Assembly (NCBI RefSeq): GCF_020711235.1
Contig: NZ_JAJFAV010000010.1
Location: 62,001-126,000, forward strand
DNA length: 64,000 nt
DNA from: Hymenobacter sp. 15J16-1T3B
Lineage (GTDB): Bacteria > Bacteroidota > Bacteroidia > Cytophagales > Hymenobacteraceae
Reading direction: 5' to 3'
The notes under the pieces were generated by a model. It had not been told where the DNA came from. It did no database searches and saw only the letters and a list, made by a program, of their open reading frames with translations. Below are positions 1 to 64,000 of this stretch, one piece after another. The stretch's first letter is position 1, and every line of letters begins with the position of its first letter. Position numbers and translations under genes: made by a program.

Positions 1-1785
1 GGCAATGATGTCGCGCTCCTGGCCCTGGAAGGAATCGACGGTGCCGATGCTGAGCTGGCGCTTGTTCTGCAATTCCAGCAGCTCGGGTATCTCGTCGACG
101 CGGTCCTTGAGGTAGTTGATCTGAGCGCGGTAGGGGGCGATGATGCCGATGCTGAGCGGTTGCGGCTCGTGGTCCTCGGGGTGGTAGTCCTGCAGCAGCT
201 CCACGAGGCGGCGCAGCAGCAAGTCGGCTTCCTCGGGGTTGGCTACCGAGGGCGAGTCGAGGATACCCAGCTCGGAAAAGCCGCAGCCGGCCGTGTCGAT
301 AAACTCCACCGCGCCGGGCTCGGGCGGGAAGCGCAAATCAAAGGCGTGCAGATCGGCACGGCGCACGCGCTCATCGGCCACCAGGCGCCCGCCGTAGAAC
401 TGGTCGGAGGAGAAGCGCATGATGTCCTCGTGCATGCGGTACTGCACTTCCAGCATCTTGGCGGTGGCGGGCTGGCGGGTGATGCACTTCTCGAACAGCG
501 TCTCGCGCAAACCCTGGGCCGCCGCTTTTTCGCTCTTGACGGTGGGCGGCAGCTGGCAATGGTCGCCGGCCAGCACCACGCGCTCGGCTTTCGTTATCGG
601 AATCCAGCAGCCCGGCTCCAGGGCCTGGGCGGCCTCGTCGATGAACACCGTCTCGTAGGTGAGGTGGCGGATGGCGCGGTTTGCGGCGCCCACCAGCGTG
701 CAGGTAATCACCTGCACTTTGTCGAGCAAATCCTCGGTGATGTACTTTTCGAGCTGATCCGACTCCTGCAGCATCTGGTGGGCCTGCTCCTTGAGGTGCT
801 GGCGCTGCTGCCGCTCTTCCCAGCCGAAGTTGCGCTTGAACTTGCCCGCCTCTTCGCGGTACTGCTCGGCCGTCTGGCGCAAGCTGCGCAGCTCCGGGTA
901 GTGCTTGTGGGCCATTACCTGTGCGTCGAGCGTGTGCTCCAGCAGCAGATCCGACACCCGCGAAGGGTTACCCATACGAATGACGTTGACGCCGCGCTCG
1001 GCCAGCTTTTCGGTGAGCAAGTCCACGGCCGTGTTCGAGGGCGCACACACCAGCACCCGCCGCTCCCGCCGGATGGTTTCCAGGATGGCCTGCACCAGCG
1101 TGGTGGTTTTGCCGGTGCCGGGCGGGCCGTGGATGATGGCCACGTCCTTGGCGGCCATGACCTGCTGCACGGCCGCCAGCTGCGAGGCGTTGAGTGGGTT
1201 GGGATAATAAAGCTTCTCGGTCTGGGCTTCCGTTTTGAACTCGGCCGGGCGGTGGCCCAGCAGGGTGTCGCGCAGCTCCTGCAGGCGGCCAAAAGCGCCC
1301 TGCACCTTCTGCAGAGCGTATTCCATCTCGCGGTAGCTGACCTCGTCGAAGGTCAGGTCGATGCCGAGCTTGCCCTCGTCAATCCAGTCGGGCAGGTCCT
1401 CCTTGTTGGTGGCCAACGTGATTTTATTGCGGCGCACCGAGGTGACCACGCCCGAGAGCATGGGCTTGTCGGAGCCGGCGCGGCCGGGGATGTTGCCGAA
1501 GATGGCCGCGTTCTTGCCGACCTGAAACAGGTGCAGCTGCTGGCTCTGCCCGGCCGGGCGCTCCAGCTCCAGCACCAGCTTGCCGCCGAAGCCGATGTCT
1601 TCCTTGGTGATTTTGATCGGGTACCAGGTCAGGCCGCGGTGCACGCGTTCCGAGATGGTGCTCTTAGCGTTGCGCAGGCGGTATTGCTCCAAATCCTCCT
1701 GTTGCTCCAGCTTCAGCAAAGCCTGGACGCGGCGGAGTTCTTCGTAAACGGAGTCGGTAGGGGTATGGGGGGCGGTTTCGGCCAA
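1..1785 (-). CDS. SF1 DNA/RNA helicase, UPF1/IGHMBP2-like AAA_11/AAA_12 type (3' end beyond window)
   Basis: An ATP-dependent superfamily 1 helicase of the UPF1/DNA2/IGHMBP2 type; substrate unknown. Translating the minus strand from 1785 gives about 595 residues that stay open at base 1. Visible motifs in order: Walker A GPPGTGKTT near residue 218, Walker B VFIDEAAQA near 381, motif III GDHCQLPP near 408, QYRMH near 452, and motif V GTVDSFQGQERD at the window edge. The N-terminal region (ERVHRGLTWYPI, then GKLVLELERP) is typical of the Bacteroidota members, as I recall them. The reading frame is open back to 1923 but contains no ATG. TTG at 1785, preceded by GAAGAAG, is my choice; GTG 1827 and TTG 1824 are alternatives. 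The last C-terminal part is missing because of the window edge. The family call is firm; the start is not. Confidence 0.9.
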   Translation of the reverse strand, partial: MAETAPHTPTDSVYEELRRVQALLKLEQQEDLEQYRLRNAKSTISERVHRGLTWYPIKITKEDIGFGGKLVLELERPAGQSQQLHLFQVGKNAAIFGNIPGRAGSDKPMLSGVVTSVRRNKITLATNKEDLPDWIDEGKLGIDLTFDEVSYREMEYALQKVQGAFGRLQELRDTLLGHRPAEFKTEAQTEKLYYPNPLNASQLAAVQQVMAAKDVAIIHGPPGTGKTTTLVQAILETIRRERRVLVCAPSNTAVDLLTEKLAERGVNVIRMGNPSRVSDLLLEHTLDAQVMAHKHYPELRSLRQTAEQYREEAGKFKRNFGWEERQQRQHLKEQAHQMLQESDQLEKYITEDLLDKVQVITCTLVGAANRAIRHLTYETVFIDEAAQALEPGCWIPITKAERVVLAGDHCQLPPTVKSEKAAAQGLRETLFEKCITRQPATAKMLEVQYRMHEDIMRFSSDQFYGGRLVADERVRRADLHAFDLRFPPEPGAVEFIDTAGCGFSELGILDSPSVANPEEADLLLRRLVELLQDYHPEDHEPQPLSIGIIAPYRAQINYLKDRVDEIPELLELQNKRQLSIGTVDSFQGQERDIIA

Positions 1786-1891
1786 CTTCTTCGGGCTGCT
1801 AAGGCTAGGTGTAAACCAGTTCAACACGCGTTGAACGGCAAACGTGCGGCCGAAGGTCGGGGAGAAATGCGGAATGACGTCGAATGGCTGC

Positions 1892-2260
1892 TCAGCGGGC
1901 GGCAACGTTGCGGACGTACCGCCTTAACTGCTCCAAATCTTGATACGCTGGACAAACTATAGCTGCAAATTGACGCAGCGCTTCAGGACTATCAACGTGC
2001 ATATCTAACGCATAAGCCTCTTCGTCAAAATCCATATGATCAACTAAATCTGGATAGTTACTGCCTTCGATAATCAGCAACGTGACGTCTACCAAAGAGA
2101 GCAGCCCTTGTGTAGCTCCATATTGGTCAAATAATGCTTTGTAAGCTGATAAATGGGGCTGATCAAAATCAGCACGTAGCTGATACATCTGTTCTGGTGA
2201 GCCGTACTGTGCCCCATCAACAAATTCTACTGCAAAAGGAAAAGAGTTTAGCGTTGTCAC
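1892..2260 (-). CDS. Hypothetical acidic 122-aa protein
   Basis: A small acidic protein (start MTTLNSFPFAVEFVDG) with no signal peptide or membrane segment. I do not recognise the family. Its base composition is clearly more AT-rich than the helicase and oxidoreductase around it, which suggests more recent arrival. Acidic, single-domain, AT-rich orphans of this size are often contact-toxin immunity proteins; the stretch LLIIEGSNYPDLVDHMDFDE is weakly compatible with that, but this is inference only. The stop lies about 107 bases upstream of the preferred helicase start, in another frame. A hairpin element sits just upstream of the gene. Confidence 0.7.
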   Translation of the reverse strand: MTTLNSFPFAVEFVDGAQYGSPEQMYQLRADFDQPHLSAYKALFDQYGATQGLLSLVDVTLLIIEGSNYPDLVDHMDFDEEAYALDMHVDSPEALRQFAAIVCPAYQDLEQLRRYVRNVAAR

Positions 2261-2292
2261 ATTGGCGGTATGAGTCGGCTAGCAAGTAAAGC

Positions 2293-2362
2293 AAATAGGC
2301 CGTCAGGCTAAGCACATAGCGCGGTAGAGATGCTTCGGCAAGCTCAGCATGACGGCCTATTT
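2293..2362. repeat. 70-base imperfect palindrome (terminator-like or dispersed hairpin)
   Basis: Left arm 2293-2313 and right arm 2342-2362 are inverted copies of 21 bases with two mismatches; the outer 13 bases AAATAGGCCGTCA / TGACGGCCTATTT pair perfectly. It lies downstream of the oxidoreductase gene (which ends at 2419) and upstream of the small orphan, so it could terminate the first and insulate the second. The CTTCGGCAAGCTCAGCATGACG core resembles intergenic repeats I associate with Hymenobacter genomes; that is recollection, not a search result. Confidence 0.7.
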
Positions 2363-2418
2363 CTATTAATCAAGAAGTAATCAGAGCTTAAGATTCCCGA
2401 TACAGGAATTTATAGCAG

Positions 2419-3279
2419 TTACAGCCCCATCAGCTCCCGTAGCCCTTCCTTCAACGAAGCAGGCTGCCGCCCCAGCACCTCAGCCAGCTCCGACGTCACG
2501 GCGCTTTCCTGCCCGTGCTTGATGTCGGTCATGAAGCCGAGGCTGAGCTGGGCGACGAGCTCGGGCAGGCCGCGCGCTTTCAGGCCGGCCACGAAGTCGG
2601 CCGGCTCCACGTCGGTGTAGCGCACTTCGCGGCCCGACAGCTCCGTGAGGGCCGCGGCCACGTCGTGGAAGGAGTAGGTCTGCGCGCCGGTGAAGGTGTA
2701 GATGCGGTTGGCGCAGTCGCCCGTGGCCAGCACGTTGGCAATGGCCTCGCCCATGTCGCGGCGCAGGGCGTAGGACACGCGGCCCTCGCCAGCGGGCAGG
2801 TAGATGCCGGCTTCTAGCACCCGCGGCCCCACGAATTGCGGCAGCGTGTCCATGTAAAGGATGTTGCGAAACAGCACGTAGTCGAGGCCGCTGGCCCGGA
2901 TGTAGTCCTCGGTCTGGAAGTGACGTTTCATCAGGTCGTTGACCAAGGCCTCGGGCTCCCGCAGGGCGCGGCCGGTGTAGGCCAGGCAGCGCACGCCGGC
3001 GCGCTTGGCCGCGTCCACCACGTTGTGGTGCTGCTGCAGGCCGTCGGCGTCGGCGCCGCCCGACACGAGCAGCACTTTTTCCACGCCCTGCATGGCCTGT
3101 TCGAGCGCGACCGGGTCGCGGTAGTCGCCCGTGCGCAGGTGCACGCCCTGGGCTTGCAGAGAGGCCGCTTTGGCCGGGTCGCGCACCAGGGCGGCAAGTT
3201 GGCTAGCGGGTAGTTTGGTGAGCAGTTGCTGAATGACGGCCGCGCCGAGGTGGCCGGTGGCGCCGGTGATAAGTATCAT
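2419..3279 (-). CDS. NmrA/QOR2-like NAD(P)-dependent oxidoreductase (SDR superfamily)
   Basis: A 286-aa atypical short-chain dehydrogenase, cytoplasmic. The N-terminus MILITGATGHLGAAV carries the nucleotide-binding GATGxLG motif at residues 6-12. Segments such as AALVRDPAKA, GDYRDPVALEQA and GVEKVLLVSGG line up well with E. coli QorB (YtfG), the type 2 NAD(P)H:quinone oxidoreductase, and the overall length matches (about 286). It lies 113 bases downstream of an AraC-family regulator on the same strand, a pairing often seen for redox-stress quinone reductases. Quinone reduction is inferred from family similarity; other NmrA members are redox-sensing regulators without catalytic activity. Confidence 0.88.
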   Translation of the reverse strand: MILITGATGHLGAAVIQQLLTKLPASQLAALVRDPAKAASLQAQGVHLRTGDYRDPVALEQAMQGVEKVLLVSGGADADGLQQHHNVVDAAKRAGVRCLAYTGRALREPEALVNDLMKRHFQTEDYIRASGLDYVLFRNILYMDTLPQFVGPRVLEAGIYLPAGEGRVSYALRRDMGEAIANVLATGDCANRIYTFTGAQTYSFHDVAAALTELSGREVRYTDVEPADFVAGLKARGLPELVAQLSLGFMTDIKHGQESAVTSELAEVLGRQPASLKEGLRELMGL

Positions 3280-3392
3280 GGGGCAGGCCTGCCGGATTGG
3301 TGAGCGGCAGGTACTGGCAAAGGTGCCGCCCGCCCGGCGCCGGCGGAATGGCCAAAGGGCGGCAAGAGTGGGCCAAACGGCGGCAATGCCGG

Positions 3393-4262
3393 CTAGCCGA
3401 CCTGCTTGTAGGCCTTGGGGGAGCGGCCGTGGCTTTTTTTGAAGAAGCGGCTGAAGGCCGAAGCATCGGCGAAGTGCAGCTGCTCGGCCACCTGCGCCAC
3501 CGTCAGCGCGGGGTTGAGCAGCCGGGCCTTGGCTTCGAGCATCACCGCTTCCTCGATCCAGGCGCTGGCGGTTTTGCCGGTGGCCTCGCGCACGGTTTCA
3601 CTCAGGTGCTTGGGCGTGATGCACAGCTGCTCCCCGTAAAACGCCACGCTGCGCTCGGTCAGGCAGTGCGCGTTGACCAGCTGCTTGAAGTCGGCCGCAA
3701 TCAGCTGCCCACGCGACTGGCCGCCGCGCCGCGCTTCGCGTTGCCGCTCGTACGCGGCCACCACTTCGTAGAGCAGGCTGTTGATCAGGTTTTTGACAAT
3801 GTCGTCGCGGTAGGCGTGCGGGGCGCGGAGCTTGTCGCGCAGAAAGAGCAAGGAGGCCTGGATGCTGGCGGCCTCGGCAGCGGCCAGGGGCAGCACGTGG
3901 CGGGTAGCGCCGTCCAGAAACTGCAAGTGCTCGGGATGGAGACGGTGACCGGCCGTCATGAAGTCGCGGGTGAAAAACAGCGACAGGCTGTCGTGGTCGG
4001 CGGAAAAGTCCGTCCACTGCTTGATGGTGTGCGGGGTGATGAGCATCAAGTCGCCGGGCCCGATGGCGTAGGTTTCTAGGTTGGCCTGCAGCTCGGCGCT
4101 GCCGCGCAGGCACAGGCCGATTTTGTAGTAGTCGCCGCGGTAGGGCGTGTGCATGGGCGGCCCATCGGTGTGGGTGCTATCGTCCAGAAAGAACACCCCG
4201 GCCGCCTCGGCCGCGGGCGCCGAAAAGTACTGAAGCGGGTAGGTCGGGATGGGCGTGGTCAT
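3393..4262 (-). CDS. AraC family transcriptional regulator
   Basis: A 289-aa DNA-binding regulator: an N-terminal cupin-like AraC ligand domain (about residues 20-140, with HTPYRGDYYKIGLC and IGPGDLMLITPH) and a C-terminal AraC HTH domain (about 190-285, with TVAQVAEQLHFADASAFSRF and FKKSHGRSPKAYK). The frame stays open upstream as far as 5702, but the real start is ATG 4262 (MTTPIPTYPLQYF), where family-like sequence begins; the upstream reading lies antisense-frame within the VWA gene. It precedes the QOR2-like gene on the same strand and probably controls it; the effector is unknown. Confidence 0.93.
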   Translation of the reverse strand: MTTPIPTYPLQYFSAPAAEAAGVFFLDDSTHTDGPPMHTPYRGDYYKIGLCLRGSAELQANLETYAIGPGDLMLITPHTIKQWTDFSADHDSLSLFFTRDFMTAGHRLHPEHLQFLDGATRHVLPLAAAEAASIQASLLFLRDKLRAPHAYRDDIVKNLINSLLYEVVAAYERQREARRGGQSRGQLIAADFKQLVNAHCLTERSVAFYGEQLCITPKHLSETVREATGKTASAWIEEAVMLEAKARLLNPALTVAQVAEQLHFADASAFSRFFKKSHGRSPKAYKQVG

Positions 4263-4348
4263 CGAATGGGCTGGATTGCACCCGGCGGGGCGGAATGGAC
4301 GGCTACCCCGGCGTTGGGCAGCTGCGGGGCCGTCAGGGACGGCCCGCG

Positions 4349-5476
4349 TCAGGCGGCGGCTACTTTCGTTACGTCCTGGCCCTGAATGGCGGCGGCCATG
4401 AGCGCCGGAAACTTGTCGGGCGTGCAGGCAAAGGACGGAATGCCCAGCGCGGCCAGCTTCTCGGCTACCGAACGGTCGAAGCTCGGGGCGCCTTCGTCGC
4501 TCAGGGCCAGCAGCACCACCACCGTCACGCCGGCGGCCTGCAGCTCGGCGGCCCGGCGCAGCAACCCGGCGGGGCTGCCGCCCTCGTACAAGTCGCTGAT
4601 GAGCACCAGGATGGTGTCGGTGGGGCGGGTGATAAGCTGCTGGCAGTAGCCCAGGGCCAGGTCGATGTCGGTGCCGCCGCCGAGCTGCACCCCGAAGAGC
4701 AGGTCCACCGGGTCCTGTAAATCCTCGGAGAGGTTGGCCACGGCGGTATCGAACACCACCATGTGGGTGCGCACCGCCTTGATGGAAGCCAGCACCGCCC
4801 CGAACACGCCCGCGTACACCGCCGAGGCCGCCATGGAGCCGCTCTGGTCCACGCACAGCACGATTTCCTTGAGCGCCTGCCCGCGCTTGCCGTAGCCCAC
4901 CAGCCGCTCGGGAACGACCGTGCGGTGCGTGGGCTGGTAGTGCTTGAGGTTGGCCCGGATGGTGGCGCCCCAGTTGATTTCGCGGTACTTGGGGCGTGGG
5001 TTGCGCACGGCCCGGCTCAGGGCGCCCTGCACGGCCTGCCGCAGCGGGTTGGCCAGTTGCTGCTCCAGGTCCCGTACCACGCGCTGCACCACCTCGCGGG
5101 CGGTGTGCTTGGCTTTGGCGGGCATCACCCGGCCCAACGACATGAGCAAGCCGACCAAATGCACGTCGGGCTGCACGGTGCGCAGGATTTCGGGCTCCTG
5201 CAGCAGCTGGTTCAGGCCCAGGCGCTCCATGGCGTCTTTCTGCATCACGGCCACCACCGAGGAGGGGAAGTACTGGCGGATGTCGCCCAGCCAGCGCGAC
5301 ACGCGCGGGGCGGAGGCGCCCAGGCCGCCGCGCCGCTCCTGGCTGTGCTCGTCGTAAAGCTGGGTGAGCACCTCGTCCATGCGGCCGTAGTCGGGGGAGA
5401 AGGGCACGGCGTTGGCGGCGTCGGCGGCGGAGCCGAGGACGAGCTTCCAGCGGGCGGTGTGGTCGGCAGCGGACAT
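4349..5476 (-). CDS. VWA domain protein of the MoxR/SWIM/DUF5682 system
   Basis: A 375-aa cytoplasmic protein with a C-terminal von Willebrand A domain. The metal-ion-dependent adhesion site is intact: D210-x-S212-x-S214 (CVDQSGSM), T269 (GGGTD) and D295 (ISDLYEGG). The N-terminal 200 residues are helical. Such VWA proteins act with MoxR AAA+ ATPases as substrate adaptors; E. coli YehP is the counterpart I would name. The start is ATG 5476 (MSAADHTARWK); a longer frame to 5791 crosses into the divergent aminopeptidase gene and is unlikely. It is separated from its presumed partners (DUF5682 at 8637, MoxR at 12141, DUF5691 and SWIM further on) by an M1 peptidase gene on the plus strand. Confidence 0.9.
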   Translation of the reverse strand: MSAADHTARWKLVLGSAADAANAVPFSPDYGRMDEVLTQLYDEHSQERRGGLGASAPRVSRWLGDIRQYFPSSVVAVMQKDAMERLGLNQLLQEPEILRTVQPDVHLVGLLMSLGRVMPAKAKHTAREVVQRVVRDLEQQLANPLRQAVQGALSRAVRNPRPKYREINWGATIRANLKHYQPTHRTVVPERLVGYGKRGQALKEIVLCVDQSGSMAASAVYAGVFGAVLASIKAVRTHMVVFDTAVANLSEDLQDPVDLLFGVQLGGGTDIDLALGYCQQLITRPTDTILVLISDLYEGGSPAGLLRRAAELQAAGVTVVVLLALSDEGAPSFDRSVAEKLAALGIPSFACTPDKFPALMAAAIQGQDVTKVAAA

Positions 5477-5687
5477 TAGGCGGAAAATCAGCGAGTGAGG
5501 GAAAGCGGCGAGGCGGGCGGCGCCTGGGCATCGGGGGCGGCTGGGGCGCGGCCAGCACGCGAAGCCGGCGGTTGGGCTGGCAAGTACGCAGGGGAAACCG
5601 GGCCAGGCAACTCCTGGGCGCGCCCGGCGGGCCAGGGCGGTAGCTGCGTGGCCGCGTTTCGGGTAATTTCGGGCTTTTGCTCCTCGC

Positions 5688-8375
5688 ATGAAACGACGCC
5701 ACCGCGCCCTACGCGGCTGGGGCGCCTGGCTGCTGCTGGGCGCTGCCGCCTGCACCAGCACCCGCCCCGCCCGGCCCTTGGACGCACCCAAGGAAGCCGA
5801 AACCGCGTCGGCGGCCCCCGTGCCCGTAGAACCGGGCGTGAGCCGCGCCCTGGCCGAGTATCGCCGGCAGCAGCTCAGCGGCCTCGGCTACGCGTTGCAG
5901 TTGATGGTGCCAACGGAAAAACGGGCGGACATCGTGGCTTCGGAAATCATCCGCTTCCGCTTGAAATCCGTGGCGCAACCGCTGCAGCTCGATTTCAAAG
6001 AGCAGACAGAGCGGCTGCAGCGCCTGACGGTGAACGGCCAGCCGGTGCCCATCGACCACCGCGACGAACACCTGATTATTCCCGCCGCCGCGCTGCGCGT
6101 GGGCCCGAATGAAATCAGTATCGAGTTCCTGGCCGGTAACCTCTCGCTCAACCGCAACGACGACTACCTCTACACCCTGCTGGTGCCCGACCGCGCCCGC
6201 ACGGTGTTTCCGGTGTTCGATCAGCCCGATCTGAAGGCATCCTTTCAACTCCGGCTGCATGTGCCCGGCGGTTGGCAGGTGCTAACGAATGCCCCGCTGA
6301 CTTCGATCCAGCCAACCGTCGACGGGATGGTGCCGGACGCGGAAATCTACTCGTCCGCCCCGTCCGACACCATTAGTACTTACCTGTTCAGCTTCGTGGC
6401 GGGCAGGTTTCAGGCCGTTGACCAAAGCGCCGCCAGCCGCAACATGCGCCTGCTGCACCGCGAAACCGATCCGGACAAGCTGCGCCTGAGCCTGGGGCCC
6501 ATCTTCCAGATTCACCGCGACGCGCTGAGCTTTATGGAGCGGTACACCGGCATCCCTTACCCGTTCAAGAAGCTCGACTTCGCTGCTCTGCCCGACTTTC
6601 AGTACGGCGGCATGGAGCACGTCGGAGCCATCGACTACAAGGCCAGCACGCTGTTTTTGGACGCCGGTGCCACCCAGGACCAGCTGCTGGCCCGCAGCTC
6701 GCTCATCAGCCACGAAACGGCCCACATGTGGTTTGGCGACCTGGTGACCATGCGCTGGTTTGACGACGTGTGGATGAAGGAGGTGTTTGCCAACTTCATG
6801 GCCGACAAAATCACCCAGGTAGCCGTGCCGGGGGCCAATTACGACCTCAAGTTTGTGGTGGACCACTACCCGGCCGCCTACGGCGTGGACCGCACCGCCG
6901 GCGCCAACCCCATCCGCCAGAACCTCGACAACCTGCGGGATGCCGGCTCGCTCTACGGCAACATCATTTACCACAAGGCGCCCATCATGATGCGGCAGCT
7001 GGAGCGGCTGATGGGCGAAGAGGCGTTCCGCCTGGGCTTGCAGGAGTACCTGAAGAAATACGCTTTCGGCAACGCCAGCTGGCCCGAGCTCATTCAGATC
7101 CTGGACGCGCGCACGCCCGCCGACCTGCAGGCCTGGAACCAGATGTGGGTGAACCAGCCCGGCCGCCCGATATTCGACTACGAGCTGAAAACCGACGCGG
7201 GCACGATTACCAGTCTGGCCCTGACGCAGCGGGCCGAGGACGGCTCTACGCGCCTCTGGCCGCAGCTGGTTGAGCTGCAGCTGGTGTACGCCGACGGCCG
7301 CCGCAAGGAGCTGACGGTGAACATAAATCAGTCGCGGGTGGCGGTGCCCGCGGCCGCCGGGGAGCCGGTGCCGGCGTTTGTGCAGTTCAATTCCTCGGGC
7401 CTGGGCTACGGCGTGTTTCCGCTGGACGACCAGCTGAATCTGCCGCGCCGCTACAGCTACAAGGAACTGGGCCAGGTGCTGGGCCAGCGCCTGGCGCTGC
7501 TGCCCGAGCCGGTGGCGCGGGCGGCGGCCTACGTCACCCTCTACGAAAACGTGCTCAACCGCCGCTACCTCACCCCGCGCACCTTGCTCGACGTGTACCG
7601 GCAGCGCCTGCTGCACGAGCGGGAGGAGCTCAACCTGCGCCTGCTCACCGGGCAGCTCGGCGACCTGTACTGGAAGTTCTTGTTGCCGGCGCAGCGCGCG
7701 GCCCTGGCGCCCACGCTGGAGCAGGAGCTGTGGCGGGCCCTGGAGCAGAACCCGGCTCCGAATCAAAAGAAGCTGTTGTTTAAGGCCTACCAATCGGTGG
7801 CGCTGAGCCGCGCGGCCCAGCAGCGGCTCTACCAGGTGTGGGAGCGGCAGCAGCCGCCCGCCGGTGTCAAGCTCACCGAAGACGACTACACCGCCCTGGC
7901 CCTGGCGCTGGCCGTGCGCGACTACCCCGCGCCGGACCCCATTCTGCCCCGGCAGCTCAGCCGCATTCAGAACCCCGACCGGCAGCAGCGCCTGCGCTTC
8001 CTCATGCCCGCCCTCGCGCCCGAGCAGGCCACCCGCGACGCCTTTTTCGCCGGGCTGGCCGACGAGCACAACCGCGAGAAGGAAGCCTGGGTGGTGTCGG
8101 CGCTGGGCTACCTGCACCACCCGCTGCGCGTGGCCGCTTCCGAAAAATACCTGCCCCAGAGCCTCGCTTTGCTGGAGCAGATTCAGCAGACCGGCGACAT
8201 TTTCTTTCCCTACAGCTGGCTGCAGGCGACGCTGGGCTACTACCAGACGCCCACCGCCGCCAATACCGTTCGCGACTTTCTGGCCGCCCACCCGCAGTAC
8301 AACCCCAAGCTGCGCGCCAAGCTCCAGCAAGCTGCCGACGACCTGTTCCGGGCCGAGCAGCTGACGGCGCAGTAG
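5688..8375 (+). CDS. M1 family zinc metallopeptidase, lipoprotein
   Basis: An 895-aa aminopeptidase N-like protein exported as a lipoprotein: the N-terminus MKRRHRALRGWGAWLLLGAA is followed by a lipobox ending in AAC, so it probably sits in the envelope. The zinc site is complete: H342-E343-x-x-H346 (HETAHMWFGDL) with the third ligand E365 (MKEVFAN). The exopeptidase motif reads YGGMEHVGA, with H in place of the usual N. The C-terminal third is the helical ERAP1-like region. The gene is divergent from the VWA gene and convergent with DUF5682, sitting inside what is otherwise one functional cluster. A box reading TAATTTCG at 5664-5671, 17 bases before the ATG, is a possible degenerate promoter. 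Confidence 0.95.
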   Translation: MKRRHRALRGWGAWLLLGAAACTSTRPARPLDAPKEAETASAAPVPVEPGVSRALAEYRRQQLSGLGYALQLMVPTEKRADIVASEIIRFRLKSVAQPLQLDFKEQTERLQRLTVNGQPVPIDHRDEHLIIPAAALRVGPNEISIEFLAGNLSLNRNDDYLYTLLVPDRARTVFPVFDQPDLKASFQLRLHVPGGWQVLTNAPLTSIQPTVDGMVPDAEIYSSAPSDTISTYLFSFVAGRFQAVDQSAASRNMRLLHRETDPDKLRLSLGPIFQIHRDALSFMERYTGIPYPFKKLDFAALPDFQYGGMEHVGAIDYKASTLFLDAGATQDQLLARSSLISHETAHMWFGDLVTMRWFDDVWMKEVFANFMADKITQVAVPGANYDLKFVVDHYPAAYGVDRTAGANPIRQNLDNLRDAGSLYGNIIYHKAPIMMRQLERLMGEEAFRLGLQEYLKKYAFGNASWPELIQILDARTPADLQAWNQMWVNQPGRPIFDYELKTDAGTITSLALTQRAEDGSTRLWPQLVELQLVYADGRRKELTVNINQSRVAVPAAAGEPVPAFVQFNSSGLGYGVFPLDDQLNLPRRYSYKELGQVLGQRLALLPEPVARAAAYVTLYENVLNRRYLTPRTLLDVYRQRLLHEREELNLRLLTGQLGDLYWKFLLPAQRAALAPTLEQELWRALEQNPAPNQKKLLFKAYQSVALSRAAQQRLYQVWERQQPPAGVKLTEDDYTALALALAVRDYPAPDPILPRQLSRIQNPDRQQRLRFLMPALAPEQATRDAFFAGLADEHNREKEAWVVSALGYLHHPLRVAASEKYLPQSLALLEQIQQTGDIFFPYSWLQATLGYYQTPTAANTVRDFLAAHPQYNPKLRAKLQQAADDLFRAEQLTAQ

Positions 8376-8395
8376 TAGAAGGCAAAGAATTTCGT

Positions 8396-8604
8396 CCGTC
8401 ATCCCGAACAGCGCGAACCGAAGGTCGGCGTAGCTAAGGACCTTCCTCCAGCCCGGCACCAATCGAAAAGTGCAGCCACCAACGCCCGGATGTTGGTGGC
8501 TGCACTTACATATTACTGCCGTTACCAAAAAAGCGTCAGTACTTCGTCGGTAGCGGCGGTGCAGGGTGTGAGGAAGGTCCTTCGGCTGCGCCGCAGGATG
8601 ACGG
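8396..8604. repeat. Palindromic intergenic repeat element, copy A
   Basis: A 209-base imperfect palindrome between two convergent genes. The ends are inverted repeats (CCGTCATCC 8396-8404 / GGATGACGG 8596-8604), with a second pair inside (8436-8448 / 8570-8582) and a perfect 16-bp central hairpin (8468-8483 / 8492-8507, 8-base loop). The reverse complement aligns along its length with copy B at 63166-63368. It carries no ORF. It may be a MITE-like or REP-like element and could also act as a bidirectional terminator here. Confidence 0.85.
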
Positions 8605-8636
8605 CCTGCTTTTCATCCGATGCCGTGGGCGTCTAA

Positions 8637-10970
8637 TCACGCTACGCCCAGCAGCTCGCGCAGCACCGGCAGCACCCGGTGCGCCCGTTCCAGGTCCAGG
8701 TCGACGAGCTGAGTGGCCGGGCCGGCGCCGGGGCCGCTGACGGCCAGGGCCAGCACCTGCTGCCGCTCGGGCTGGCTGAAGTCGGCGAAGGCGCGGCGCA
8801 GCAGGGGCACGGTTTCCTGGAACGCTTCTTCCGCCAGGCCCGCCAGCCACGCATCGAGCAGGTCGAAGAGCGTGCGGTTGTGGATGAGCAGCAGGCCCGA
8901 GCCGCGCAGGAAGCCTTCGATCCAGGCGGTGGCGTAGGCGGTGGGCTGGGCGGGGGCCAGCGCCAGGCCGAGCAGGCGGGCGGTATCGTCGGCGGGTAGT
9001 TGCTGGGCGTCGAAGAGCAAGCGGGCGGCGACTCCGGCCAGCAGACCGCTGCTGGTCGGCTGCCGGGCCACGGCCTGCAGGGCGGCGTACCAGTCGGCGT
9101 GCTGGCTGTCGTCGGGCAGCAGGCGCACGGCCTGGTGGGCGGCTTCCAGGCTATCGAGCAAGGCGCGGGCCGCGTCGACGTCGAGGCCGGTGGTGGCCAG
9201 CGGCAGCGAGATGCAGAGGCGCGGCACGAGGTGGTGCACCACCTGCGCCACCTGCCCGGCTTCGGTGCGGCGCACGTTGCCGTAGCGCAGCACCTGCACC
9301 AGCGGAGGCAGGGCCGCGAGCAGGTGGGCCACGTCGCGGGTGCCGGCGCTGATGGTTTCGAGCCGGGCCACCAGCGCGGGCAGGGCGGGGGCGAGGTCGG
9401 CGCGCAGGGCTTCTTCCAGCAGCTGGCTGATCTGGCCCAGGTCCTGGGCCTCCTGGGCGCGGTGCCCGGCGGCGGCGCTGGCGGCCGCAAGGATGGTATT
9501 GCCCCAGCGCCCGGCTTCGAGCACGGCCAGTACCAATTCGGGCCGCCACTGCAGCTCCCACACTTCGTGGAAGGTGCCGCTCTTGCCCGACACCCGCTGC
9601 GGCCGGCCCCAGCGCACCCCGAGCAGCTGCAGGCGGTGCAGCAGGTGGCTGCGGCCCAGGTCGGTGTCCTTGCGCAGGTCCAAGGTCAGGGTTTTCTGGG
9701 TGGCTTCGGGTTTGAGGCGCAGGGCCTTCTGCTGCTGCGCCAAGTCCTGCTGCAGGGGCGAGGCCGGCAGTTCTTCCGGCACCTCGCCCAGCTTCTCGCC
9801 GATGACGAGCTGCTGGTGCACCAGGTCCAGGGCTTCGGCATAGCCGCCCCCGAAAATGCTCACCGCCGCTTCCTGCAGCTCCTCGATGCCCGGCAGGGCC
9901 AACCCGCGCACGGCCGCCAGCGCCTCCGCCAGCCGCACTCCTTCGATGGCATGGGCCGAGGAAGCGTCAATCTGCGCCGCCCGCAGCAAGTGCGCCGCCC
10001 GCACCATCCAGTGCGTCACCACCGTGGCGTGGGGCTGCTCGAACAGCAGCTCGTACCAAGCCGGCGACAACACGCCCGCCCCGTAGCCCGACTGCCGGGC
10101 CAGCCGCTCGTAGGTCCAGGGCACCCAGGTGGCTTCGGTCGTGACCTTTTTCAGCCCCTTCAGCCGGGCCTTGTCGTCTTTGGCGTAGCCGGCCAGGCCC
10201 TCGATGCGCAGCACCGGCGCGTGCCAGGCCCCGCAGACCACCGCCGCGCGCTGGTAGCCCTGCTTCAGCGTGGCGCGCAGCGTTTCGCGCATGTAGGCCT
10301 CGCGCAGCAGGGTTTCCGCCGATTCGGGCTGGGCCAGCTCCTCGCGCAGGGCCGTCATCATCTGCAGCACCACCGCGAAGGCGTCGGCGTGGCCGGCCGA
10401 GTGCTCGATGCGCGCCTCCCACCACCGCTCCCCGTCGGCGTAGCCGTCGAGCTGGGCCAGGTGGCCAATGGGGTCGAGGCGCAGCGGGGCCTCGGCTCTC
10501 GGCCCGCCCTCGGCAGTAGCTGCGTCAGCGGGCTGGGTATTGGGAACGGGAAGGGCTTCAGTTTCCGCGGCCTGGGCGGCTTCGTCCGTTTCCTCCGCAG
10601 GCGCAGCGGTGTCGCCTGGCACATGCTCCACCGAGTCGGGCAGGGCGAAGCGCAGGGTCATGGGCAGGTCGAAGGCGCGCAGGTGGGCGCCGTGCTGCTG
10701 GCACCAGCGCACGGCCTGCCACTCGGGCGAGAAGTAGGCAAAGGGGAGGAACGTGGCCTGCTGGTGCTGCTTGGGGTTATAAACGAGCAGGGCCACCGGC
10801 GGCTGCAGGGCCGCGTTGGCTACTTCGGCCAGGGCCTTTTCGCCGTCGGCGGGGCACTCCAGCAGCACGATGTCGGGCTGGTACGCATCAAGCGCCTGCA
10901 GCAGCGAGGCGGTGCTTCCGGGGCCGTGGTGGCGGATGCCGTAGAGGCGCAGGTCGGTGGGCATACTCAA
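8637..10970 (-). CDS. DUF5682 family protein
   Basis: A large (about 777-aa) cytoplasmic protein of unknown biochemistry, recognised by the N-terminal signature YGIRHHGPGSTASLLQAL and by its neighbours. Members occur beside MoxR ATPases, VWA and SWIM proteins; E. coli YehM is the counterpart I recall. An acidic Ala/Pro-rich stretch near residues 115-165 (EETDEAAQAAE) looks like a flexible linker. The start could be ATG 10970 (overlapping the upstream stop as ATGA) or ATG 10964 (MPTDLRLYG). The 4-base overlap with the upstream propeller-like gene implies translational coupling, although that gene is not a usual member of the cluster. Confidence 0.9.
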   Translation of the reverse strand: MSMPTDLRLYGIRHHGPGSTASLLQALDAYQPDIVLLECPADGEKALAEVANAALQPPVALLVYNPKQHQQATFLPFAYFSPEWQAVRWCQQHGAHLRAFDLPMTLRFALPDSVEHVPGDTAAPAEETDEAAQAAETEALPVPNTQPADAATAEGGPRAEAPLRLDPIGHLAQLDGYADGERWWEARIEHSAGHADAFAVVLQMMTALREELAQPESAETLLREAYMRETLRATLKQGYQRAAVVCGAWHAPVLRIEGLAGYAKDDKARLKGLKKVTTEATWVPWTYERLARQSGYGAGVLSPAWYELLFEQPHATVVTHWMVRAAHLLRAAQIDASSAHAIEGVRLAEALAAVRGLALPGIEELQEAAVSIFGGGYAEALDLVHQQLVIGEKLGEVPEELPASPLQQDLAQQQKALRLKPEATQKTLTLDLRKDTDLGRSHLLHRLQLLGVRWGRPQRVSGKSGTFHEVWELQWRPELVLAVLEAGRWGNTILAAASAAAGHRAQEAQDLGQISQLLEEALRADLAPALPALVARLETISAGTRDVAHLLAALPPLVQVLRYGNVRRTEAGQVAQVVHHLVPRLCISLPLATTGLDVDAARALLDSLEAAHQAVRLLPDDSQHADWYAALQAVARQPTSSGLLAGVAARLLFDAQQLPADDTARLLGLALAPAQPTAYATAWIEGFLRGSGLLLIHNRTLFDLLDAWLAGLAEEAFQETVPLLRRAFADFSQPERQQVLALAVSGPGAGPATQLVDLDLERAHRVLPVLRELLGVA

Positions 10971-12064
10971 TCAATCATCCGCAGGGCACGGCCGTCGAAT
11001 AGGCCAATGCCGTCGTTCTGAGAAAGGAAAACCAACGTGTTGTCGGCGGTAAAAGCTATTTTCAACACATTCATCGGAGAGCCAACCGCGTCACGCTGAC
11101 CGTTGGTCCAGTGCAACTTGGGCTGCACCACTTTTTCCCAATTCGCCAGCCTTGACAAATCGGACTGGGCGGGGCCGCGAAAAATGCCGTTCTGCGAGTA
11201 AAAATACAGGCATTGATTGGAGGCGTTAAAGGCACCGGGCCCGATGTATTCGCCGGATTTGACAAAGAACTTTCCGTCGGCAGAATCCCGTGCAGCTTCG
11301 CTCTGCAGAAGGAAACGAGCCTGCAAGTTGGTAAAGCCCACAATGCAGCCGCTCGCAGTGAAATGATGCAAGCCGCAGGTCAGATAGACAGTTGAATTTG
11401 CTTCGAATATGGATTTGATTGGGTTCAATTCGATGCGAAATTCGCCAAAGTCGGGAGCCAGGAACTGTTTCTCCTGGGTGTCGAAAACGAAGACGTTGCC
11501 ACCCCATTCGCCGTAGCCAAAGCCGACCCAGATGCGGTCGGCGCTGTCGATAAAATAAGCGGCCGGCTTACCCCAGGTCGACTGCAGGTTGATTTGGGAG
11601 TTGGGCGACTTTTTGGGGAAATACACTTTGCCCGAAGAAGCCGCCCCAATGCCCGCAGTTGTAATGGTAAACAGGTTGCCTTGTCTGTCACTCAGAATGC
11701 CAAACGCCGAATGGGCCGCCGTGCGGTTGATTTCCTGCTCTCGTTTGCCCACGTCTTCACCGTTAGGGAGCACCGATACCTTGGTGCCTTTGAGAAGAAT
11801 AACGTTGTTGTGGGTATCCTTCGAAAAGGCATCGGCCACCAAGTGCCGACTGTTATCAACCTGGTTGGGTTGGTCGAGGGCAATGATCTGAATGGCGCCA
11901 GAACTGGTAAGTCCCCAAACTTGGTTGCCTACCGTGAGGATATCCCGGTAGCCGTTGCTCGCCGGAGGATAGCGGTTGATGCTGACCGGACCGGCTGAGC
12001 TGGTCAAGGTCATGAGCAAACAAGCAACGAAGAGCCGAACAACAGACTTGACGTGCATAAGCAT
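10967..12064 (-). CDS. Secreted beta-propeller-like hypothetical protein, low GC
   Basis: A 365-aa protein with an N-terminal signal peptide (about residues 1-25, RLFVACLLMTLTSSAG). Repeated segments such as GILSDRQGNLFTIT and FIDSADRIWVGFGYGEWGG resemble two-component-regulator propeller blades, so a beta-propeller is likely; no catalytic residues are evident. It is not a known member of the MoxR-SWIM cluster, yet it lies between MoxR and DUF5682 on the same strand and its TGA overlaps the next ATG. Its GC content is visibly lower than both neighbours, and the overlap plus composition suggest insertion into an existing operon. Function unknown. Confidence 0.82.
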   Translation of the reverse strand: MLMHVKSVVRLFVACLLMTLTSSAGPVSINRYPPASNGYRDILTVGNQVWGLTSSGAIQIIALDQPNQVDNSRHLVADAFSKDTHNNVILLKGTKVSVLPNGEDVGKREQEINRTAAHSAFGILSDRQGNLFTITTAGIGAASSGKVYFPKKSPNSQINLQSTWGKPAAYFIDSADRIWVGFGYGEWGGNVFVFDTQEKQFLAPDFGEFRIELNPIKSIFEANSTVYLTCGLHHFTASGCIVGFTNLQARFLLQSEAARDSADGKFFVKSGEYIGPGAFNASNQCLYFYSQNGIFRGPAQSDLSRLANWEKVVQPKLHWTNGQRDAVGSPMNVLKIAFTADNTLVFLSQNDGIGLFDGRALRMID

Positions 12065-12140
12065 AGCTGTGCAGAGAGTGGGGTGATGCGTTTTTCGTTA
12101 TTTGATGCGGAAAGGCACCCGTTTACACACCCACTTCCTG

Positions 12141-13241
12141 CTACTCCACCACCTCCCGGCAGGCCCGGTACAGGTCCTTCCACCCGTCACGCTCCTTCAC
12201 CACGGTTTCCAGGTACTCCAGCCACACCACGCGGTCCTGCACCGGGTCTTTCACCACGGCACCGGTGAGGCCGGCGGCCAGGTCGGCGGCCTGCAGGGTG
12301 CCGTCGCCGAAGTAGGCGGCCAGGGCCAGGCCGCTGTTGAGCACCGATATGGCCTCGCCGGTGCTCAGCGTGCCGCTGGGGCTTTTGAGCTTGGTTTTGC
12401 CGTTCTCCGTCACGCCGGCGCGCAGCTCCCGGAACACCGTCACCAAGCGGCTGATCTGCTCCAGGGCGGCCGTGGTGGGCGGCAGCTGCAGGGCCCGACC
12501 GGTTTTCTCCACCCGCGACTGCACAATCTGCACTTCCTCGGCCACCGAAGTCGGCAGCGGCAGTACCACGGTGTTGAAGCGGCGGCGCAGGGCGCTGCTG
12601 AGCTCGTTCACGCCCTTGTCGCGGTCGTTGGCGGTGGCAATGACGTTGAAGCCGCGCGTGGCCTGCACCTCGGTGGCCAGCTCCGGCACCGGCAGCACTT
12701 TTTCGGAAAGGACGGTGATGAGCGTGTCCTGCACGTCGGCCGGGATGCGCGTCAGCTCCTCGATGCGCACCAAGGCCCCGTCCTGCATGCCTTTGAGCAG
12801 GGGCGAGGGCACCAGGGCCGCGGCCGAGGGGCCTTCGGCAATCAGGCGGGCGTAGTTCCAGGAGTAGCGAATGGCATCCTCCGAGGTGCCGGCCGTGCCC
12901 TGAATGAGCAGGTTCGAGTGCCCGCTGATGGCGGCCGTCAGGTGCTCCGACACCCAGCTTTTGGCCGTGCCAGGCACGCCGAGCAGGAGCAGGGCGCGGT
13001 CGGTGGCCAGGGTGGCCACGGCAATTTCCATCAGCCGCCGCTGCCCGATGTACTTGGGCTCGATCGAGACACCGTTGTCGAGGGTGCCGCCGAGCAGGTA
13101 CGTGACCACGGCCCAGGGGGAAAGCTGCCAGCCGGGGGGCTTGGGCCGGTCGTCGGCGGCGCGCAGGGCGGCCAGTTCTTCGGCGTACTGCACCTCGGCG
13201 TGGGGGCGCAGGATGTGGTCGGTAGGGGGCGTGGCAGGCAT
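12141..13241 (-). CDS. MoxR-type AAA+ ATPase
   Basis: A 366-aa AAA+ ATPase of the MoxR branch (E. coli YehL-like). Walker A is GVPGTAKS (residues 88-95), the Walker B region is ALVRIEEL (156-163; a glutamate stands where most MoxR proteins have the first acidic aspartate), sensor 1 is IATANDRD (N205), and ALRRRF around 218-222 supplies the arginine finger. Such ATPases remodel protein complexes together with VWA partners. Start ATG 13241 (MPATPPTDHIL) is chosen because the family-like sequence starts there; the frame is open to 13850 but overlaps the DUF5691 gene. It lies 80 bases downstream of DUF5691 on the same strand. Confidence 0.95.
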   Translation of the reverse strand: MPATPPTDHILRPHAEVQYAEELAALRAADDRPKPPGWQLSPWAVVTYLLGGTLDNGVSIEPKYIGQRRLMEIAVATLATDRALLLLGVPGTAKSWVSEHLTAAISGHSNLLIQGTAGTSEDAIRYSWNYARLIAEGPSAAALVPSPLLKGMQDGALVRIEELTRIPADVQDTLITVLSEKVLPVPELATEVQATRGFNVIATANDRDKGVNELSSALRRRFNTVVLPLPTSVAEEVQIVQSRVEKTGRALQLPPTTAALEQISRLVTVFRELRAGVTENGKTKLKSPSGTLSTGEAISVLNSGLALAAYFGDGTLQAADLAAGLTGAVVKDPVQDRVVWLEYLETVVKERDGWKDLYRACREVVE

Positions 13242-13321
13242 GGCGGAGAGGTAAGGGGAGGTAGCGTGGTAAAGCTGGAGGTTGAATCGGGGAGCTGGCA
13301 GCAGTTGATGGGCGGCGGGGC

Positions 13322-14862
13322 TTAGCTGTCTGGCCCCGGCGGCTCGGCGAGGGTACCGGCCAGCTGCTGGCGGAAATACAGCGCGTCGAGCAGCTGGTTG
13401 ATGGGTTGGTGCAGGGCGGTTTCGACCTCGCCCAGGGGCCCCAGGGCGTCGGCGCAAAGCGAGTACTGCTCGGGCGGCACGGCCAGCTGCATGTGGCGCA
13501 GCAACTGCAGGAGGCGGTAGTGAAACGCGTAGCGGGGGCCGGCGGCGCCGAGCGTGTGCTCGACGATGCGCACGGCCTGCGCGGTCAGGGCCGGGGGCCA
13601 GGGGCCGGGCAGGCCAAAGAGCAACGGTTCCCAGCGCGCTTCGGGCTGGGTGAGGCGCGGCTGAGGCGGCAGCTGCGCCAGCAGGATGTCGGCCAGCTCG
13701 GCCGGGCTGAGCAGCTCGGCCAGCGCGGCGGGCAGCAGGGGGGGCAGTTCGTCGCGCTCCAGCTGCAGGACGAGGTAGGCGCGGGCCCAATCGGCGGCGC
13801 GGTGCAGCTGCAGGGCGTGGCGCCAGGCCGTCAGCAGCAGGGCGGCCCACTCGCCGTCGGCGGCCAGGGCCAGCAGCCGCTGGGGCGTCTGGCCAAAATG
13901 CGCGGCCCAGCGCGCCGGCGGAATCAGGGCCAGCAGCTGCCCCAGCCAGGCAGCTTTTTCCCCGCCGAAGCGCGCATCCTTGGGCTCGATGCCGAGGGCT
14001 TGCCAGGCAGGGTCCCAGGTCTCGGGCAGGCTTACTTCGAGCCGGGCGGCGCCGAGCAGCGGTTTTTTCAGCGTCAGCCGCGGCGCCGCGTGCTGCCAGA
14101 GCTGCTCCACCAGGGCGTTGCCGGGCGTGCGCACCAGCAGACTGGCCGCTTGCTGGCGCACGTCCTTGCTTTTGGACGCCAGAGCGGCTCCAGCAGCGGA
14201 GCGTCGGCGGGACGCAGATGCCCGGCGAGGGTGCCGAGCAGGGCGACTTGCTGCTTGGCCGGCTCCTGGGGCAGGGCTTCGGCCAGCAGCGCGCGGGCGC
14301 GGTCTGGCGCGTGCTGCATCAGGCCCAGCAGCACGGCGCGGCGCTGGGCGGGCGTGCCGGTGGCCCATGTTTCGTCGTCGGGGGCGGTTGCCAGCAGCGG
14401 CGCCCAGGCCGGGTTCAGCCCCAGCAGCCAGCGGCCCCGCGCGCCCAGCACGGCCGCTGCGGTTTCGCGCAGCTCGGGGCGGCCGTGGGCGTAGTCGAGC
14501 AGCGAGACGAGCAAGCGGTGCGGCACGCGGCGGCCGTGGGCGACCAGTTGGCGCAAGTAATCGGGCAACACCTCGGCGTGGTGGCCGCCGAGCAGTTGGC
14601 GCAGCAGCTCCTGACCTTGGGGGCCGAGCGTGGGCTGGGTTTCGGGTCCGGCGGCAGCAGGAGCAGTGTCCGCGGCGGCCAGGGCTTGGTAGCCGGCGCG
14701 CCGCAGTAGGGCCAGCGCGCCGGCGGTGCGCAGCACCCGGGCTTCGGCGGGCGCGTCAGCCGGGGCCGGCAGCTCGGGTAGGGCGGGCAGCGCGGCCCCG
14801 CTCTGGCGGGTGCCGAGCAAGGCCACCTGCAGTAGCTGGGGCCAGTCGGTGGCAGGGTTCAT
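13322..14862 (-). pseudogene. DUF5691 family protein, reading frame broken by a one-base frameshift
   Basis: The N-terminal part starts at ATG 14862 (MNPATDWPQLLQVALLGT) and reads in frame to LLEPLW near 14179. The remainder, from SKSKDVRQQAASLLVR to the stop at 13322, is in the -1 frame. Restoring one base (for example GGG for GG after CTCT, read on the minus strand) gives 513 continuous residues, the expected shape of this helical-repeat family. The start overlaps the SWIM gene stop as ATGA, so the two are translationally coupled. No classical X-XXY-YYZ slippery heptamer is present at the junction, so a real mutation or an assembly error is more likely than programmed frameshifting. Biochemical role unknown; found with SWIM, MoxR, DUF5682 and VWA genes. 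Confidence 0.85.
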
Positions 14863-16214
14863 AGCGCGGGAGTGGTAGCGGCGGGGGCCGGGGCGCCGGT
14901 GTAGGTGATGGGCAGCAGTGCGCGGCCGTCCCACTCGCCAAATACGTTGATGGGGTAGCCGCCGCTGACGGCCAGCAATTCCCACCCCAGCTCGCTGCTG
15001 GGGTGCAGCGGCAACTCCTGGCCGCTATCGGCGTGGCGCAGGTGCACGCCGCCCGCCGCGGTCCGCACGGGCACCACCTCGGTCAGCGTGGCGGGCCACT
15101 CGCGCAGCCAGGGGCGTTGGCCAAGGGCCGTGGCGTAGGCCTCGAGCACCGCGTTGGGCGCGCCGCCCGGGTCGAGAATGTCGTCGTGCAGGCCCTGAAA
15201 GGTCCAGTCGGCCGTGGGCACGGCGCGTAGGGGCAGGGCGCCGGGGTAAAAGGCCAGGCCGCCGCGGTACTGTCCTCCGGGCACCAGCGCCGTGGCGAAG
15301 GCCTGCCCGCCGAAGGCGTATTCCAGTACCAGCGCGTAGCGCCCGGTGCGCTGGCCCCACAGCCAGCTGCGGCGGGCCAGCAGCCGCTCTTCCTCGACGG
15401 TGACCTGGCCCAGCACCTGCCAGGTATCGGCCACGGCGGGCTGCCGCGCCAGCACGTCTTCCTTCTTCACGTTCACGCCCACTTGCTGCAGCACGTCGGC
15501 GCGCAGGGCCTCGGGCAGCTCGGCCAGGCGCCCGAAGGCGGCGGCCAGCAGGTATAATTCGCCGAGCCGGGCCAGCAGGCGGGCGGGCCAGTCGGCGCCT
15601 TGCTGGCGCAGCTCGGGCAGCTCCCGCAACGCCGCCGCCAACCCCGGGAGCTGGTCGTCGACGAGGCGGGCGGCCTGGTTTTCCCAGAAGCTGGCGGGCA
15701 ATTTTTCGGTCTGCGCCAGGCCCGCCCCAATCAGGTCGTGCAGCCAGCGCAGCAGTTCCGCGGCCCCGCGTTGCATGCGCTCCAGCCGAGCCGGCGCTAC
15801 CGCCACACCCGGCGCCGGTTCCGCCGCTGCCTCCGGGGCGGCCACCGGCTCGGCGGCCGGCGGCGCGGGGGCGGTTTTCTTGGCTTGCGCGTCGTGGCGC
15901 TTGTCGAGCCACTCCTGCAGCCAGGGCGGCGGGGTGGTGCCGGTCAGCAGTTGGGGCTGGCGGGCCAGCAGCAGCAGCAGCCCGGCGCCGTGCTTGCAGG
16001 GAAATACTCGGCTCGGGCAGGAACACTTAAAGGCCGGCTCGGTGAGGTCGATGCCGGTCTGGTAAGGTTTGGAACCGCTGCCCTGGCACTCCCCCCAGGC
16101 TGCCGTGTCGGTCCGGCCGAGGTGTTGCCACTTGGGCGGGCTAGCCAGCTCCAAGCCGCGCTTGAGCGTGCCGGCATCGGGAATGAGGGCGCGGGCCTGA
16201 TCTTCGGTCCACAT
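14859..16214 (-). CDS. SWIM zinc finger family protein
   Basis: A 451-aa cytoplasmic protein with a SWIM zinc finger: C64-x-C66-x6-C73-x-H75 (CSCPSRVFPCKH), a motif that binds nucleic acid or protein. An Ala/Pro-rich linker (about residues 120-150) leads to a long C-terminal domain (for example WLWGQRTGRYALVLEYAFGG) seen in this family. It is the first gene of the system in transcription order and resembles E. coli YehQ. Its TGA overlaps the ATG of DUF5691 by the ATGA arrangement. Confidence 0.93.
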   Translation of the reverse strand: MWTEDQARALIPDAGTLKRGLELASPPKWQHLGRTDTAAWGECQGSGSKPYQTGIDLTEPAFKCSCPSRVFPCKHGAGLLLLLARQPQLLTGTTPPPWLQEWLDKRHDAQAKKTAPAPPAAEPVAAPEAAAEPAPGVAVAPARLERMQRGAAELLRWLHDLIGAGLAQTEKLPASFWENQAARLVDDQLPGLAAALRELPELRQQGADWPARLLARLGELYLLAAAFGRLAELPEALRADVLQQVGVNVKKEDVLARQPAVADTWQVLGQVTVEEERLLARRSWLWGQRTGRYALVLEYAFGGQAFATALVPGGQYRGGLAFYPGALPLRAVPTADWTFQGLHDDILDPGGAPNAVLEAYATALGQRPWLREWPATLTEVVPVRTAAGGVHLRHADSGQELPLHPSSELGWELLAVSGGYPINVFGEWDGRALLPITYTGAPAPAATTPAL

Positions 16215-16291
16215 AACTGCGAGTAACTAGATACGCCGCGGCCAAGGCCGCCGCCGGCAAGTTAGGACGCGGCGGCCGCCCGCCGCGTCGC

Positions 16292-16651
16292 CTAGCCCGA
16301 AAACTCCTGCCCGCACTGCTGGCAGCGGTAGAGCGTGGTGCCGGCGTAGAACAGGCGCTTGTACCAGGGCCGGTCGGTGGCCGGGGCGGGCCAGGCGTGG
16401 TAGGAGCCGCAGTAGGGGCAGCGCACGGCGGCGCGCTCGGTGCGGCGCTGCTCGAATTCCTCCACGATGGATTGGGCCGCGGCCACGTCTTCCTCCTCGA
16501 TGAGCAGGCGGAAGTACAGTCCGTCGCCAAAAGGCAGGGTGGCCGGGCCGTAGTTTTTCACCAAGCTCACAATGCCGGCCTCGTCGTGCAGGCGGTGGTA
16601 GAGGCCCACGGCCTCGGCATAAGTCAGGTATTCGGCGGCCACGACGAGCAT
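16292..16651 (-). CDS. DUF2007-like protein with C-terminal zinc ribbon
   Basis: A 119-aa cytoplasmic protein. The first 70 residues (YLTYAEAVGLYHRLHDEAGI, later LYFRLLIEEEDVAAAQSIVE) look like the DUF2007 ferredoxin-like signal-transducer fold, and the C-terminus is a zinc ribbon with two CxxC pairs (CPYCGS, CQQCGQ). Role unknown. The promoter box TACCTTTG ends five bases before the ATG, so the transcript is predicted to begin at or within a base of the start codon. Confidence 0.8.
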   Translation of the reverse strand: MLVVAAEYLTYAEAVGLYHRLHDEAGIVSLVKNYGPATLPFGDGLYFRLLIEEEDVAAAQSIVEEFEQRRTERAAVRCPYCGSYHAWPAPATDRPWYKRLFYAGTTLYRCQQCGQEFSG

Positions 16652-16656
16652 CCCCG

Positions 16657-16664
16657 CAAAGGTA
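16657..16664 (-). promoter_or_regulatory. Bacteroidota -7 promoter box TACCTTTG
   Basis: Exact match to TAnnTTTG on the minus strand, ending five bases before the start codon at 16651. No TTG is present at the usual -33 spacing. Predicts a leaderless transcript of the zinc-ribbon gene. Confidence 0.65.
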
Positions 16665-16780
16665 ACCGCCGGCGGGCCGGAAACGACGCGAAACAGCTAG
16701 TCCGTTGCGGGCGCAGCGGGCCACGAAGGGCAGCTGGCCGGCGCGCTTCGGCGCTACAGCCGCCCCAGCCCCCGGTGCGG

Positions 16781-17368
16781 TTAGCGGCGCTTGCCGCGGC
16801 GGGCGGCGCCGCTCAGTTGCCCGCGCAGCTTCAGCACGTAGGCCAGCAAGCCCAGGCTGAGCAGGGCCAGGCCCACGGCCAGCAGCTGGGGCGTGGTGCG
16901 GGTGCTTTCGGCTTCGCGCACGGCGGCTTCGGCCTCGCGCAGCTTTTTGTCGCGCTGCTTGTCGCGCAGCTCCAGGTTGGCAATCTGGTTTTCCAGGTCG
17001 TAGAACCGCTCCTTGGTAGACGTCTGGTCGGTTTGGGCCACGGTGGCCTGCTGCACGGCCTGCTGCTTTTCGGCCACGATGCTGGCCTGGCGGCGCAGCT
17101 CCCCGGCCTTGAGCGCCTGCACGATTTCCGAGTCCTTGCGGATGATGCCCTTCAGCGCGTCGATAACTTCCTGCAGGTCCTTTTTGGAGGGCTTGTTGGC
17201 CAAAAAGGCGTTGCGCTGGGCGCTGGCGGCTTCGTACTCGCGAATCAGCTGCTCCCGCTCCTGAATCAGGCGGGGCACCGCATCGTCGGCGGGGGCGGGA
17301 GGGGGCGTCTGGGCGAAGGTCGGCACGGCCAGCGTGGCGGCCAGCAGCAGGCAGAAGGGGTAGGTCAT
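16781..17368 (-). CDS. Secreted/membrane-anchored coiled-coil protein
   Basis: A 195-aa protein with an N-terminal signal peptide (MTYPFCLLLAATLAVPTFAQ), a long heptad-rich coiled coil (about residues 30-150, rich in E, K, Q and R), one transmembrane helix near the C-terminus (LLAVGLALLSLGLLAYVLKL) and a basic tail RRGKRR. It is probably periplasmic with the tail in the cytoplasm. I recognise no family. It lies just downstream of the MMPL exporter gene on the same strand but has its own promoter box. Confidence 0.8.
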   Translation of the reverse strand: MTYPFCLLLAATLAVPTFAQTPPPAPADDAVPRLIQEREQLIREYEAASAQRNAFLANKPSKKDLQEVIDALKGIIRKDSEIVQALKAGELRRQASIVAEKQQAVQQATVAQTDQTSTKERFYDLENQIANLELRDKQRDKKLREAEAAVREAESTRTTPQLLAVGLALLSLGLLAYVLKLRGQLSGAARRGKRR

Positions 17369-17375
17369 AGCTGGG

Positions 17376-17383
17376 CAAAAGTA
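17376..17383 (-). promoter_or_regulatory. Bacteroidota -7 promoter box TACTTTTG
   Basis: Exact TAnnTTTG match on the minus strand, seven bases before the ATG at 17368. Transcription would start two or three bases before the start codon. No -33 TTG seen. Confidence 0.6.
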
Positions 17384-17415
17384 CGGGCCGCCGCCGCAGG
17401 AGTTGGCCCCGGCCG

Positions 17416-19740
17416 CTACTGCACGGGCACTTCGGCCGGCCGGAGCACCGCCCCGTGCCGAGCCCGGCCCACCCGCGGCCGGCGGTAAAAGTGCAGGATC
17501 AGGATGGGCAGCAGGGTCAGCTCGGCCACCACCCCGAAGAGCAAGGTCAGGCCGATGAGCAGGCCCACGTAGAAAGTGCCGTCGAAGGAGGAGAAGAGCA
17601 GGGTGCTGAAGCCGCCCACCAGAATCAACGACGTGACAATGACCGCCTTGCCGGCCAGGCGGTAGGTGTGGCGCACGGCCGCTTCCACCGTCGGCTCCTT
17701 GCCCAGCATCAGGCGCAACTTGCTGATGAAGTGAATGGTGTCGTCGACGGCAATGCCGAAGGCAATGGTGAAAATGATGCTGGTGCTAACCTTCATCGGC
17801 ACCCCGCACAGGCCCATCACCCCGCCCACCACCACGATGGGCAGCAAATTCGGAATGAGCACCACCGGCACCATGCGCACCGAGCGGAACAGGGCCAGCA
17901 CGATGACCGTGACCATGAGCACGTCCATGCCGATGCCCAGCAGCATGTCGCGGGTGAGGTTCTGGTTGTTTTTGTCGATGAGCAGGGCCGAGCCGGTTTG
18001 GCGGGTGCGCAGCACCTGGGCGTCGGTGTGGGTGCGCAAGAACTGCTGCAGCCCCCGGTTCAGGCGGGCCACCGTGGTGCTGCCCGGGTCGGGCATGCGG
18101 CCGGTCAGGCGGCCTTCGCGGGCGTCCTCCAGGGCCAGGGCCCGAAACTCCGGCTTTTTGCGAAACGGCCGGGCCCGCCGCAGCAGGCGCTGCAGCTCGG
18201 CCTCCGAGTCGGGCAGGCGGTATTCGGCCAGCCCGCCGCCGTTCAGCGCCTTGCGCAGGGCCTTGACCACCGTTACCGGCGAAGCCACGAAGCGCAGGCC
18301 GTAGGTGCGTTGCAGGTACGTTTCGATTTCCTCGGTTTCGCGCAGCACGTCGAGGCTGTAGACGGTGCGGCCATTTTGCGGGAGCAGGTGCAGCTCGAAG
18401 GGGCGCACCCCGGCGAAGTTGCGCTCGAAAAAGCGGAAATCCAGCTGCACCGGGTCGTCGTCGGCCAAGTCGTCGAGCAGCCGCGACTCGATGCGCAGCT
18501 GCGCGGCGGCCGTGAGCCCGCCGACCACCAGCAGGGCGGCCGTGCCCACTAGCAGGCCGCGGCGGCGCAGCACCCAGTCGAGCAGGCGCATGAGCGGGCC
18601 GTCCCAACTGCGCCCGGCCCCGAACTTCTGCTGGGGCCGCGGCAGCAGCACCAGCAGGGGCGGCAGCAAGGTAAACGAGAGGACGTAGGCAATGAGCACC
18701 GCCAGCCCGGTGTACAGGCCGAAGTTGTGGATGGGCCGGATGTGGCTGGTGGTGAGCGTGAAAAAGCCTAGCGAAGTCGTCAGCGCCGACAAGCCCGAGC
18801 CGAACATGGATTCCTTCATGCTGATGCGCAGGGCCGGCACCGTGGGCGTGCCTTCCCCGGTTTCGGTCACGTAGCGCGTGAGCAGGTGCACCGAGTCGGC
18901 AATGCCCACCACGCACATCATCACCGGCAGCAGGGCCGTCATCAGGTCGATGCCCGCCCCCGACCAGCCCACCAGCGCCAGCCCGCCCACCGTGGCCCCG
19001 GCCACCACCGACAAGGGCAGCACCACGCCCCACCACGCCCGGAACGTGAGCCAGAGCAGCCCCATCACCAGCAGCACGGAGAGGCTCACGAACACCGCCA
19101 TTTCCACCCGCAGCCGGTCGACAAACACCGACTGGGCCACCATCTTGCCGCCGAAGTGCGCCTGCGCCTCCGCAATGCCCAGGCGGCGCAGCTCCCCGTT
19201 CAGACTAGCCAGCAGCGTGTCGCCGGGCGGCTTTTTCAGGTCGGGCGTGGTTTGCAGCACCACCGTCACGGCCCGGGCGTCCGGGGCAAAGAGATTGCCC
19301 ACCAGGCCCGGCGTGCGGTAAATCAGGCTGGAATCCCGGGCGCGGCTGGTCGGGTCCCGGAGCTGGTCGAGGTGCAGGTAAGGCACGTTGAACACGCCCA
19401 GGCCTTCCACGATGGGGTTGCTGGCCGTGGTCGGCGACACGACTTGGCGCACGTCGCGCTGGCGCTGGGCAAAGCGCGTAAACGCGTCGACTCGGCGGGC
19501 AAAGCCGGCGTCGAACACGGTGCGGCCGGCCGGGGCTTGCAGGCCCACCAGCACGTAGTCGTTGTCGTTGCCGAAGCGCCGGGCGTAGTCCTGGTAGTAG
19601 CTCAGGTCCGGGTCGCCGCTGGGGTAGAAGTCGTTGAAGTTGTAGTTGAAGCGCAGCCGCAGCAGGCCGGTCAGGGCCACGAGGCCGAGCAGGGCCAGCG
19701 CGGCCAGGGTGAGGTAGCTAAGGGAGCGGGGACGAAGCAC
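17416..19740 (-). CDS. MMPL/RND superfamily exporter (HAE3-like permease)
   Basis: A 774-aa inner-membrane transporter built as two repeats of about six transmembrane helices, each with a periplasmic loop domain. The first helix is LAALALLGLVALTGLL. The two sterol-sensing-like cores carry the expected acidic residues: GIADSVHLLTRY in the first repeat and GIAVDDTIHFISKL in the second. Homologues export lipids or hydrophobic compounds; substrate unknown here. The start is GTG 19740 (MLRPRSLSYL); no upstream ATG is available. It is the first of two same-strand genes, the second being the coiled-coil protein 47 bases downstream. Confidence 0.93.
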   Translation of the reverse strand: MLRPRSLSYLTLAALALLGLVALTGLLRLRFNYNFNDFYPSGDPDLSYYQDYARRFGNDNDYVLVGLQAPAGRTVFDAGFARRVDAFTRFAQRQRDVRQVVSPTTASNPIVEGLGVFNVPYLHLDQLRDPTSRARDSSLIYRTPGLVGNLFAPDARAVTVVLQTTPDLKKPPGDTLLASLNGELRRLGIAEAQAHFGGKMVAQSVFVDRLRVEMAVFVSLSVLLVMGLLWLTFRAWWGVVLPLSVVAGATVGGLALVGWSGAGIDLMTALLPVMMCVVGIADSVHLLTRYVTETGEGTPTVPALRISMKESMFGSGLSALTTSLGFFTLTTSHIRPIHNFGLYTGLAVLIAYVLSFTLLPPLLVLLPRPQQKFGAGRSWDGPLMRLLDWVLRRRGLLVGTAALLVVGGLTAAAQLRIESRLLDDLADDDPVQLDFRFFERNFAGVRPFELHLLPQNGRTVYSLDVLRETEEIETYLQRTYGLRFVASPVTVVKALRKALNGGGLAEYRLPDSEAELQRLLRRARPFRKKPEFRALALEDAREGRLTGRMPDPGSTTVARLNRGLQQFLRTHTDAQVLRTRQTGSALLIDKNNQNLTRDMLLGIGMDVLMVTVIVLALFRSVRMVPVVLIPNLLPIVVVGGVMGLCGVPMKVSTSIIFTIAFGIAVDDTIHFISKLRLMLGKEPTVEAAVRHTYRLAGKAVIVTSLILVGGFSTLLFSSFDGTFYVGLLIGLTLLFGVVAELTLLPILILHFYRRPRVGRARHGAVLRPAEVPVQ

Positions 19741-19853
19741 GCGGTGGAACTAAGGTGAGGCGGCGGTATCGAAGGCGTTGCGTAGATTAGGGCCGGCGCT
19801 GAGCCAACCACCCATTTCCGGCTTTTGTTCTTCCACCTCTTACTTTCTGCCCC

Positions 19854-20093
19854 ATGAAAAACGCCCTGCTCGCCCTGGCCCTGTTCGCTTTCGTTGGTAC
19901 CGCCTCTGCCCACGACGGCAAAGACAAAGACAAAAAAGGCGCGAAGAAAGAAAACTGCTCGGCCGAAATGAAAGCCCATTGCGCCTCGAAAGGCGCCACG
20001 GCCGGCACGCCCGCCTGCTGCATGAAAAAGGGCGCTTCGGCCGCCGCTGCCACGCCGGCCGCGGCTCCGGCTCCCGCTGCGAAGTCGCTGTAG
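19854..20093 (+). CDS. Small secreted Lys/Ala-rich protein with four cysteines
   Basis: A 79-aa protein with a clear signal peptide (MKNALLALALFAFVGTASA). The mature part is a charged HDGKDKDKKG stretch, then cysteines in the pattern C-x6-C and a CC pair (NCSAEMKAHC, ACCMKKG), and an Ala/Pro-rich tail. The CC plus histidine and methionine content could bind a metal such as copper, but that is inference. The gene stands alone with a strong terminator behind it. Confidence 0.8.
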   Translation: MKNALLALALFAFVGTASAHDGKDKDKKGAKKENCSAEMKAHCASKGATAGTPACCMKKGASAAAATPAAAPAPAAKSL

Positions 20094-20114
20094 CCCGGCT
20101 ACGCCTTAGCTTCC

Positions 20115-20145
20115 GCCCCGCGCCGGTTTGGTGCGGGGCTTTTTT
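20115..20145 (+). terminator. Rho-independent terminator
   Basis: Seven-pair GC stem GCCCCGC (20115-20121) / GCGGGGC (20133-20139), followed by a run of T, 21 bases after the stop of the small secreted protein. Confidence 0.9.
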
Positions 20146-20264
20146 ATTTATATATTTTACACCCAGTATATTACCATTTCGTATAATCGTGCGTTAGGGT
20201 TGCCGCCGCGTAGGCTTGGTTTGTTTTAGGTTCACGTATTCCCGCCGCAGGGGGCGCAGTGTTG

Positions 20265-21536
20265 ATGAGTCAGCAGGATTTTGTGTCGAAGTCGCCCAAC
20301 GCGTGGCTGCTGCCCAGCCCCGCCGGGCAGCAGTTGTTACCCAATGCCTGGCCCGCCCCAGCCCCGGCGGTGCCGAACGCGGCCGACGGCGCGCCCGCGC
20401 CCGGCAGCTGGTTTGCCGCGCCCGGCGCGGCCGTTGAGCGGCTGCCCGTGGCCCATTGCACGCTCAGCCCCGATAGCACCATCACCTACCTGAATCATTG
20501 GGCCGCCGAGCTGTTGGAGCACCGGGCCGAGGACCTGCTGGGCCGCCCGTTCCTGCTGCTCGTCGAGCCCGACCAGCGCCTGGCCTGCGCCGGGCGCCTC
20601 TCGGCGCTGCTGCACGCCGAGCGGCCCGCCGCCCACGAAGAAACCCTGCAGCTGCCCAGCGGGCCGCGGCGGGTGCTACTGCAGGCCGGGGCCGCCACCG
20701 ACGGCGCCGGCCACGCCTGCTGCCAGCTGGTGCTGTTCGACGTGACCCAGGCCCAGCGCGAAGCCCAGGCCCTGGCGGCCAGCGAACGGAAATTCCGTCA
20801 GCTGTTCGAGCAGAGCACCGACGCGGCCGCCCTGCTGCAAAACGAGCGGTTCGTCGACTGCAACGCGGCCGTGCTCCGGCTGCTGGGCGCCACCGACAAG
20901 GCGCAGATCATCGGCCATTACCCCTGGGACCTGGCCCCGGTGGAGCAGCGCCCCGGCGTGCGCTCCGAGCTGTATTTCCGCGACTCGGTGGCCGCTGCCC
21001 TGCGCCTGGGGTCCAAGCGCTGCGAAGGCATCTTGTGCCGCCTCACCGGCGAGCATATCTGGGTGGAGGCCGTGCTCACGCCCCTGCGCGACGGCGACGC
21101 CGCGCTGCTGCACGTGGTCTGGCGCGACATCACCGCCCACAAGCAGCAGGAGCGCCGCCACCGAGAAAGCGAGGAGCGCGTGCGCCTGCTGCAAGAAACG
21201 TCCGGCGCCGGCCTCTGGAGCTGGGAGCTGACCACCAATCATTTGGAGTCCGACGCCCGCGCCCGCGCCTGCCTGGGCTGGCCGACGGAGGAGCAGGCCC
21301 CCGCCAATTTTGAAGCGTTGAGCGCAGTCTTGCACCCCGACGACGCGGCGACCGTGCAGGCCTCGCTGGCCCAGGCCACGGTGCAGGGCCACTGGCCGCG
21401 GCAGGAGTTTCGGGTGCTCTGGCCCGACGGCACGGCGCACCGCGTGGCCGCCAGCGGCTGGATCAGCCACGACGCCTTCGGCCGGCCGCGCTGCCTGCTG
21501 GGCGTGGTGCAGGCTCTGCCCGAACCCGCTGAATAA
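20265..21536 (+). CDS. PAS/PAC multi-sensor protein without a kinase domain
   Basis: A 423-aa protein made of three PAS-type domains (roughly residues 65-175, 180-300 and 305-420; for example AASERKFRQLFEQSTDAAAL and GLWSWELTTNHLESDAR, the latter PAS_3-like), with PAC-like ends such as QLVLFDVTQAQREAQ and LHVVWRDITAHKQQERRH. No histidine kinase, GGDEF or HTH domain follows; the gene ends directly after the last PAC. No signal peptide. The start is ATG 20265 in a GTG-TTG-ATG run. It is probably a sensor that acts through a separate partner, or a truncated kinase. It is convergent with the amidase gene, with three bases between stops. Confidence 0.88.
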   Translation: MSQQDFVSKSPNAWLLPSPAGQQLLPNAWPAPAPAVPNAADGAPAPGSWFAAPGAAVERLPVAHCTLSPDSTITYLNHWAAELLEHRAEDLLGRPFLLLVEPDQRLACAGRLSALLHAERPAAHEETLQLPSGPRRVLLQAGAATDGAGHACCQLVLFDVTQAQREAQALAASERKFRQLFEQSTDAAALLQNERFVDCNAAVLRLLGATDKAQIIGHYPWDLAPVEQRPGVRSELYFRDSVAAALRLGSKRCEGILCRLTGEHIWVEAVLTPLRDGDAALLHVVWRDITAHKQQERRHRESEERVRLLQETSGAGLWSWELTTNHLESDARARACLGWPTEEQAPANFEALSAVLHPDDAATVQASLAQATVQGHWPRQEFRVLWPDGTAHRVAASGWISHDAFGRPRCLLGVVQALPEPAE

Positions 21537-21539
21537 GGC

Positions 21540-22604
21540 TTATTGACCTTCCAGTGTCTTGCGCTGGTAGTCGTTGATGACGCCCTCGCAGATCCAGTTG
21601 GCCAGGGCCTGCCGGTTCTGGGCCAGCACGAAGCGGCGCTGGTCCTTGCTGTTGCGGATGTTGCCCAGCTCGATGAACACGGTGGGGGCGTAGCTGTTGC
21701 GCACCACGTAGAGGCTGGTGCGCGGCGAAACGGTGCCCACGTAAGGGCGGTTGGGCTGGTAGCGCAGGTAGCGGCGCTTGAAGACCTGGTGAATGTTCTT
21801 GGCCAGGCGCAGGCCCACGGCGCTTTTTTCGTGGTGGTAGAAAAACACGTCGGTGTTCAGGCCCGCCGAGCGGCTGTCGACGTGAATGGTAATCATGCGC
21901 TGGTAGGTTTTCTTGCCGTAGCGCCCGTGCAGGCGGTTGACGGCGTTGGTGTACTGGCGCAGGCGCGCCACGTGGCCCAGCGGAATGGTCAGGTTGGGAT
22001 AGGTCAGCTCGTCGGCATCCATTTTGAGTACGCCCTCGTCGCGGATGCCGTCGTCGGGGTCCTGCACAATCATGTGCACCGTGGCGCCGTGCTCCATCAG
22101 CACCCGGGCCAGCCGGATGGTCACGTCGTAGGCGTACTCGTCCTCGGCCAGCTTGGCGTTGCCGTACTGGCCCACCGCGCCCGGGTCAGGCCCGCCGTGG
22201 CCCGACATGAGGTAGAACACCGCCCCGCCCAGGGCCCGGTCGCTGGCCGTGGGCCGGCCGTACTTGCCAAAGAGCACCGCGGTGCTGCCGCTGCGCCCCT
22301 TCACGGCCTTGACCACTTCGGCGCGGCCGGCGGCCGCGCGGGCCGCCGCGGGCTTTTTCGCGGCCAGTTGGGCGGCCGACTTGCGGGCCGGCAGGCGGTA
22401 GGTTTTGCCCGCCCGCAGGCTGTTGCGCGGCCCGAGCAGGGGCTTGTTCAGCGCCACAAACTCCCGCTCGTAGTAGCGCGGATTCAGCCCGTAGCGCACC
22501 AGCAGCGTCGAAATTACGTCGCCGCGTTTGGGAACCACCTTGCGAAAATGCTGGCTAAAGGCTGCAACCGGAACAAGCAGGAGAAGGAGCAGAAGTATTC
22601 GCAA
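21540..22604 (-). CDS. N-acetylmuramoyl-L-alanine amidase (Amidase_3)
   Basis: A 354-aa exported peptidoglycan hydrolase cutting the bond between MurNAc and L-Ala. A signal peptide (residues 1-18) is followed by a LysM-like segment (about 20-72, GDVISTLLVRYGLNPRYY then GKTYRLP), a basic linker and the Amidase_3 domain from about 120. Zinc and catalytic residues are visible: H136 (SGHGGPDPG), the acidic residue in AEDEYAYD (154-156), H241 (ITIHVDSRS) and E312 (FIELGNIRN). The start is TTG 22604, giving MRILLLLLLLVP; no in-frame ATG lies nearby. A promoter box at 22721-22728 would give a leader of about 110 bases. Confidence 0.92.
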   Translation of the reverse strand: MRILLLLLLLVPVAAFSQHFRKVVPKRGDVISTLLVRYGLNPRYYEREFVALNKPLLGPRNSLRAGKTYRLPARKSAAQLAAKKPAAARAAAGRAEVVKAVKGRSGSTAVLFGKYGRPTASDRALGGAVFYLMSGHGGPDPGAVGQYGNAKLAEDEYAYDVTIRLARVLMEHGATVHMIVQDPDDGIRDEGVLKMDADELTYPNLTIPLGHVARLRQYTNAVNRLHGRYGKKTYQRMITIHVDSRSAGLNTDVFFYHHEKSAVGLRLAKNIHQVFKRRYLRYQPNRPYVGTVSPRTSLYVVRNSYAPTVFIELGNIRNSKDQRRFVLAQNRQALANWICEGVINDYQRKTLEGQ

Positions 22605-22720
22605 AGCGGCGTAGGGTCGGGTTTGGAAAGAAGGGCTGGGCAGGTAAGGCTAACTAGCGAAAAAACGACGGGTAAAGCTGGGCGGTAATCGGAATCGAAA
22701 CGGAAAAGTAAGGTCTAGCG

Positions 22721-22728
22721 CAAAAGTA
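22721..22728 (-). promoter_or_regulatory. Bacteroidota -7 promoter box TACTTTTG
   Basis: Exact TAnnTTTG match on the minus strand upstream of the amidase gene; start codon about 117 bases downstream. Confidence 0.5.
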
Positions 22729-22860
22729 GTGATAGGAGTTGCCGCGGGAAGAATAAACCCAGCAAATCACCTTAAGGAAGTAGATATAGTGAACATTAGA
22801 CGCTTCTGTAGAACGGCTTGATAGTGAGGCAAGCTGCTGCAGTTATTTTGGAGAATTTCA

Positions 22861-22891
22861 TTTGTATGTAAAAATATTTCTACTAGGTTTA
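22861..22891 (+). promoter_or_regulatory. Promoter TTTG-N19-TAGGTTTA
   Basis: TTTG at 22861-22864 and TAGGTTTA at 22884-22891 are separated by exactly 19 bases, the spacing of the Bacteroidota TTTG/TAnnTTTG promoter; the last base of the second box deviates. It would start transcription about 20 bases before the nuclease ATG at 22918. Confidence 0.7.
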
Positions 22892-22917
22892 TTGCCCACC
22901 ATTTAACCATTTACTCT

Positions 22918-24033
22918 ATGGAGCTAATAGATCAACTCACCAATCTTGCTTCGCGGGTGCAAAAGCAAGTCGGACACATTCAAACGGAAGAGGCAACCAA
23001 AAATGCCCTGGTGCTTCCCTTTATCAACGCTTTGGGATATAATGTCTTCGACCCGACGGAAGTAGTGCCGGAGTTTGTTTGTGACATCGGTACCAAAAAA
23101 GGGGAGAAGGTCGATTATGCCATCTTCCGCGACGGGAAACCGATCATGCTAATTGAGTGCAAGCACGTCGGTGCGGACCTAAACATCAACCATGCTGGTC
23201 AACTGTTTCGCTACTTCCACGTCACCGAAGCACGTATTGCTATTTTAACCAACGGCGTCACATACAAGCTGTTCACCGATTTGGAGCAGCCCAATAAAAT
23301 GGATGAGCGTCCATTTCTGGAGTTTGATTTGTTTAACTTCCACGAAAACGACGTGACCGAACTCAGGAAGCTAAGCAAGGCTACGTTCAGCATAGACGAC
23401 ATGCTGTTTGCCGCTTACAACCTGAAGTACATGCGGGCATTCAAGAAGTACTTCGAAGAACAGTTTCACCAGCCTTCCAACGACTTCATTCACTTCGTTT
23501 CCAAGCAGATTTACGACGGGGTGTTGACGCCGAAACTGAAAGAGCAATTCAGCGCCTTGGTGCACCGCTCGTTTCAGCAATTCTTGAACGACAAGATTAA
23601 CCTGCGGCTGCGGGCAGCGCTGGTCGAGCCCAACAGCACCACAATACTTACCAGCGAATATGTGGCGGCGAAACCCGAAGAAACCGCCGTAGTAGCTGAA
23701 CCCGACGGCAAAGACAAGGATATCGTGACGACGGTTGAGGAAACTGAGGGTTTTATGATTGTGCGCGCTATTCTGCGGAAAATGGTGCCGGTAAGCCGGG
23801 TGGTGATGCGCGACGTGCAATCCTACTGCGGAATTCTGCTCGATGATAACAACCGCAAGCCCATCTGCCGCCTACATTTCAACGGGAGCAAAAAATTCGT
23901 TACCCTCTTTGATCAGGAAGGCGGCGAGAGGGTGGATATAGATTCATTAGACGACTTGTACGGATTGGCCTCGCGGATCCGGGCTGCGGTAGAGCGGCAC
24001 GAAACCCGAATCAAAGAAGCGCCGCTAGCATAA
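22918..24033 (+). CDS. Orphan type I restriction-like nuclease (HsdR N-terminal domain)
   Basis: A 371-aa cytoplasmic protein with an HsdR N-terminal-type PD-(D/E)XK nuclease fold: [18 protein letters not shown], then D of KVDYAIF and the ExK-type motif MLIECKHV (residues about 56-80). The middle is helical. The C-terminal part ([20 protein letters not shown], then IDSLDDLY) is the conserved tail of these stand-alone proteins. No helicase motor, HsdM or HsdS is nearby, so it is not a type I system; a role in phage or plasmid defence is inferred. GC content is distinctly lower than the flanking genes, suggesting transfer. It has its own promoter and terminator. Confidence 0.88.
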
Positions 24034-24072
24034 AATGCTCGTGTAGCAACGGCAGTACAATTCAACCAAAAA

Positions 24073-24096
24073 GCCGCCCGCGTCCCGGGCGGCTTT
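24073..24096 (+). terminator. Rho-independent terminator
   Basis: Stem GCCGCCCG (24073-24080) / CGGGCGGC (24086-24093) with flanking AA/TT pairs and a short T run, 39 bases after the nuclease stop and directly before the thyA promoter box. Confidence 0.8.
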
Positions 24097-24098
24097 CC

Positions 24099-24106
24099 TA
24101 CTTTTG
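24099..24106 (+). promoter_or_regulatory. Bacteroidota -7 promoter box TACTTTTG (thyA)
   Basis: Exact TAnnTTTG match, 28 bases before the thyA ATG, immediately after the preceding terminator hairpin; predicted 5' leader of about 23 bases. Confidence 0.7.
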
Positions 24107-24134
24107 CCACCTATCCCAATCCGCTTCCGCCGCC

Positions 24135-24929
24135 ATGCAGCAATACCTCGACCTCGTTCAGCACATCCTCGACCACGGCACCCGCAAAACCGACCGCACG
24201 GGCACGGGCACGCTCTCCATTTTTGGCCACCAGATGCGCTTCGATCTGCAGCAGGGCTTTCCGCTGGTCACCACCAAGAAAGTGCACCTGAAGAGCATCA
24301 TCTACGAGCTGCTCTGGTTTCTGCGCGGCGATACCAACACCCGCTACCTCAAGGAGCACGGCGTGAGCATCTGGGACGAATGGGCCGACGCTCAGGGCGA
24401 GTTGGGCCCGGTCTACGGCAAGCAATGGCGCAGCTGGCCCGACGGCCGCGGCGGCCACGTCGATCAGCTGCAGCAGGTGCTCGATCAGCTGCGCCGCTCC
24501 CCCGATTCGCGGCGCATCCTCGTGTCGGCCTGGAACGTGGCCGAGCTCGATCAAATGGCCCTGATGCCCTGCCACGCCCTGTTTCAGTTCTACGTAGCCG
24601 ACGGCAAGCTCTCATGCCAGCTCTACCAGCGCTCCGCCGACGTATTCCTGGGCGTGCCCTTCAACATTGCGTCCTACGCCCTGCTCACGCTGATGGTGGC
24701 CCAGGTCACGGGCCTGCAGCCGGGAGAATTCATCTGGACGGGCGGCGACACCCACCTCTACAGCAACCATTTGGAGCAAGCCCGCCTGCAGCTCACGCGC
24801 GCACCGCTGCCGCTGCCGCAGATGCGGCTGAACCCCGCCGTCACCGACCTGTTCGGCTTTGAATTCAATGATTTCAAGCTGGAAAACTACGACCCCTGGC
24901 CCGCTATCAAAGCCCCGGTAGCGGTGTAA
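24135..24929 (+). CDS. thyA: Thymidylate synthase
   Basis: A 264-aa enzyme converting dUMP and 5,10-methylene-THF to dTMP and dihydrofolate. The length equals E. coli ThyA and the catalytic cysteine falls at the same place, C146 ([11 protein letters not shown]). Other landmarks: DRTGTGT with the phosphate-binding R21, [36 protein letters not shown] and the C-terminal KAPVAV. No folA/dihydrofolate reductase gene follows; the gene is monocistronic, with its own promoter and terminator. Confidence 0.98.
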
Positions 24930-25319
24930 GCTACGGCCGAGTTTACCGGCTTTTATCCCATCTCAGCCCCCGTCCGGTTCTGATTCCGGAGTTCGGGGGC
25001 TGATTCTTTTTATTGGTACTATGCTGATATCGTTGAGGCTATTGAATAGAAGGGTAATCTGTGAGCTGTCTAAGAAACGGCCTATCATGCAACAATAAAA
25101 TCTCTATTAGACGTGCGAGTGAGTGGTTTTTGTCTTGGGTAATCACATTTTTATGTGATGACTGCATCATTTGGGGCCGGATATACGTTGTAGGATAAAT
25201 TGCGGAGCGTAAATCACGGGAATATGGTGCGGACTTCAGAAAAAGGCTCGATCTTTGTACCGGGAAATTTAAACCTGCCCGCCAGAATTCAATCAAACGG
25301 CGCAGACTCTGTTACCGCC
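24930..25319. other. Intergenic region after thyA
   Basis: 390 bases with a terminator near its start (24964-25014), then an AT-rich stretch with no convincing gene. It contains a small hairpin, ATCACAT-TTTT-ATGTGAT (about 25142-25159), and a possible promoter box TAAATTGC at 25196-25203 ahead of the next small ORF. A minus-strand ORF of 85 codons here has no supporting features. Confidence 0.6.
24964..25014 (+). terminator. Rho-independent terminator (thyA)
   Basis: Stem CAGCCCCCG (24964-24972) / CGGGGGCTG (24994-25002), with a 21-base loop that can itself pair (CCGG/CCGG), followed by ATTCTTTTTATT. Confidence 0.85.
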
Positions 25320-25526
25320 GTGAATCGCACCTCCACCCACCTGCTTACCGACCACACCCCTTTGCCCCGCCGTCACCGGGTTCTGATTGCCTTGTACGCC
25401 CTGGAACTGGGCCGGCAGCCCCGCGCCGATATTTTGGCCGTGAATGACGTGACTGAAGCTGATCTGGCTGAATTTCAAGCCGATTGGTTGCGCATGCGCC
25501 GCCGCCCGCGCGCTTCCGCGGCCTAA
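25320..25526 (+). CDS. Small hypothetical protein
   Basis: A 68-aa basic protein if GTG 25320 (MNRTSTHLLTDHTPLP) is the start. High third-position GC and gene-like composition begin here, whereas the upstream in-frame extension to 25200 (108 aa) lies in AT-rich, non-coding-looking DNA. The sequence ILAVNDVTEADLAEFQADWL suggests two short helices. Function unknown. Its last four bases overlap the end of the convergent aminotransferase gene. Confidence 0.55.
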   Translation: MNRTSTHLLTDHTPLPRRHRVLIALYALELGRQPRADILAVNDVTEADLAEFQADWLRMRRRPRASAA

Positions 25527-26347
25527 GCCGCTTCCCAACGCCGCAGCGCCTCCAGCAACGGGTGCTCCGTCGTCAGCGGCGTGGCCTCGAGGCTGGCCAG
25601 CGGCCGAATCCCGGCGACGTTGGCGGTGAAGACGGCTTCGGCCCGCAGGAGCGCTTCGGCCGGAAACAGCCCGACCTGGCACGGCACGCTGCGCTGCTGC
25701 GCCACCCGTAACAAATGAGCCCGCCGCACGCCCGCCACGCAGCCGCTTTCCAGCGCGGGCGTGAAGAGCACACCGTCCTGCAACCAAAACACGGCGGCCG
25801 CTACGGCCTCCGCCACGTGCCCCTGGGCGTCGAGCAGCAGCAACTCGTCGAAGCCCCGGGCCGCGCGTTCCTGCGCGGCCAGCACGTAGTGCAGGGAATA
25901 CGGACCTTTGCAGAAGGACACCGGCGAAAAATGGGTCCGCAGGCTGGTGGCAAACGCCGCCCGTGCGGCCGTGGCCGGCCCGGGTTCGAACGGGGCGGCC
26001 GTTAGCAACCAGTGCACCGCGCCTGTGGCGGGGGCGTAGAGCCCCCCGCCCGCCCGCCAGAACTGCAAGCGCAGTCGGCACGCGGCCGTCAGCCCGTTGG
26101 CTTCGGCCAGCTGCTGCAGGGTGCGTTCCAGGCCCGAGGGCGTGTTCAGCGCCGCGGGCAAGGCTAGGTGCAGGGCCGTGGCGGCCCAGCGCATGCGGGC
26201 GGCGTGGTCGGCGGCGTAACGTAGGCGCCCCGCCACGAGCACCAGCGTTTCAAAAAAACCGTCGTTGAACTGCAGGCCGCGGTTGGGCAGCGGCAGAGCC
26301 AGGTCAGCGGCCGGAAGCAGCGCGCCATCAAGCAAAACCAGGGACAT
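25523..26347 (-). CDS. Class IV PLP-dependent aminotransferase (ADC lyase/BCAT-like)
   Basis: A 274-aa fold type IV PLP enzyme. The PLP lysine is in FCKGPYSLHYVLAAQE, and the family pattern GFFETL near residue 30 and LLLLDAQGHVAEA is present. Two usual family residues differ: the E..xxN-I-F site reads AEAVAAAVF, and the cofactor phosphate loop reads ESGCVAGVRR rather than GILPGITR. Candidates are 4-amino-4-deoxychorismate lyase (PabC, folate), D-amino-acid or branched-chain aminotransferase; the sequence alone does not decide. A role in folate synthesis would fit with thyA nearby, but this is conjecture. Confidence 0.85.
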   Translation of the reverse strand: MSLVLLDGALLPAADLALPLPNRGLQFNDGFFETLVLVAGRLRYAADHAARMRWAATALHLALPAALNTPSGLERTLQQLAEANGLTAACRLRLQFWRAGGGLYAPATGAVHWLLTAAPFEPGPATAARAAFATSLRTHFSPVSFCKGPYSLHYVLAAQERAARGFDELLLLDAQGHVAEAVAAAVFWLQDGVLFTPALESGCVAGVRRAHLLRVAQQRSVPCQVGLFPAEALLRAEAVFTANVAGIRPLASLEATPLTTEHPLLEALRRWEAA

Positions 26348-26387
26348 AGACCGGCAAATTAGGCCAGCTACTTCACAAGCCGCAAAA

Positions 26388-26418
26388 AAAGGACGAGCCC
26401 ACCGGGCTCGTCCTTTTG
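26388..26418 (-). terminator. Rho-independent terminator
   Basis: Perfect 14-bp stem (26388-26401 / 26405-26418) with a 3-base loop; read leftward it ends in a run of T. It terminates the delta-60-repeat gene that stops at 26441 and protects the aminotransferase gene downstream. Confidence 0.88.
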
Positions 26419-26440
26419 CAACTAGGCGTCCGTTAGGGCG

Positions 26441-28939
26441 TTACTGCACGCTGACGCGGCGCGCCACCGTGCCCTGGGCGTAGTGCACGCGCAGCAGGTA
26501 CTGGCCGGCCGGCAGCCCTTCCACCGACAACGTGGCGTCGGGGGCGGCGGACAGCGCTTGGCGGCGCACCGGGCGGCCCAGAATATCGAGCAGCTCCAAG
26601 GACTGGGCGCGGGCCGCAGGGTCGAGGCTGACGTGCAGGGTGGTGCGGGCCGGCACCGGCCAGGCCTGGGTGCGGTCGGCCACGGCCTGGGGCAGGGCGG
26701 CGTGCAGTACGTTCGGGGCCGTAATGCGGGCCAGGGCGTGGGCCGACTGCCCGCTCAGGGCGTTGAAGAAGCCACCAATTACCACGGCCCCGTCGGTTTG
26801 CACCAGCAGGCTGCGCACGCTGCTGTTGGGCACGGTGGTAGCGGCGAAGCTGGCGTCGGCCGTGCCATCGGCGTTCAGGCGGGCCAGGTTGGCGGGCAGG
26901 CCCGCCGTGCTGGTGAAAGCACCGCCGACCAGCAGGCGGTTGTTGGGCTGCACGGCCAGGCTGAAGACCGTGCCGGTGAGGGCCGCGGGCGTAAAGCCGG
27001 TATCGATGGTGCCGTCGGCGTTCAGGCGGGCCAGGTTGGCGCGGGGCGTGCCGCCCACCGCGCCGAAGGCGCCACCCAGCAGGATCTTGCCGTCGGGCTG
27101 CAGCGCCAGGGCGTAGGTGCGGTAAGTCGACGAGTTGCTCCCGCTCGGGTTGGTGAGGGTCAGCGCGGTAAAGCTGGCGTCAACGGTGCCGTTGGCCAGC
27201 AGGCGCATGACGCGCGACGTCGCCGTGCTGGTCGTGCGGGCGTACGCCTCTACCAGCAGCTTGCCATCCGGTTGCAGCGCCATATTGTGAAACTGGCTGA
27301 TGGCGTTGGCGCCGGTGGTGACCGGGGCAAACGACGCATCGTAGTTTCCGGCGCCGTCGAGGCGCACCAGCCCGGCCACCGAGCGGTTGCTGTAGAAAGA
27401 AAAACTGCCGCCGGCCAACAAGCGGCCGTCCGGCTGCAGCACCAGGCGGCTCACCGGGCCGCTGAATGCGGTTGGTGCGAAGGTGTTGTCGATTGCGCCG
27501 GTGCTTTGGAAGCGCAGCACTTGCGTGCCGGTAGCCACCACGGCCGACCCGTTTTGCAGCACGATGTCGTTGACGGCGGTGCCCAGGCCCCCCGAGTTGT
27601 ACCCGTACTGTTGGTCCAGCGAGCCGTCGGTATTGATGCGGGCCAAGCGCCGGGCCGGCTGCCCGTTGATTTCGGTGAACGTACCTCCGACCACGTACTT
27701 ACCGTCCGCTTGGCGTACCGCGGCGTAAATACCGGCGTTGGTTTGAATTTTCGGCTGGAACGCTGCGTCGACGGCGCCGGCGCTGCTGAGCTGAATCAGG
27801 GTGCGGTCGGGCGTGCCGTTGAAGTCGCTGAAATTGCCCGCCACCAGCGTGCCGCCGCTGGCCAGCGCGGTGAGCGAGTAGGGCGAGGCGTTCGGCCCGG
27901 TGCCCACCTGGTAAGTGGCGTCAATGGTGCCGTTGGGGTTGAGGCGCGTCAGGTACGGGCTGCTGCCGCTGCCGCCGATTACTACAATCTTGCCATCAGC
28001 CTGCACGTGCATGGCGTCGCCGTAAAAAGAGCCAGGAAAATAGGCCTGGGTCGGCTGGGCAAAGGTGTTATCGGGGGTGCCGTTGGCGTTTAGGCGAATG
28101 AGGGTGGTGGTAGTGCTGGTAGTGGGGTAAAACTGGCCCGCCAGCAAGATTTTGCCGTCGGGCTGCACCGTGATGTTTTCGACCCCACCGTTGGTGGTGG
28201 CGGTAAAGCTCGTGTCGAAGCTGCCGTCGGCGTTAAGGCGGGCCAGGCCGTCGCAGTTGAACCCGTTGTAGCTGGTGAAGTAGCCGCCGATCAGCAATTT
28301 GCCCGAGGGCAGGGCTACCACGGTCAGTATTTCGTCGTTGGCGCCGGTGCCGGGGTTGAAGCTCGTATCCAGCGAGCCGTTGGCATTCAGCCCCACGATG
28401 TTGTTCGTCGCGGCGCCGTTGAAGTGGTCGAAGGGGCCCACGGCCACCACTTTGCCGCTGGGCAGCACCGCCGCGTCGTCGAGGTAGGTAACGCTGTAAA
28501 GTTGGCTGGTCGGGCCCGAGCCGGCATCGAAGCTGGCGTCGCCGGTGCCGTCGGCGTTCAGGCGCAGCAGGCCGCCGCTGCGCGATACGCCGCCCGCCGT
28601 CGTGGCGGAGCCGCCGAAGCCGACCAGCAACACCTGCCCGTTGCTGAGCAGGTGCATGCGTTGCACGGCCGTGGCCGCGCCCACGTTCTGCAAAAACGTG
28701 TTGTCGAGGCTACCGTCCGCGTTAAGGCGCACCAACCGCGAAGCAACGGAGCCGCCGTTGATGCGCAAAAAGGCACCGTTGATGATGCGCTTGCCGTCGG
28801 GCTGCTCCACGGCCGCGTACACCGTGCCGGGGGCGTAGGCATTCAGCGAGGTGAAAGTAGGGTCGAGGGTCTGGGCGGCGGCCGGCAGGCCCACCAGGGC
28901 CAGCAAGCTCGCTACCACAACGAGTCGAGCTGTTTTCAT
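26441..28939 (-). CDS. Delta-60 repeat protein with T9SS type A sorting domain
   Basis: An 832-aa secreted protein. Signal peptide MKTARLVVVASLLALVGLPA; then about 13 tandem delta-60 repeats of roughly 50-55 residues, each ending in a motif like LARLNADGSFDTSF with a following VQPDGKILLGG, which form a beta-propeller-like array. The C-terminus (WPVPARTTLHVSL, LELLDILGRPV, LPAGQYLLRVHY) is a type IX secretion system type A sorting domain, so the protein is probably exported through the outer membrane and anchored or released. Ligand unknown. The internal repeats also appear as near-repeats at DNA level, which makes the locus prone to copy-number change. Confidence 0.93.
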   Translation of the reverse strand: MKTARLVVVASLLALVGLPAAAQTLDPTFTSLNAYAPGTVYAAVEQPDGKRIINGAFLRINGGSVASRLVRLNADGSLDNTFLQNVGAATAVQRMHLLSNGQVLLVGFGGSATTAGGVSRSGGLLRLNADGTGDASFDAGSGPTSQLYSVTYLDDAAVLPSGKVVAVGPFDHFNGAATNNIVGLNANGSLDTSFNPGTGANDEILTVVALPSGKLLIGGYFTSYNGFNCDGLARLNADGSFDTSFTATTNGGVENITVQPDGKILLAGQFYPTTSTTTTLIRLNANGTPDNTFAQPTQAYFPGSFYGDAMHVQADGKIVVIGGSGSSPYLTRLNPNGTIDATYQVGTGPNASPYSLTALASGGTLVAGNFSDFNGTPDRTLIQLSSAGAVDAAFQPKIQTNAGIYAAVRQADGKYVVGGTFTEINGQPARRLARINTDGSLDQQYGYNSGGLGTAVNDIVLQNGSAVVATGTQVLRFQSTGAIDNTFAPTAFSGPVSRLVLQPDGRLLAGGSFSFYSNRSVAGLVRLDGAGNYDASFAPVTTGANAISQFHNMALQPDGKLLVEAYARTTSTATSRVMRLLANGTVDASFTALTLTNPSGSNSSTYRTYALALQPDGKILLGGAFGAVGGTPRANLARLNADGTIDTGFTPAALTGTVFSLAVQPNNRLLVGGAFTSTAGLPANLARLNADGTADASFAATTVPNSSVRSLLVQTDGAVVIGGFFNALSGQSAHALARITAPNVLHAALPQAVADRTQAWPVPARTTLHVSLDPAARAQSLELLDILGRPVRRQALSAAPDATLSVEGLPAGQYLLRVHYAQGTVARRVSVQ

Positions 28940-29029
28940 AAACAGTCTGCTAGAAGAAGGATAAAGAAGAAAAGGAAAAACGGGTGGGAAGTTACGGCAA
29001 AAAGCTTGTCCAACAGCTCCGGAATAGTC

Positions 29030-30184
29030 CTACACCAGCGCGAATTTCTTGCCCGGCAAGGCCCGCACCACGCCCCGAAACTCCAGCCCCAGCAGCAAGG
29101 TCGAGACTTGGTTGATGGGCAGTTGCGCCTGCCAGCTTAGCTCGTCGATCTGCTTTTCTTTGCACGCCTGCAGGATTTCGAGCAAGGCGAATTCCCCGGG
29201 CGTGAAGTCGGCCGGGTTCAGGCCCGCCGGCACGGCCGCCGGCTGCAGGGCGGCGTCCCAATTCAGGGCCTGCTCGATGTCCTCCGGCCCGGTGTAAATG
29301 CGCGCCTGCTGGTTGCGAATCAGCTGGTTGCAGCCCTCCGACGCGGGCTGATCCAGCCGGCCGGGCACGGCCAGCACCTCGCGGTTGTAGTCCAGGGCCA
29401 GCTCGGCGGTGATGAGGGCGCCGCCTTTCTTGGCCGCTTCGACCACCACCGTGGCGTCGGTGAGTCCGGCAATGATGCGGTTGCGGGCGGGGAAGTTGTA
29501 CTTGTCGGGCGGGGTGCCGAAGGTGAATTCGGTGAGCAGGCCGCCGCCCTGCTCCAGCATTTTTTCGGCCGTGCGCCGGTGGGCGTGGGGGTAAATCGAA
29601 TCCAGCCCGGTGGCCATGACGGCCACGGTGGGCAGCCCTTCCTGCAGGGCGGCCCGGTGCGCCACGATGTCGATGCCGTAGGCCAGGCCGCTGACGACGA
29701 GCGGCTGGTAGGGCGCTACGCCCTTGATGAGCTTTTCGGTTTGCTCGCGGCCGTAGTCGGTGGCTTGGCGGGTGCCCACCACGGCCAAGGTGCGGGCGTT
29801 GTTCAGCTCGGCCGGGCCCTGGTAATAAAGCAGCACCGGCGCGTCGGGCACGGGGCGCAAGCGGGCGGGGTAGTCGGGGCGGGTGTAGTAGAGCAGGCGG
29901 GCGCCGTCTTGCTCGGCCCGGCGCAGCACCTGTTCGGCTTGGCGCAGGGCCGCGGTGCTGTTGCGCAGCACGTTCACCAGTGCGGGGCCCACGCCGGGCA
30001 CTTTCAGCAGCTGGTTGGGGCCGGCGTTGAGCACGTTCTGGGCCGAGCCGAGGTAACCGATAAGCTGGCGGGTGACCAGCGGCCCGATGCCGGGCAGCAG
30101 GGTTAGGGCAACTTCGGATAGGAGGGAAGCGGTGGAATCGGGGGCAGTGGGCTGCGCGTGCGCAGCGGGTGAAAATAGGGACAC
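29030..30184 (-). CDS. dprA: DNA-processing protein DprA
   Basis: A 384-aa cytoplasmic protein that loads RecA on incoming single-stranded DNA during natural transformation. Domains: N-terminal helix-hairpin-helix region (about 25-75, LLPGIGPLVTRQLI, VPGVGPALV), Rossmann-like DprA core (about 110-310; VVGTRQATDYG, SGLAYGIDIVAHRAAL, GTPPDKYNFPARNRIIAGL, VVEAAKKGGALITAELAL) and C-terminal winged helix (about 325-384). The start is GTG 30184. It lies 15 bases downstream of a broken membrane-protein gene and in the same direction as a MerR regulator, so the three appear to form one operon. Confidence 0.96.
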   Translation of the reverse strand: MSLFSPAAHAQPTAPDSTASLLSEVALTLLPGIGPLVTRQLIGYLGSAQNVLNAGPNQLLKVPGVGPALVNVLRNSTAALRQAEQVLRRAEQDGARLLYYTRPDYPARLRPVPDAPVLLYYQGPAELNNARTLAVVGTRQATDYGREQTEKLIKGVAPYQPLVVSGLAYGIDIVAHRAALQEGLPTVAVMATGLDSIYPHAHRRTAEKMLEQGGGLLTEFTFGTPPDKYNFPARNRIIAGLTDATVVVEAAKKGGALITAELALDYNREVLAVPGRLDQPASEGCNQLIRNQQARIYTGPEDIEQALNWDAALQPAAVPAGLNPADFTPGEFALLEILQACKEKQIDELSWQAQLPINQVSTLLLGLEFRGVVRALPGKKFALV

Positions 30185-30199
30185 GGGGGATAAACTGGG

Positions 30200-30490
30200 T
30201 TAAAAAGCAATGAGTCCGGTCAGTAAGATAGCGGCCAGAAACAGAAGCGGAAACACCCCGAGCGAAATACCAAGCGCCCAGGTCCGGCGCAGACCGTTGC
30301 GCCGGTGCCAGCGTAGTAGTATCGCGCCGAGCAGCTAAGGAAACAGGATAGCGGCGGCAGCGCTAGTGCTGGCGGTGTCATCGTTGCGGCTGTAGTGCGC
30401 CAGGCCCGCCCGAAAGGGTAGAAAGAGCACTGCGGCATCCGTCAGCAGCGTCAGACCAAACGCCGCTAGTCTGGCCCGCCAAGTGCTCAT
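30200..30490 (-). pseudogene. Small three-helix membrane protein split by an in-frame amber codon
   Basis: Starting at ATG 30490 (overlapping the MerR stop as ATGA) the frame reads 51 residues (MSTWRARLAAFGLTLLTDAA onward) to TAG at 30337-30335. It then continues in the same frame for 44 residues to TAA at 30202-30200. The second part (LLGAILLRWHRRNGLRRTW, then LGVFPLLFLAAILLTGLIAF) clearly codes for membrane helices. Read through, the product would be 96 positions with about three transmembrane segments, and the amber codon falls inside the second helix. The simplest reading is a nonsense mutation in a real gene; two very short separate proteins are less likely. Family not recognised. Confidence 0.72.
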
Positions 30491-30858
30491 GCCCCGCCGC
30501 CCGGCTGCTGCTTGCCCGCTACGTCCAGCTCCTTGCGCAGCTGCACCAGGAAGTTGCGCACCTTTTCCAGGGAGTGAATCACGTCGACTTTTTCCTTGAG
30601 CTGGGGGCCGCGCTGCTTCATGATGTCGCGGGCGCCGGGAATGGTGTAGCCGCGCTCCTTCACCAAGTGGTAGATGGTGCGGAAGATTTCGATGTCCTGC
30701 GGGGAGTAGAGGCGGTTGCCCTTTTTGCTCTTGCGCGGCTTCAGGTCGTCGAACTCGGTTTCCCAGAAGCGAATCAGCGACGGGGCCACGTCGAACTGCG
30801 CGGCCACTTCGCCGATGGTGTAGTATTGCTTCTCGATGTCGCGCTCTTTGTAGGGCAT
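30487..30858 (-). CDS. MerR family transcriptional regulator
   Basis: A 123-aa DNA-binding protein with a MerR-type winged HTH: YYTIGEVAAQFDVAPSLIRF at residues 12-31, then KGNRLYSPQDIEIF (about 45-58) and a dimerisation helix (VDVIHSLEKVRNFLVQLRKE). There is no obvious metal or drug-binding C-terminus, so the effector is unknown. This short single-domain type is common in Bacteroidota. It is translationally coupled (ATGA) to the broken membrane-protein gene and lies upstream of dprA. Confidence 0.93.
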   Translation of the reverse strand: MPYKERDIEKQYYTIGEVAAQFDVAPSLIRFWETEFDDLKPRKSKKGNRLYSPQDIEIFRTIYHLVKERGYTIPGARDIMKQRGPQLKEKVDVIHSLEKVRNFLVQLRKELDVAGKQQPGGGA

Positions 30859-30967
30859 GGGGTAGCGGTGAGACCTTAGAAGTGAGAGGCGAGCGGGAGG
30901 GAAGCGGGAGAAAAGGACGGCCGGAACAGGTCTCGGTTCTGACTTCTCTTTTCTCAGTTCTCCAAAC

Positions 30968-30975
30968 TACCTTTG
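30968..30975 (+). promoter_or_regulatory. Bacteroidota -7 promoter box TACCTTTG (alaS)
   Basis: Exact TAnnTTTG match upstream of alaS; predicted leader about 140 bases. No TTG at the -33 position. Confidence 0.65.
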
Positions 30976-31034
30976 CCGGAAGGCGTTTCCGGGGCCGCTG
31001 CGGCGGCTTCCGAAGCCGAAAAATAGCCAAAAAC

Positions 31035-31064
31035 CGGCGGCGGCCAATTTTTCCGGCCGCGCCG
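31035..31064 (+). promoter_or_regulatory. GC-rich hairpin in the alaS 5' leader
   Basis: Arms CGGCGGCGGCC (31035-31045) and GGCCGCGCCG (31055-31064) pair over ten base pairs with one bulged base around the loop AATTTTTCC. It lies in the predicted leader, 56 bases before the alaS ATG, and has no T run. It may affect leader stability or translation; no T-box features (specifier loop, UGGN box) are recognisable. Confidence 0.4.
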
Positions 31065-31120
31065 CTGTTCCAAACGAATACTTCAACCCTGCGCGAAGCC
31101 TTTCGCGTTTGCAGCCGCTC

Positions 31121-33805
31121 ATGTCGCTTCCATCCGCTTCCCAAGTTCGTCAGCAGTTTCTCGACTTCTTCGCCTCCAAGGGCCACCACATCGTGCCCTC
31201 GGCGCCCATCGTGGTGAAGGACGACCCGACGCTGATGTTCATCAACTCGGGCATGGCCCCGTTTAAGGATTACTTCCTGGGCAACAAGCCCGCCCCCTAC
31301 AAGCGCATTGCCGACACGCAGAAGTGCCTGCGCGTGAGCGGGAAGCACAACGACCTGGAAGAGGTAGGCTACGACACCTACCACCACACCATGTTCGAAA
31401 TGCTCGGCAACTGGTCGTTCGGCGACTACTTCAAAACCGACGCCATTGCCTGGGCCTGGGAGCTGCTGACGGACGTGTTCAAGCTGCCCAAGGACCGCCT
31501 CTACGTGACCTACTTCGAGGGCGACAAGGGCGACAACCTCGGCCCCGACACCGAGACGCAGGAGCTGTGGCGCAAATACACCACCGAGGACCGCATCCTG
31601 CCCGGCAACAAGAAGGACAACTTCTGGGAAATGGGCGACACCGGTCCCTGCGGCCCCTGCACCGAAATCCACGTGGACCTTCGCAGCGAGGAGGAGCGGG
31701 CCCAGAAGCCCGGCGCCGAGCTGGTGAATGCCGACCACCCGCAGGTGGTCGAAATCTGGAACAACGTGTTCATGGAGTTTGAGCGCCGCGCCGACAAGTC
31801 GCTCGTCAAGCTGCCCCAGCAGAACGTGGACACCGGCATGGGCTTTGAGCGCCTGATGATGGCCGTGTCGGGCGTGAAGTCGAACTACGACACGGACGTG
31901 TTCCAGCCGCTGATTCAGTTCATTGCCAAGGAGGCCGGCGTGGAGTACCACGGCACGGCCCCGGCCACCGTGAACGACCAGCCGACCACCGAACACGAGA
32001 AAACCGACATTGCGGTGCGCGTCATTGCCGACCACATCCGCACCATCGCCTTCACCATTGCCGACGGGCAGCTGCCCTCGAACGTGAAGGCCGGCTACGT
32101 CATCCGCCGCATCCTGCGCCGGGCCGTGCGCTACGCCTTCTCGTCCCTGGGCCAGAAGCAGCCCTTCCTCTACAAGGTGGTACCCGTGCTGGCCGACCAC
32201 ATGAAGGACATTTTCCCCGAGCTGAAGCAGCAGGAGAAGTTCGTCACCCGCGTGATTGAGGAGGAGGAAATTGCCTTCCTGCGCACCCTCGAAAACGGCC
32301 TGCGCCGCTTCGACGCCCTGGAAGAGGGCTTCCGCCAGAACGGCGGCCACGTCGACGGCAAGTCGGCCTTCGAGCTGTCCGATACCTTTGGCTTTCCCTT
32401 CGATTTGACCGCCCTGCTGGCCCGCGAAAAGGGGCTGACGGTGAGCGAAGACGAGTTCAAGAAGGAGCTGGAGCAGCAGAAGGCCCGCTCGCGCAACGCC
32501 TCCGAGCAGGAGCAGAGCGACTGGACCATCGTGGAGCCTTCGCAGGAGCAGCCGCGCTTCGTGGGCTACGACGCCACCACCGCCGAGGCCCGCATCCTGC
32601 GCTACCGCGCCGTGACGCAGAAGGGCAAGACCGAGTACCAGCTGGTGCTCGACCAGACGCCGTTCTACGCCGAGTCGGGCGGGCAAGTGGGCGACACGGG
32701 CTACCTGCTCACCCCGCTCTCCAAGGTGCGCGTCATCGACACGAAGAAGGAAAACGACTTGATCGTGCACTACACGCTGGACTTGCCCCAGGACATCGAC
32801 GCCGCGGTGACGGCTCAGGTGGACGAGGCCCGGCGCCAGCAGATTCGCAAAAACCACTCGGCCACCCACCTCATGCACGCGGCCCTGCGCCAGGTGCTCG
32901 GCACGCACGTTGCCCAGCGCGGCTCCTTGGTGAACGACAAGCTGCTGCGCTTCGACTTTTCGCACTTCAGCAAGGTGACCGAGGAGCAGCTGCGCGAAGT
33001 GGAGCGCATCGTCAATGAGCGCATCCGCCAGCAGATTCCGCTGGGCGAGGAGCGCGCCGTGCCGCTGGCCGCGGCCAAGGAGCGCGGCGCCACGGCCCTG
33101 TTCGGCGAGAAATACGCCGACGTGGTGCGCGTCATCACCTTCGACCCGGAGTACTCGGTGGAGCTCTGCGGCGGCATTCACGCCCCCAACACCGGCGAAA
33201 TCGGCTTTTTCAAGATTGTGAGCGAGTCGGCCGTGGGCGCCGGGGTGCGCCGCGTGGAAGCCGTGACGGCCGAGCGCGCCGAGCAGTTCGTGGACGAGCA
33301 GCTGGACCTGCTGGCTCAGGTGCGGGAGCTGCTGGGCAACCCGCAGCACCTCACGACCAGCATCCAGAAGCTCTCGGAGGAAACCGCCACCCTGCGCAAG
33401 CAGCTGGAGCAGGCCGAGCAGCAGCAGCTCGGGCAGCTCAAAGACCAGCTGGCCGCCCAGGTGAAGCCGCTGAATGGCGTGAACTTCCTGGCCGCCAAAG
33501 TGCCCGCCCGGAGCGCCGACGCGCTCAAAAACCTGGCCTTCGGCCTGCGCCAAGTGACCGAAAACCTGGTATTGGTGCTCGGTGCCGACGTGGACGGCAA
33601 GCCCCAGCTGGCGGTGATGCTCGACGACGAGCTGGCTAAGGGCGGCAAGCTCAACGCCTCGCAGCTGGTGCGCGAGCTGGCCAAGGACATCCAGGGCGGC
33701 GGCGGCGGGCAGCCGTTCTTCGCCACGGCCGGCGGCAAGAACGTGGTCGGGCTGGACGCCGCCATCGGCAAAGCTGAAGGCCTGGTCAGCGGGCTGCTGG
33801 GCTAA
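31121..33805 (+). CDS. alaS: Alanine-tRNA ligase
   Basis: An 894-aa cytoplasmic class II aminoacyl-tRNA synthetase charging tRNA-Ala. The catalytic core (residues 1-250) shows RQQFLDFFASKGH, INSGMAPFKDYFLG and FEMLGNWSFGDYF; the editing domain has the zinc motif NHSATHLMHAALRQVLG plus CGGIHAPNTGEIG; the C-terminal DHHA1 domain ends GGGGQPFFATAGG. Start ATG 31121 (MSLPSASQVRQQFL) fits the family; a TTG four codons upstream is unlikely. Confidence 0.98.
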   Translation: MSLPSASQVRQQFLDFFASKGHHIVPSAPIVVKDDPTLMFINSGMAPFKDYFLGNKPAPYKRIADTQKCLRVSGKHNDLEEVGYDTYHHTMFEMLGNWSFGDYFKTDAIAWAWELLTDVFKLPKDRLYVTYFEGDKGDNLGPDTETQELWRKYTTEDRILPGNKKDNFWEMGDTGPCGPCTEIHVDLRSEEERAQKPGAELVNADHPQVVEIWNNVFMEFERRADKSLVKLPQQNVDTGMGFERLMMAVSGVKSNYDTDVFQPLIQFIAKEAGVEYHGTAPATVNDQPTTEHEKTDIAVRVIADHIRTIAFTIADGQLPSNVKAGYVIRRILRRAVRYAFSSLGQKQPFLYKVVPVLADHMKDIFPELKQQEKFVTRVIEEEEIAFLRTLENGLRRFDALEEGFRQNGGHVDGKSAFELSDTFGFPFDLTALLAREKGLTVSEDEFKKELEQQKARSRNASEQEQSDWTIVEPSQEQPRFVGYDATTAEARILRYRAVTQKGKTEYQLVLDQTPFYAESGGQVGDTGYLLTPLSKVRVIDTKKENDLIVHYTLDLPQDIDAAVTAQVDEARRQQIRKNHSATHLMHAALRQVLGTHVAQRGSLVNDKLLRFDFSHFSKVTEEQLREVERIVNERIRQQIPLGEERAVPLAAAKERGATALFGEKYADVVRVITFDPEYSVELCGGIHAPNTGEIGFFKIVSESAVGAGVRRVEAVTAERAEQFVDEQLDLLAQVRELLGNPQHLTTSIQKLSEETATLRKQLEQAEQQQLGQLKDQLAAQVKPLNGVNFLAAKVPARSADALKNLAFGLRQVTENLVLVLGADVDGKPQLAVMLDDELAKGGKLNASQLVRELAKDIQGGGGGQPFFATAGGKNVVGLDAAIGKAEGLVSGLLG

Positions 33806-33837
33806 GCCCCGCCGCGGCTGCGCGGCCTAACCTGCAT

Positions 33838-33875
33838 CGAACGGCGCTTCCGGTACTTTCCGGGGGCGCCGTTCG
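33838..33875 (+). terminator. Terminator-like hairpin after alaS
   Basis: Perfect 10-bp stem CGAACGGCGC (33838-33847) / GCGCCGTTCG (33866-33875) with further internal pairing (CCGG..CCGG), 32 bases after the alaS stop. The T tract is weak, so factor-assisted termination is possible. Confidence 0.55.
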
Positions 33876-33931
33876 GCATTTGGGGATGAGCCGGGCCTTT
33901 TCTTCCAGTCTTTCGACTGGGGCGGGTGTTG

Positions 33932-33939
33932 TACATTTG
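33932..33939 (+). promoter_or_regulatory. Bacteroidota -7 promoter box TACATTTG
   Basis: Exact TAnnTTTG match 15 bases before ATG 33955. It excludes the longer upstream start at 33880 for the following gene and gives a leader of about ten bases. Confidence 0.7.
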
Positions 33940-33954
33940 CCCAAACGCTTGGTT

Positions 33955-34749
33955 ATGAAATTACTATTACTACTGGCCGGCGGGCTGCTCGGCGCGGCGG
34001 CGGCGCGGGCCCAGGCGCCCGCGGCCCCGAGCTGCTTACCCGATTCGCTGGTGCGCTTCCTTGATGCCGAAATGCTGCCGGCGGCCCCGGCGCAGGCGCA
34101 GTACACGCGCGTGCTGGTGCCGCCGGCCGGCGCCGGCAGCCCGGTTGTCAACCGCCTCTACTTTCCCGATGGCCAGCTGTACTCCGAAGTCACCTTTGCC
34201 GCCCCCGACCGGCGCGTGCAGCAGGGCCCGGTGCGCACCTACTACCCCGGCGGCCAGCTGCGGATGACCTACCAGGCCGACGACGACATCATCGACGGCT
34301 ACCTGCGCACCTACTACCCCGACGGGCAGCTGAAGCGCAACGACCTCTACGACCACGGCCGGCTGATCAAAGGCCAGTATTTCACCCCCGACGGGCAACC
34401 GGTGGAGCCCCACGTGCCGTTTCGGCAAGACCCGGCCTACCCCGGTGGCAACGCCGCGCTGGTCAGCTACCTGCAGGCGCACCTCACTTACCCCAAGGCC
34501 CTGACCGACGTCGGCGACGGGCAGGTGCTGGTGGCCTTCACCGTCACGGCGCGCGGCAACGTGGCCGACGTGCGGGTGAAAAGCGGCGTCAGCCCTGAGC
34601 TGGACGCGGCGGCGCTGGCGGCCGTGCGCACCCTGCCCGCCTTCGAGCCCGGCCGCCTCGACGGGGAACGGACGGCCCTGCCCATGCTGGTGCCCATTAC
34701 CTTCAAGGCGCCCGGCGTTATCAAGGCCATGCGCCAGCTGGGCCTATAG
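33955..34749 (+). CDS. Secreted MORN/YwqK-repeat protein with TonB C-terminal domain
   Basis: A 264-aa exported protein: signal peptide MKLLLLLAGGLLGAAAARAQ; two to three YwqK/MORN-like repeats in the middle (LYFPDGQLYSEV, TYYPGGQLRMTY, TYYPDGQLKRND); and a C-terminal TonB-C-like domain (about 170-255, VLVAFTVTARGNVADVRV, LPAFEPGRLDG). It lacks the membrane anchor and Pro-rich spacer of a true TonB, so energy transduction is doubtful; it more probably binds outer-membrane or periplasmic partners. It is the first of three related genes in this region (36876 and 37759 are the others). The start at ATG 33955 is set by the signal peptide and the promoter. Confidence 0.85.
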   Translation: MKLLLLLAGGLLGAAAARAQAPAAPSCLPDSLVRFLDAEMLPAAPAQAQYTRVLVPPAGAGSPVVNRLYFPDGQLYSEVTFAAPDRRVQQGPVRTYYPGGQLRMTYQADDDIIDGYLRTYYPDGQLKRNDLYDHGRLIKGQYFTPDGQPVEPHVPFRQDPAYPGGNAALVSYLQAHLTYPKALTDVGDGQVLVAFTVTARGNVADVRVKSGVSPELDAAALAAVRTLPAFEPGRLDGERTALPMLVPITFKAPGVIKAMRQLGL

Positions 34750-34921
34750 ACGGCGTGGTGGCGGCTGAACCTTGCGCAAGCAGCGCGAGGCCGGCGGCCT
34801 GCAGGTCCTGCCGGGCGCCCGTGGTTCGGGGTAAGCGGCGCCTGACGGAGTAGGATAGGAGGCTATTGAGAATGATAAGCTGCTGAGCAACGGCAGGCTG
34901 GTCGGGTGGCCAGGCCCGCGG

Positions 34922-34951
34922 TTGTTTTCCCGGACCGGCCGCCTATCTTGT
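34922..34951 (+). promoter_or_regulatory. Promoter TTG-N19-TATCTTGT
   Basis: TTG at 34922-34924 and TATCTTGT at 34944-34951 are spaced by 19 bases, as in Bacteroidota promoters; the second box is a TAnnTTG variant lacking one T. It is 24 bases before the DUF5995 start codon. Confidence 0.6.
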
Positions 34952-34974
34952 CGCAACCTCCTAAGCAACCCGAT

Positions 34975-35736
34975 ATGCCCGACCTGCGCACCATTGCCGA
35001 CGTGGTAACGGCCCTCGACGGGGTGGTGCGCCACTGCGAGCAAACGGGCCACCGCGCGGGCTACTTCGCGGCCCTCTACAAGCGCATGACCGAAGCCGTG
35101 GCCGAGGGCATCCGCACCGGCGCCTTCGCCGACGGCCCGCGCATGGAGCGGCTCGACGTGGTGTTTGCCGGCCGCTACCTGAGCGCCTGGCAAGCCTACG
35201 GGCAGCAGGCCGCCTGCGCCGCCGCCTGGCGCCACGCCTTCGACGGCTGCCCCAACCCGGGCCTGATTGTGTTGCAGCACCTGCTGCTGGGCATCAACAC
35301 CCACATCAACCTGGACCTGGCCGTGGCCGCCGCCACCGTGGCGCCCGGCCCGCAGATTCACGCCCTCGAAGCCGACTTCAACCGCATCAACGCCGTCATC
35401 AGCAGTCTTTTTGATGACGTGCAGCAGTGCCTGGCGCAGGTGTGGCTGCCCATGCGCTGGCTGGGCCGCGTGGCCAGCAGCCAGCAAACGGCCGTGCTCA
35501 ACTTCAGCATCGGGGCGGCGCGGCGGGCGGCCTGGGCCAACGCGGTGGTGCTGGCCGGGCTGCCCCCGGCCCGGCAGCAGGCCCACATCGGCGTGCTCGA
35601 CGCCACCGTGCTCGGCCTGGGCCGGCGCATCAGCAGCCCGGGCCTGGCGGCGGGCGCGCTGCTGCGGCTGGTGCGCCTGACCGAGTACGAGGACGTGGCC
35701 CGCACCATCCGGCTCATCGAAACCACGCGGGTGTAG
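34975..35736 (+). CDS. DUF5995 family protein
   Basis: A 253-aa, largely helical, cytoplasmic protein recognised by the family signature LLLGINTHINLDLA and the flanking WRHAFDGC and FDDVQQCL segments. Conserved histidines (H in INTHIN, H in LQHLL, and others) could form a metal site, but the function is unknown. Start ATG 34975 (MPDLRTIADVV) follows its promoter closely. Confidence 0.88.
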   Translation: MPDLRTIADVVTALDGVVRHCEQTGHRAGYFAALYKRMTEAVAEGIRTGAFADGPRMERLDVVFAGRYLSAWQAYGQQAACAAAWRHAFDGCPNPGLIVLQHLLLGINTHINLDLAVAAATVAPGPQIHALEADFNRINAVISSLFDDVQQCLAQVWLPMRWLGRVASSQQTAVLNFSIGAARRAAWANAVVLAGLPPARQQAHIGVLDATVLGLGRRISSPGLAAGALLRLVRLTEYEDVARTIRLIETTRV

Positions 35737-35818
35737 AGGGGCGCCGCGGCCGGCTATGGTGCGGAGTCGGCGCAAACCGCGTACTTTCCGGCCGCACTCT
35801 CAACCCCCTCCCGGCCGC

Positions 35819-36772
35819 ATGACCTTCGCTTTGATTCCGCTGCTCCTGCTGGCGCTGCTCCTGTTTCTCTCCTTCGTCGTGGTGCAGCAGGGCACCGTGG
35901 CGGTCATCACGATTTTCGGCAAGTACCAGCGCATCATGCGCCCGGGGCTGAACTTCAAAATTCCCTTCATCGAGTTCGTCTACAAGCGCATCAGCATCCA
36001 GAACCGCTCCCTGGAGCTGCAGTTCCAGGCCATTACCTCCGACCAAGCCAACGTGAACTTCAAGGCCATGCTGGTGTACGCGGTGCTCAACCACGAGGAG
36101 GAAGCCATCAAGAACGTGGCCTTCAAGTTCGTGGATGAGATGAGCCTGATGCAGGCGCTGGTGCGCACCGTAGAGGGCAGCATCCGCACCTTCGTGGCCA
36201 CGCAGCGGCAGGCGGCGGTGCTCAGCCTGCGCGGCGAAATCGTGGCCCACGTGAAGGAGCAGCTCGACGCGACGCTGGAAAGCTGGGGCTACCACCTCAT
36301 CGACCTGCAACTCAACGACATCACTTTCGACGAAGAAATCATCCGCTCCATGGCCAAGGTGGTGGCGTCGAGCAACTTGCGCGCCGCCGCCGAAAACGAG
36401 GGGCAGGCCCTGCTCATCACCAAAACCAAGGCTGCCGAAGCCGAGGGCAACGCCATCAAGATTGCCGCCGAAGCCGAGAAAGTGGCCGCCCAGCTGCGCG
36501 GGCAGGGCGTGGCCCTGTTCCGGGAGGAAGTCACCAAGGGCATGGCCCACGCCGTGCAGGAGCTGACGGAAAACAACCTCGACCCCTCGCTGGTGTACTT
36601 CTCGATGTGGACCGAGGCCATCAAGCACTTCGCCGAGCAGGGCAAAGGCAACGTGATTTTCCTCGACGGCTCCAACGAGGGCATGCAGAAAAGCATTCAG
36701 CAGCTGATGGCCATGCAGCAGCTGCCCGCGGCCGGCGGCCCCGCCGGGGCGCCCCCGGCACGCCGCTCCTAA
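35819..36772 (+). CDS. SPFH/Band 7 (stomatin-like) membrane protein
   Basis: A 317-aa protein with one N-terminal membrane helix (ALIPLLLLALLLFLSFVVV) and an SPFH/Band 7 domain: VAVITIFGKYQRIMRPGLNF, then LELQFQAITSDQANVNFKAM. A coiled-coil region rich in Ala, Glu and Lys follows (about 200-245, AAENEGQALLITKTKAAEAE). Such proteins form large membrane-bound oligomers and organise membrane microdomains or proteases. No NfeD partner gene is adjacent. Start ATG 35819. Confidence 0.93.
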   Translation: MTFALIPLLLLALLLFLSFVVVQQGTVAVITIFGKYQRIMRPGLNFKIPFIEFVYKRISIQNRSLELQFQAITSDQANVNFKAMLVYAVLNHEEEAIKNVAFKFVDEMSLMQALVRTVEGSIRTFVATQRQAAVLSLRGEIVAHVKEQLDATLESWGYHLIDLQLNDITFDEEIIRSMAKVVASSNLRAAAENEGQALLITKTKAAEAEGNAIKIAAEAEKVAAQLRGQGVALFREEVTKGMAHAVQELTENNLDPSLVYFSMWTEAIKHFAEQGKGNVIFLDGSNEGMQKSIQQLMAMQQLPAAGGPAGAPPARRS

Positions 36773-36802
36773 GCCCGACGGTAATAGCCCCAAACCCAAT
36801 GC

Positions 36803-36833
36803 GCCCGCGCTTCCGCCCAACGGAAGCGCGGGC
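36803..36833 (+). terminator. Terminator-like hairpin
   Basis: Perfect 13-bp stem GCCCGCGCTTCCG (36803-36815) / its complement (36821-36833), 5-base loop, 30 bases after the SPFH stop; followed by GTTGCGTTT, a weak T tract. Confidence 0.65.
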
Positions 36834-36875
36834 GTTGCGTTTAAAGGGCTTGCCACCCCGCTTTTTTGCCTGCCT

Positions 36876-37709
36876 ATGCGCCCACGTTTGCTCTCCTGCC
36901 TGCCGCTGCTCGCCGGTTTGCTTGCCCACCTGCCCGCCGCAGCCCAGACGAAACCGGCGCCCAACCTGCCCGTGGTAGCCGTGCTCGACGAGCTGCAAAA
37001 CCAGCGGGCCGCCCTGCGCTACTACGACGCCGCCGGGGCCCCGCTGCCCACGGGCGACGGGGCCGCCAGCTACGAGGTGTTGCAGCGCGTCGATAGCGCC
37101 GGCATCGGCTGGCGCGTGCGCCGCTACGACGCCCAAACCCAACGGCCTCTGCTCGTGCTCGGCTTCGGCGGGGCGCCCTGGAGCCTGCCCGAGGGCCCGA
37201 GCCGGCAGTGGTACCCTTCGGGGCAGCTGCGCGAGCAGGCCAGCTACCGCAAGGGCATGGCCGAGGGCCGGTTGCAGACCTATTACCCCAACGGCGAAAC
37301 CCGCCGCCTGGTCGACTACTACAAGCAAAAAGCCGTGCGGGCCGAGTGCTTCACGGCCGCCGGGGAGCCCGCTGAGTGCCCGCCCTACCACACGTTTGCC
37401 CAGCCCACCAGCGGCAGCCCCGACGTGCAGCAGCAAATCAGCCAGACCTACCCGCAGTACCTGCCCGCCGGTTACGCCAAGCCCGGCAAGGGCATCGTCT
37501 ACTTCGCGTTTTACGTCGATACGCTGGGCCGGGCCACTGCCCCGCGCATCCTGCGCGGCGACGACGAGCAGCTGAACACGGCCGTGCTGGAGGCCATCCG
37601 CCAGCTGCCGCGTTTCGAGCCGGCCCGCCTGGAAGGCCGCCTCGCGCCCGACCCCATCGAGGGATTCGTGCTCTACAGCCCGGCCGTGGCCAAGCGCCGC
37701 AAGCCCTGA
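36876..37709 (+). CDS. Secreted MORN/YwqK-repeat protein with TonB C-terminal domain
   Basis: A 277-aa exported paralogue of the gene at 37759 (next, same strand) and more distantly of that at 33955. Signal peptide (MRPRLLSCLPLLAGLLAHLP to AAAQ); an N-terminal region with VLDELQNQRAALRYYD; repeats RQWYPSGQLREQASYR and LQTYYPNGETRRLVDY; C-terminal TonB-C-like domain (about 200-270, GIVYFAFYVDTLGRATAPRI, LPRFEPARLEG). No membrane anchor. Probably periplasmic; partner unknown. The terminator hairpin upstream makes a separate transcript likely. Confidence 0.85.
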   Translation: MRPRLLSCLPLLAGLLAHLPAAAQTKPAPNLPVVAVLDELQNQRAALRYYDAAGAPLPTGDGAASYEVLQRVDSAGIGWRVRRYDAQTQRPLLVLGFGGAPWSLPEGPSRQWYPSGQLREQASYRKGMAEGRLQTYYPNGETRRLVDYYKQKAVRAECFTAAGEPAECPPYHTFAQPTSGSPDVQQQISQTYPQYLPAGYAKPGKGIVYFAFYVDTLGRATAPRILRGDDEQLNTAVLEAIRQLPRFEPARLEGRLAPDPIEGFVLYSPAVAKRRKP

Positions 37710-37746
37710 CCCCAAAGCTTAACCCGGCCGGAGCGGGCGGCGGTTG

Positions 37747-37754
37747 TATCTTGC
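37747..37754 (+). promoter_or_regulatory. Promoter box TATCTTGC
   Basis: TAnnTTGC variant of the -7 box, four bases before ATG 37759, so the mRNA would start at or next to the start codon. This also argues against the TTG start at 37744, which lies upstream of the box. Confidence 0.5.
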
Positions 37755-37758
37755 CCGC

Positions 37759-38598
37759 ATGGCTACTCTACAAGTTCGACGCCCGGCCGCTCTGGCGGCC
37801 CTGGGCCTGCTGCTGAGCGGTGCGGCCACCGCGCAGGTGAAAGTAATAACCCGCCTCGACCAGCTCGACGGTCAGCGCGTGGCCGTGCGCTACCTCGACC
37901 GCAACCTGGTGCCGCTGCCCTCGGCCGACGGCGCCTACGCCTACGACATCATGCGCCGGGCCGACAGCCTCGGGGTGCGCTGGCGCGTGCGGCGCTTCAC
38001 CGTGCAGGGCCACCAGCCCCTGCTCGACGCGGGCTACGCCGGCGAGTTGCCCGGGCAGGTGCCCCACGCCCGCGTGCGCGAATGGTACCCGGGCGGGCAG
38101 CTGCGCGAAGACGTGAGCTACCGCCTCGGCAAGCCCGACGGCCCGATGAAGACCTATTACGCCTCGGGCAAGCTGCGCCGCGACCAGCAAAACAAAGCCG
38201 GGGCCGTGGTCAAAAGCGAGTGTTTCGGGCCCGACGGACAAGCGCTGGACGTGTGCCCCGGCTACCGCAGCAGCGCCAAGCTGGCCGGCAAGGGCGCCGG
38301 GCAGGCCGTGGTGTTTCAAAGCCTGCAGAAGCAGTTTGCGCAGTTTGTGCCCAAAACCTACGCCCGCGCCTCCGACGCGGTGGTGCACGTCGCGTTTCAG
38401 GTCGACAGTCTGGGCTACGTGCAGGACGCGCGCATCCTGGCCTCCGACGACCCGCAGCTAAACGCGGCCGCATTGGAAGCCGTGCGCAAACTGCCGCGCC
38501 TGGCCCCGGCCACCGCCGAAGACCAACCGGTAAGCAGCGTGCTGGAGGGTGACTTTTTCTACTACCCCTCGCGGCGCGTGGCGGCCAAGGAAGAATAG
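37759..38598 (+). CDS. Secreted MORN/YwqK-repeat protein with TonB C-terminal domain
   Basis: A 279-aa tandem paralogue of the preceding gene, 49 bases downstream. Signal peptide (ALAALGLLLSGAATAQ); matching blocks include ITRLDQLDGQRVAVRYLD, ADSLGVRWRVRRF, REWYPGGQLREDVSYR, MKTYYASGKLRRDQQ and the C-terminal VVHVAFQVDSLGYVQDARIL. The conserved N-terminal block GVRWRVRRF is shared with the upstream copy (GIGWRVRRY) and is a feature of this pair not seen in ordinary TonB proteins. Start ATG 37759 (MATLQVRRP). Confidence 0.85.
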   Translation: MATLQVRRPAALAALGLLLSGAATAQVKVITRLDQLDGQRVAVRYLDRNLVPLPSADGAYAYDIMRRADSLGVRWRVRRFTVQGHQPLLDAGYAGELPGQVPHARVREWYPGGQLREDVSYRLGKPDGPMKTYYASGKLRRDQQNKAGAVVKSECFGPDGQALDVCPGYRSSAKLAGKGAGQAVVFQSLQKQFAQFVPKTYARASDAVVHVAFQVDSLGYVQDARILASDDPQLNAAALEAVRKLPRLAPATAEDQPVSSVLEGDFFYYPSRRVAAKEE

Positions 38599-38599
38599 C

Positions 38600-38666
38600 C
38601 GCGCCGCTTCGCGTTTCGTTGCACGATTGTCGTCCAGGCGTCGGCCACGATGCGCGAAGCAGCGCG
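38600..38666. repeat. Imperfect palindrome downstream of the MORN-TonB gene
   Basis: Arms 38600-38613 (CGCGCCGCTTCGCG) and 38653-38666 pair over 14 positions with one mismatch, with a 39-base spacer. It lies between the MORN-TonB gene and gatB and may be a terminator or a REP-like element. Confidence 0.5.
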
Positions 38667-38738
38667 GCGCGGTACCGTCCGGCCCCGTGCTCAGCCGCCC
38701 AAATCGGGCCGGAACGCGCAAAAAAGCGCCGGGGTTTC

Positions 38739-38746
38739 TAACTTGC
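38739..38746 (+). promoter_or_regulatory. Promoter box TAACTTGC (gatB)
   Basis: TAnnTTGC variant of the -7 box, 46 bases before the gatB ATG. A similar CAACTTGC lies upstream of the fourth TlpA gene (about 44161). Confidence 0.4.
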
Positions 38747-38792
38747 AGCTTCGACGGCCGCGCCGCTGCGGTGCCCGTCGCTACTTCCCCTT

Positions 38793-40253
38793 ATGGACGA
38801 CAGCATTAAATCGAAATACCAGCCCGTCATCGGGCTGGAAGTGCACGCGCAGCTGCTCACCCGCAGCAAAATGTATTCGGCGGATGAAAACGAGTACGGC
38901 GCGCTGCCCAACTCCAACCTCTCCGTCATCACCCTGGGCCACCCCGGCACCCTGCCGCGCGTGAACCGCACGGCCGTGGAGTACGCCATCAAGATGGGCC
39001 TGGCCACCAACTGCCAGATTACGCGCGACAACCTGTTTGCGCGCAAAAACTACTTCTACCCGGACCTGCCCAAGGGCTACCAGATTACCCAGGACAAGAC
39101 CCCGCTCTGCACCAAGGGCCACGTCGACATCCGCCTGGCCGACGGCACGGTGAAACCCGTGGGCATCACCCGCATCCACATGGAAGAGGACGCGGGCAAG
39201 TCGATGCACTTGGCCGGGGAGACGGAAACACTGGTCGACCTGAACCGGGCCGGCGTACCGCTCATCGAAATCGTGTCGGAGCCGGACATTCGCGACGCCG
39301 ACGAGGCCTACGCCTACCTCTCCGAAATCAAGAAGCTGGTGCAGTACCTCGACATCTGCGACGGCAACATGGAGGAAGGCTCCCTGCGCTGCGACGCCAA
39401 CATTTCGGTGATGCCGGTGGGCTCCACGAAATTCGGTACCAAGGTGGAGGTGAAAAACATGAACTCCTTCCGCAACGTGCAGCGCGCCATCGAGCACGAA
39501 ATCGAGCGGCAGATTGCCCTGCTCGAAGCCGGCGAGGAAGTCATCAGCCAGACCCGCGGCTTCGACGCCACCACCGGCACCACGCAGGCCCAGCGCACCA
39601 AGGAAACGATGAACGACTACCGGTACTTCCCGGAGCCCGACCTGCCCCCGGTCATCGTCGACGACGCCTGGCTGCACCGCGTGCAGAGCGAACTGCCGGC
39701 CCTGCCGCAGCAGCTCTACGCCCGCTTCACCGGCGAGCTGGGCCTCTCGGACTACGACGCGAACGTGCTCACCGCCGAGAAGGACATTGCCCTGTATTTC
39801 GACGAGCTGACGCGCCTGACGCCCAACGCCAAGGCGGCCGCCAACTGGATGTCGGGCCCGGTGAAGTCCTTCCTGAACGAGCGCGCCCTCACCATCGCCG
39901 AATTTCCGCTCACGCCTCAGCACCTGGCCGACATCATCGCGCTGCTCGACGCGAACAAAATCAACTCGTCGGTGGCCCGCCAGCAGCTGTTTCCGCACCT
40001 GCTCGATAACCCGTCGCTCCCGGCGGCCGAAGCGGCCGACAAGCTGGGCCTCTTGCAGCAAGCCGATTCGGGCGAGCTGGAAGCCTTGGTGCAGCAAGTC
40101 ATCGACGCCAACCCGGCCAAGGTGGCCGAGTACCGCGCCGGCAAAAAGTCGTTGACCGGCATGTTCATGGGCGAGCTGATGAAGCTCACCAAGGGCAAGG
40201 CCGACCCCAAGCTGGCCAACCAACTGCTGCGCGACAAGCTGGAGCAGGCGTAA
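38793..40253 (+). CDS. gatB: Aspartyl/glutamyl-tRNA(Asn/Gln) amidotransferase subunit B
   Basis: The 486-aa GatB subunit of the GatCAB complex, which converts mis-charged Glu-tRNA(Gln) or Asp-tRNA(Asn) to the correct amide. Signature blocks: IGLEVHAQLLTRSKM, LGHPGTLPRVN, RKNYFYPDLPKGYQITQ, RIHMEEDAGKS, DLNRAGVPLIEIVSEPD, and the C-terminal GatB/YqeY tail from about 340. gatA and gatC are not in the window. It has its own terminator. Confidence 0.98.
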   Translation: MDDSIKSKYQPVIGLEVHAQLLTRSKMYSADENEYGALPNSNLSVITLGHPGTLPRVNRTAVEYAIKMGLATNCQITRDNLFARKNYFYPDLPKGYQITQDKTPLCTKGHVDIRLADGTVKPVGITRIHMEEDAGKSMHLAGETETLVDLNRAGVPLIEIVSEPDIRDADEAYAYLSEIKKLVQYLDICDGNMEEGSLRCDANISVMPVGSTKFGTKVEVKNMNSFRNVQRAIEHEIERQIALLEAGEEVISQTRGFDATTGTTQAQRTKETMNDYRYFPEPDLPPVIVDDAWLHRVQSELPALPQQLYARFTGELGLSDYDANVLTAEKDIALYFDELTRLTPNAKAAANWMSGPVKSFLNERALTIAEFPLTPQHLADIIALLDANKINSSVARQQLFPHLLDNPSLPAAEAADKLGLLQQADSGELEALVQQVIDANPAKVAEYRAGKKSLTGMFMGELMKLTKGKADPKLANQLLRDKLEQA

Positions 40254-40284
40254 GCCGTCCGGTGGCCCGTTGTGCAACCTTCAA

Positions 40285-40319
40285 CCCACCGATGGGCCTC
40301 CATCGGTGGGTTTCTTTTT
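40285..40319 (+). terminator. Rho-independent terminator (gatB)
   Basis: Perfect 11-bp stem CCCACCGATGG / CCATCGGTGGG (40285-40295 / 40300-40310), GCCT loop, then TTTCTTTTT. It rules out the far-upstream start for the next gene. Confidence 0.92.
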
Positions 40320-40344
40320 CTGTATGCCTTTATTTCCCGTGCCA

Positions 40345-41457
40345 ATGTCTGCAATCCGCCTTGCCGCCCTGGTTCTGCTTGGTCTACCATCTGTGCCTGC
40401 CCTGGCCCAGCAACCGGGTGCTGCGCCCAACTACGAGGTCCGCGGGCTCCTTCGCCAAGCACCGGCCGGCACGCGCGTGGTCCTGACCCGACACAGCGGC
40501 GGGCAAACCGTGCTCGATTCGGCCATTACGGATGCTGCGGGCCGGTTTCGGCTGCGGGGTTCGGTGCCCGCCCCGGACGTGTACGTGTTGCGGGTGCGGG
40601 GCCAGCAGCCGACAACGACCCTTGCCCTGGCGCCGGGCAGCCGCCTGCAGCTGCGCGCCGAGGCCGCCCAGCTCTGGCGCACCGGCGAGGTAACCGGCTC
40701 GGCCGAAGCCGCGGCGCTGTCGGCCATGAACCGGGAACACGCGCGGCTCATGGCCCGCATCGAGGCGCTGGCGCAGCAGCGCGGGCAAACCGCCGATACC
40801 GCGGCCCAGCGGCGCATGCAGCGCGACTGGGATGCCACGATGGCCGCCTTTGGCGCCTCGTCGCGGCGGGTGGCGCGCAGCTCGACCTATTTGGCGCCGT
40901 ACGTGGTGGCCACTTTTCTGAGCAGCGCAGGCGCCGACATGGCCTTCGTGGATTCGGCCACGACCCGCTACGCGCAGCAGTGGCCTGCTTCGCCTTACAC
41001 CAAGAATTTGCTGAAATACCAGGCCATCCGCCGCGCCACGGCCGTTGGGCAGCCGGCCCCGGCGGTAGTGCTGGCCGACCCCACGGGGCAACGCCGGGCG
41101 CTCAGTTCCCTGCGCGGGCAGTACGTGCTGCTGGATTTCTGGGCCTCGTGGTGCGGGCCCTGCCGTCAGGAAAATGCTCACTTGGTGCAGCTGTACCGCC
41201 AATTTCACCCCAAAGGGTTCGAGGTCTACAGCGTGTCGACCGACCGTAAGCAGGCCGACTGGCTCAAGGCTATTGAGCAGGACGGCCTAACCTGGACGCA
41301 GGTGCTCGACGAACCGGGCGAGCAGAGCGTGGCGGCCAACGGCTACGATATTGTGGAGTATCCGACGACCTTTTTGCTGGATCGGGAGGGGCGCATCATT
41401 GCCAAAAACCTGCGCGGTGAGGCCCTGGCCAAGAAACTGGCGGAGCTGATGCCGTAG
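40345..41457 (+). CDS. TlpA-family thioredoxin with DUF4369-like N-terminal domain (copy 1 of 4)
   Basis: A 370-aa exported thiol-disulfide protein. Signal peptide MSAIRLAALVLLGLPSVPAL; an N-terminal beta-rich DUF4369-like domain (YEVRGLLRQAPAGTRVVL, DSAITDAAGRFRLRG); a helical middle; and a C-terminal AhpC/TSA-Redoxin domain with the active site WCGPC (C270/C273) within LLDFWASWCGPCRQEN and the cis-Pro loop EYPTTFLLDREG. It probably reduces periplasmic disulfides, for example in cytochrome maturation or on secreted proteins. First of four tandem homologues. ATG 40345 is preferred over 40324 because it begins the signal peptide. Confidence 0.92.
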   Translation: MSAIRLAALVLLGLPSVPALAQQPGAAPNYEVRGLLRQAPAGTRVVLTRHSGGQTVLDSAITDAAGRFRLRGSVPAPDVYVLRVRGQQPTTTLALAPGSRLQLRAEAAQLWRTGEVTGSAEAAALSAMNREHARLMARIEALAQQRGQTADTAAQRRMQRDWDATMAAFGASSRRVARSSTYLAPYVVATFLSSAGADMAFVDSATTRYAQQWPASPYTKNLLKYQAIRRATAVGQPAPAVVLADPTGQRRALSSLRGQYVLLDFWASWCGPCRQENAHLVQLYRQFHPKGFEVYSVSTDRKQADWLKAIEQDGLTWTQVLDEPGEQSVAANGYDIVEYPTTFLLDREGRIIAKNLRGEALAKKLAELMP

Positions 41458-41633
41458 CAACGTCCCGTCCGCGCCGGGCAACTTGACAAGCTGCAGCAAC
41501 TCTTCCAAACCGGGTGGAATGGATGCGTTGCGGGCCGGTGAGAGCCGCCGGTACCGAATTCATCGGCCCGCAGGAATACGCAATACGTGCTGCGGACTGG
41601 TATCTTTCGCTCCAAACGTATCCTGTCGTTACG

Positions 41634-42758
41634 ATGCATCGGAAATCATACCCCATGCTGGCCCTGGCGGCCCTGCTGACCACGCCCGCCCTGGCTCAGA
41701 AAGCCGACAAGCCCGCCAAATCCGACGCCCGCTTCGAGGTCAGCGGCACGCTGCAGAGCCTGCCGGCCGGCAGCCAGGTGTTCATCGTCGACACCCAAGT
41801 GGAGCCGGCGGCCGTCCTCGGCTCGGGCACCGTCGACGGCCGGGGGCGCTTCACGGTGCGCGGCAAAGTGAGCGAGGCGGCCGTGTACTACGTGGCCGTG
41901 CCCGAGAAGCGCGAGCTGCTGGCCGTGCCGCTGGCTCCGGGCGCCCACGTCGAGGTCAGCGGCGACGCCGAGCGGCTGGGCAGCACCGGCAACGTGGGCG
42001 GCACGCCGGAGGCCGCGGCCCTCATGGCCTTCGAGCAGGCCCGGCTGGCCAACCTGCAGAAAATGCAGGCGCTGATGCAGCGCTACAACGCCACCCAGGA
42101 CGCGGCCGCCCGCGCGGCGCTCAACCAGGAGCGGCGGGACTTGGAAGCCGCCCAACTGGCCGCCGCCAAAAGCCTGGCCCGCCGGCCCACCTACCTGGCG
42201 CCCTTCGCGGCCCTGGAGCTGATCGGAGAGGAAGCCCAGGCCGAGTTCCTCGACTCCGTCACGGCCGTGTACCAGAAGCTGGCGCCGGTGTCGCGCTACA
42301 CCAAGGCCCTGCTGGCCAACCAAGCCCGCCTGCGCGCCACGGCGGTGGGGGCCCCGGCGCCCGACATTCAGCTCACCGGCCCCGACGGCAAGGTGGTGGC
42401 CCTGAGCAGCCTGCGCGGCAAGTACGTGATGATTGACTTTTGGGCCTCCTGGTGCGGGCCCTGCCGGGCCGAAAACCCCAACGTGGTCAAGCTCTACAAC
42501 GCCTACAAGGGCAAAGGCTTTGAAATCTACGGCGTGTCGCTCGACCAGGAGCGCGACAAGTGGGTCAAAGCCATTCAAACCGACGGGCTCGTCTGGCCGC
42601 AGGTGTCGGACCTGAAGGGCTGGCAGTCGGCCGCCGGGCAGCTCTACGGGGTGCGGGCCATTCCGGCCGCCGTGCTCATCGACCCCGAGGGCCGCATCAT
42701 TGCCAAAAACCTGCGCGGCCGGGAGCTGGAGCGCAAAGTGGCCGCGCTGCTGAACTAG
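41634..42758 (+). CDS. TlpA-family thioredoxin with DUF4369-like N-terminal domain (copy 2 of 4)
   Basis: A 374-aa exported paralogue with signal peptide MHRKSYPMLALAALLTTPAL; DUF4369-like domain (FEVSGTLQSLPAGSQVFI); helical middle containing many Ala and Gln; thioredoxin domain with WCGPC (C274/C277), GVSLDQERDKWVKAI and AIPAAVLIDPEGRII. The C-terminal 130 residues are closely similar to copy 4. A TATCTTTC box at 41601-41608, one base off TAnnTTTG, could be its promoter. The 176-base gap to copy 1 suggests separate transcription. Confidence 0.92.
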   Translation: MHRKSYPMLALAALLTTPALAQKADKPAKSDARFEVSGTLQSLPAGSQVFIVDTQVEPAAVLGSGTVDGRGRFTVRGKVSEAAVYYVAVPEKRELLAVPLAPGAHVEVSGDAERLGSTGNVGGTPEAAALMAFEQARLANLQKMQALMQRYNATQDAAARAALNQERRDLEAAQLAAAKSLARRPTYLAPFAALELIGEEAQAEFLDSVTAVYQKLAPVSRYTKALLANQARLRATAVGAPAPDIQLTGPDGKVVALSSLRGKYVMIDFWASWCGPCRAENPNVVKLYNAYKGKGFEIYGVSLDQERDKWVKAIQTDGLVWPQVSDLKGWQSAAGQLYGVRAIPAAVLIDPEGRIIAKNLRGRELERKVAALLN

Positions 42759-42898
42759 CCCCGGCTCGGGCCCGGGCCGAGCGGGCTGCTGATTGCCGTC
42801 ATGCACGCAGCGGCGCTGCTTGGGCTCGGGCGGCAATGCCATATGGTCCGCCGGGGCTGGCATGCCGGTCCGGCGCCCGGCCCCGGACTTGACTACTG

Positions 42899-42937
42899 AC
42901 AAAACCCGCCGCGCACTTGGCTGTCGGTGGGTTTTGT
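42899..42937 (+). terminator. Rho-independent terminator
   Basis: Arms ACAAAACCCGCCG (42899-42911) and CGGTGGGTTTTGT (42925-42937) pair over 13 positions with one G-T wobble, followed by a T-rich tail. It ends transcription of TlpA copy 2. Confidence 0.8.
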
Positions 42938-43011
42938 TGTTGATTAGCGCTGTTGAATATTTCTTGTCTTGCCGCCGCCGACCGCGGCGGCTGCTTTTAT
43001 TCCTTAATCGA

Positions 43012-44046
43012 ATGCGTACCTATGTACTACTGGCGGCCCTGGGCTGCCTGACGGCCGCTGGCGGCTCCGAACCCGGGCCCTACGAGCTGCGCGGCCAGTT
43101 GCGCGGCGTGCCGGCGGGCACCAAAGTCCGCCTCACGCGGTACCAAAACCAGCGCCACGTCGCCCTGGATTCGGCCGCGGTGGACGCCAGCGGGCAATTC
43201 GTGCTGCAAGGCCGCCTGGCCGAGGCCGGCATGTACGCCTTCGAAGTGCAGGGACTCAAATCGGTGACGCGCGTGCCGCTGGCCCCGGGCGCGCACGTGC
43301 GCTACGACGGCACCGTCGACAAACTGCGGCTTAGCGCCAAGCTCAGCGGCTCGCCCGACGCGGAGCTGTGGCAGCGCTGCAGCGCAGACATTCCTTTCCT
43401 GCTGTTTGAGCAGCACAAGGCCACCAACGGCCGCTTGCAGCAGCTGCAGCGCCTGCTGCGCGCCCACCCCGACTCGTACGCCGGCGCGTACTTCGTGCGC
43501 CACTTCCTGACCATGCAGGAAAGCCAGCAGCCCTTCGTCGATTCGATGGCGGCCGAGTACCAGCGCCGCCTGCCCGACCTGGCCCTGGTGCGGGAGCTGA
43601 CCGAGCGCCGCGGCAAGCGCCAAGCCACGGCCGTGCACGATTTGGCGCCCGACATCCGCCTGCCCGACCCCAGCGGCCAGCCCGTGGTGCTCAGCAGCCT
43701 GCGCGGCAAGTACGTGCTGGTGGATTTCTGGGCCTCCTGGTGCGGGCCCTGCCGCGAGGAAAACCCGGCCCTGGTCAAGCTCTACCAGCAGTACCACCCC
43801 AAAGGCCTGGAAATCCTGAGCGTGTCGCTCGACGAGTCGAAGGACAAGTGGGAAAAGGCCATCCGCACCGACGGCCTGCCCTGGCTGCACGCCTCCGACC
43901 TGAAAGGCTGGCAGAGCGAGGCGGGGCAGGCCTACAACGTAACGGCCGTGCCCTACTGCGTGCTGGTCGACCCCGAGGGCCGCATTGTGGCCAAGGACCT
44001 GCGGGGCGGGGCCCTGGCGCGCAAAGTAGCCGGGTTGCTAAAATAA
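43012..44046 (+). CDS. TlpA-family thioredoxin with DUF4369-like N-terminal domain (copy 3 of 4)
   Basis: A 344-aa exported paralogue, the shortest of the four. N-terminus MRTYVLLAALGCLTAAGGSE is a signal peptide; a cysteine at position 12 is not in a good lipobox. DUF4369-like domain (YELRGQLRGVPAGTKVRLTR); thioredoxin domain with WCGPC (C244/C247) and the cis-Pro loop TAVPYCVLVDPEGRI, which has an extra cysteine (VPYC) next to the cis-Pro not present in the other three copies. The start is chosen after the preceding terminator; the open frame to 42793 is not coding-like. Confidence 0.92.
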   Translation: MRTYVLLAALGCLTAAGGSEPGPYELRGQLRGVPAGTKVRLTRYQNQRHVALDSAAVDASGQFVLQGRLAEAGMYAFEVQGLKSVTRVPLAPGAHVRYDGTVDKLRLSAKLSGSPDAELWQRCSADIPFLLFEQHKATNGRLQQLQRLLRAHPDSYAGAYFVRHFLTMQESQQPFVDSMAAEYQRRLPDLALVRELTERRGKRQATAVHDLAPDIRLPDPSGQPVVLSSLRGKYVLVDFWASWCGPCREENPALVKLYQQYHPKGLEILSVSLDESKDKWEKAIRTDGLPWLHASDLKGWQSEAGQAYNVTAVPYCVLVDPEGRIVAKDLRGGALARKVAGLLK

Positions 44047-44219
44047 CGGCCGGCCCGGCAGCGTTGACCAGAACCCGCGGCCGGTGGAGCGGGGGCGCCC
44101 CGGCGGACTGCCCGTCGGCCGGTTGCTGCGTCTTTTGCACGAACTTCGGCGACAAATTGGCAACTTGCAGTGTTCTGCTTGCGCGCCGCCCCGGGGCGGC
44201 GCTGTCGACTTTCGCTTTC

Positions 44220-45374
44220 ATGAAATACCCTATGACCAGCCTGATTCTGGTGGCCTCGCTGCTGAGTGTCTCCACCACCGCCTGCACCGACGCTTCCTCG
44301 TCGACCACCGCCGCCGCGCAGGCGGGCTACGAAATCAGCGGGCAGCTGCGCAACGCCACTGCCGGCACCAAGGTCAGCCTGGCCGAGCTGACCGACAACC
44401 AGTTTGTGGCCCGCACCTCGGCCACCACCGACGCGCAGGGCCGCTTCACCCTGAACGGCACCGCTTCGGAGCCCGCGCTTTACCAGCTCAAGTTGGAGGG
44501 CCAGAAGCAGGAAGTGTGGCTGGTGCTCGACAACAAAACCAAGCTGCAGCTCAGCGGCGACGCCCAGAAGCTGGCCGCTGACTACACCGTCAAGGGCTCA
44601 AAGGACTCGGAGCTGATGCAGCAGCTCACGCGCCAGATGCAGCGCAGCAGCGGGCAGTTGCAGAGCATCATGGAACGCTACCAGGCCAACGCCCAGGCCG
44701 GCCGCCAAGACTCCATGCAGCGCCTGGAAGCCAAATTCATGGCCACCCAGGCCGGCAACACGGCCGCGCTGAAAAGCCTGATCCGCAAGAACCCGACCTC
44801 GGTGGTATCGGCCTTTGCCCTGGGCACGCCCCAGATTTTCAACGCCGACGAAAACTTCGGCTTTGCCGACTCGGTGGCCACCCAGCTCAAGAAAGCCCAG
44901 CCCGACTCGCGCTACACCAAAGCCTTGGTGCAGACGCTGGAGCCGCTGCGCAAAACCGCCATCGGCACCGTGGCCCCCGACATTCAGCTGACCAACCCCG
45001 CCGGCAAGGTAGTGCCGCTGAGCAGCCTGCGCGGGCAGTACGTGCTGCTGGATTTCTGGGCCTCGTGGTGCGGCCCCTGCCGCCAGGAAAACCCCAACGT
45101 GGTGAAAACCTACGAGCAGTACAAGGGCAAAAAATTCACCATCTACGGCGTCTCGCTCGACCAGGACAAGGGCAAGTGGGAAAAGGCCATTCAGGCCGAC
45201 GGGCTGACCTGGACCCACGTGTCGGACCTGAAGGGCTGGCAGTCGGCCGCCGGGCAGGCCTACGGCGTGCAGTCCATTCCGATGAACTTCCTGCTCGACC
45301 CGCAGGGCCGCATCATTGCTAAGAACTTGCGCGGCGAAGCCCTGTCGGCTAAGCTGGCTTCCGTGCTGAAGTAA
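44220..45374 (+). CDS. TlpA-family thioredoxin, probable lipoprotein (copy 4 of 4)
   Basis: A 384-aa paralogue whose signal peptide ends in a possible lipobox (SLLSVSTTAC), so it may be lipid-anchored, unlike the other copies. DUF4369-like domain (YEISGQLRNATAGTKVSLAE), Gln/Met-rich helical middle, thioredoxin domain with WCGPC (C284/C287) and SIPMNFLLDPQGRII. GVSLDQDKGKWEKAIQADGL matches copy 2 nearly block for block. Start ATG 44220; ATG 44232 is possible. It is followed by a strong terminator. Confidence 0.92.
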   Translation: MKYPMTSLILVASLLSVSTTACTDASSSTTAAAQAGYEISGQLRNATAGTKVSLAELTDNQFVARTSATTDAQGRFTLNGTASEPALYQLKLEGQKQEVWLVLDNKTKLQLSGDAQKLAADYTVKGSKDSELMQQLTRQMQRSSGQLQSIMERYQANAQAGRQDSMQRLEAKFMATQAGNTAALKSLIRKNPTSVVSAFALGTPQIFNADENFGFADSVATQLKKAQPDSRYTKALVQTLEPLRKTAIGTVAPDIQLTNPAGKVVPLSSLRGQYVLLDFWASWCGPCRQENPNVVKTYEQYKGKKFTIYGVSLDQDKGKWEKAIQADGLTWTHVSDLKGWQSAAGQAYGVQSIPMNFLLDPQGRIIAKNLRGEALSAKLASVLK

Positions 45375-45415
45375 GGCTCTGCGGCCCGCGCCGTGCTGAT
45401 TTGTGTTGTAGTTCG

Positions 45416-45444
45416 AAAAGCCCGCTGCCCGCAGCGGGCTTTTT
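45416..45444 (+). terminator. Rho-independent terminator
   Basis: Perfect 12-bp stem (45416-45427 / 45432-45443), CCCG loop and T run, 41 bases after TlpA copy 4; closes the thioredoxin array. Confidence 0.92.
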
Positions 45445-45478
45445 GCGTTCCGACCGCGGCCAACTGGTCCTGAGGGCG

Positions 45479-45486
45479 TAAATTGC
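45479..45486 (+). promoter_or_regulatory. Promoter box TAAATTGC
   Basis: TAnnTTGC variant of the -7 box, between the preceding terminator and the transglutaminase-like gene, 51 bases before its ATG. Confidence 0.4.
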
Positions 45487-45537
45487 GGGAATTATGCGGC
45501 TGAAGTCGGCCGCCGACTTACCCGCATTACCTCCGCT

Positions 45538-47100
45538 ATGCCCCACCTGTTACGCTGCCCGGCGTTGGCCCTGGCGCTGCTGGCCGCCGCGCCGGCACTG
45601 GCCCAAACAACCCCGGCCGCCGGCGCCCGCGCCAAGCTTACGTACGCCTCGCCCTTCGAGCAGGCGGCGCTGGCCCCCGAAACGCCCCGCACCGAGCGGG
45701 AATACCTGGCGCAGCTCCTGGTCGTGAACCCCGGCAGCACCGAGGCGGACCTGCAGCAGGCCGAGCGCCGCCTCGCCGACTTCTACGCCCAGCTCGACGC
45801 AGCCAACCTGGCGGCCAAGCCCCTGGCCAAGCAGGTGCGCAGCATCTTTGATCTGGCTCACCAACGCTTCCTGACCAAGTACGAGGACGCGGCTACCTTC
45901 GACCGCACCGTGCAGGGCGGGGTGTACAATTGCGTCAGCGCCTCGGCCCTGTACGCGCTTATCTTCGAGCACTACCACCTGCCGTACGCCATTCGCCAGA
46001 AGCCCACCCACGTGTACCTGGTGGCCGATCCGCAGGCCAGCAACATCACGGTGGAAACCACCGCGCCCACTTTCGGCTACTTTCTGCCCGACGCCAAATT
46101 CAAGAAGGCGTACGTGGAGTACCTGGTCGAGGGCAAGCTCGTCAGCCAAAGCGAGGTGCAGCAGCGCGGGGTGGAGGAAATCTTCAAGCAGAAGTTTCAC
46201 GCCGACAAAACCATTTCGCTGCCCCAGCTGATTTCGCTGCAGTACTACAACCTGGGCGTACTCTCCTTGCAGGCCGACGAGGACGAAAAAGCCTACCACG
46301 CCCTGCAGAAAGCCGAAAAGCTGTACCCGGCCACCGAAACCAAGTACCTGCTCACCCAAAGCCTGGCCGCGCGCCTGGAGGGCAACAGCTACAACAAGCT
46401 AGAGGACGTGCAGCTGCTGACCGAGTTTTACGCCCGGCAGCCCGCCACCAAGTACCGCGACGAGTGCGTGAACAACTTCAAGGTGATGACCCAGAAGTTT
46501 CTGCTCGAGCGTGGCGACACGGCCACCTACCGGGGCGTGTACGGCACGTTCATGAGCAGCGTCGCCGACTCGGCCACCCGCAACTCGCTGTCCTATGTGT
46601 ACTACATGCAGCGCGGGCGCATGCTGGCTTTGCAGCAGCACAACCAAGATGCCTTCCCGCTGCTGCTGCAGGCCTACCGCTACAACCAGGTCAGCCCCGA
46701 GCTGCAAGGCCTGATTTCGGCCGTCGTGCAGGACGAAATCAACGTGCACCGCAACTCCGTGGGCCTGCTGCAGCGCCTCGACAAGTACAACGTCGACTAC
46801 CCGTTCCTGCGCAACACGCCCCCGATGCGGCAGGCCTACCTCTACAGCTACGGCCGCGCCGCCTACGACGCCTTTGTGAGCAACAAGCGCACGGAGGGCA
46901 AAAAGTACCTCTCTGCCTTTGAGCAGGCTTACGCCCGCAAGGACGCCACCATTGAAACCCAACTGGTGGCCACGATTTACCTGGCGGCCAGCATTGCGGC
47001 GGGCAAGGCCAACGACAAGGCCGGGGCCAAAGCCTACGCCCACAAAGGCCTGACCTACGAGCCCACCAACCCCGATTTGAAGCGCATCGCCGCGTATTAG
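45538..47100 (+). CDS. Secreted transglutaminase-like protein with TPR-like C-terminal region
   Basis: A 520-aa exported protein. Signal peptide (ALALALLAAAPALAQ); a transglutaminase-like/SirB1-like domain around residues 95-170 with a probable catalytic Cys132 (YNCVSASALYALIF) and His158 (KPTHVYLVAD); then a long helical region (about 230-520) with TPR-like helices (QYYNLGVLSLQADEDEKAYH, and KAGAKAYAHKGLTYEPTNPD at the end). It may act as a cysteine peptidase or have lost activity; substrate unknown. It is flanked by terminators and therefore monocistronic. Confidence 0.82.
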   Translation: MPHLLRCPALALALLAAAPALAQTTPAAGARAKLTYASPFEQAALAPETPRTEREYLAQLLVVNPGSTEADLQQAERRLADFYAQLDAANLAAKPLAKQVRSIFDLAHQRFLTKYEDAATFDRTVQGGVYNCVSASALYALIFEHYHLPYAIRQKPTHVYLVADPQASNITVETTAPTFGYFLPDAKFKKAYVEYLVEGKLVSQSEVQQRGVEEIFKQKFHADKTISLPQLISLQYYNLGVLSLQADEDEKAYHALQKAEKLYPATETKYLLTQSLAARLEGNSYNKLEDVQLLTEFYARQPATKYRDECVNNFKVMTQKFLLERGDTATYRGVYGTFMSSVADSATRNSLSYVYYMQRGRMLALQQHNQDAFPLLLQAYRYNQVSPELQGLISAVVQDEINVHRNSVGLLQRLDKYNVDYPFLRNTPPMRQAYLYSYGRAAYDAFVSNKRTEGKKYLSAFEQAYARKDATIETQLVATIYLAASIAAGKANDKAGAKAYAHKGLTYEPTNPDLKRIAAY

Positions 47101-47121
47101 TCGGCACAAGCTTAGCCCAGC

Positions 47122-47155
47122 AAAAAGCCCCTCGACAGTTGCCGAGGGGCTTTTT
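47122..47155. terminator. Bidirectional Rho-independent terminator
   Basis: Perfect 13-bp stem AAAAAGCCCCTCG / CGAGGGGCTTTTT (47122-47134 / 47143-47155) between two convergent genes; A and T runs on the two sides allow use in both directions. Confidence 0.9.
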
Positions 47156-47184
47156 ATTCTATGGCGGGAAGAGCTAGCCGTGGC

Positions 47185-47970
47185 CTAGCCCAAAAACATC
47201 CGTTGCAGGGCCTGCCACAGCTGTTTTTTGCGGCCGTTGTCGTACTCGATGATTTCCACCTCGGCTGCGGGCAGGTAGGCCACGTCCCCGATGCGCACGG
47301 GCTCGTAGGGCTGGGTGCGCTTGGTGGCCACGTCGAGCAGGTTTTTGCCGAAGCCGATGACCTCGCGCACGGCCAGGCCGCGGGCGCGCAAGTCCTCCAG
47401 GCTCACGGGGTAGGGCGAGCGGACGTTGACGATGACGCACTCCTCCATCACCCGCTCAATGGCCTTGAGCATGTTGTTCAGGAACACATTGCGCTGCATG
47501 CGCGGCAGCCGCTCCGGGTCGTCGAGGCGTACGAGCAGCACCAGCCCGTTGGCATTGCTGCCCAGCGTGTCGAAGGGCGTGGGCTGCCGAACGGGCGCTG
47601 CTGCGGGCTCCACCGGCGGCGCCGCAGCAACTGGGGGCGGGGTTGGGGCAGCCGGGGCGGGAACTGGAGCCGGAGCTACGGCCGCCTGCCGGGCCGCCCG
47701 CAAATCAGCCAGGGAAGGCAAACGGCCGGGCGCTGGCGGATCTGACTCGGACGCGCTGGGCGTGGCCGGCGGCGCTACGGCGGCTGGCGCCGGAACCACC
47801 GAGGCCGTGGGCACCGGGGCCGGCGAATGAGCAGCAGGCTCCGCGGCTGGTGCGGCGGCAGCTACCGGCGCCGCACCGGCGGGCCGGGGCGCGGCGGGGC
47901 GTTCGGGCACCACGTAAAGCGGTGTGCCCGCGTAGAGCTGTTGGTAAAAGGCGAGGGTGGCGTCGTCCAC
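47185..47970 (-). CDS. Hypothetical protein with long Pro/Ala linker
   Basis: A 261-aa protein starting at GTG 47970 (MDDATLAFYQQLYAGTPLYV). A short N-terminal helix is followed by about 110 residues of Pro/Ala/Val-rich low complexity. A conserved-looking C-terminal domain (about 140-261) has LVLLVRLDDPERLPRMQRNV, NNMLKAIERVMEECVIVNVR and the tail KKQLWQALQRMFLG. No signal peptide. I do not recognise the family; the layout of a short anchor helix, a disordered tether and a globular domain resembles adaptor or partner proteins. It lies 64 bases downstream of the thioesterase gene, probably in one transcript. Confidence 0.78.
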   Translation of the reverse strand: MDDATLAFYQQLYAGTPLYVVPERPAAPRPAGAAPVAAAAPAAEPAAHSPAPVPTASVVPAPAAVAPPATPSASESDPPAPGRLPSLADLRAARQAAVAPAPVPAPAAPTPPPVAAAPPVEPAAAPVRQPTPFDTLGSNANGLVLLVRLDDPERLPRMQRNVFLNNMLKAIERVMEECVIVNVRSPYPVSLEDLRARGLAVREVIGFGKNLLDVATKRTQPYEPVRIGDVAYLPAAEVEIIEYDNGRKKQLWQALQRMFLG

Positions 47971-48034
47971 GGGCGAAAAGGGCTAGGCAGTGGGGCTTAC
48001 CGAAGGTAACCAACAACCGGCAGGAATCCGCCGG

Positions 48035-48553
48035 TTATTCCAGGTCGAACATGGCTTTCAGCTCGGTCGCGTCCTGGGGCTTGAGGCGGCCGGCCAGCAC
48101 CAGGCGCAGCTGCCGGCGGCGCAGGGCCCCGTCGTAGTGGCTGATTTCCTCGTGGGTTTCGGGCACGGCTTCGGGCACGTCGATGGGGCGGCCCGACTGG
48201 TCGACGGCCACGAAAGTGAAAAAGGCCTCGTTCGACTTGATCTTGGTGCCCGAGGGAATGTCTTCGGCCCACACGTCGATGTGCACTTCCATGGACGAGC
48301 TGAAGGCGCGCGTCACCTTGGCTTCGAGCGTGACCACGCTGCCGAGCTTGATGCCTTCGCGGAAGGACACGTTGTCGACGGAGGCCGTCACAACGATGCG
48401 GTTGGAGTGACGCTGGGCCGAAATGGCGGCGGCCACGTCCATCAGGTGCATCATGCGGCCGCCCATCAGGTTGTTGAGCGTGTTGGTATCGTTGGGCAGC
48501 ACCAATTCGGTCATTCGCACGAAGGACTCGCTGACGAACTTTTGTTTGCGCAT
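48035..48553 (-). CDS. Acyl-CoA thioesterase (hotdog fold, YciA/BFIT-like)
   Basis: A 172-aa cytoplasmic acyl-CoA hydrolase. The hotdog signature is clear: LPNDTNTLNNLMGGRMMHLM with the catalytic Asn/Asp region, DVAAAISAQRHSNR, then VDNVSFREGIKLG and AFFTFVAVDQSGRPIDVP. The length matches the single-hotdog family. Start ATG 48553 (MRKQKFVSESFV), preceded by a purine-poor leader and the promoter box at 48577-48584. Confidence 0.93.
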   Translation of the reverse strand: MRKQKFVSESFVRMTELVLPNDTNTLNNLMGGRMMHLMDVAAAISAQRHSNRIVVTASVDNVSFREGIKLGSVVTLEAKVTRAFSSSMEVHIDVWAEDIPSGTKIKSNEAFFTFVAVDQSGRPIDVPEAVPETHEEISHYDGALRRRQLRLVLAGRLKPQDATELKAMFDLE

Positions 48554-48576
48554 AGCAGGAGGGGAAAATTCGGCCG

Positions 48577-48584
48577 CAAAGATA
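48577..48584 (-). promoter_or_regulatory. Bacteroidota -7 promoter box TATCTTTG
   Basis: Exact TAnnTTTG match on the minus strand, 23 bases before the thioesterase ATG; predicted leader about 18 bases. Confidence 0.7.
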
Positions 48585-48681
48585 GCGCCCCGTTGGCCCC
48601 GCCGCGGCCCCAGCCCTAAAAACGAACCGCCCCCGCGCCAAACGGCACGGGGGCGGCAGTAAGAAGCGGGGCTTCCGGAGC

Positions 48682-50838
48682 CTATTGCACCAGCACGCGC
48701 GAGGTCAGGCGTTGCTGGCCCACGGTAAGCTGCACCAGGTACACGCCCGGGCTCAGGCGCTTGCCTTCGGCGCCGAGCGCGAGGCGCTGCTGGCCGGCGC
48801 CGAGGCGCTGGGCGGGCAGCGTAAACACGGTCCGGCCCACCAAGTCCTGCACCTGCACCTGGGCCGTTTCGGGCTGGTCGAGCGTGAATTGCACGGCCGT
48901 TTCCTGGGTGAGCGGGTTGGGCAGCACGCTGAAGTTGCGGGTGCTCATTTCGCGGGTGCGCGTGGCCGTGGCCGATGCCGCCCGGAAGTTGTCGATGAAC
49001 AGGTTGTTGCCGCCGCCGGCCACGTGCTCGATGCGCACCAGCAGGCGGGGAGCCGCTTGCATGGCCGCCGGCACGCTGAGGGTGCGCGTGCGCCACTCCG
49101 AGGCAGTAGGCACGAAGCTACCCGTCACGGGCGTGGCGCCGGTGTTGCTCACCAGGATGCCCGTGGCAATGTTCAGGTTGCTGGTCCACGTCACGCCGCA
49201 GTCGGTGCTGAAGGCCACGCGCAGCGCGTCGCTCGACGTCGAGGTGAGGCGGGCGTAGGCGTAGTCAAACGACACTTGGTTGTCGGTGACGCTGCCCGCG
49301 GCGGCCAGGTTGATCAGCGGCGAGTACAGCGTCGTCACGGCGCCGGGGCTGATGTTGGCCGGGCGCAGGCGCAGGGCCGCGTTGCCGGTCTGGCTCGGGC
49401 CATTGACGTTGGTCACGCGCGTCCAGCGTTCCGTGCCGCCCGGAGCAGCTTCGTTGCGCCAGTTTTTGTCGGCGTCGGTGGGGTTGGCCGCCCAGGTATC
49501 GTCCTCGAAGGGCTGGGCGTAGGTCGCCGGAATGGCCGCGTTGGTGCCGAGCACGCGCACAATCTGCTGCTGCGTGACGGTGCTCGTGCCGGTGGTGCCG
49601 GTGATGGTCAGCGTAGCGTTGTAGGTACCGGGAGTGGCGTAGGTCACGGTCACGTTCTGGGTGGTGGCGCTGCTGGGCGAGCCGCCGGGGAAGCTCCAGG
49701 CGTAGTTCACCGTGCCCAGGTCGCCGTAGGAGCCGTCGACGAAGTCGACGCTGCCGCCGGGGCAGATGACGCTGCTGGCTACGCTAAACGCGGCCACCGG
49801 TGCGCAAGAGGGCGCCTGGTAGCCGTCGTTGGTGCCGGTGGCAATCTGGTTGGCCACCGATACCAGCGTGGAGCGGCAGGCCAGGGCCAGCGAAGCCCGC
49901 ATCACCGTGCGCTGCCCGATGGTAAACATCTTGGCGCAGGTGGCATAGTCCATGTAGTTCTCGGTGTTGGCCACCGGACCGCAGGTTGCTTCGTTCAGGT
50001 CGCAGTTCTGGCTGGCGCCCACCGTGTTCGGCGTATCGGCAATGCCGTCGTCGATGCCGCAGTTCGAGGCCAGGCCCGGCGTGTTCGAGCCGCCCCAGGT
50101 GTGAGGCAGGCCGAAGTAGTGGCCCACCTCGTGGGTGAGCGAACGGACGCAGAAGTTCGAGCGGCAGGAGCGGCCGATGCTGCCGAACTGCGTGTTGGTG
50201 ATGACGATGCCGTCGTTGAGCGACCCGCCGGTGCAGGGCAGAAACGCGTAGCCGCCGGCGCCGTTGGCCCGCTCGCACACCCAAATGTTGAGGTAGCGGT
50301 TCGTGTCCCAGCGAATCACGTTTTTCACGTTGTTGTCGCCCACCAGCGTCTGCGTGGAGTAGGTGTGCGTGATGCCGGTGGTGCAGTTGCCGTTGGGGTC
50401 CTTCTGGGCCAACACGAACTTAAAGCCCGGGCGGGAGGCCAGCGCCACGAAGCGCGAGTCGATGTTGGCCGTGTCGGGGTTTTCCTTGTTGAAGTCGCGG
50501 TTGATAATGCGTAAGGCATCGAGCACCTGCGCGTCGGAAATATTGCTGGTGCCGCCGTTGTGAATCACGTGAAACACCACCGGCACCCGCACGTCGGGCA
50601 AGGCGTTGAGGCGCGCCTGCTCGGCCGGCGTCATCTCGGCTACGCGGCGCAGAAAGTTCTTGTATTCCTGTTCCTGGCCGGGGTTGCGCCGGAACTGGTC
50701 CTGCTGCACGCTGTCGTAAGCGCAGCGGAAGCCGTAGGTGTGTTCCGGATGTTCGCGGCGTTGGGCCTCAGCCTCTACGGCCGATCCAAACACGGCCGCA
50801 GCAGCCAGCCACAGGGCGGGTAAAGCTTTGCGTAACAT
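48682..50838 (-). CDS. Secreted M43 (pregnancy-associated-plasma-protein-A-like) zinc metalloprotease with PKD and T9SS domains
   Basis: A 718-aa secreted protease. Signal peptide (MLRKALPALWLAAAAVFG); M43 catalytic domain (about 80-340) with HExxHxxxxxH at H236-E237-H240-H246 (THEVGHYFGLPHTW) and the Met-turn ENYMDYATC; many cysteines for disulfides. A PKD domain follows (AAFSVASSVICPGGSVDFVD, YAWSFPGG), then a beta-sandwich region resembling a carbohydrate-binding or MAM-like module, and a C-terminal T9SS type A sorting domain (FSVLPNPLTQETAVQF, GVYLVQLTVG). It is probably exported through the outer membrane by the type IX system. Start ATG 50838 is preferred over 50925. Confidence 0.95.
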   Translation of the reverse strand: MLRKALPALWLAAAAVFGSAVEAEAQRREHPEHTYGFRCAYDSVQQDQFRRNPGQEQEYKNFLRRVAEMTPAEQARLNALPDVRVPVVFHVIHNGGTSNISDAQVLDALRIINRDFNKENPDTANIDSRFVALASRPGFKFVLAQKDPNGNCTTGITHTYSTQTLVGDNNVKNVIRWDTNRYLNIWVCERANGAGGYAFLPCTGGSLNDGIVITNTQFGSIGRSCRSNFCVRSLTHEVGHYFGLPHTWGGSNTPGLASNCGIDDGIADTPNTVGASQNCDLNEATCGPVANTENYMDYATCAKMFTIGQRTVMRASLALACRSTLVSVANQIATGTNDGYQAPSCAPVAAFSVASSVICPGGSVDFVDGSYGDLGTVNYAWSFPGGSPSSATTQNVTVTYATPGTYNATLTITGTTGTSTVTQQQIVRVLGTNAAIPATYAQPFEDDTWAANPTDADKNWRNEAAPGGTERWTRVTNVNGPSQTGNAALRLRPANISPGAVTTLYSPLINLAAAGSVTDNQVSFDYAYARLTSTSSDALRVAFSTDCGVTWTSNLNIATGILVSNTGATPVTGSFVPTASEWRTRTLSVPAAMQAAPRLLVRIEHVAGGGNNLFIDNFRAASATATRTREMSTRNFSVLPNPLTQETAVQFTLDQPETAQVQVQDLVGRTVFTLPAQRLGAGQQRLALGAEGKRLSPGVYLVQLTVGQQRLTSRVLVQ

Positions 50839-50968
50839 GAAGGGGGTTAGGGTGAAAGATGGGTGGTGACGGCCATGCAAGCCCGCCGCCCCACAGCCCG
50901 GATGCCGGGCCATAAGGTTGCCCAAGATAAGGACAAATGCGTGGATTTGAACGCCGTGCCGCGCTGCC

Positions 50969-51655
50969 TTACCCCGCCCAGCCCGCCGCCCCGAGCAGCG
51001 GCACGAAGCGAAACTCCTCGAAGTCCTCGCGGGCGAAGCTGCCGGCCGACTCGCGCGTGACGCGCACCATGCGCTGCACCTGCTCCGAGCCCACCGGCAC
51101 CACCAGCACCCCGCCCACGCGCAGTTGCTCCAGCAGGGGCCGGGGCAGGGCCGGGGCGGCGGCCGTCACCAGGATGCGGTCGAAGGGGGCGAGGGCGGGC
51201 AGGCCCACCGAGCCGTCGCCGCAGAAGAGGTGGGCGCCGCGGTAGCCCAGCTGCCCGAGCCGCTGCCGGGTGCGCTCGAAGAGCACGCGGTTGTACTCAA
51301 TGGTGTAGAGCTCGGCCCCGAGCGTGAGCAGCACGGCGCCCTGGTAGCCCGAGCCGGTGCCTACCTCCAGCACGCGCTGCCCGGGCTGCACCTGCAGCAG
51401 CTCGGTCTGGTAAGCCACGGTGTAAGGCTGCGAAATCGTTTGCCCCTCGCCGATGGGAAAGGCCTTGTCGTGGTAGGCGTGCGACTCGAATGCCGGATCG
51501 AAAAACAAATGGCGCGGCACCTGCCCGATGGCCCCGAGCACCCGTTCGTCGCGGATGCCCTTGCGGCTCAGCTCCGTCACCAGCGCGCGGCGCTGGCCGC
51601 GGTGGCGGTACGAGTCGGGGGCGGAGTCGGCGGAAGAGGTGGGGAAGGCGGGCAT
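50969..51655 (-). CDS. pcm: Protein-L-isoaspartate O-methyltransferase
   Basis: A 228-aa SAM-dependent repair enzyme that methylates L-isoaspartyl residues in damaged proteins. Family blocks: RRALVTELSRKGIRDERVL, VPRHLFFDPAFES, DKAFPIGEGQTISQPYTVA, the SAM-binding motif VLEVGTGSGYQGAVLL and the post motif FDRILVTAAAPALP. Start ATG 51655 (MPAFPTSSADS). It is divergent from the glycosylphosphotransferase gene, and their promoter boxes interlock. Confidence 0.96.
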   Translation of the reverse strand: MPAFPTSSADSAPDSYRHRGQRRALVTELSRKGIRDERVLGAIGQVPRHLFFDPAFESHAYHDKAFPIGEGQTISQPYTVAYQTELLQVQPGQRVLEVGTGSGYQGAVLLTLGAELYTIEYNRVLFERTRQRLGQLGYRGAHLFCGDGSVGLPALAPFDRILVTAAAPALPRPLLEQLRVGGVLVVPVGSEQVQRMVRVTRESAGSFAREDFEEFRFVPLLGAAGWAG

Positions 51656-51679
51656 GGCGAACGGCGGACAAAACCGCCC

Positions 51680-51687
51680 TACCTTTG
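51680..51687 (+). promoter_or_regulatory. Bacteroidota -7 promoter box TACCTTTG (rightward)
   Basis: Exact TAnnTTTG match in the pcm/glycosylphosphotransferase intergenic region; would start transcription near 51693, about 94 bases before the TTG start at 51787. Confidence 0.65.
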
Positions 51688-51714
51688 CGCGCGGCGGGCG
51701 GTGGTTTGCTCCCG

Positions 51715-51722
51715 CAAAGCTA
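51715..51722 (-). promoter_or_regulatory. Bacteroidota -7 promoter box TAGCTTTG (leftward, pcm)
   Basis: Exact TAnnTTTG match on the minus strand; predicted start near 51709, about 54 bases before the pcm ATG, so the two divergent transcripts would overlap at their 5' ends. Confidence 0.55.
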
Positions 51723-51786
51723 CGGCGGCGCGGTATTTGTGCCGCCGGTCGAGTTTCGGTTCCTTACGATTTTCATTTCTGCCGCG

Positions 51787-53205
51787 TTGATTCGCTCCCT
51801 GCAAAAGTTTAAGCTGCTGGCCGCCGATTTTGGGGCGGGCCTGCTGGCCTGGGGTTGCTTTTACCTGCTGCGCAAGTACCTGCTGAGCGAAATCAACGCC
51901 GGCTACCGCTTTACCGGCGACCAGCTATTTACCCTCACGGGCTCGGCCCTGATGATTGCCGCCTTCTGGGTGGCCCTCTACGCGCTCATCGGCGAGTACC
52001 GCGACATTTTCCGCAAGTCCCGGGTGGGCGAGATTATCCGCCTGGCGCGCATCTCGTTTCTGGGCGCGGTGGTTATCTTCTTCGCCCTGCTGCTCGACGA
52101 CCAGGGCGTGAGCAACTACCGGCTCTACTATAAGACGATATCGGCCTACTTCCTGCTGCACTTCACCATCACGGCCGTGCTGCGGACCTGGGCCATTACC
52201 AGCATTCAGCGCCTAGTGCGCCGCCGCGTCATTTCCTTCAACTCCCTGCTGGTGGGCTCCAGTCCGCTGGCCCTGGAAACCTTCCGCGAGCTGGACCGCT
52301 CCAACTCTCATCTGGGCCTGAACATCATCGGCTTCGTGCCGGTGGGCGACGCGGTGGACCCGCAGCTGGCCACCGAGCTGCCCCGCCGCGGCTCCTACGA
52401 GCGGCTGCCGGCCCTGATTCGGGCCCTGCACATCGAGCAAGTGGTGGTGGCCCTGGAGCCCTCCGAGCACCGCATGATTCAGCAGGTGCTGGCCCAACTG
52501 GAGGGCACCCCGGCGCGCGTGAGCGTGCTGCCCGACGTGTACCAGATTCTGCTGGGCTCGGTGAAGGTGAATCATTTGTTCGGCACCCCGCTCATCGAAA
52601 TCAAGCACGATTTGCTGCCGGTGTGGCAGGAAGTCGTCAAGCGCATCATCGACGTGGTGGGCTCCTCGCTGTTTCTGCTGCTGGCCTGGCCGGTGTACGC
52701 CTTCACCGCGGTGATGGTGCGCCTGTCCTCGGCGGGGCCGATTTTCTTTGCCCAGGAGCGCATCGGCATTCACGGCAAGCCCTTCAAGATCTACAAGTTC
52801 CGCTCGATGTACGTCGACGCCGAGCGGCTGGGGCCGGCCCTGTCGAGCAAAAACGACCCGCGCATCACGCCCTGGGGCCGCTTCATGCGCAAGGTGCGCC
52901 TCGACGAGCTGCCGCAGTTCTGGAACGTCATCAAGGGCGACATGAGCCTGGTGGGCCCGCGCCCCGAGCGGCAGTTCTTCATCGACCAAATTACCAAAGT
53001 GGCCCCGCACTACCGCCACCTGCACCGCGTGCGCCCCGGCATCACCTCGCTGGGCCAGGTGAAGTACGGCTACGCCGAAACGGTGGAGCAAATGGTGCAG
53101 CGCCTCAAGTACGACATCCTTTACATCGAAAACATGTCGCTGGCCATGGACTTCCGCGTGATGCTTTACACGCTGAAAATCATCGTGGAAGGCCGCGGCA
53201 AGTAA
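51787..53205 (+). CDS. Polyprenyl glycosylphosphotransferase (exopolysaccharide initiating sugar transferase)
   Basis: A 472-aa inner-membrane enzyme that moves a sugar-1-phosphate to undecaprenyl phosphate to start surface polysaccharide synthesis. Four N-terminal membrane helices (for example LLAADFGAGLLAWGCFYLL, LTGSALMIAAFWVALYALI), a CoA-binding-like domain (about 155-270), a fifth helix (SSLFLLLAWPVYAFTAVMV) and the catalytic sugar-transferase domain: FKIYKFRSMY, VRLDELPQFWNVIKGDMSLV, GPRPERQFF. No other polysaccharide genes are adjacent. The start is TTG 51787 (MIRSLQKFKLL); no in-frame ATG lies nearby, and upstream in-frame sequence is not family-like. Confidence 0.93.
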   Translation: MIRSLQKFKLLAADFGAGLLAWGCFYLLRKYLLSEINAGYRFTGDQLFTLTGSALMIAAFWVALYALIGEYRDIFRKSRVGEIIRLARISFLGAVVIFFALLLDDQGVSNYRLYYKTISAYFLLHFTITAVLRTWAITSIQRLVRRRVISFNSLLVGSSPLALETFRELDRSNSHLGLNIIGFVPVGDAVDPQLATELPRRGSYERLPALIRALHIEQVVVALEPSEHRMIQQVLAQLEGTPARVSVLPDVYQILLGSVKVNHLFGTPLIEIKHDLLPVWQEVVKRIIDVVGSSLFLLLAWPVYAFTAVMVRLSSAGPIFFAQERIGIHGKPFKIYKFRSMYVDAERLGPALSSKNDPRITPWGRFMRKVRLDELPQFWNVIKGDMSLVGPRPERQFFIDQITKVAPHYRHLHRVRPGITSLGQVKYGYAETVEQMVQRLKYDILYIENMSLAMDFRVMLYTLKIIVEGRGK

Positions 53206-53206
53206 T

Positions 53207-53318
53207 GTGCGGGAACGGGCTTAATGTATGGAATGGGGCTGTTCTGCCTGTTGCAGCGTCGGCCGCCTCAAACATTTTGGCCTTCCACCACATTAAGCAC
53301 ATTCATCCCATTCCGCAC
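53207..53318. repeat. Interrupted inverted repeat before riboflavin synthase
   Basis: Blocks GTGCGG (53207-53212) and GCTTAATGT (53219-53227) recur as reverse complements CCGCAC (53313-53318) and ACATTAAGC (53290-53298), with different internal spacing. It may be a hairpin or degenerate repeat. No FMN riboswitch features are recognisable here. Confidence 0.35.
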
Positions 53319-53326
53319 GTTCAAGA

Positions 53327-53917
53327 ATGTTCACCGGCATCATCGAAGCCCTCGGCACCATCACGGCGGTGCGCACCGAGGGCACCAACCGTCACTTTAC
53401 CGTCGCCTCGCCCTTTTTTAGCGAGCTGCAAATCGACCAGAGCGTGGCCCACGACGGAGTGTGCCTGACCGTGGTAGCGCTGAACGCCGCGGCCGGCACG
53501 CACACCGTCACGGCCATAGCCGAGACGCTGCAGAAAACCAACCTGGGCAGCTGGGCCGAGGGCCGGCAGGTGAATTTGGAGCGCTGCCTGGCCGCCAACG
53601 GCCGCTTCGACGGCCACATCGTGCAGGGCCACGTGGATTTGACGGCCGTGTGCGAGTCGGTGGAGGACCAGAACGGCTCCTGGCTCTACCGCTTCCGCCA
53701 CGACACTGGCCCCGGCCGCGTGACGGTGGAGAAGGGCTCCATCTGCGTCAACGGCGTGAGCTTGACCTGCTTCAACAGCACCGACGACGGCTTTTCAGTG
53801 GCCATCATTCCCTACACCCACGAGCACACCACCTTCCAGCACCTGCAGCCCGGCGACCGGGTGAACCTGGAGTTTGACATCGTGGGCAAGTACGTGGCCA
53901 AGCTGCTGGGCCGGTAA
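53327..53917 (+). CDS. ribE: Riboflavin synthase, alpha subunit
   Basis: A 196-aa cytoplasmic enzyme dismutating two 6,7-dimethyl-8-ribityllumazine molecules to riboflavin. It has the typical internal duplication: first half MFTGIIEALGTITAV...DGVCLTVV, second half GHIVQGHVDLTAV...VNGVSLTCFN. The N-terminal MFTGI fixes the start at ATG 53327, 121 bases after the glycosylphosphotransferase stop. Other rib genes are not in the window. Confidence 0.97.
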   Translation: MFTGIIEALGTITAVRTEGTNRHFTVASPFFSELQIDQSVAHDGVCLTVVALNAAAGTHTVTAIAETLQKTNLGSWAEGRQVNLERCLAANGRFDGHIVQGHVDLTAVCESVEDQNGSWLYRFRHDTGPGRVTVEKGSICVNGVSLTCFNSTDDGFSVAIIPYTHEHTTFQHLQPGDRVNLEFDIVGKYVAKLLGR

Positions 53918-53967
53918 CGGCCCCTCTCATCTGCTGCATCAAACCGGCGGTACAGTTACTGACGATT

Positions 53968-54537
53968 ATGCTACAATCCGTATTGGTAATCAATACAGTC
54001 CCGAATGCGGCTTTTTTAGGTCCGAAGGCAAAGCAGTTTGCCGAGCAATTAGTCGATACTTGTTTGAAGGTGGATGGCGTATTGGCTTTTTCTACCCTGC
54101 TGGGCAGTGACCAAAAGCAGCAACGGAGTTTGGTGCAAGGCTTTCAACACCAGTTGGCGGAGGCACTCAACCAGGCTGTGTCGGTTGGCTGGCGGCAGGA
54201 GGAGCGTTGTTCGCCCGATTACGATGATGCGTATGATCTGTATCTGAGCGCGGAGCTGGACGGGCTGCTGTACAAGGTGGTTATCGAGCTGGATAAAAAC
54301 CGGGCCGATCAGATAGCTAAAAAATTCATTTCCCGCGTGGCCCACACCATTGATGCGCCGACCATTTACGTGGCGTTCTGTTACCCCGGTACGGCCAAGA
54401 TGAACATGAACGAGGCCAAGAAATATTTTGGGTATTGTGCCCGCCACATGAACCAGCTCAGCAAGCCGGAGCTCCCCAAAGCATTCATCGGCATCGTGAT
54501 GGAAGGCGGAGCCGTTGGTGTGCATGCGGTAACGTAA
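53968..54537 (+). CDS. Hypothetical AT-richer protein, possibly nuclease-like
   Basis: A 189-aa cytoplasmic protein of lower GC than its neighbours. The central block YDLYLSAELDGLLYKVVIEL followed by DKNRADQIAKKFISR has a D...E-x-D/K-like arrangement in a beta-hairpin-then-helix context, suggestive of a PD-(D/E)XK-type fold, but no catalytic assignment is secure. The C-terminal part (PTIYVAFCYPGTAKMNMNEA, KKYFGYCARHMN) looks like a Rossmann-like strand-helix. Function not known; the composition suggests recent acquisition. Confidence 0.72.
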   Translation: MLQSVLVINTVPNAAFLGPKAKQFAEQLVDTCLKVDGVLAFSTLLGSDQKQQRSLVQGFQHQLAEALNQAVSVGWRQEERCSPDYDDAYDLYLSAELDGLLYKVVIELDKNRADQIAKKFISRVAHTIDAPTIYVAFCYPGTAKMNMNEAKKYFGYCARHMNQLSKPELPKAFIGIVMEGGAVGVHAVT

Positions 54538-54604
54538 GCTCCACCGTTGGCACTTTTCGCGGCTGGCTGCGTAGGAGGGAAGGAGTACCAACTCCTTCTC
54601 CATC

Positions 54605-54805
54605 ATGTCAAAACGCGAACTGATCGAGCCCACGCCCGGCGACAAGCGCTACGTGCGCCGCAACGATAAAGGCCAATTTACCAGCGAGGTGGACATTCAC
54701 CGCTCCCTCTCGCAGGACGACAAGCACAACTCCCGCATCACCAGCAAGCCCGGCCAGGGCGACCGGGGCGACGGCCACACCGGCAACCGCAAACCCGCTC
54801 GCTAG
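54605..54805 (+). CDS. Small conserved hydrophilic protein
   Basis: A 66-aa very hydrophilic protein (MSKRELIEPTPGDKRYVRRN, DKGQFTSEVDIHRSLSQDD, ending KPGQGDRGDGHTGNRKPAR). I recognise it as a small family common in Bacteroidota and some proteobacteria, function unknown. Charge and Gly/Asp content suggest it is intrinsically disordered. It is followed by a strong terminator. Confidence 0.88.
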   Translation: MSKRELIEPTPGDKRYVRRNDKGQFTSEVDIHRSLSQDDKHNSRITSKPGQGDRGDGHTGNRKPAR

Positions 54806-54814
54806 CTGGCATTC

Positions 54815-54856
54815 CACAAAAAAGCCCTTCCGCATTGGCGGAAGGGCTTTTTTGTG
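54815..54856. terminator. Bidirectional Rho-independent terminator
   Basis: Perfect 19-bp stem (54815-54833 / 54838-54856), ATTG loop, with A and T runs on the two flanks, between the small hydrophilic protein gene and the convergent PAP2 gene. Confidence 0.93.
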
Positions 54857-54878
54857 TGCGAAATCACCAGTCGCTAGC

Positions 54879-55460
54879 TCAGGCCGTCGGGGCGGCGGGG
54901 TACCAGCGCTGCGCGCCCTTGCGGTACAGCCAGTAGCAGCCCCAGGCCAGCAGGGAGCCGAGCGTGGCGCCGGCCAGCACGTCGGAGGGGTAGTGGGCGG
55001 CCAGGTAGATGCGGCTGAAGCTTACCAGCGCGGCCCACACCAGCAGCATGACTTTGGCCAGGCGGAAGCGCGGGGGCAGGGCCAGGCCCAGGAACACGGC
55101 CAGCGCGAAGGCATTGGCCGCGTGCGAAGAAATAAAGCCGAACTGCCCGCCGCAGCCGTGGGCCAGGTTCAGCGTGGCCGAGAGGTCCGGGTCGTGGCAG
55201 GGGCGCAGCCGGGCGAAGTAGGGCTTGAAAAAGCGGCTGCTGATGCTGTCGGCCAGGGCCACGCTCAGGCCCAGCAAGGGCAGCAGCAGGGTGGCGCGCC
55301 GGCCAACGTAGTAGCACAGGGCCACCACCAGGACCAGGTAAGCCGGAAACCACACGAAGCGGTCGGAAAAGAAAATCATGAGCCGGTCCAGGGCCGGGGT
55401 GGCGGCGTTGTTAGCCGACACCAGCAGCCAGCGGTCCAGCGCCTGCAGATGGTCAATCAA
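54879..55460 (-). CDS. PAP2 family membrane phosphatase
   Basis: A 193-aa inner-membrane acid phosphatase/lipid phosphatase with about five helices. The three catalytic motifs are present: KPYFARLRP (motif 1), SSHAANAF (motif 2, SSHA in place of PSGH, with the catalytic His) and SRIYLAAHYPSDV (motif 3). Candidate substrates are undecaprenyl pyrophosphate or phosphatidylglycerol phosphate. The start is TTG 55460 inside the last codons of hemF, overlapping it by eight bases, so translation is coupled. Confidence 0.92.
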   Translation of the reverse strand: MIDHLQALDRWLLVSANNAATPALDRLMIFFSDRFVWFPAYLVLVVALCYYVGRRATLLLPLLGLSVALADSISSRFFKPYFARLRPCHDPDLSATLNLAHGCGGQFGFISSHAANAFALAVFLGLALPPRFRLAKVMLLVWAALVSFSRIYLAAHYPSDVLAGATLGSLLAWGCYWLYRKGAQRWYPAAPTA

Positions 55461-56397
55461 GCGAAGTGGGCGAATGGGCGAGCCAATTTACGCCCTTTTT
55501 CAGCCACTGCTGGGTTTCTTCTTCCGCGGAGCCGGGTTCGGGCTGCTGGTTGTAGTGCCACTCGCAGCGCGGGGGCAGGCTCATCAGAATGCTTTCGGTG
55601 CGCCCGCCGGTTTCGAGCCCGAAGCGGGTGCCGCGGTCGAAGGCCAGGTTGAATTCGGCGTAGCGGGCCCGGCGCAGCATGTGCCACTGCACCTCGCGCT
55701 CCGAGTAGGGCCGGTCGGCGTTGCGGCGCATCAGCTCGCAGTAGGTGCGGCCGTACACCTCGCCCACGGCCTTGACGAAAGCGAAGAGCTGGTCCCGGTC
55801 GCCGTCCTTGCCCGCGGTGAGGCGGTCGAAGAAGATGCCGCCCACGCCGCGGGTTTCTTGGCGGTGGGGCAGGTAGAAGTAGTCGTCGGCCCACTGCTTG
55901 AAGCGCGGGTAGTACGTAGGGTCGTGCTCGTCGCAGACGGCGGCAATCTGCTCGTGAAACCAGCGCGCCTGCCGTATGTCCACGTAAATCGGGGTCAGAT
56001 CCAACCCGCCGCCAAACCAGGCCTCGCCGTTGCCGGCCTCGAAATAGCGCACGTTCATGTGCGAAATGGGTACCATGGGGCTGCGCGGGTGCTGCACCAC
56101 CGACACGCCGGTGGCGAAGTAGTTCGGGTCGGGCATGAGCAGCACGCGGGCGGCCTGCTCGCTCATCTGCCCCTGCACGGCCGAGAAGTTGACGCCGCCT
56201 TTTTCCAGGATGCGCCCGTGTTGAATCACGCGCGACTCGCCGCCGCCGCCCGAATGGTGCTGCCACACGTCGGGCTGGAAGGTGGCCGCGCCGTCGGTGG
56301 TTTCCAGCTCGGTGTAGAGCCACTTCTGAAACTGGCGCATCCACTGCTCCACGGTGTGGCGGAAGGGCGTCAGCGTCGTGTCGGTATCGGTCGTCAT
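55453..56397 (-). CDS. hemF: Oxygen-dependent coproporphyrinogen III oxidase
   Basis: A 314-aa cytoplasmic haem-biosynthesis enzyme oxidatively decarboxylating coproporphyrinogen III. Family blocks: GGGGESRVIQHG, VPISHMNVRYFE, WFGGGLDLTPIYVD, GVGGIFFDRL, AEFNLAFDRGTRFGLETGGR and SILMSLPP. Start ATG 56397 (MTTDTDTTLTP) is chosen, although ATG 56436 (MDAPLFSSALAP) is possible. It is aerobic-type, which fits an oxygen-respiring organism. It overlaps the PAP2 gene by eight bases, although the two are not functionally linked in an obvious way. Confidence 0.96.
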   Translation of the reverse strand: MTTDTDTTLTPFRHTVEQWMRQFQKWLYTELETTDGAATFQPDVWQHHSGGGGESRVIQHGRILEKGGVNFSAVQGQMSEQAARVLLMPDPNYFATGVSVVQHPRSPMVPISHMNVRYFEAGNGEAWFGGGLDLTPIYVDIRQARWFHEQIAAVCDEHDPTYYPRFKQWADDYFYLPHRQETRGVGGIFFDRLTAGKDGDRDQLFAFVKAVGEVYGRTYCELMRRNADRPYSEREVQWHMLRRARYAEFNLAFDRGTRFGLETGGRTESILMSLPPRCEWHYNQQPEPGSAEEETQQWLKKGVNWLAHSPTSLD

Positions 56398-56573
56398 GAG
56401 GGGAGCTAAGGCGGAGGAAAACAGCGGGGCGTCCATGCGGGGCGGCGAGGGTGAAGACGCCGCAAAACAACGAGCCGCCGCCGCCGGCCGGACTGACGAA
56501 AATCAGCCCCGGTGGGTGTTTGTTGTCAGCCGCAAAGGTGGCAGATTTTCGGCGTTGGTGGGTCCGGACGGGC

Positions 56574-57344
56574 TTAGTCGCGCAGTTTGGATTGGCGCAG
56601 GTGCACCGGCTCGGCGTTTTTGCGCAGGCGCATGTTCAGCAGCTCCACCCCCAGCGAGAAGGCCATGGCGAAGTACACGTAGCCCTTCGGAATTTCCTGG
56701 TGGAAGGCCTCGGCCACCAGCATCACCCCGATCATAATCAGGAACGAGAGGGCCAGCATTTTCACCGTGGGGTGGCGGTTGACGAAGTCGGCAATGACGC
56801 GGGCGAAGGCCAGCATCACGCCCATGGAGAGCAGCACGGCCACAATCATCACCAGCACGTTGCTCACCAGCCCCACGGCCGTCAGGATGGAGTCGAAGGA
56901 GAAAACCACGTCGATGAGCACGATTTGGACCATGATCTTGGCGAAACTCGTGGCCGCGCCCGGCCGGTCGGCCGCGTCGTCCTCGCCCTGCAGCTTGGTG
57001 TGGATTTCGGTGGTGCTCTTGCCGATCAGAAACAAGCCGCCGATGAAGAGAATGATGTCGCGGCCGGTCACGCCGAAGTCGTGGTCGGCCCAGGGCACGT
57101 CCACGTGAAACAGCGGCTCCTTCAGACCCACGATCCAGCTGATGCTCAGCAGCAGCCCGATGCGAAACACCAGGGCCAGCAGCAGACCCAGGGTGCGGCC
57201 GCGCGCGTGTTGCTCGGCCGGCAGCCGGTTCACCACGATGGAGATAAAGATGATGTTGTCGATGCCCAGCACGATTTCCATAAAGGTGAGCGTGAGCAGG
57301 CTGATCCAGGTTTCGGCGCTGGCGAAGGCAGAGAGGTCGAACAT
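56574..57344 (-). CDS. TerC family integral membrane protein
   Basis: A 256-aa protein with about seven to eight membrane helices. Family motifs include EIVLGIDNIIFISIVVNRLP with conserved acidic residues in the first helix, and QIVLIDVVFSFDSILTAVG in the fifth, which mirror each other as a repeat. TerC proteins export metal ions (manganese or calcium) or protect exported metalloproteins; the specific role here is unknown. It lies between hemF and the fused E1 gene. Confidence 0.93.
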   Translation of the reverse strand: MFDLSAFASAETWISLLTLTFMEIVLGIDNIIFISIVVNRLPAEQHARGRTLGLLLALVFRIGLLLSISWIVGLKEPLFHVDVPWADHDFGVTGRDIILFIGGLFLIGKSTTEIHTKLQGEDDAADRPGAATSFAKIMVQIVLIDVVFSFDSILTAVGLVSNVLVMIVAVLLSMGVMLAFARVIADFVNRHPTVKMLALSFLIMIGVMLVAEAFHQEIPKGYVYFAMAFSLGVELLNMRLRKNAEPVHLRQSKLRD

Positions 57345-57551
57345 ACCGGGGAGTACGGCGGCGCGGCCGGCCGGGGTATGAGCTGGGGCGGTGCGGCGCC
57401 TGCTGCAGCCCGGGGATGGCGCCGGTCCGGTGAGCCCAAAACGGCCACCGCGGGCCGGGAACGAGAAAAACTAACAGGTGTTTGGGTGCGGCCCCGCGCA
57501 TCTGCTCCCGATACCGTAATTTCGGGCCTTCGCCACCGCTTGTTTTCCAGC

Positions 57552-59663
57552 ATGCAAACCACCCCCGCCCTGGACGCTCCCGAAACCGACGTTGCCGCCG
57601 GCGCCGCCCACCCCGACCGCGCCACCCTGCTGCGGGCCTACCGCCTGATGCAGACCTCGGCCGAAATGGCCCGCCTCTACGAAGAAAACAAAGCCGTGAC
57701 GGCCAAGTACGTGCACGCCACGGCCCGCGGCCACGAAGCCATTCAGCTGGCGGCCGCCTTTCAGCTGCGCGAAACCGACTACTGCGCCCTCTACTACCGC
57801 GACGACGCGTTTATGCTCGGCCTGGGCTTGCAGCCCTACGAGCTGATGCTGCAGCTCATGGCCAAGCGCGACGACCCGTTCTCGGGCGGGCGCACCTACT
57901 ACTCGCACCCCTCGCTGCGCCGGCCCGGCGTGCCGGTTATTCCGCACCAGAGCTCGGCCACCGGCATGCAGGCCATTCCGGCCACCGGCATGGCCCACGC
58001 GGTGAAGTACCTGGAAAGCCAGCAGCAACTGCCCACGGCCGCCGAGCAGCCCGTGGTGCTCTGCAGCATCGGCGACGGGGCCATGACCGAGGGCGAGGTG
58101 GCCGAGGCCCTGCAGATGGCCGCCCTGCACCAGTTGCCCATTATCTATTTGGTGCAAGACAACGAGTGGGGTATTTCGGCCACGGGCCGCGAAATGCGCT
58201 CCATGAATGCCTACGAATTTGCCGCCGGCTTCAAGGGCCTGCACCGCCTGCAGTGCGACGGGGCCGACTTCGTCGACAGCTTCGCCACCATGCAGGCCGC
58301 CACCGGGTACGTGCGGCAGCGCCGCGGCCCGGTGCTGGTGCACGCCAAATGCCCCTTGCTGGGCCACCACACCAGCGGCGTGCGCCGCGAATGGTACCGC
58401 GGCGACAACCTCACGGAGCACCAGCAGAACGACCCGCTGCCGCGCTTTCATCAGCAACTGCTCACCGAGGGCTTCGCCGAGGGCGAGCTGGGCTACGCCA
58501 CGGCCGCGGCCCAGGCCACGGTGCAGGAAGACTACCAGCGGGCCCTGGCCGCCCCGAACCCCGACCCGGCCACCTTCGCTGAGCACGAGTTTGCCCCGGC
58601 GGCCGTGACCGAGGAAGCCGGCGAGCGAAGCCCGCAGGGCGCCGACAAGGCCATCATGGTGGACGCGGCCCTGCACGCGGTGGACGATATTCTGCGCGAG
58701 TTCCCGGAGGCCCTGTTCTACGGCCAGGACGTGGGCGGGGAGTTGGGTGGGGTGTTCCGCGAGGCAGCGCTGCTGGCCAAAAAGTACGGCGACGCCCGCG
58801 TGTTCAACACGCCCATCCAGGAAGCCTACATTGTGGGCTCGACGGCCGGCATGTCGGCCGTAGGGGCCAAGCCGATTGTCGAAATTCAGTTTGCCGACTA
58901 CATCTGGCCGGCCCTGAACCAATTGGTGGAGGAGCTGTCGAAGTCCTGCTACCTCTCCGTGGGCAAGTTTCCGGTGCAAAGCCTGATCCGGGTGCCCATC
59001 GGCGCCTACGGCGGGGGCGGGCCTTACCACTCCGGCTCCATCGAAAGCACGCTGCTCACCATCCGCGGCATCAAGGTGGTGTACCCCTCGAACGCCGCTG
59101 ACATGAAGGGGCTGATGCGCGCCGCCTTCCTCGACCCCAACCCGGTGGTGATGCTGGAGCACAAAGGCATCTACTGGAGCAAGGTGCCCGGCACCGAGGA
59201 CGCCAAAACCGTGGAGCCCGCCGCCGGCTACGTCATTCCGCTGGGCAAAGCCAACGTGGTGCAGGAAGCTTCCGCCGAAAAGCTGGCCGCGGGCGACACC
59301 TGCGTGGTCGTCACCTACGGCATGGGCGTGTACTGGGCCAAGGCCGCTAGCAAGCAGCTGCCCGGGCAGGTGGAAATCCTGGACCTGCGCACCCTGAACC
59401 CGCTCGACTGGGAGGCCGTACAGGCCGCCACGCGGCGCCACGGCAAGGTGCTGGTGCTCACGGAAGAACCCCTGATGAACAGCTTCGCCGAAAGCTTGGC
59501 CGGCCGCATCCAGCGCCACTGCTTCCAGCAGCTCGACGCGCCGGTCTTCACCCTGGGCGCCGCCAACCTGCCCGCCATTGCCCTGAACGTGGAGCTGGAA
59601 AAGCAGATGCTGCCCAACGCCGACAAAACCCTGGCGGCCCTGCAAGAACTGCTCGGCTACTAA
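57552..59663 (+). CDS. Fused alpha/beta 2-oxoacid dehydrogenase E1 component
   Basis: A 703-aa ThDP-dependent dehydrogenase. The N-terminal half is the E1-alpha type (about 30-350), with the ThDP motif GDGAMTEGEVAEALQMAALH ending in VQDN. The C-terminal half is the E1-beta type (about 365-700), with YGQDVGGELGGVF, NTPIQEAYIVGSTAGMSAVG and LDLRTLNPLDW. The fusion of alpha and beta in one chain is a common Bacteroidota arrangement for branched-chain or pyruvate dehydrogenase complexes. E2 and E3 genes are not in the window, so the substrate is not settled. Start ATG 57552 (MQTTPALDAPE); a TAATTTCG box lies about 40 bases upstream. Confidence 0.95.
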   Translation: MQTTPALDAPETDVAAGAAHPDRATLLRAYRLMQTSAEMARLYEENKAVTAKYVHATARGHEAIQLAAAFQLRETDYCALYYRDDAFMLGLGLQPYELMLQLMAKRDDPFSGGRTYYSHPSLRRPGVPVIPHQSSATGMQAIPATGMAHAVKYLESQQQLPTAAEQPVVLCSIGDGAMTEGEVAEALQMAALHQLPIIYLVQDNEWGISATGREMRSMNAYEFAAGFKGLHRLQCDGADFVDSFATMQAATGYVRQRRGPVLVHAKCPLLGHHTSGVRREWYRGDNLTEHQQNDPLPRFHQQLLTEGFAEGELGYATAAAQATVQEDYQRALAAPNPDPATFAEHEFAPAAVTEEAGERSPQGADKAIMVDAALHAVDDILREFPEALFYGQDVGGELGGVFREAALLAKKYGDARVFNTPIQEAYIVGSTAGMSAVGAKPIVEIQFADYIWPALNQLVEELSKSCYLSVGKFPVQSLIRVPIGAYGGGGPYHSGSIESTLLTIRGIKVVYPSNAADMKGLMRAAFLDPNPVVMLEHKGIYWSKVPGTEDAKTVEPAAGYVIPLGKANVVQEASAEKLAAGDTCVVVTYGMGVYWAKAASKQLPGQVEILDLRTLNPLDWEAVQAATRRHGKVLVLTEEPLMNSFAESLAGRIQRHCFQQLDAPVFTLGAANLPAIALNVELEKQMLPNADKTLAALQELLGY

Positions 59664-59664
59664 C

Positions 59665-59799
59665 GGTGAAATTGTGAAAGGTGGAGTTGCGAAGAGCAGC
59701 TCCACCCGTACTGACGCTACAACGCCCCGGCAACTTTGGTTGCCGGGGCGTTTCCGTTATTAAGCCAGGCGAGCGAATTCACCACCTCACAATTTCACC
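59665..59799. repeat. Inverted repeat flanking a terminator hairpin
   Basis: Left arm 59665-59684 (GGTGAAATTGTGAAAGGTGG) and right arm 59780-59799 pair almost completely (one two-base indel). The 94-base interior contains the terminator stem at 59721-59752. The sequence resembles GGTGAAATTGTGA-type intergenic repeats I associate with this genus; not verified. Confidence 0.6.
59721..59753. terminator. Rho-independent terminator
   Basis: Perfect 14-bp stem AACGCCCCGGCAAC / GTTGCCGGGGCGTT (59721-59734 / 59739-59752) between the convergent fused-E1 and TamL genes, with TTT on the right side. Confidence 0.8.
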
Positions 59800-59805
59800 C
59801 TTGCC

Positions 59806-62391
59806 TTAGAAGGGGTAGCCGATGCCGATGTTCAGGCGCACCGGATTGGCGTCGGAGCCGGTGCGCTTGTTGAGGTTAAACACGCTCGCGTTGGGCAGCA
59901 CAAACTTGCTGCCCTGCGCCACCACGGGGTTGTACACTTTGGCCGCGAAGTCAAGCCGTACGATGAGGAAAGTGAAGTCGAAGCGCAGGCCCAGGCCCGA
60001 GCCGACGGCGAATTCGCGGTAGAAGCGGTTGAGGCGGAAGTCGGAGCCGGCGCGCCCGGCCGAACCCTGCAGCGTCCACACGTTGCCGAAATCGGTGAAG
60101 ACGGCCCCGTTGATGAGGTCGTAGAGCGGGAAGCGGTATTCCACGCTGCCCTCCAGCAGCACTTCCCCGGGTTGTTCAAAGGTTTCCGCGTCGGTGGGTT
60201 TGCCCAGGGTGTCGCGGGGCACGTAGGAGCCGGTGCCCAAACGGCGCGGAAACCACGCGCGCACGCTCGAGCCGCCGCCCGCAAACACGTACCGGTCGTA
60301 GGGTATGACGTAAGAAACTGTTTCAGTGTGTGTTACTGTGTTGCGCACGGTGGTGGGTGACAGGGCGGTGGCCAGCCCCCCGTTGAGGCGCCACACCAGA
60401 AACTGGTGCGCCGTGAGCTTGTGGTACCGGCGGTAGTCGGCGCTCAGGCGGATAAAATCGTACACCTCCACGCCCCCGATCTGGTGATTGGTGCTGGCCC
60501 CGTTCTTGGTGTAGAGCGACCGGCCGGGCGCGCCCACTTCCGCGAAGAGGCGCAGGTAGCGCGCGTCGCGGGTTTGGGTGAAGTCGTTGTCGTTGTAGAG
60601 GGAAGTAGCGTTGATGCTCGGCACCAGTACCGACTGAAACGAGCGCAGCAGCGCGGCTCCGTTGGGCAGTTTTTCCAGCGTCGTGCGGAAGCCGGGGTCG
60701 AAGTTGTTGGTGAACACCAAGCTCACGTCCAGCGGGGTGAAGATGAACTGGTGGAAGGCGTTTCGCTCCCAGATGTAGTCGTAGGACGCTTCTAGGTTGG
60801 TGCGTTTGTATTCGGGGCGCCCCACGTAGGTGGCGCTGGCCGTCAGGCGCGTGCGGGGGCTGTAGTTGGTGAAGTAGCGGTTGGTGCGCCACGGCACCAG
60901 AAACTGGGGCAGAATCAGGTTGACGTTGGCCCCGAGCTGGGTGGTCAGTTGGGGTTGGTCGGGCTTGCTGTTCACGTTGCCGGTCAGCGGAAACTGCCCT
61001 TCCAGGCCCGCGCGCAGGCCCAGGTCGAGCACCTCGGCCCCGCCGAACACGTTGCGCACGCGCACGCGGAAGTTGCCGAACGGCCCGGGCAGGGTCGCCA
61101 CGTAAGTGCCCCCGAGCTCCGACGAATACTGCGCCCGTTTCTGCGGGGTGGTGCTCACCGTCGCGTCCAAAATGCCGCGCAGCGAATCGGCCACCGGCGG
61201 CTTTTGGTAGTTGATGGACGTGTAGCGGAACACGTCAAGGGCGGCGAGCTGGCGCTGGGTCTGGATGGTGTTGGTCAGGCTGTACCGGTCGCCGGGGCGC
61301 ACCAGCAGCTTGCGGTCCAGGATGCGGGTGCTGAAGCGGTGGTTGTAGGCCAGGTAGTCGATGCCGTTGCGCCGCACCGTGTCGCGCTGCAGCCCGAAGC
61401 GGTTCACGCCCGCGTCGGCCACGAAGCTCACCCGGCGCACGCGGTACACTTGGTGCTGGGCCGCGTCGGGCGGGTTGGCCACCTGCACCAGCAGGCGCAC
61501 GGTGGTGGGCGCGTAGCTCGTGTCGGCCTCCAGGGTGATGTAGCGGGCCTGAAAATCGTAGTAGCCGTGGTTTTTCAGCAGGGTTTCCAGCCGGGCGCGT
61601 TCCTGCCCGATGAGCGCCTCGTCGTAAGGCTGGCCCACGTGCAGCAGTTGCTGGGTGGTGTCGCCGCGGACGATGCGGGCCACGGCAGAGTCCGGAATGT
61701 CGTAACGCAGCTGCTTGACGAGGAAGCGCGGGCCCTCGTGCACGTTGTACTCCACCGTCACGCGGCGGCTGCGCGGCTTGGCCGGGTCCGCCAGCTTCGC
61801 CGTGTCGGCCTTGCCGAAGAGGCGCGAGAAGTAGCCCAGCGGCTCGGGCGGGTTGTCGGTGTAGGCGACGCGGGAGCGAAAAAAACCCTTGCTGCGCAGG
61901 TAAATGCCCATCTGCTCGGTCGTGAGGGCCGTCAGCGTCGAGTCGTAAATCACCGGCGGCTCGCCGATGCGCATGATGGCGTTGCCCTTGTCGAGCTTGC
62001 GCTGCAGGCGCTGGATGCGCCGCTCGCGCTTTTGCAGCAGCTTGCCCACGGCCACCGAGTCGGTGCCGGCCGCGGCAATGCGCGCCGCGTACTCGTGCTG
62101 GGTGGTGTCAAGCTTGGCCTGCAGCCGCTCCGGATGGTAGAAGGTGTAGCCGAGGTTGTAAATTGCGAGCTGCGGAACCGGAAAGCGCCGGTTGGGCCGC
62201 TGGCGCAGCAAGGCGTCGAGCTGCTCTTTTTCCAGCTGCCGCACGCCCTCGATGCGTACGGTGCTGAGCAGGCGCTGCTTCGGGCCCAGCAGGTGCATGG
62301 GCGAGCAGCCCGCGGCCAGCTGCGCCGCCGCAGCCATTCCTGCTAACCAAGTAACTCCGCGCCGCGGCGCCCAGCCGAAGGGTCGTATCAC
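59806..62391 (-). CDS. BamA/TamA family outer membrane protein (TamL-like lipoprotein)
   Basis: An 861-aa outer-membrane Omp85-type protein. If the start is GTG 62391 (MIRPFGWAPRR), the N-terminus is a lipoprotein signal ending in the lipobox LAAGC, so this is a lipid-anchored TamL-type protein rather than BamA proper. POTRA-like repeats fill about residues 40-450 (VRIEGVRQLEKEQLDALLRQ and others), and a 16-strand barrel follows, ending in LNIGIGYPF with the terminal aromatic. It is thought to work with TamB in inserting outer-membrane proteins or lipids; tamB is not in the window. ATG 62337 is an alternative start that would remove the signal. Confidence 0.92.
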   Translation of the reverse strand: MIRPFGWAPRRGVTWLAGMAAAAQLAAGCSPMHLLGPKQRLLSTVRIEGVRQLEKEQLDALLRQRPNRRFPVPQLAIYNLGYTFYHPERLQAKLDTTQHEYAARIAAAGTDSVAVGKLLQKRERRIQRLQRKLDKGNAIMRIGEPPVIYDSTLTALTTEQMGIYLRSKGFFRSRVAYTDNPPEPLGYFSRLFGKADTAKLADPAKPRSRRVTVEYNVHEGPRFLVKQLRYDIPDSAVARIVRGDTTQQLLHVGQPYDEALIGQERARLETLLKNHGYYDFQARYITLEADTSYAPTTVRLLVQVANPPDAAQHQVYRVRRVSFVADAGVNRFGLQRDTVRRNGIDYLAYNHRFSTRILDRKLLVRPGDRYSLTNTIQTQRQLAALDVFRYTSINYQKPPVADSLRGILDATVSTTPQKRAQYSSELGGTYVATLPGPFGNFRVRVRNVFGGAEVLDLGLRAGLEGQFPLTGNVNSKPDQPQLTTQLGANVNLILPQFLVPWRTNRYFTNYSPRTRLTASATYVGRPEYKRTNLEASYDYIWERNAFHQFIFTPLDVSLVFTNNFDPGFRTTLEKLPNGAALLRSFQSVLVPSINATSLYNDNDFTQTRDARYLRLFAEVGAPGRSLYTKNGASTNHQIGGVEVYDFIRLSADYRRYHKLTAHQFLVWRLNGGLATALSPTTVRNTVTHTETVSYVIPYDRYVFAGGGSSVRAWFPRRLGTGSYVPRDTLGKPTDAETFEQPGEVLLEGSVEYRFPLYDLINGAVFTDFGNVWTLQGSAGRAGSDFRLNRFYREFAVGSGLGLRFDFTFLIVRLDFAAKVYNPVVAQGSKFVLPNASVFNLNKRTGSDANPVRLNIGIGYPF

Positions 62392-62397
62392 TGAAAG

Positions 62398-63144
62398 ATG
62401 GTTTCGAAAGCCGTTGCGAAATACGTGCAGCAATTGCACCAAAAAAAATACCGCCAGCGCCTGGGCGCCTTCCTGGTCGAAGGCGCCAAAAGCCTGCGCG
62501 AGCTGCTAAGTTCCGAACTGCAGCCCGAACGGCTGCTGCTCACGGCCGAATTTGCCGCCCAGCCGGGCCTGCGCCTGCCCCCGGGCGTGCCCGTCGACGT
62601 GGTGTCCGGGGAGGAACTCACGCGCCTGGGCACGCTGCAAACCAACGACGCGGGCCTGGCCATCGTGCGCACCCCCGACGAGCCGCCGCTGCGCCCCCAG
62701 CCCGGGCAGCTGCTGCTGGCCCTCGACCAAGTGCGCGACCCCGGCAACGTGGGCACGCTCATTCGCCTGGCCGATTGGTACGGCCTGCCGGGCGTGGTGT
62801 TGTCCGATACCTGCGCCGACGCCTGGAATCCCAAAACCGTGGCGGCCACCATGGGCTCGTTTACCCGCGTGCCCGTGTGGCAGCGCGACCTGCCCGCCTG
62901 GCTCGGGCAGTTGCCCGCGGAGCTGCCCGTTTACGGTGCCGACCTGCACGGCGACAACGTGCACCGCCTGCAGCTGCGCCCCACCGGGGTGCTGGTGATG
63001 GGCAGCGAGTCGCACGGCCTCACCGAGCCGGTGGAAGCCTGCCTCACCCAGCGCCTGCACATTCCCGGCCGCGGCCAGGCCGAAAGCCTGAACGTGGCCA
63101 TTTCGGCGGCGATATTGCTCGACAACTTTTTCCGCGGCGAGTAG
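62398..63144 (+). CDS. TrmH/SpoU-family RNA 2'-O-methyltransferase
   Basis: A 248-aa SPOUT-fold enzyme methylating ribose 2'-OH in rRNA or tRNA. An N-terminal substrate-binding domain (AKYVQQLHQKKYRQRLGAFL, VEGAKSLRELL) precedes the SPOUT domain with the conserved motifs QVRDPGNVGTLIRLADWYG (motif 1), VLVMGSESHGLTEPV (motif 2) and ESLNVAISAAILLDNFF (motif 3). The exact target nucleotide is unknown. Start ATG 62398 is only six bases from the divergent TamL start. Confidence 0.94.
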   Translation: MVSKAVAKYVQQLHQKKYRQRLGAFLVEGAKSLRELLSSELQPERLLLTAEFAAQPGLRLPPGVPVDVVSGEELTRLGTLQTNDAGLAIVRTPDEPPLRPQPGQLLLALDQVRDPGNVGTLIRLADWYGLPGVVLSDTCADAWNPKTVAATMGSFTRVPVWQRDLPAWLGQLPAELPVYGADLHGDNVHRLQLRPTGVLVMGSESHGLTEPVEACLTQRLHIPGRGQAESLNVAISAAILLDNFFRGE

Positions 63145-63165
63145 GGAACAACGCAAATTTCAGAA

Positions 63166-63368
63166 CGTCGTCCTCATCTGGCGTACGCGCAGCGAAGGAC
63201 CTTCCTCGGACCCAGTACCGCCGCTGCCGACGAAGTACTGACGCTTTTTCAGGGAGGTACCTAATCAAGAGAAGCGCAGCCACCTGCCCGGACGATTGGG
63301 CGTTGGTGGCTGCGCTTCTCAGTTGGCGCAGGGTGCGAGCAAGGTCCTTCGCTTGGGCTCAGGATGAC
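63166..63368. repeat. Palindromic intergenic repeat element, copy B
   Basis: About 203 bases, the reverse-complement counterpart of the element at 8396-8604. It has the inner inverted pair GCGAAGGACCTT (63192-63203) / AAGGTCCTTCGC (63341-63352) and a central perfect 16-bp stem (63269-63284 / 63305-63320). The GCCGACGAAGTACTGACGCTT block beside the stem is shared with copy A almost base for base. The stem differs from copy A by one compensated base pair. It lies between the TrmH gene and the convergent outer-membrane barrel gene. Confidence 0.85.
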
Positions 63369-63408
63369 TCTACTTTTGGCTCAGACGTCAAGAGGCTAAG
63401 TCCGCCGC

Positions 63409-64000
63409 TTAGATGTCGCTGAAGGTGATGCCGAAGCTCACGTTCTGCGCTTTGGGGCCGCGGTCGGCCTTGAACACGTCGTTCAGGTTGTACTTCACGA
63501 AGAGGTCGAAGCCCTTCACGCCGAGGCTGCCGGAGAGGCCGTACTGGAAGTCCTCCAGGTTGTAGCTGCCGCGGTCCTTGTCCTTGTGGGTGCGGCCGTC
63601 TTGCTCGTACTTCAGCTTGGTGTGCGCCCCGATGCGGTAGCCGGCGAAGCCGCCCGCCCCAATGCGGAACACTTCGTCGTGGTCCTTGTCGCGGAACTTC
63701 AGGGTGAAGCCCACCGGCAGGTTCAGCGTCGTGACGGCCAGCTTGCTCTTTTCGAGGTTGCGCACGTCGTCCTTCACGATGTCGGTGCGGCCCGCCGCGT
63801 CGTTGGCGGCGAAGTAGCGGCTGCCCTCCAGCATGTAGTTGTTGAAGGCGACTTCCGGGCCGAGGTGGAAGTAGAGCGGGCTGTTGCGACCGGTGCGGGC
63901 CCAGAACTTCCAGTTCAGCGCCACGTAGCGGGAGCCCCAGGTGCGCAAGTCGTAGGGCTGCGCGGTGCCGCCGGGGGCGTAGGTTTTCTTGTTCACCAGC
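63409..64000 (-). CDS. Outer-membrane beta-barrel protein, C-terminal part (5' end beyond window)
   Basis: About 197 residues in the window, open to the right edge. The sequence shows amphipathic beta strands with alternating hydrophobic residues (YVALNWKFWARTG, LYFHLGPEVAFNNYML, KGFDLFVKYNLNDVF, VSFGITFSDI), typical of a small outer-membrane barrel of the porin-family/OmpA-like beta-barrel type. Function unknown. Only the C-terminal part is visible, so neither the start nor a signal peptide can be judged; a GTG at 63996 is just the first possible in-frame start codon. Confidence 0.82.
   Translation of the reverse strand, partial: LVNKKTYAPGGTAQPYDLRTWGSRYVALNWKFWARTGRNSPLYFHLGPEVAFNNYMLEGSRYFAANDAAGRTDIVKDDVRNLEKSKLAVTTLNLPVGFTLKFRDKDHDEVFRIGAGGFAGYRIGAHTKLKYEQDGRTHKDKDRGSYNLEDFQYGLSGSLGVKGFDLFVKYNLNDVFKADRGPKAQNVSFGITFSDI

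Follow-up and report, generated by a model that had tools for sequence, protein, structure and literature searches.

A co-inherited set of SWIM, DUF5691, MoxR, DUF5682 and VWA genes in Hymenobacter and its possible role as an ATP-powered remodelling machine

MoxR-VWA pairs are known as tools for cofactor insertion and protein remodelling, with NorQD, CoxDE and RavA-ViaA as representative systems. The nitric oxide reductase chaperone NorQ-NorD, for which a mechanism has been described, combines a MoxR ATPase with a VWA partner bearing the DxSxS-T-D motif (PMC13036017), and it serves one enzyme from its own operon (PMC9976466). Like NorQD, CoxD-CoxE is a metal-insertion system (PMC7159879, PMC13036017, PMC9976466). 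On the other hand, MoxR-vWA ternary systems, whose further components include VMAP, iSTAND and beta-propeller proteins, have been proposed to be conflict systems, and an effector or scaffold domain lies C-terminal to vWA in about 70% of the vWA proteins (PMC7159879). Among the MoxR subfamilies, one bears the name YehL (PMC3893208), and our literature searches found no assigned job for this branch.

Here we analyse a window of 64,000 nt from Hymenobacter sp. 15J16-1T3B (NZ_JAJFAV010000010.1), in which a YehL-type MoxR gene and a CoxE-like VWA gene accompany genes for SWIM, DUF5691 and DUF5682 proteins. The YehL branch is thereby tied to a co-inherited set of five proteins, for which no published function was found in literature searches. 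We favour the reading that they make up a five-component, ATP-powered remodelling machine, and put its probability at roughly 0.4. Co-inheritance, a SWIM-DUF5691 fusion and a hydrolase-like residue pattern turn families of unknown function into a single machine that can be tested.

The locus in Hymenobacter

An earlier note on this DNA had placed the five families on one strand and had read them as one machine, an interpretation that is partly supported overall. All five are indeed encoded on the minus strand between 4349 and 16214 (Table 1), as Pfam matches and invariant residues confirm, and the proposed stop/start overlap of the first two genes is present as an ATGA at 14862-14859, where the SWIM stop overlaps the DUF5691 start. 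That the five belong to one co-inherited set is supported, but the window genes are not one operon, because an M1 peptidase gene and a 365-aa ORF are interposed in this copy. The junction between MoxR and DUF5682 is a variable site in Hymenobacter, with different genes in other species; relatives of the 365-aa ORF occupy the same junction in three further loci.

Table 1. Features of the locus, in positions of the window
Feature	Coordinates	Strand	Remarks
SWIM zinc-finger protein	14859..16214	-	451 aa; N-terminal SWIM finger and large C-terminal region
DUF5691 protein	13322..14862	-	ATG of part 1 at 14862; part 2 lies in another frame and ends at 13322
MoxR AAA+ ATPase, YehL type	12141..13241	-	366 aa; AAA_5 120.6 bits
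365-aa ORF, not counted as machine part	10967..12064	-	between MoxR and DUF5682; without Pfam match
DUF5682 protein	8637..10964	-	775 aa; DUF5682 809 bits
748-aa ORF	6282..8528	-	antisense to the M1 peptidase; without family match
M1-family peptidase gene, not counted as machine part	5688..8375	+	Peptidase_M1 167 bits; between DUF5682 and VWA
VWA (CoxE-like) protein	4349..5476	-	375 aa; VWA_CoxE 164.7 bits; MIDAS complete

The DUF5691 frame of the window is broken near 14185, and its two pieces match positions 1-224 and 223-488 of the profile (187 and 183 bits). DUF5691 is a single open frame in the seven other DUF5682-positive genomes compared, and an alignment over the break leaves the window net one base short of two relatives. 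The SWIM protein scores 17.0 bits with the Pfam SWIM model, under the cut-off of 19.6, and the finger CxC...CxH (C64, C66, C73, H75) is invariant in 20/20 aligned rows.

Co-inheritance and the E. coli counterpart

The five proteins form a real set, inherited together whether their genes are clustered or scattered. Their consistent co-occurrence, as the earlier note had it, goes far beyond chance: all five genes stand in identical order and on the same strand in 41 of the 80 DUF5682 loci fetched. At the level of genomes, all five families occur in 13/13 DUF5682-positive genomes, picked by DUF5682, whereas none of nine DUF5682-negative genomes, chosen by us, has a match to SWIM, MoxR or VWA (MoxR and VWA at E 1e-30). 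Two matches are weak in one of the positive genomes, G188, where DUF5691 falls under the cut-off and the SWIM match is partial and lacks the finger. DUF5691 accompanies DUF5682 in 7/7 positive versus 1/240 negative genomes (p = 8e-13, with no correction for kinship); a DUF5691 match of 20 bits was obtained in the DUF5682-negative genome G041. In one draft genome the set is complete, with its five genes on five contigs. DUF5682 stands without the other four nearby in at least five loci whose flanks are complete, a count that covers the neighbourhood of DUF5682. DUF5682 is patchy within the phylum (7/247 genomes), and the set is spread over at least eight bacterial phyla, some of them known here from metagenome bins.

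Outside Hymenobacter the genes are closely packed, with median intergenic gaps of 2, 27, 18 and -4 bp, and DUF5682 and VWA lie within 60 bp of each other in 33 of the 38 loci that hold both. SWIM and DUF5691 are fused into a single ORF in five loci from two phyla, which is the sole fusion noticed among the five and the sole sign of physical contact.

The related E. coli set named in the earlier note proved real for three of its genes and looser for the fourth. YehL, YehM and YehP are homologous to MoxR, DUF5682 and VWA (283, 243 and 305 bits with locus-derived profiles), and their genes share a strand and keep this order; the window MoxR shares 43% identity with YehL over 369 positions (E 8e-88). 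YehQ carries a SWIM finger (31.5 bits), but it is missed by the profile built from the window's SWIM family, and DUF5691 is absent from the E. coli control genome. The arrangement differs as well, with the SWIM gene (yehQ) last and the DUF4132 gene yehI upstream. At a coverage of at least 80%, this stretch is present in 5162 of 5426 E. coli genomes, so that ordinary K-12 deletions can test the proposed machine.

Conserved residues and predicted folds

A MoxR motor and a VWA protein with an intact metal site had been claimed, and the residues bear this out. In MoxR, the Walker A lysine (GxPGTAK[ST]), an acidic Walker B, the sensor Asn and the arginine finger are invariant in 17/17 rows; the Walker B acidic pair, usually DE, is EE in all 17. 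Among nine PDB sequences, the MoxR profile matches midasin and NorQ (NorQ at E 1.4e-4). The VWA MIDAS motif DxSxS-T-D (D207, S209, S211, T266, D292) is invariant in 19/19 rows, E. coli YehP included. In Pfam the 375-aa VWA protein matches VWA models only, up to near its end, and no further domain.

In DUF5682 an N-terminal alpha/beta domain, which contains the GX2H motif (so named in TraB) twice, precedes a C-terminal helical solenoid, and G9, H12, E36, R221, G245 and H248 are invariant in 42/42 rows. The C-terminal half models as an ARM/HEAT-like solenoid (pLDDT 86.6 and pTM 0.83 for the structure model), and the structure model of a relative's DUF5691, together with its matches, likewise points to an ARM/HEAT-like solenoid, a helical repeat superhelix. 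The suggestion of two large helical scaffolds is thus supported for DUF5691 and for this half of DUF5682, but DUF5682 probably does more than provide a scaffold. Its motif order is like that of TraB, with 24 residues from the first His to the Glu (26 in TraB) and 27 from the Arg to the second His (25 in TraB); the first GX2H is absent from one of eight TraB rows. The TIKI/TraB/ChaN superfamily has a 2His/2Glu set (PMC6254334), and DUF5682 resembles it in carrying the GX2H motif twice, with a Glu some 25 residues past the first His and an Arg some 25 residues ahead of the second. It differs in its long C-terminal solenoid and in the lack of a significant profile match or a recognised fold match. 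Profile comparison of the N-terminal domain gave probabilities of 0.2 and 0.4% with TraB and ChaN-like profiles, but the TraB-ChaN control also reached just 0.2%, so the comparison has no power here. In the fold search the rows cover mainly the solenoid, and no TIKI-fold entry was recognised among the 50 entries listed in each case.

A possible machine and its alternatives

In the remodelling machine that we favour, the MoxR ring would burn ATP, and the CoxE-like VWA protein, by analogy with NorD on NorQ, would dock in the ring and grip a client via its Mg2+ site. SWIM and the DUF5691 solenoid may serve as the receptor that selects the client, on which DUF5682, a solenoid with a TraB/TIKI-like putative hydrolase, would act once the motor has opened it; alternatively, DUF5682 itself may be opened and activated by the MoxR motor. 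The joint inheritance of MoxR and VWA (13/13 versus 0/9 genomes) is a feature shared with NorQD, CoxDE and RavA-ViaA; a VWA finger inserted into the MoxR hexamer would be a further mark of such systems. The fuller version, an ATP-driven processing machine in which MoxR-VWA feeds or activates a TraB/TIKI-type hydrolase and the SWIM and ARM/HEAT receptor chooses the client, with a reduced form in nearly all E. coli, is rather doubtful.

Cofactor maturation is a real rival, albeit a somewhat unlikely one. In the manner of NorQ-NorD or CoxD-CoxE, MoxR and VWA would open a metallo-enzyme for a metal or cluster, and DUF5682 would be the cofactor carrier or the client, its two His and the Glu binding metal or haem rather than hydrolysing. 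The window VWA protein is CoxE-like, a member of the VWA_CoxE family of Pfam (165 bits), and the invariant His/Glu pattern of DUF5682 is compatible with such binding. A molybdopterin-binding dehydrogenase gene adjoins SWIM in locus L102, molR of E. coli, whose name refers to the use of molybdate, adjoins yehI (with the pseudogene yehH in MG1655), and Fe-S assembly genes lie beside some Chitinophaga loci. However, a metallo-enzyme is never a constant neighbour: the top flanking Pfam family is DUF4132 (6/120 ORFs), the molybdenum enzyme was seen in that one locus, a difference from CoxD-CoxE, and SufE in 3/120 flanking ORFs. Beyond the five, the neighbours include no constant client enzyme, but a client may lie elsewhere in the genome, or DUF5682 may itself be the client. 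DUF5682 also accompanies the set in 13/13 genomes, though these were picked by DUF5682, and SWIM, DUF5691 and DUF5682 are additional constant partners in comparison with both NorQD and CoxDE.

It is quite unlikely that the five genes persist together as two units of one pathway, MoxR-VWA and SWIM-DUF5691 or DUF5682, instead of one machine. Such a division would fit E. coli, with its different SWIM protein and without DUF5691, and the restriction of fusions to SWIM-DUF5691, but presence is nearly all-or-none over 22 genomes (exceptions G188 and G041), even on different contigs, and the genes overlap or nearly touch.

A role in conflict, raised in the earlier note, found little support, and it is improbable that the set defends against phages or acts in conflict as a MoxR-VWA system whose switch would release an effector. 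The set does share with the ternary systems a MoxR-vWA core with extra components, and the window MoxR weakly matches bpMoxR, under the cut-off. Its distribution is patchy, and TIR (in L102), GmrSD and 1562-aa DUF4011-helicase-nuclease genes, in one locus each, lie immediately 3' of VWA; in some species the cluster itself contains genes for SUKH proteins, for a DNA methylase and for an HsdR-like protein that scores under the cut-off. Near neighbours match 85 PADLOC families versus 59 for far ones, with two near ORFs of more than 1500 aa left out of the comparison. However, most of the near-neighbour families listed are models under one name, PD-T4-6, and among the 25 families listed none exceeds 2/120 near versus 4/103 far neighbours; the flanks show no clear enrichment. 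PADLOC gives no match at E 0.01 for the ten ORFs scanned from the window and the second DUF5691 piece, nor for the five E. coli proteins YehI, L, M, P and Q. Unlike most vWA proteins of the ternary systems, the VWA protein shows no C-terminal effector or scaffold domain in Pfam, and the window proteins show no VMAP, iSTAND or beta-propeller above the Pfam cut-off, a scan that would miss a domain without a model. The main text of PMC7159879 contains none of the terms "SWIM", "DUF5682" and "yeh", and the near-universal presence in E. coli is unlike a turnover-prone defence gene.

RNA repair or a nucleic-acid damage response with RtcB and RlaP or DUF4132 proteins is very improbable. In its favour, RlaP and RtcB lie immediately 5' of SWIM in one locus and two RlaP genes in another, RlaP is commoner with DUF5682 (3/7 positive versus 14/240 negative genomes, p = 0.008), and DUF4132 adjoins VWA in 6/80 loci, corresponds to yehI in E. 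coli and has a Deinococcus radiodurans member that is up after mitomycin C (PMC8533742). Against it, RtcB adjoins the set in that one locus and RlaP in these two, neither does so in the 80 loci L030-L109, RlaP is missing from 4/7 DUF5682-positive genomes, and DUF4132 occurs in 1/7 positive versus 7/240 negative genomes (p = 0.21).

Gene order and co-inheritance of the five-gene set

The SWIM, DUF5691, MoxR, DUF5682 and VWA genes form a real set. The DUF5682 alignment was scanned against one genome per species (84,980 species), which returned at least 544 relatives, and 80 loci (L030–L109) were kept. When searched with profiles made from these loci, opposite-strand matches being left out (one, the VWA gene in L060), 41 of the 80 carry the complete set, with all genes on the same strand and arranged as SWIM–DUF5691–MoxR–DUF5682–VWA; many of the remaining loci are truncated by contig ends, and at least five (L046, L052, L061, L084 and L093) hold DUF5682 without the other four genes despite full flanks. 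The phyla among the complete loci include Bacteroidota, Cyanobacteriota, Acidobacteriota, Chloroflexota, Planctomycetota and Pseudomonadota, as well as Thermodesulfobacteriota via a metagenome bin. Median gaps between successive genes are 2, 27, 18 and −4 bp outside Hymenobacter, and the MoxR–DUF5682 gap within Hymenobacter has a median of 2431 bp. Rhizobium etli and Deinococcus taeanensis have the same five genes on annotated plasmids; on a Methylosinus plasmid, the gene table of which is known to be incomplete, the VWA gene is not listed.

The five-protein MoxR/VWA system is also tightly co-inherited where its genes are not closely linked. In samples of draft genomes that are related by kinship and therefore not independent, DUF5682 is present in 7 of 247 genomes of the phylum and DUF5691 in the same seven, plus one 20-bit match in a further genome, G041 (association p 8e-13); among 28 relatives, both occur in the same eight; and in the DUF5682-positive genomes of the two samples pooled (n = 13), SWIM (E 1e-5), MoxR and VWA (E 1e-30) were matched in 13 of 13, versus none of nine negative genomes hand-picked from the same lists. 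Together with the gene order, these counts bear out the claim of the earlier note that the five families are consistently found together. The genes lie on five contigs in G018 (a draft of 80 contigs, with VWA near a contig end) and partly on separate contigs in G064, G188 and G203; in G188 the DUF5691 match is below the cut-off, and the SWIM match spans model positions 135–420 only, with the finger not covered.

A single open frame encodes both SWIM and DUF5691 in four Hymenobacter loci (L035, L036, L038 and L041) and in one of Isosphaeraceae (L105), which suggests that the two act together. A mixed alignment (A3) was dropped because its rows with DUF5691 alone were in part placed against the SWIM half; in its replacement, A5, such rows are confined to eight Hymenobacter loci.

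The genes of the window and their neighbours

The window belongs to a 6.33-Mb genome in 42 contigs. The reading of its DUF5691 gene is split over two frames, the other four set genes being open, and DUF5691 is a single open frame in all seven other positive genomes compared. Near 14185 the window has a net one base fewer than the relatives L012 and L013 in the alignment, and the frame break may be either a true mutation or an artefact of assembly. The VWA gene of another genome, G005, likewise appears split over two frames (L010, 5035–6146).

Features in and near the five-gene set, in window coordinates
Feature	Position	Strand	Basis or remark
SWIM, DUF5691, MoxR, DUF5682, VWA genes	within 4349–16214	minus	profile matches
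DUF5691 gene	13322–14862	minus	
ATGA	14862–14859		common to SWIM stop and DUF5691 start
365-aa ORF	between MoxR and DUF5682		no Pfam match
M1 peptidase gene	between DUF5682 and VWA	plus	Pfam
HsdR N-terminal-like protein, 371 aa	22918–24033	plus	57 bits

A TonB receptor as the identity of the plus-strand gene between DUF5682 and VWA was dropped in view of its Pfam match to M1 peptidases. The MoxR/DUF5682 junction is variable in Hymenobacter, with SMI1/KNR4-type proteins, a below-cut-off HsdR-like protein and an oxidoreductase, and in Allochromatium it holds a C5 DNA methylase (contents seen across L014, L030, L034, L035, L036, L039, L040 and L081). Among the flanking genes no constant sixth partner was found, the widest cluster of flanking ORFs outside Hymenobacter comprising eight loci. 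DUF4132 comes next after VWA in 6 of 80 loci (L067, L077, L097, L099, L104 and L109, each with a protein of about 970 aa, on the same strand and within about 70 bp), and the E. coli DUF4132 gene is upstream of yehL; as a sixth component it was dropped, being present in only one of the seven DUF5682-positive genomes of the phylum. In a Leptolyngbya locus (L050, 2212–5015), the genes directly upstream of SWIM encode TldD/TldE-like peptidases.

The N-terminal domain of DUF5682

In DUF5682, G9xxH12, of the motif named GX2H, directly follows strand 1; E36 lies near the end of strand 2, and R221 is followed, after another strand, by G245xxH248. G9, H12, E36, R221, G245 and H248 are unchanged in 42 of 42 rows, E. 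coli YehM and a Rhizobium protein included. TraB proteins from relatives follow this order with GTxH, E, RN and GAxH, with 26 residues from H to E (24 in DUF5682) and 25 from R to the second H (27 in DUF5682), and the first motif is missing in one of eight TraB proteins. A 2His/2Glu set is used by enzymes of the TIKI superfamily (PMC6254334).

A DUF5682–TraB profile comparison gave no match, and neither did its TraB–ChaN positive control; PDB profile searches gave no meaningful match with the DUF5682 or TraB alignments and none at E 0.01 with VWA. No TIKI-fold entry was recognised among the matches listed by Foldseek and VIA for DUF5682, the lists being filled by solenoid matches. Because the profile comparison gave nothing, its control included, and the fold search mainly covered the solenoid, the resemblance is graded as a motif-level lead rather than as membership. 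DUF5682 offers a testable hydrolase-like lead.

Possible function and rival readings

Computation shows the motor, the metal site and the membership of the set; its assembly, client and chemistry we infer. Two papers on the MoxR–VWA pair NorQ–NorD (NorQD) describe a VWA finger that goes into the MoxR pore, an adaptor proposed to be twisted by ATP hydrolysis, and a metal site (MIDAS) that probably holds the client (PMC13036017, PMC9976466). By analogy, the same MoxR–VWA core may be at work in the five-gene set, in which SWIM–DUF5691 would be the receptor and DUF5682 the catalytic or cofactor-bearing part. The main rival to this client-remodelling arrangement is that the set is a cofactor-insertion chaperone of the CoxD–CoxE type. 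A molybdopterin-binding dehydrogenase lies beside SWIM in L102 (403–2757).

An RNA-repair link is a minor rival. In two relatives, RNA-repair genes adjoin the set directly upstream of SWIM and on the same strand: RlaP and RtcB in L009 (967–4340) and two RlaP genes in L011 (1221–3130). Neither RlaP nor RtcB lies beside the set in any of the 80 loci L030–L109, and the link was demoted for this reason. Residence in defence islands has little support as a reading of the set: among the best 25 PADLOC families listed, near flanking ORFs show no clear enrichment over far ones, although near ORFs matched more families overall (85 versus 59, counted by family and not by protein). Only loci holding four or more core genes entered this comparison, which passed over 33 loci below that number as well as those of Hymenobacter and took in 120 of 122 near and all 103 far ORFs. 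Just after VWA there are a TIR gene (L102, 10711–11937), GmrSD (L091, 12757–14415) and a DUF4011-nuclease gene (L103, 13383–18068).

No paper on DUF5682 or DUF5691 turned up in a literature search; since most subscription papers lie outside its coverage, the operon may have been noticed before. SWIM, DUF5682 and yeh do not occur in the main text of the main MoxR-vWA conflict paper (PMC7159879). YehL appears as a named MoxR subfamily in PMC3893208, and two papers mention two or more of the four yeh gene names, one of them with a genome-reduction table. Matches to the E. coli yehL–yehQ stretch occur in 5301 of 5426 genomes of the species, with coverage of at least 80% in 5162, and this presence in nearly all genomes counted argues for a stable host function. 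A copy of the chromosomal block around yehI–yehQ and btsS is carried by the E. coli plasmid pF17EC0245-1 (L131). A Streptomyces plasmid (L130) groups DUF4132, a very large ‘DNA-binding’ protein, an AAA ATPase, a 1257-aa DUF5682 protein and a further protein, possibly a third form of the set.
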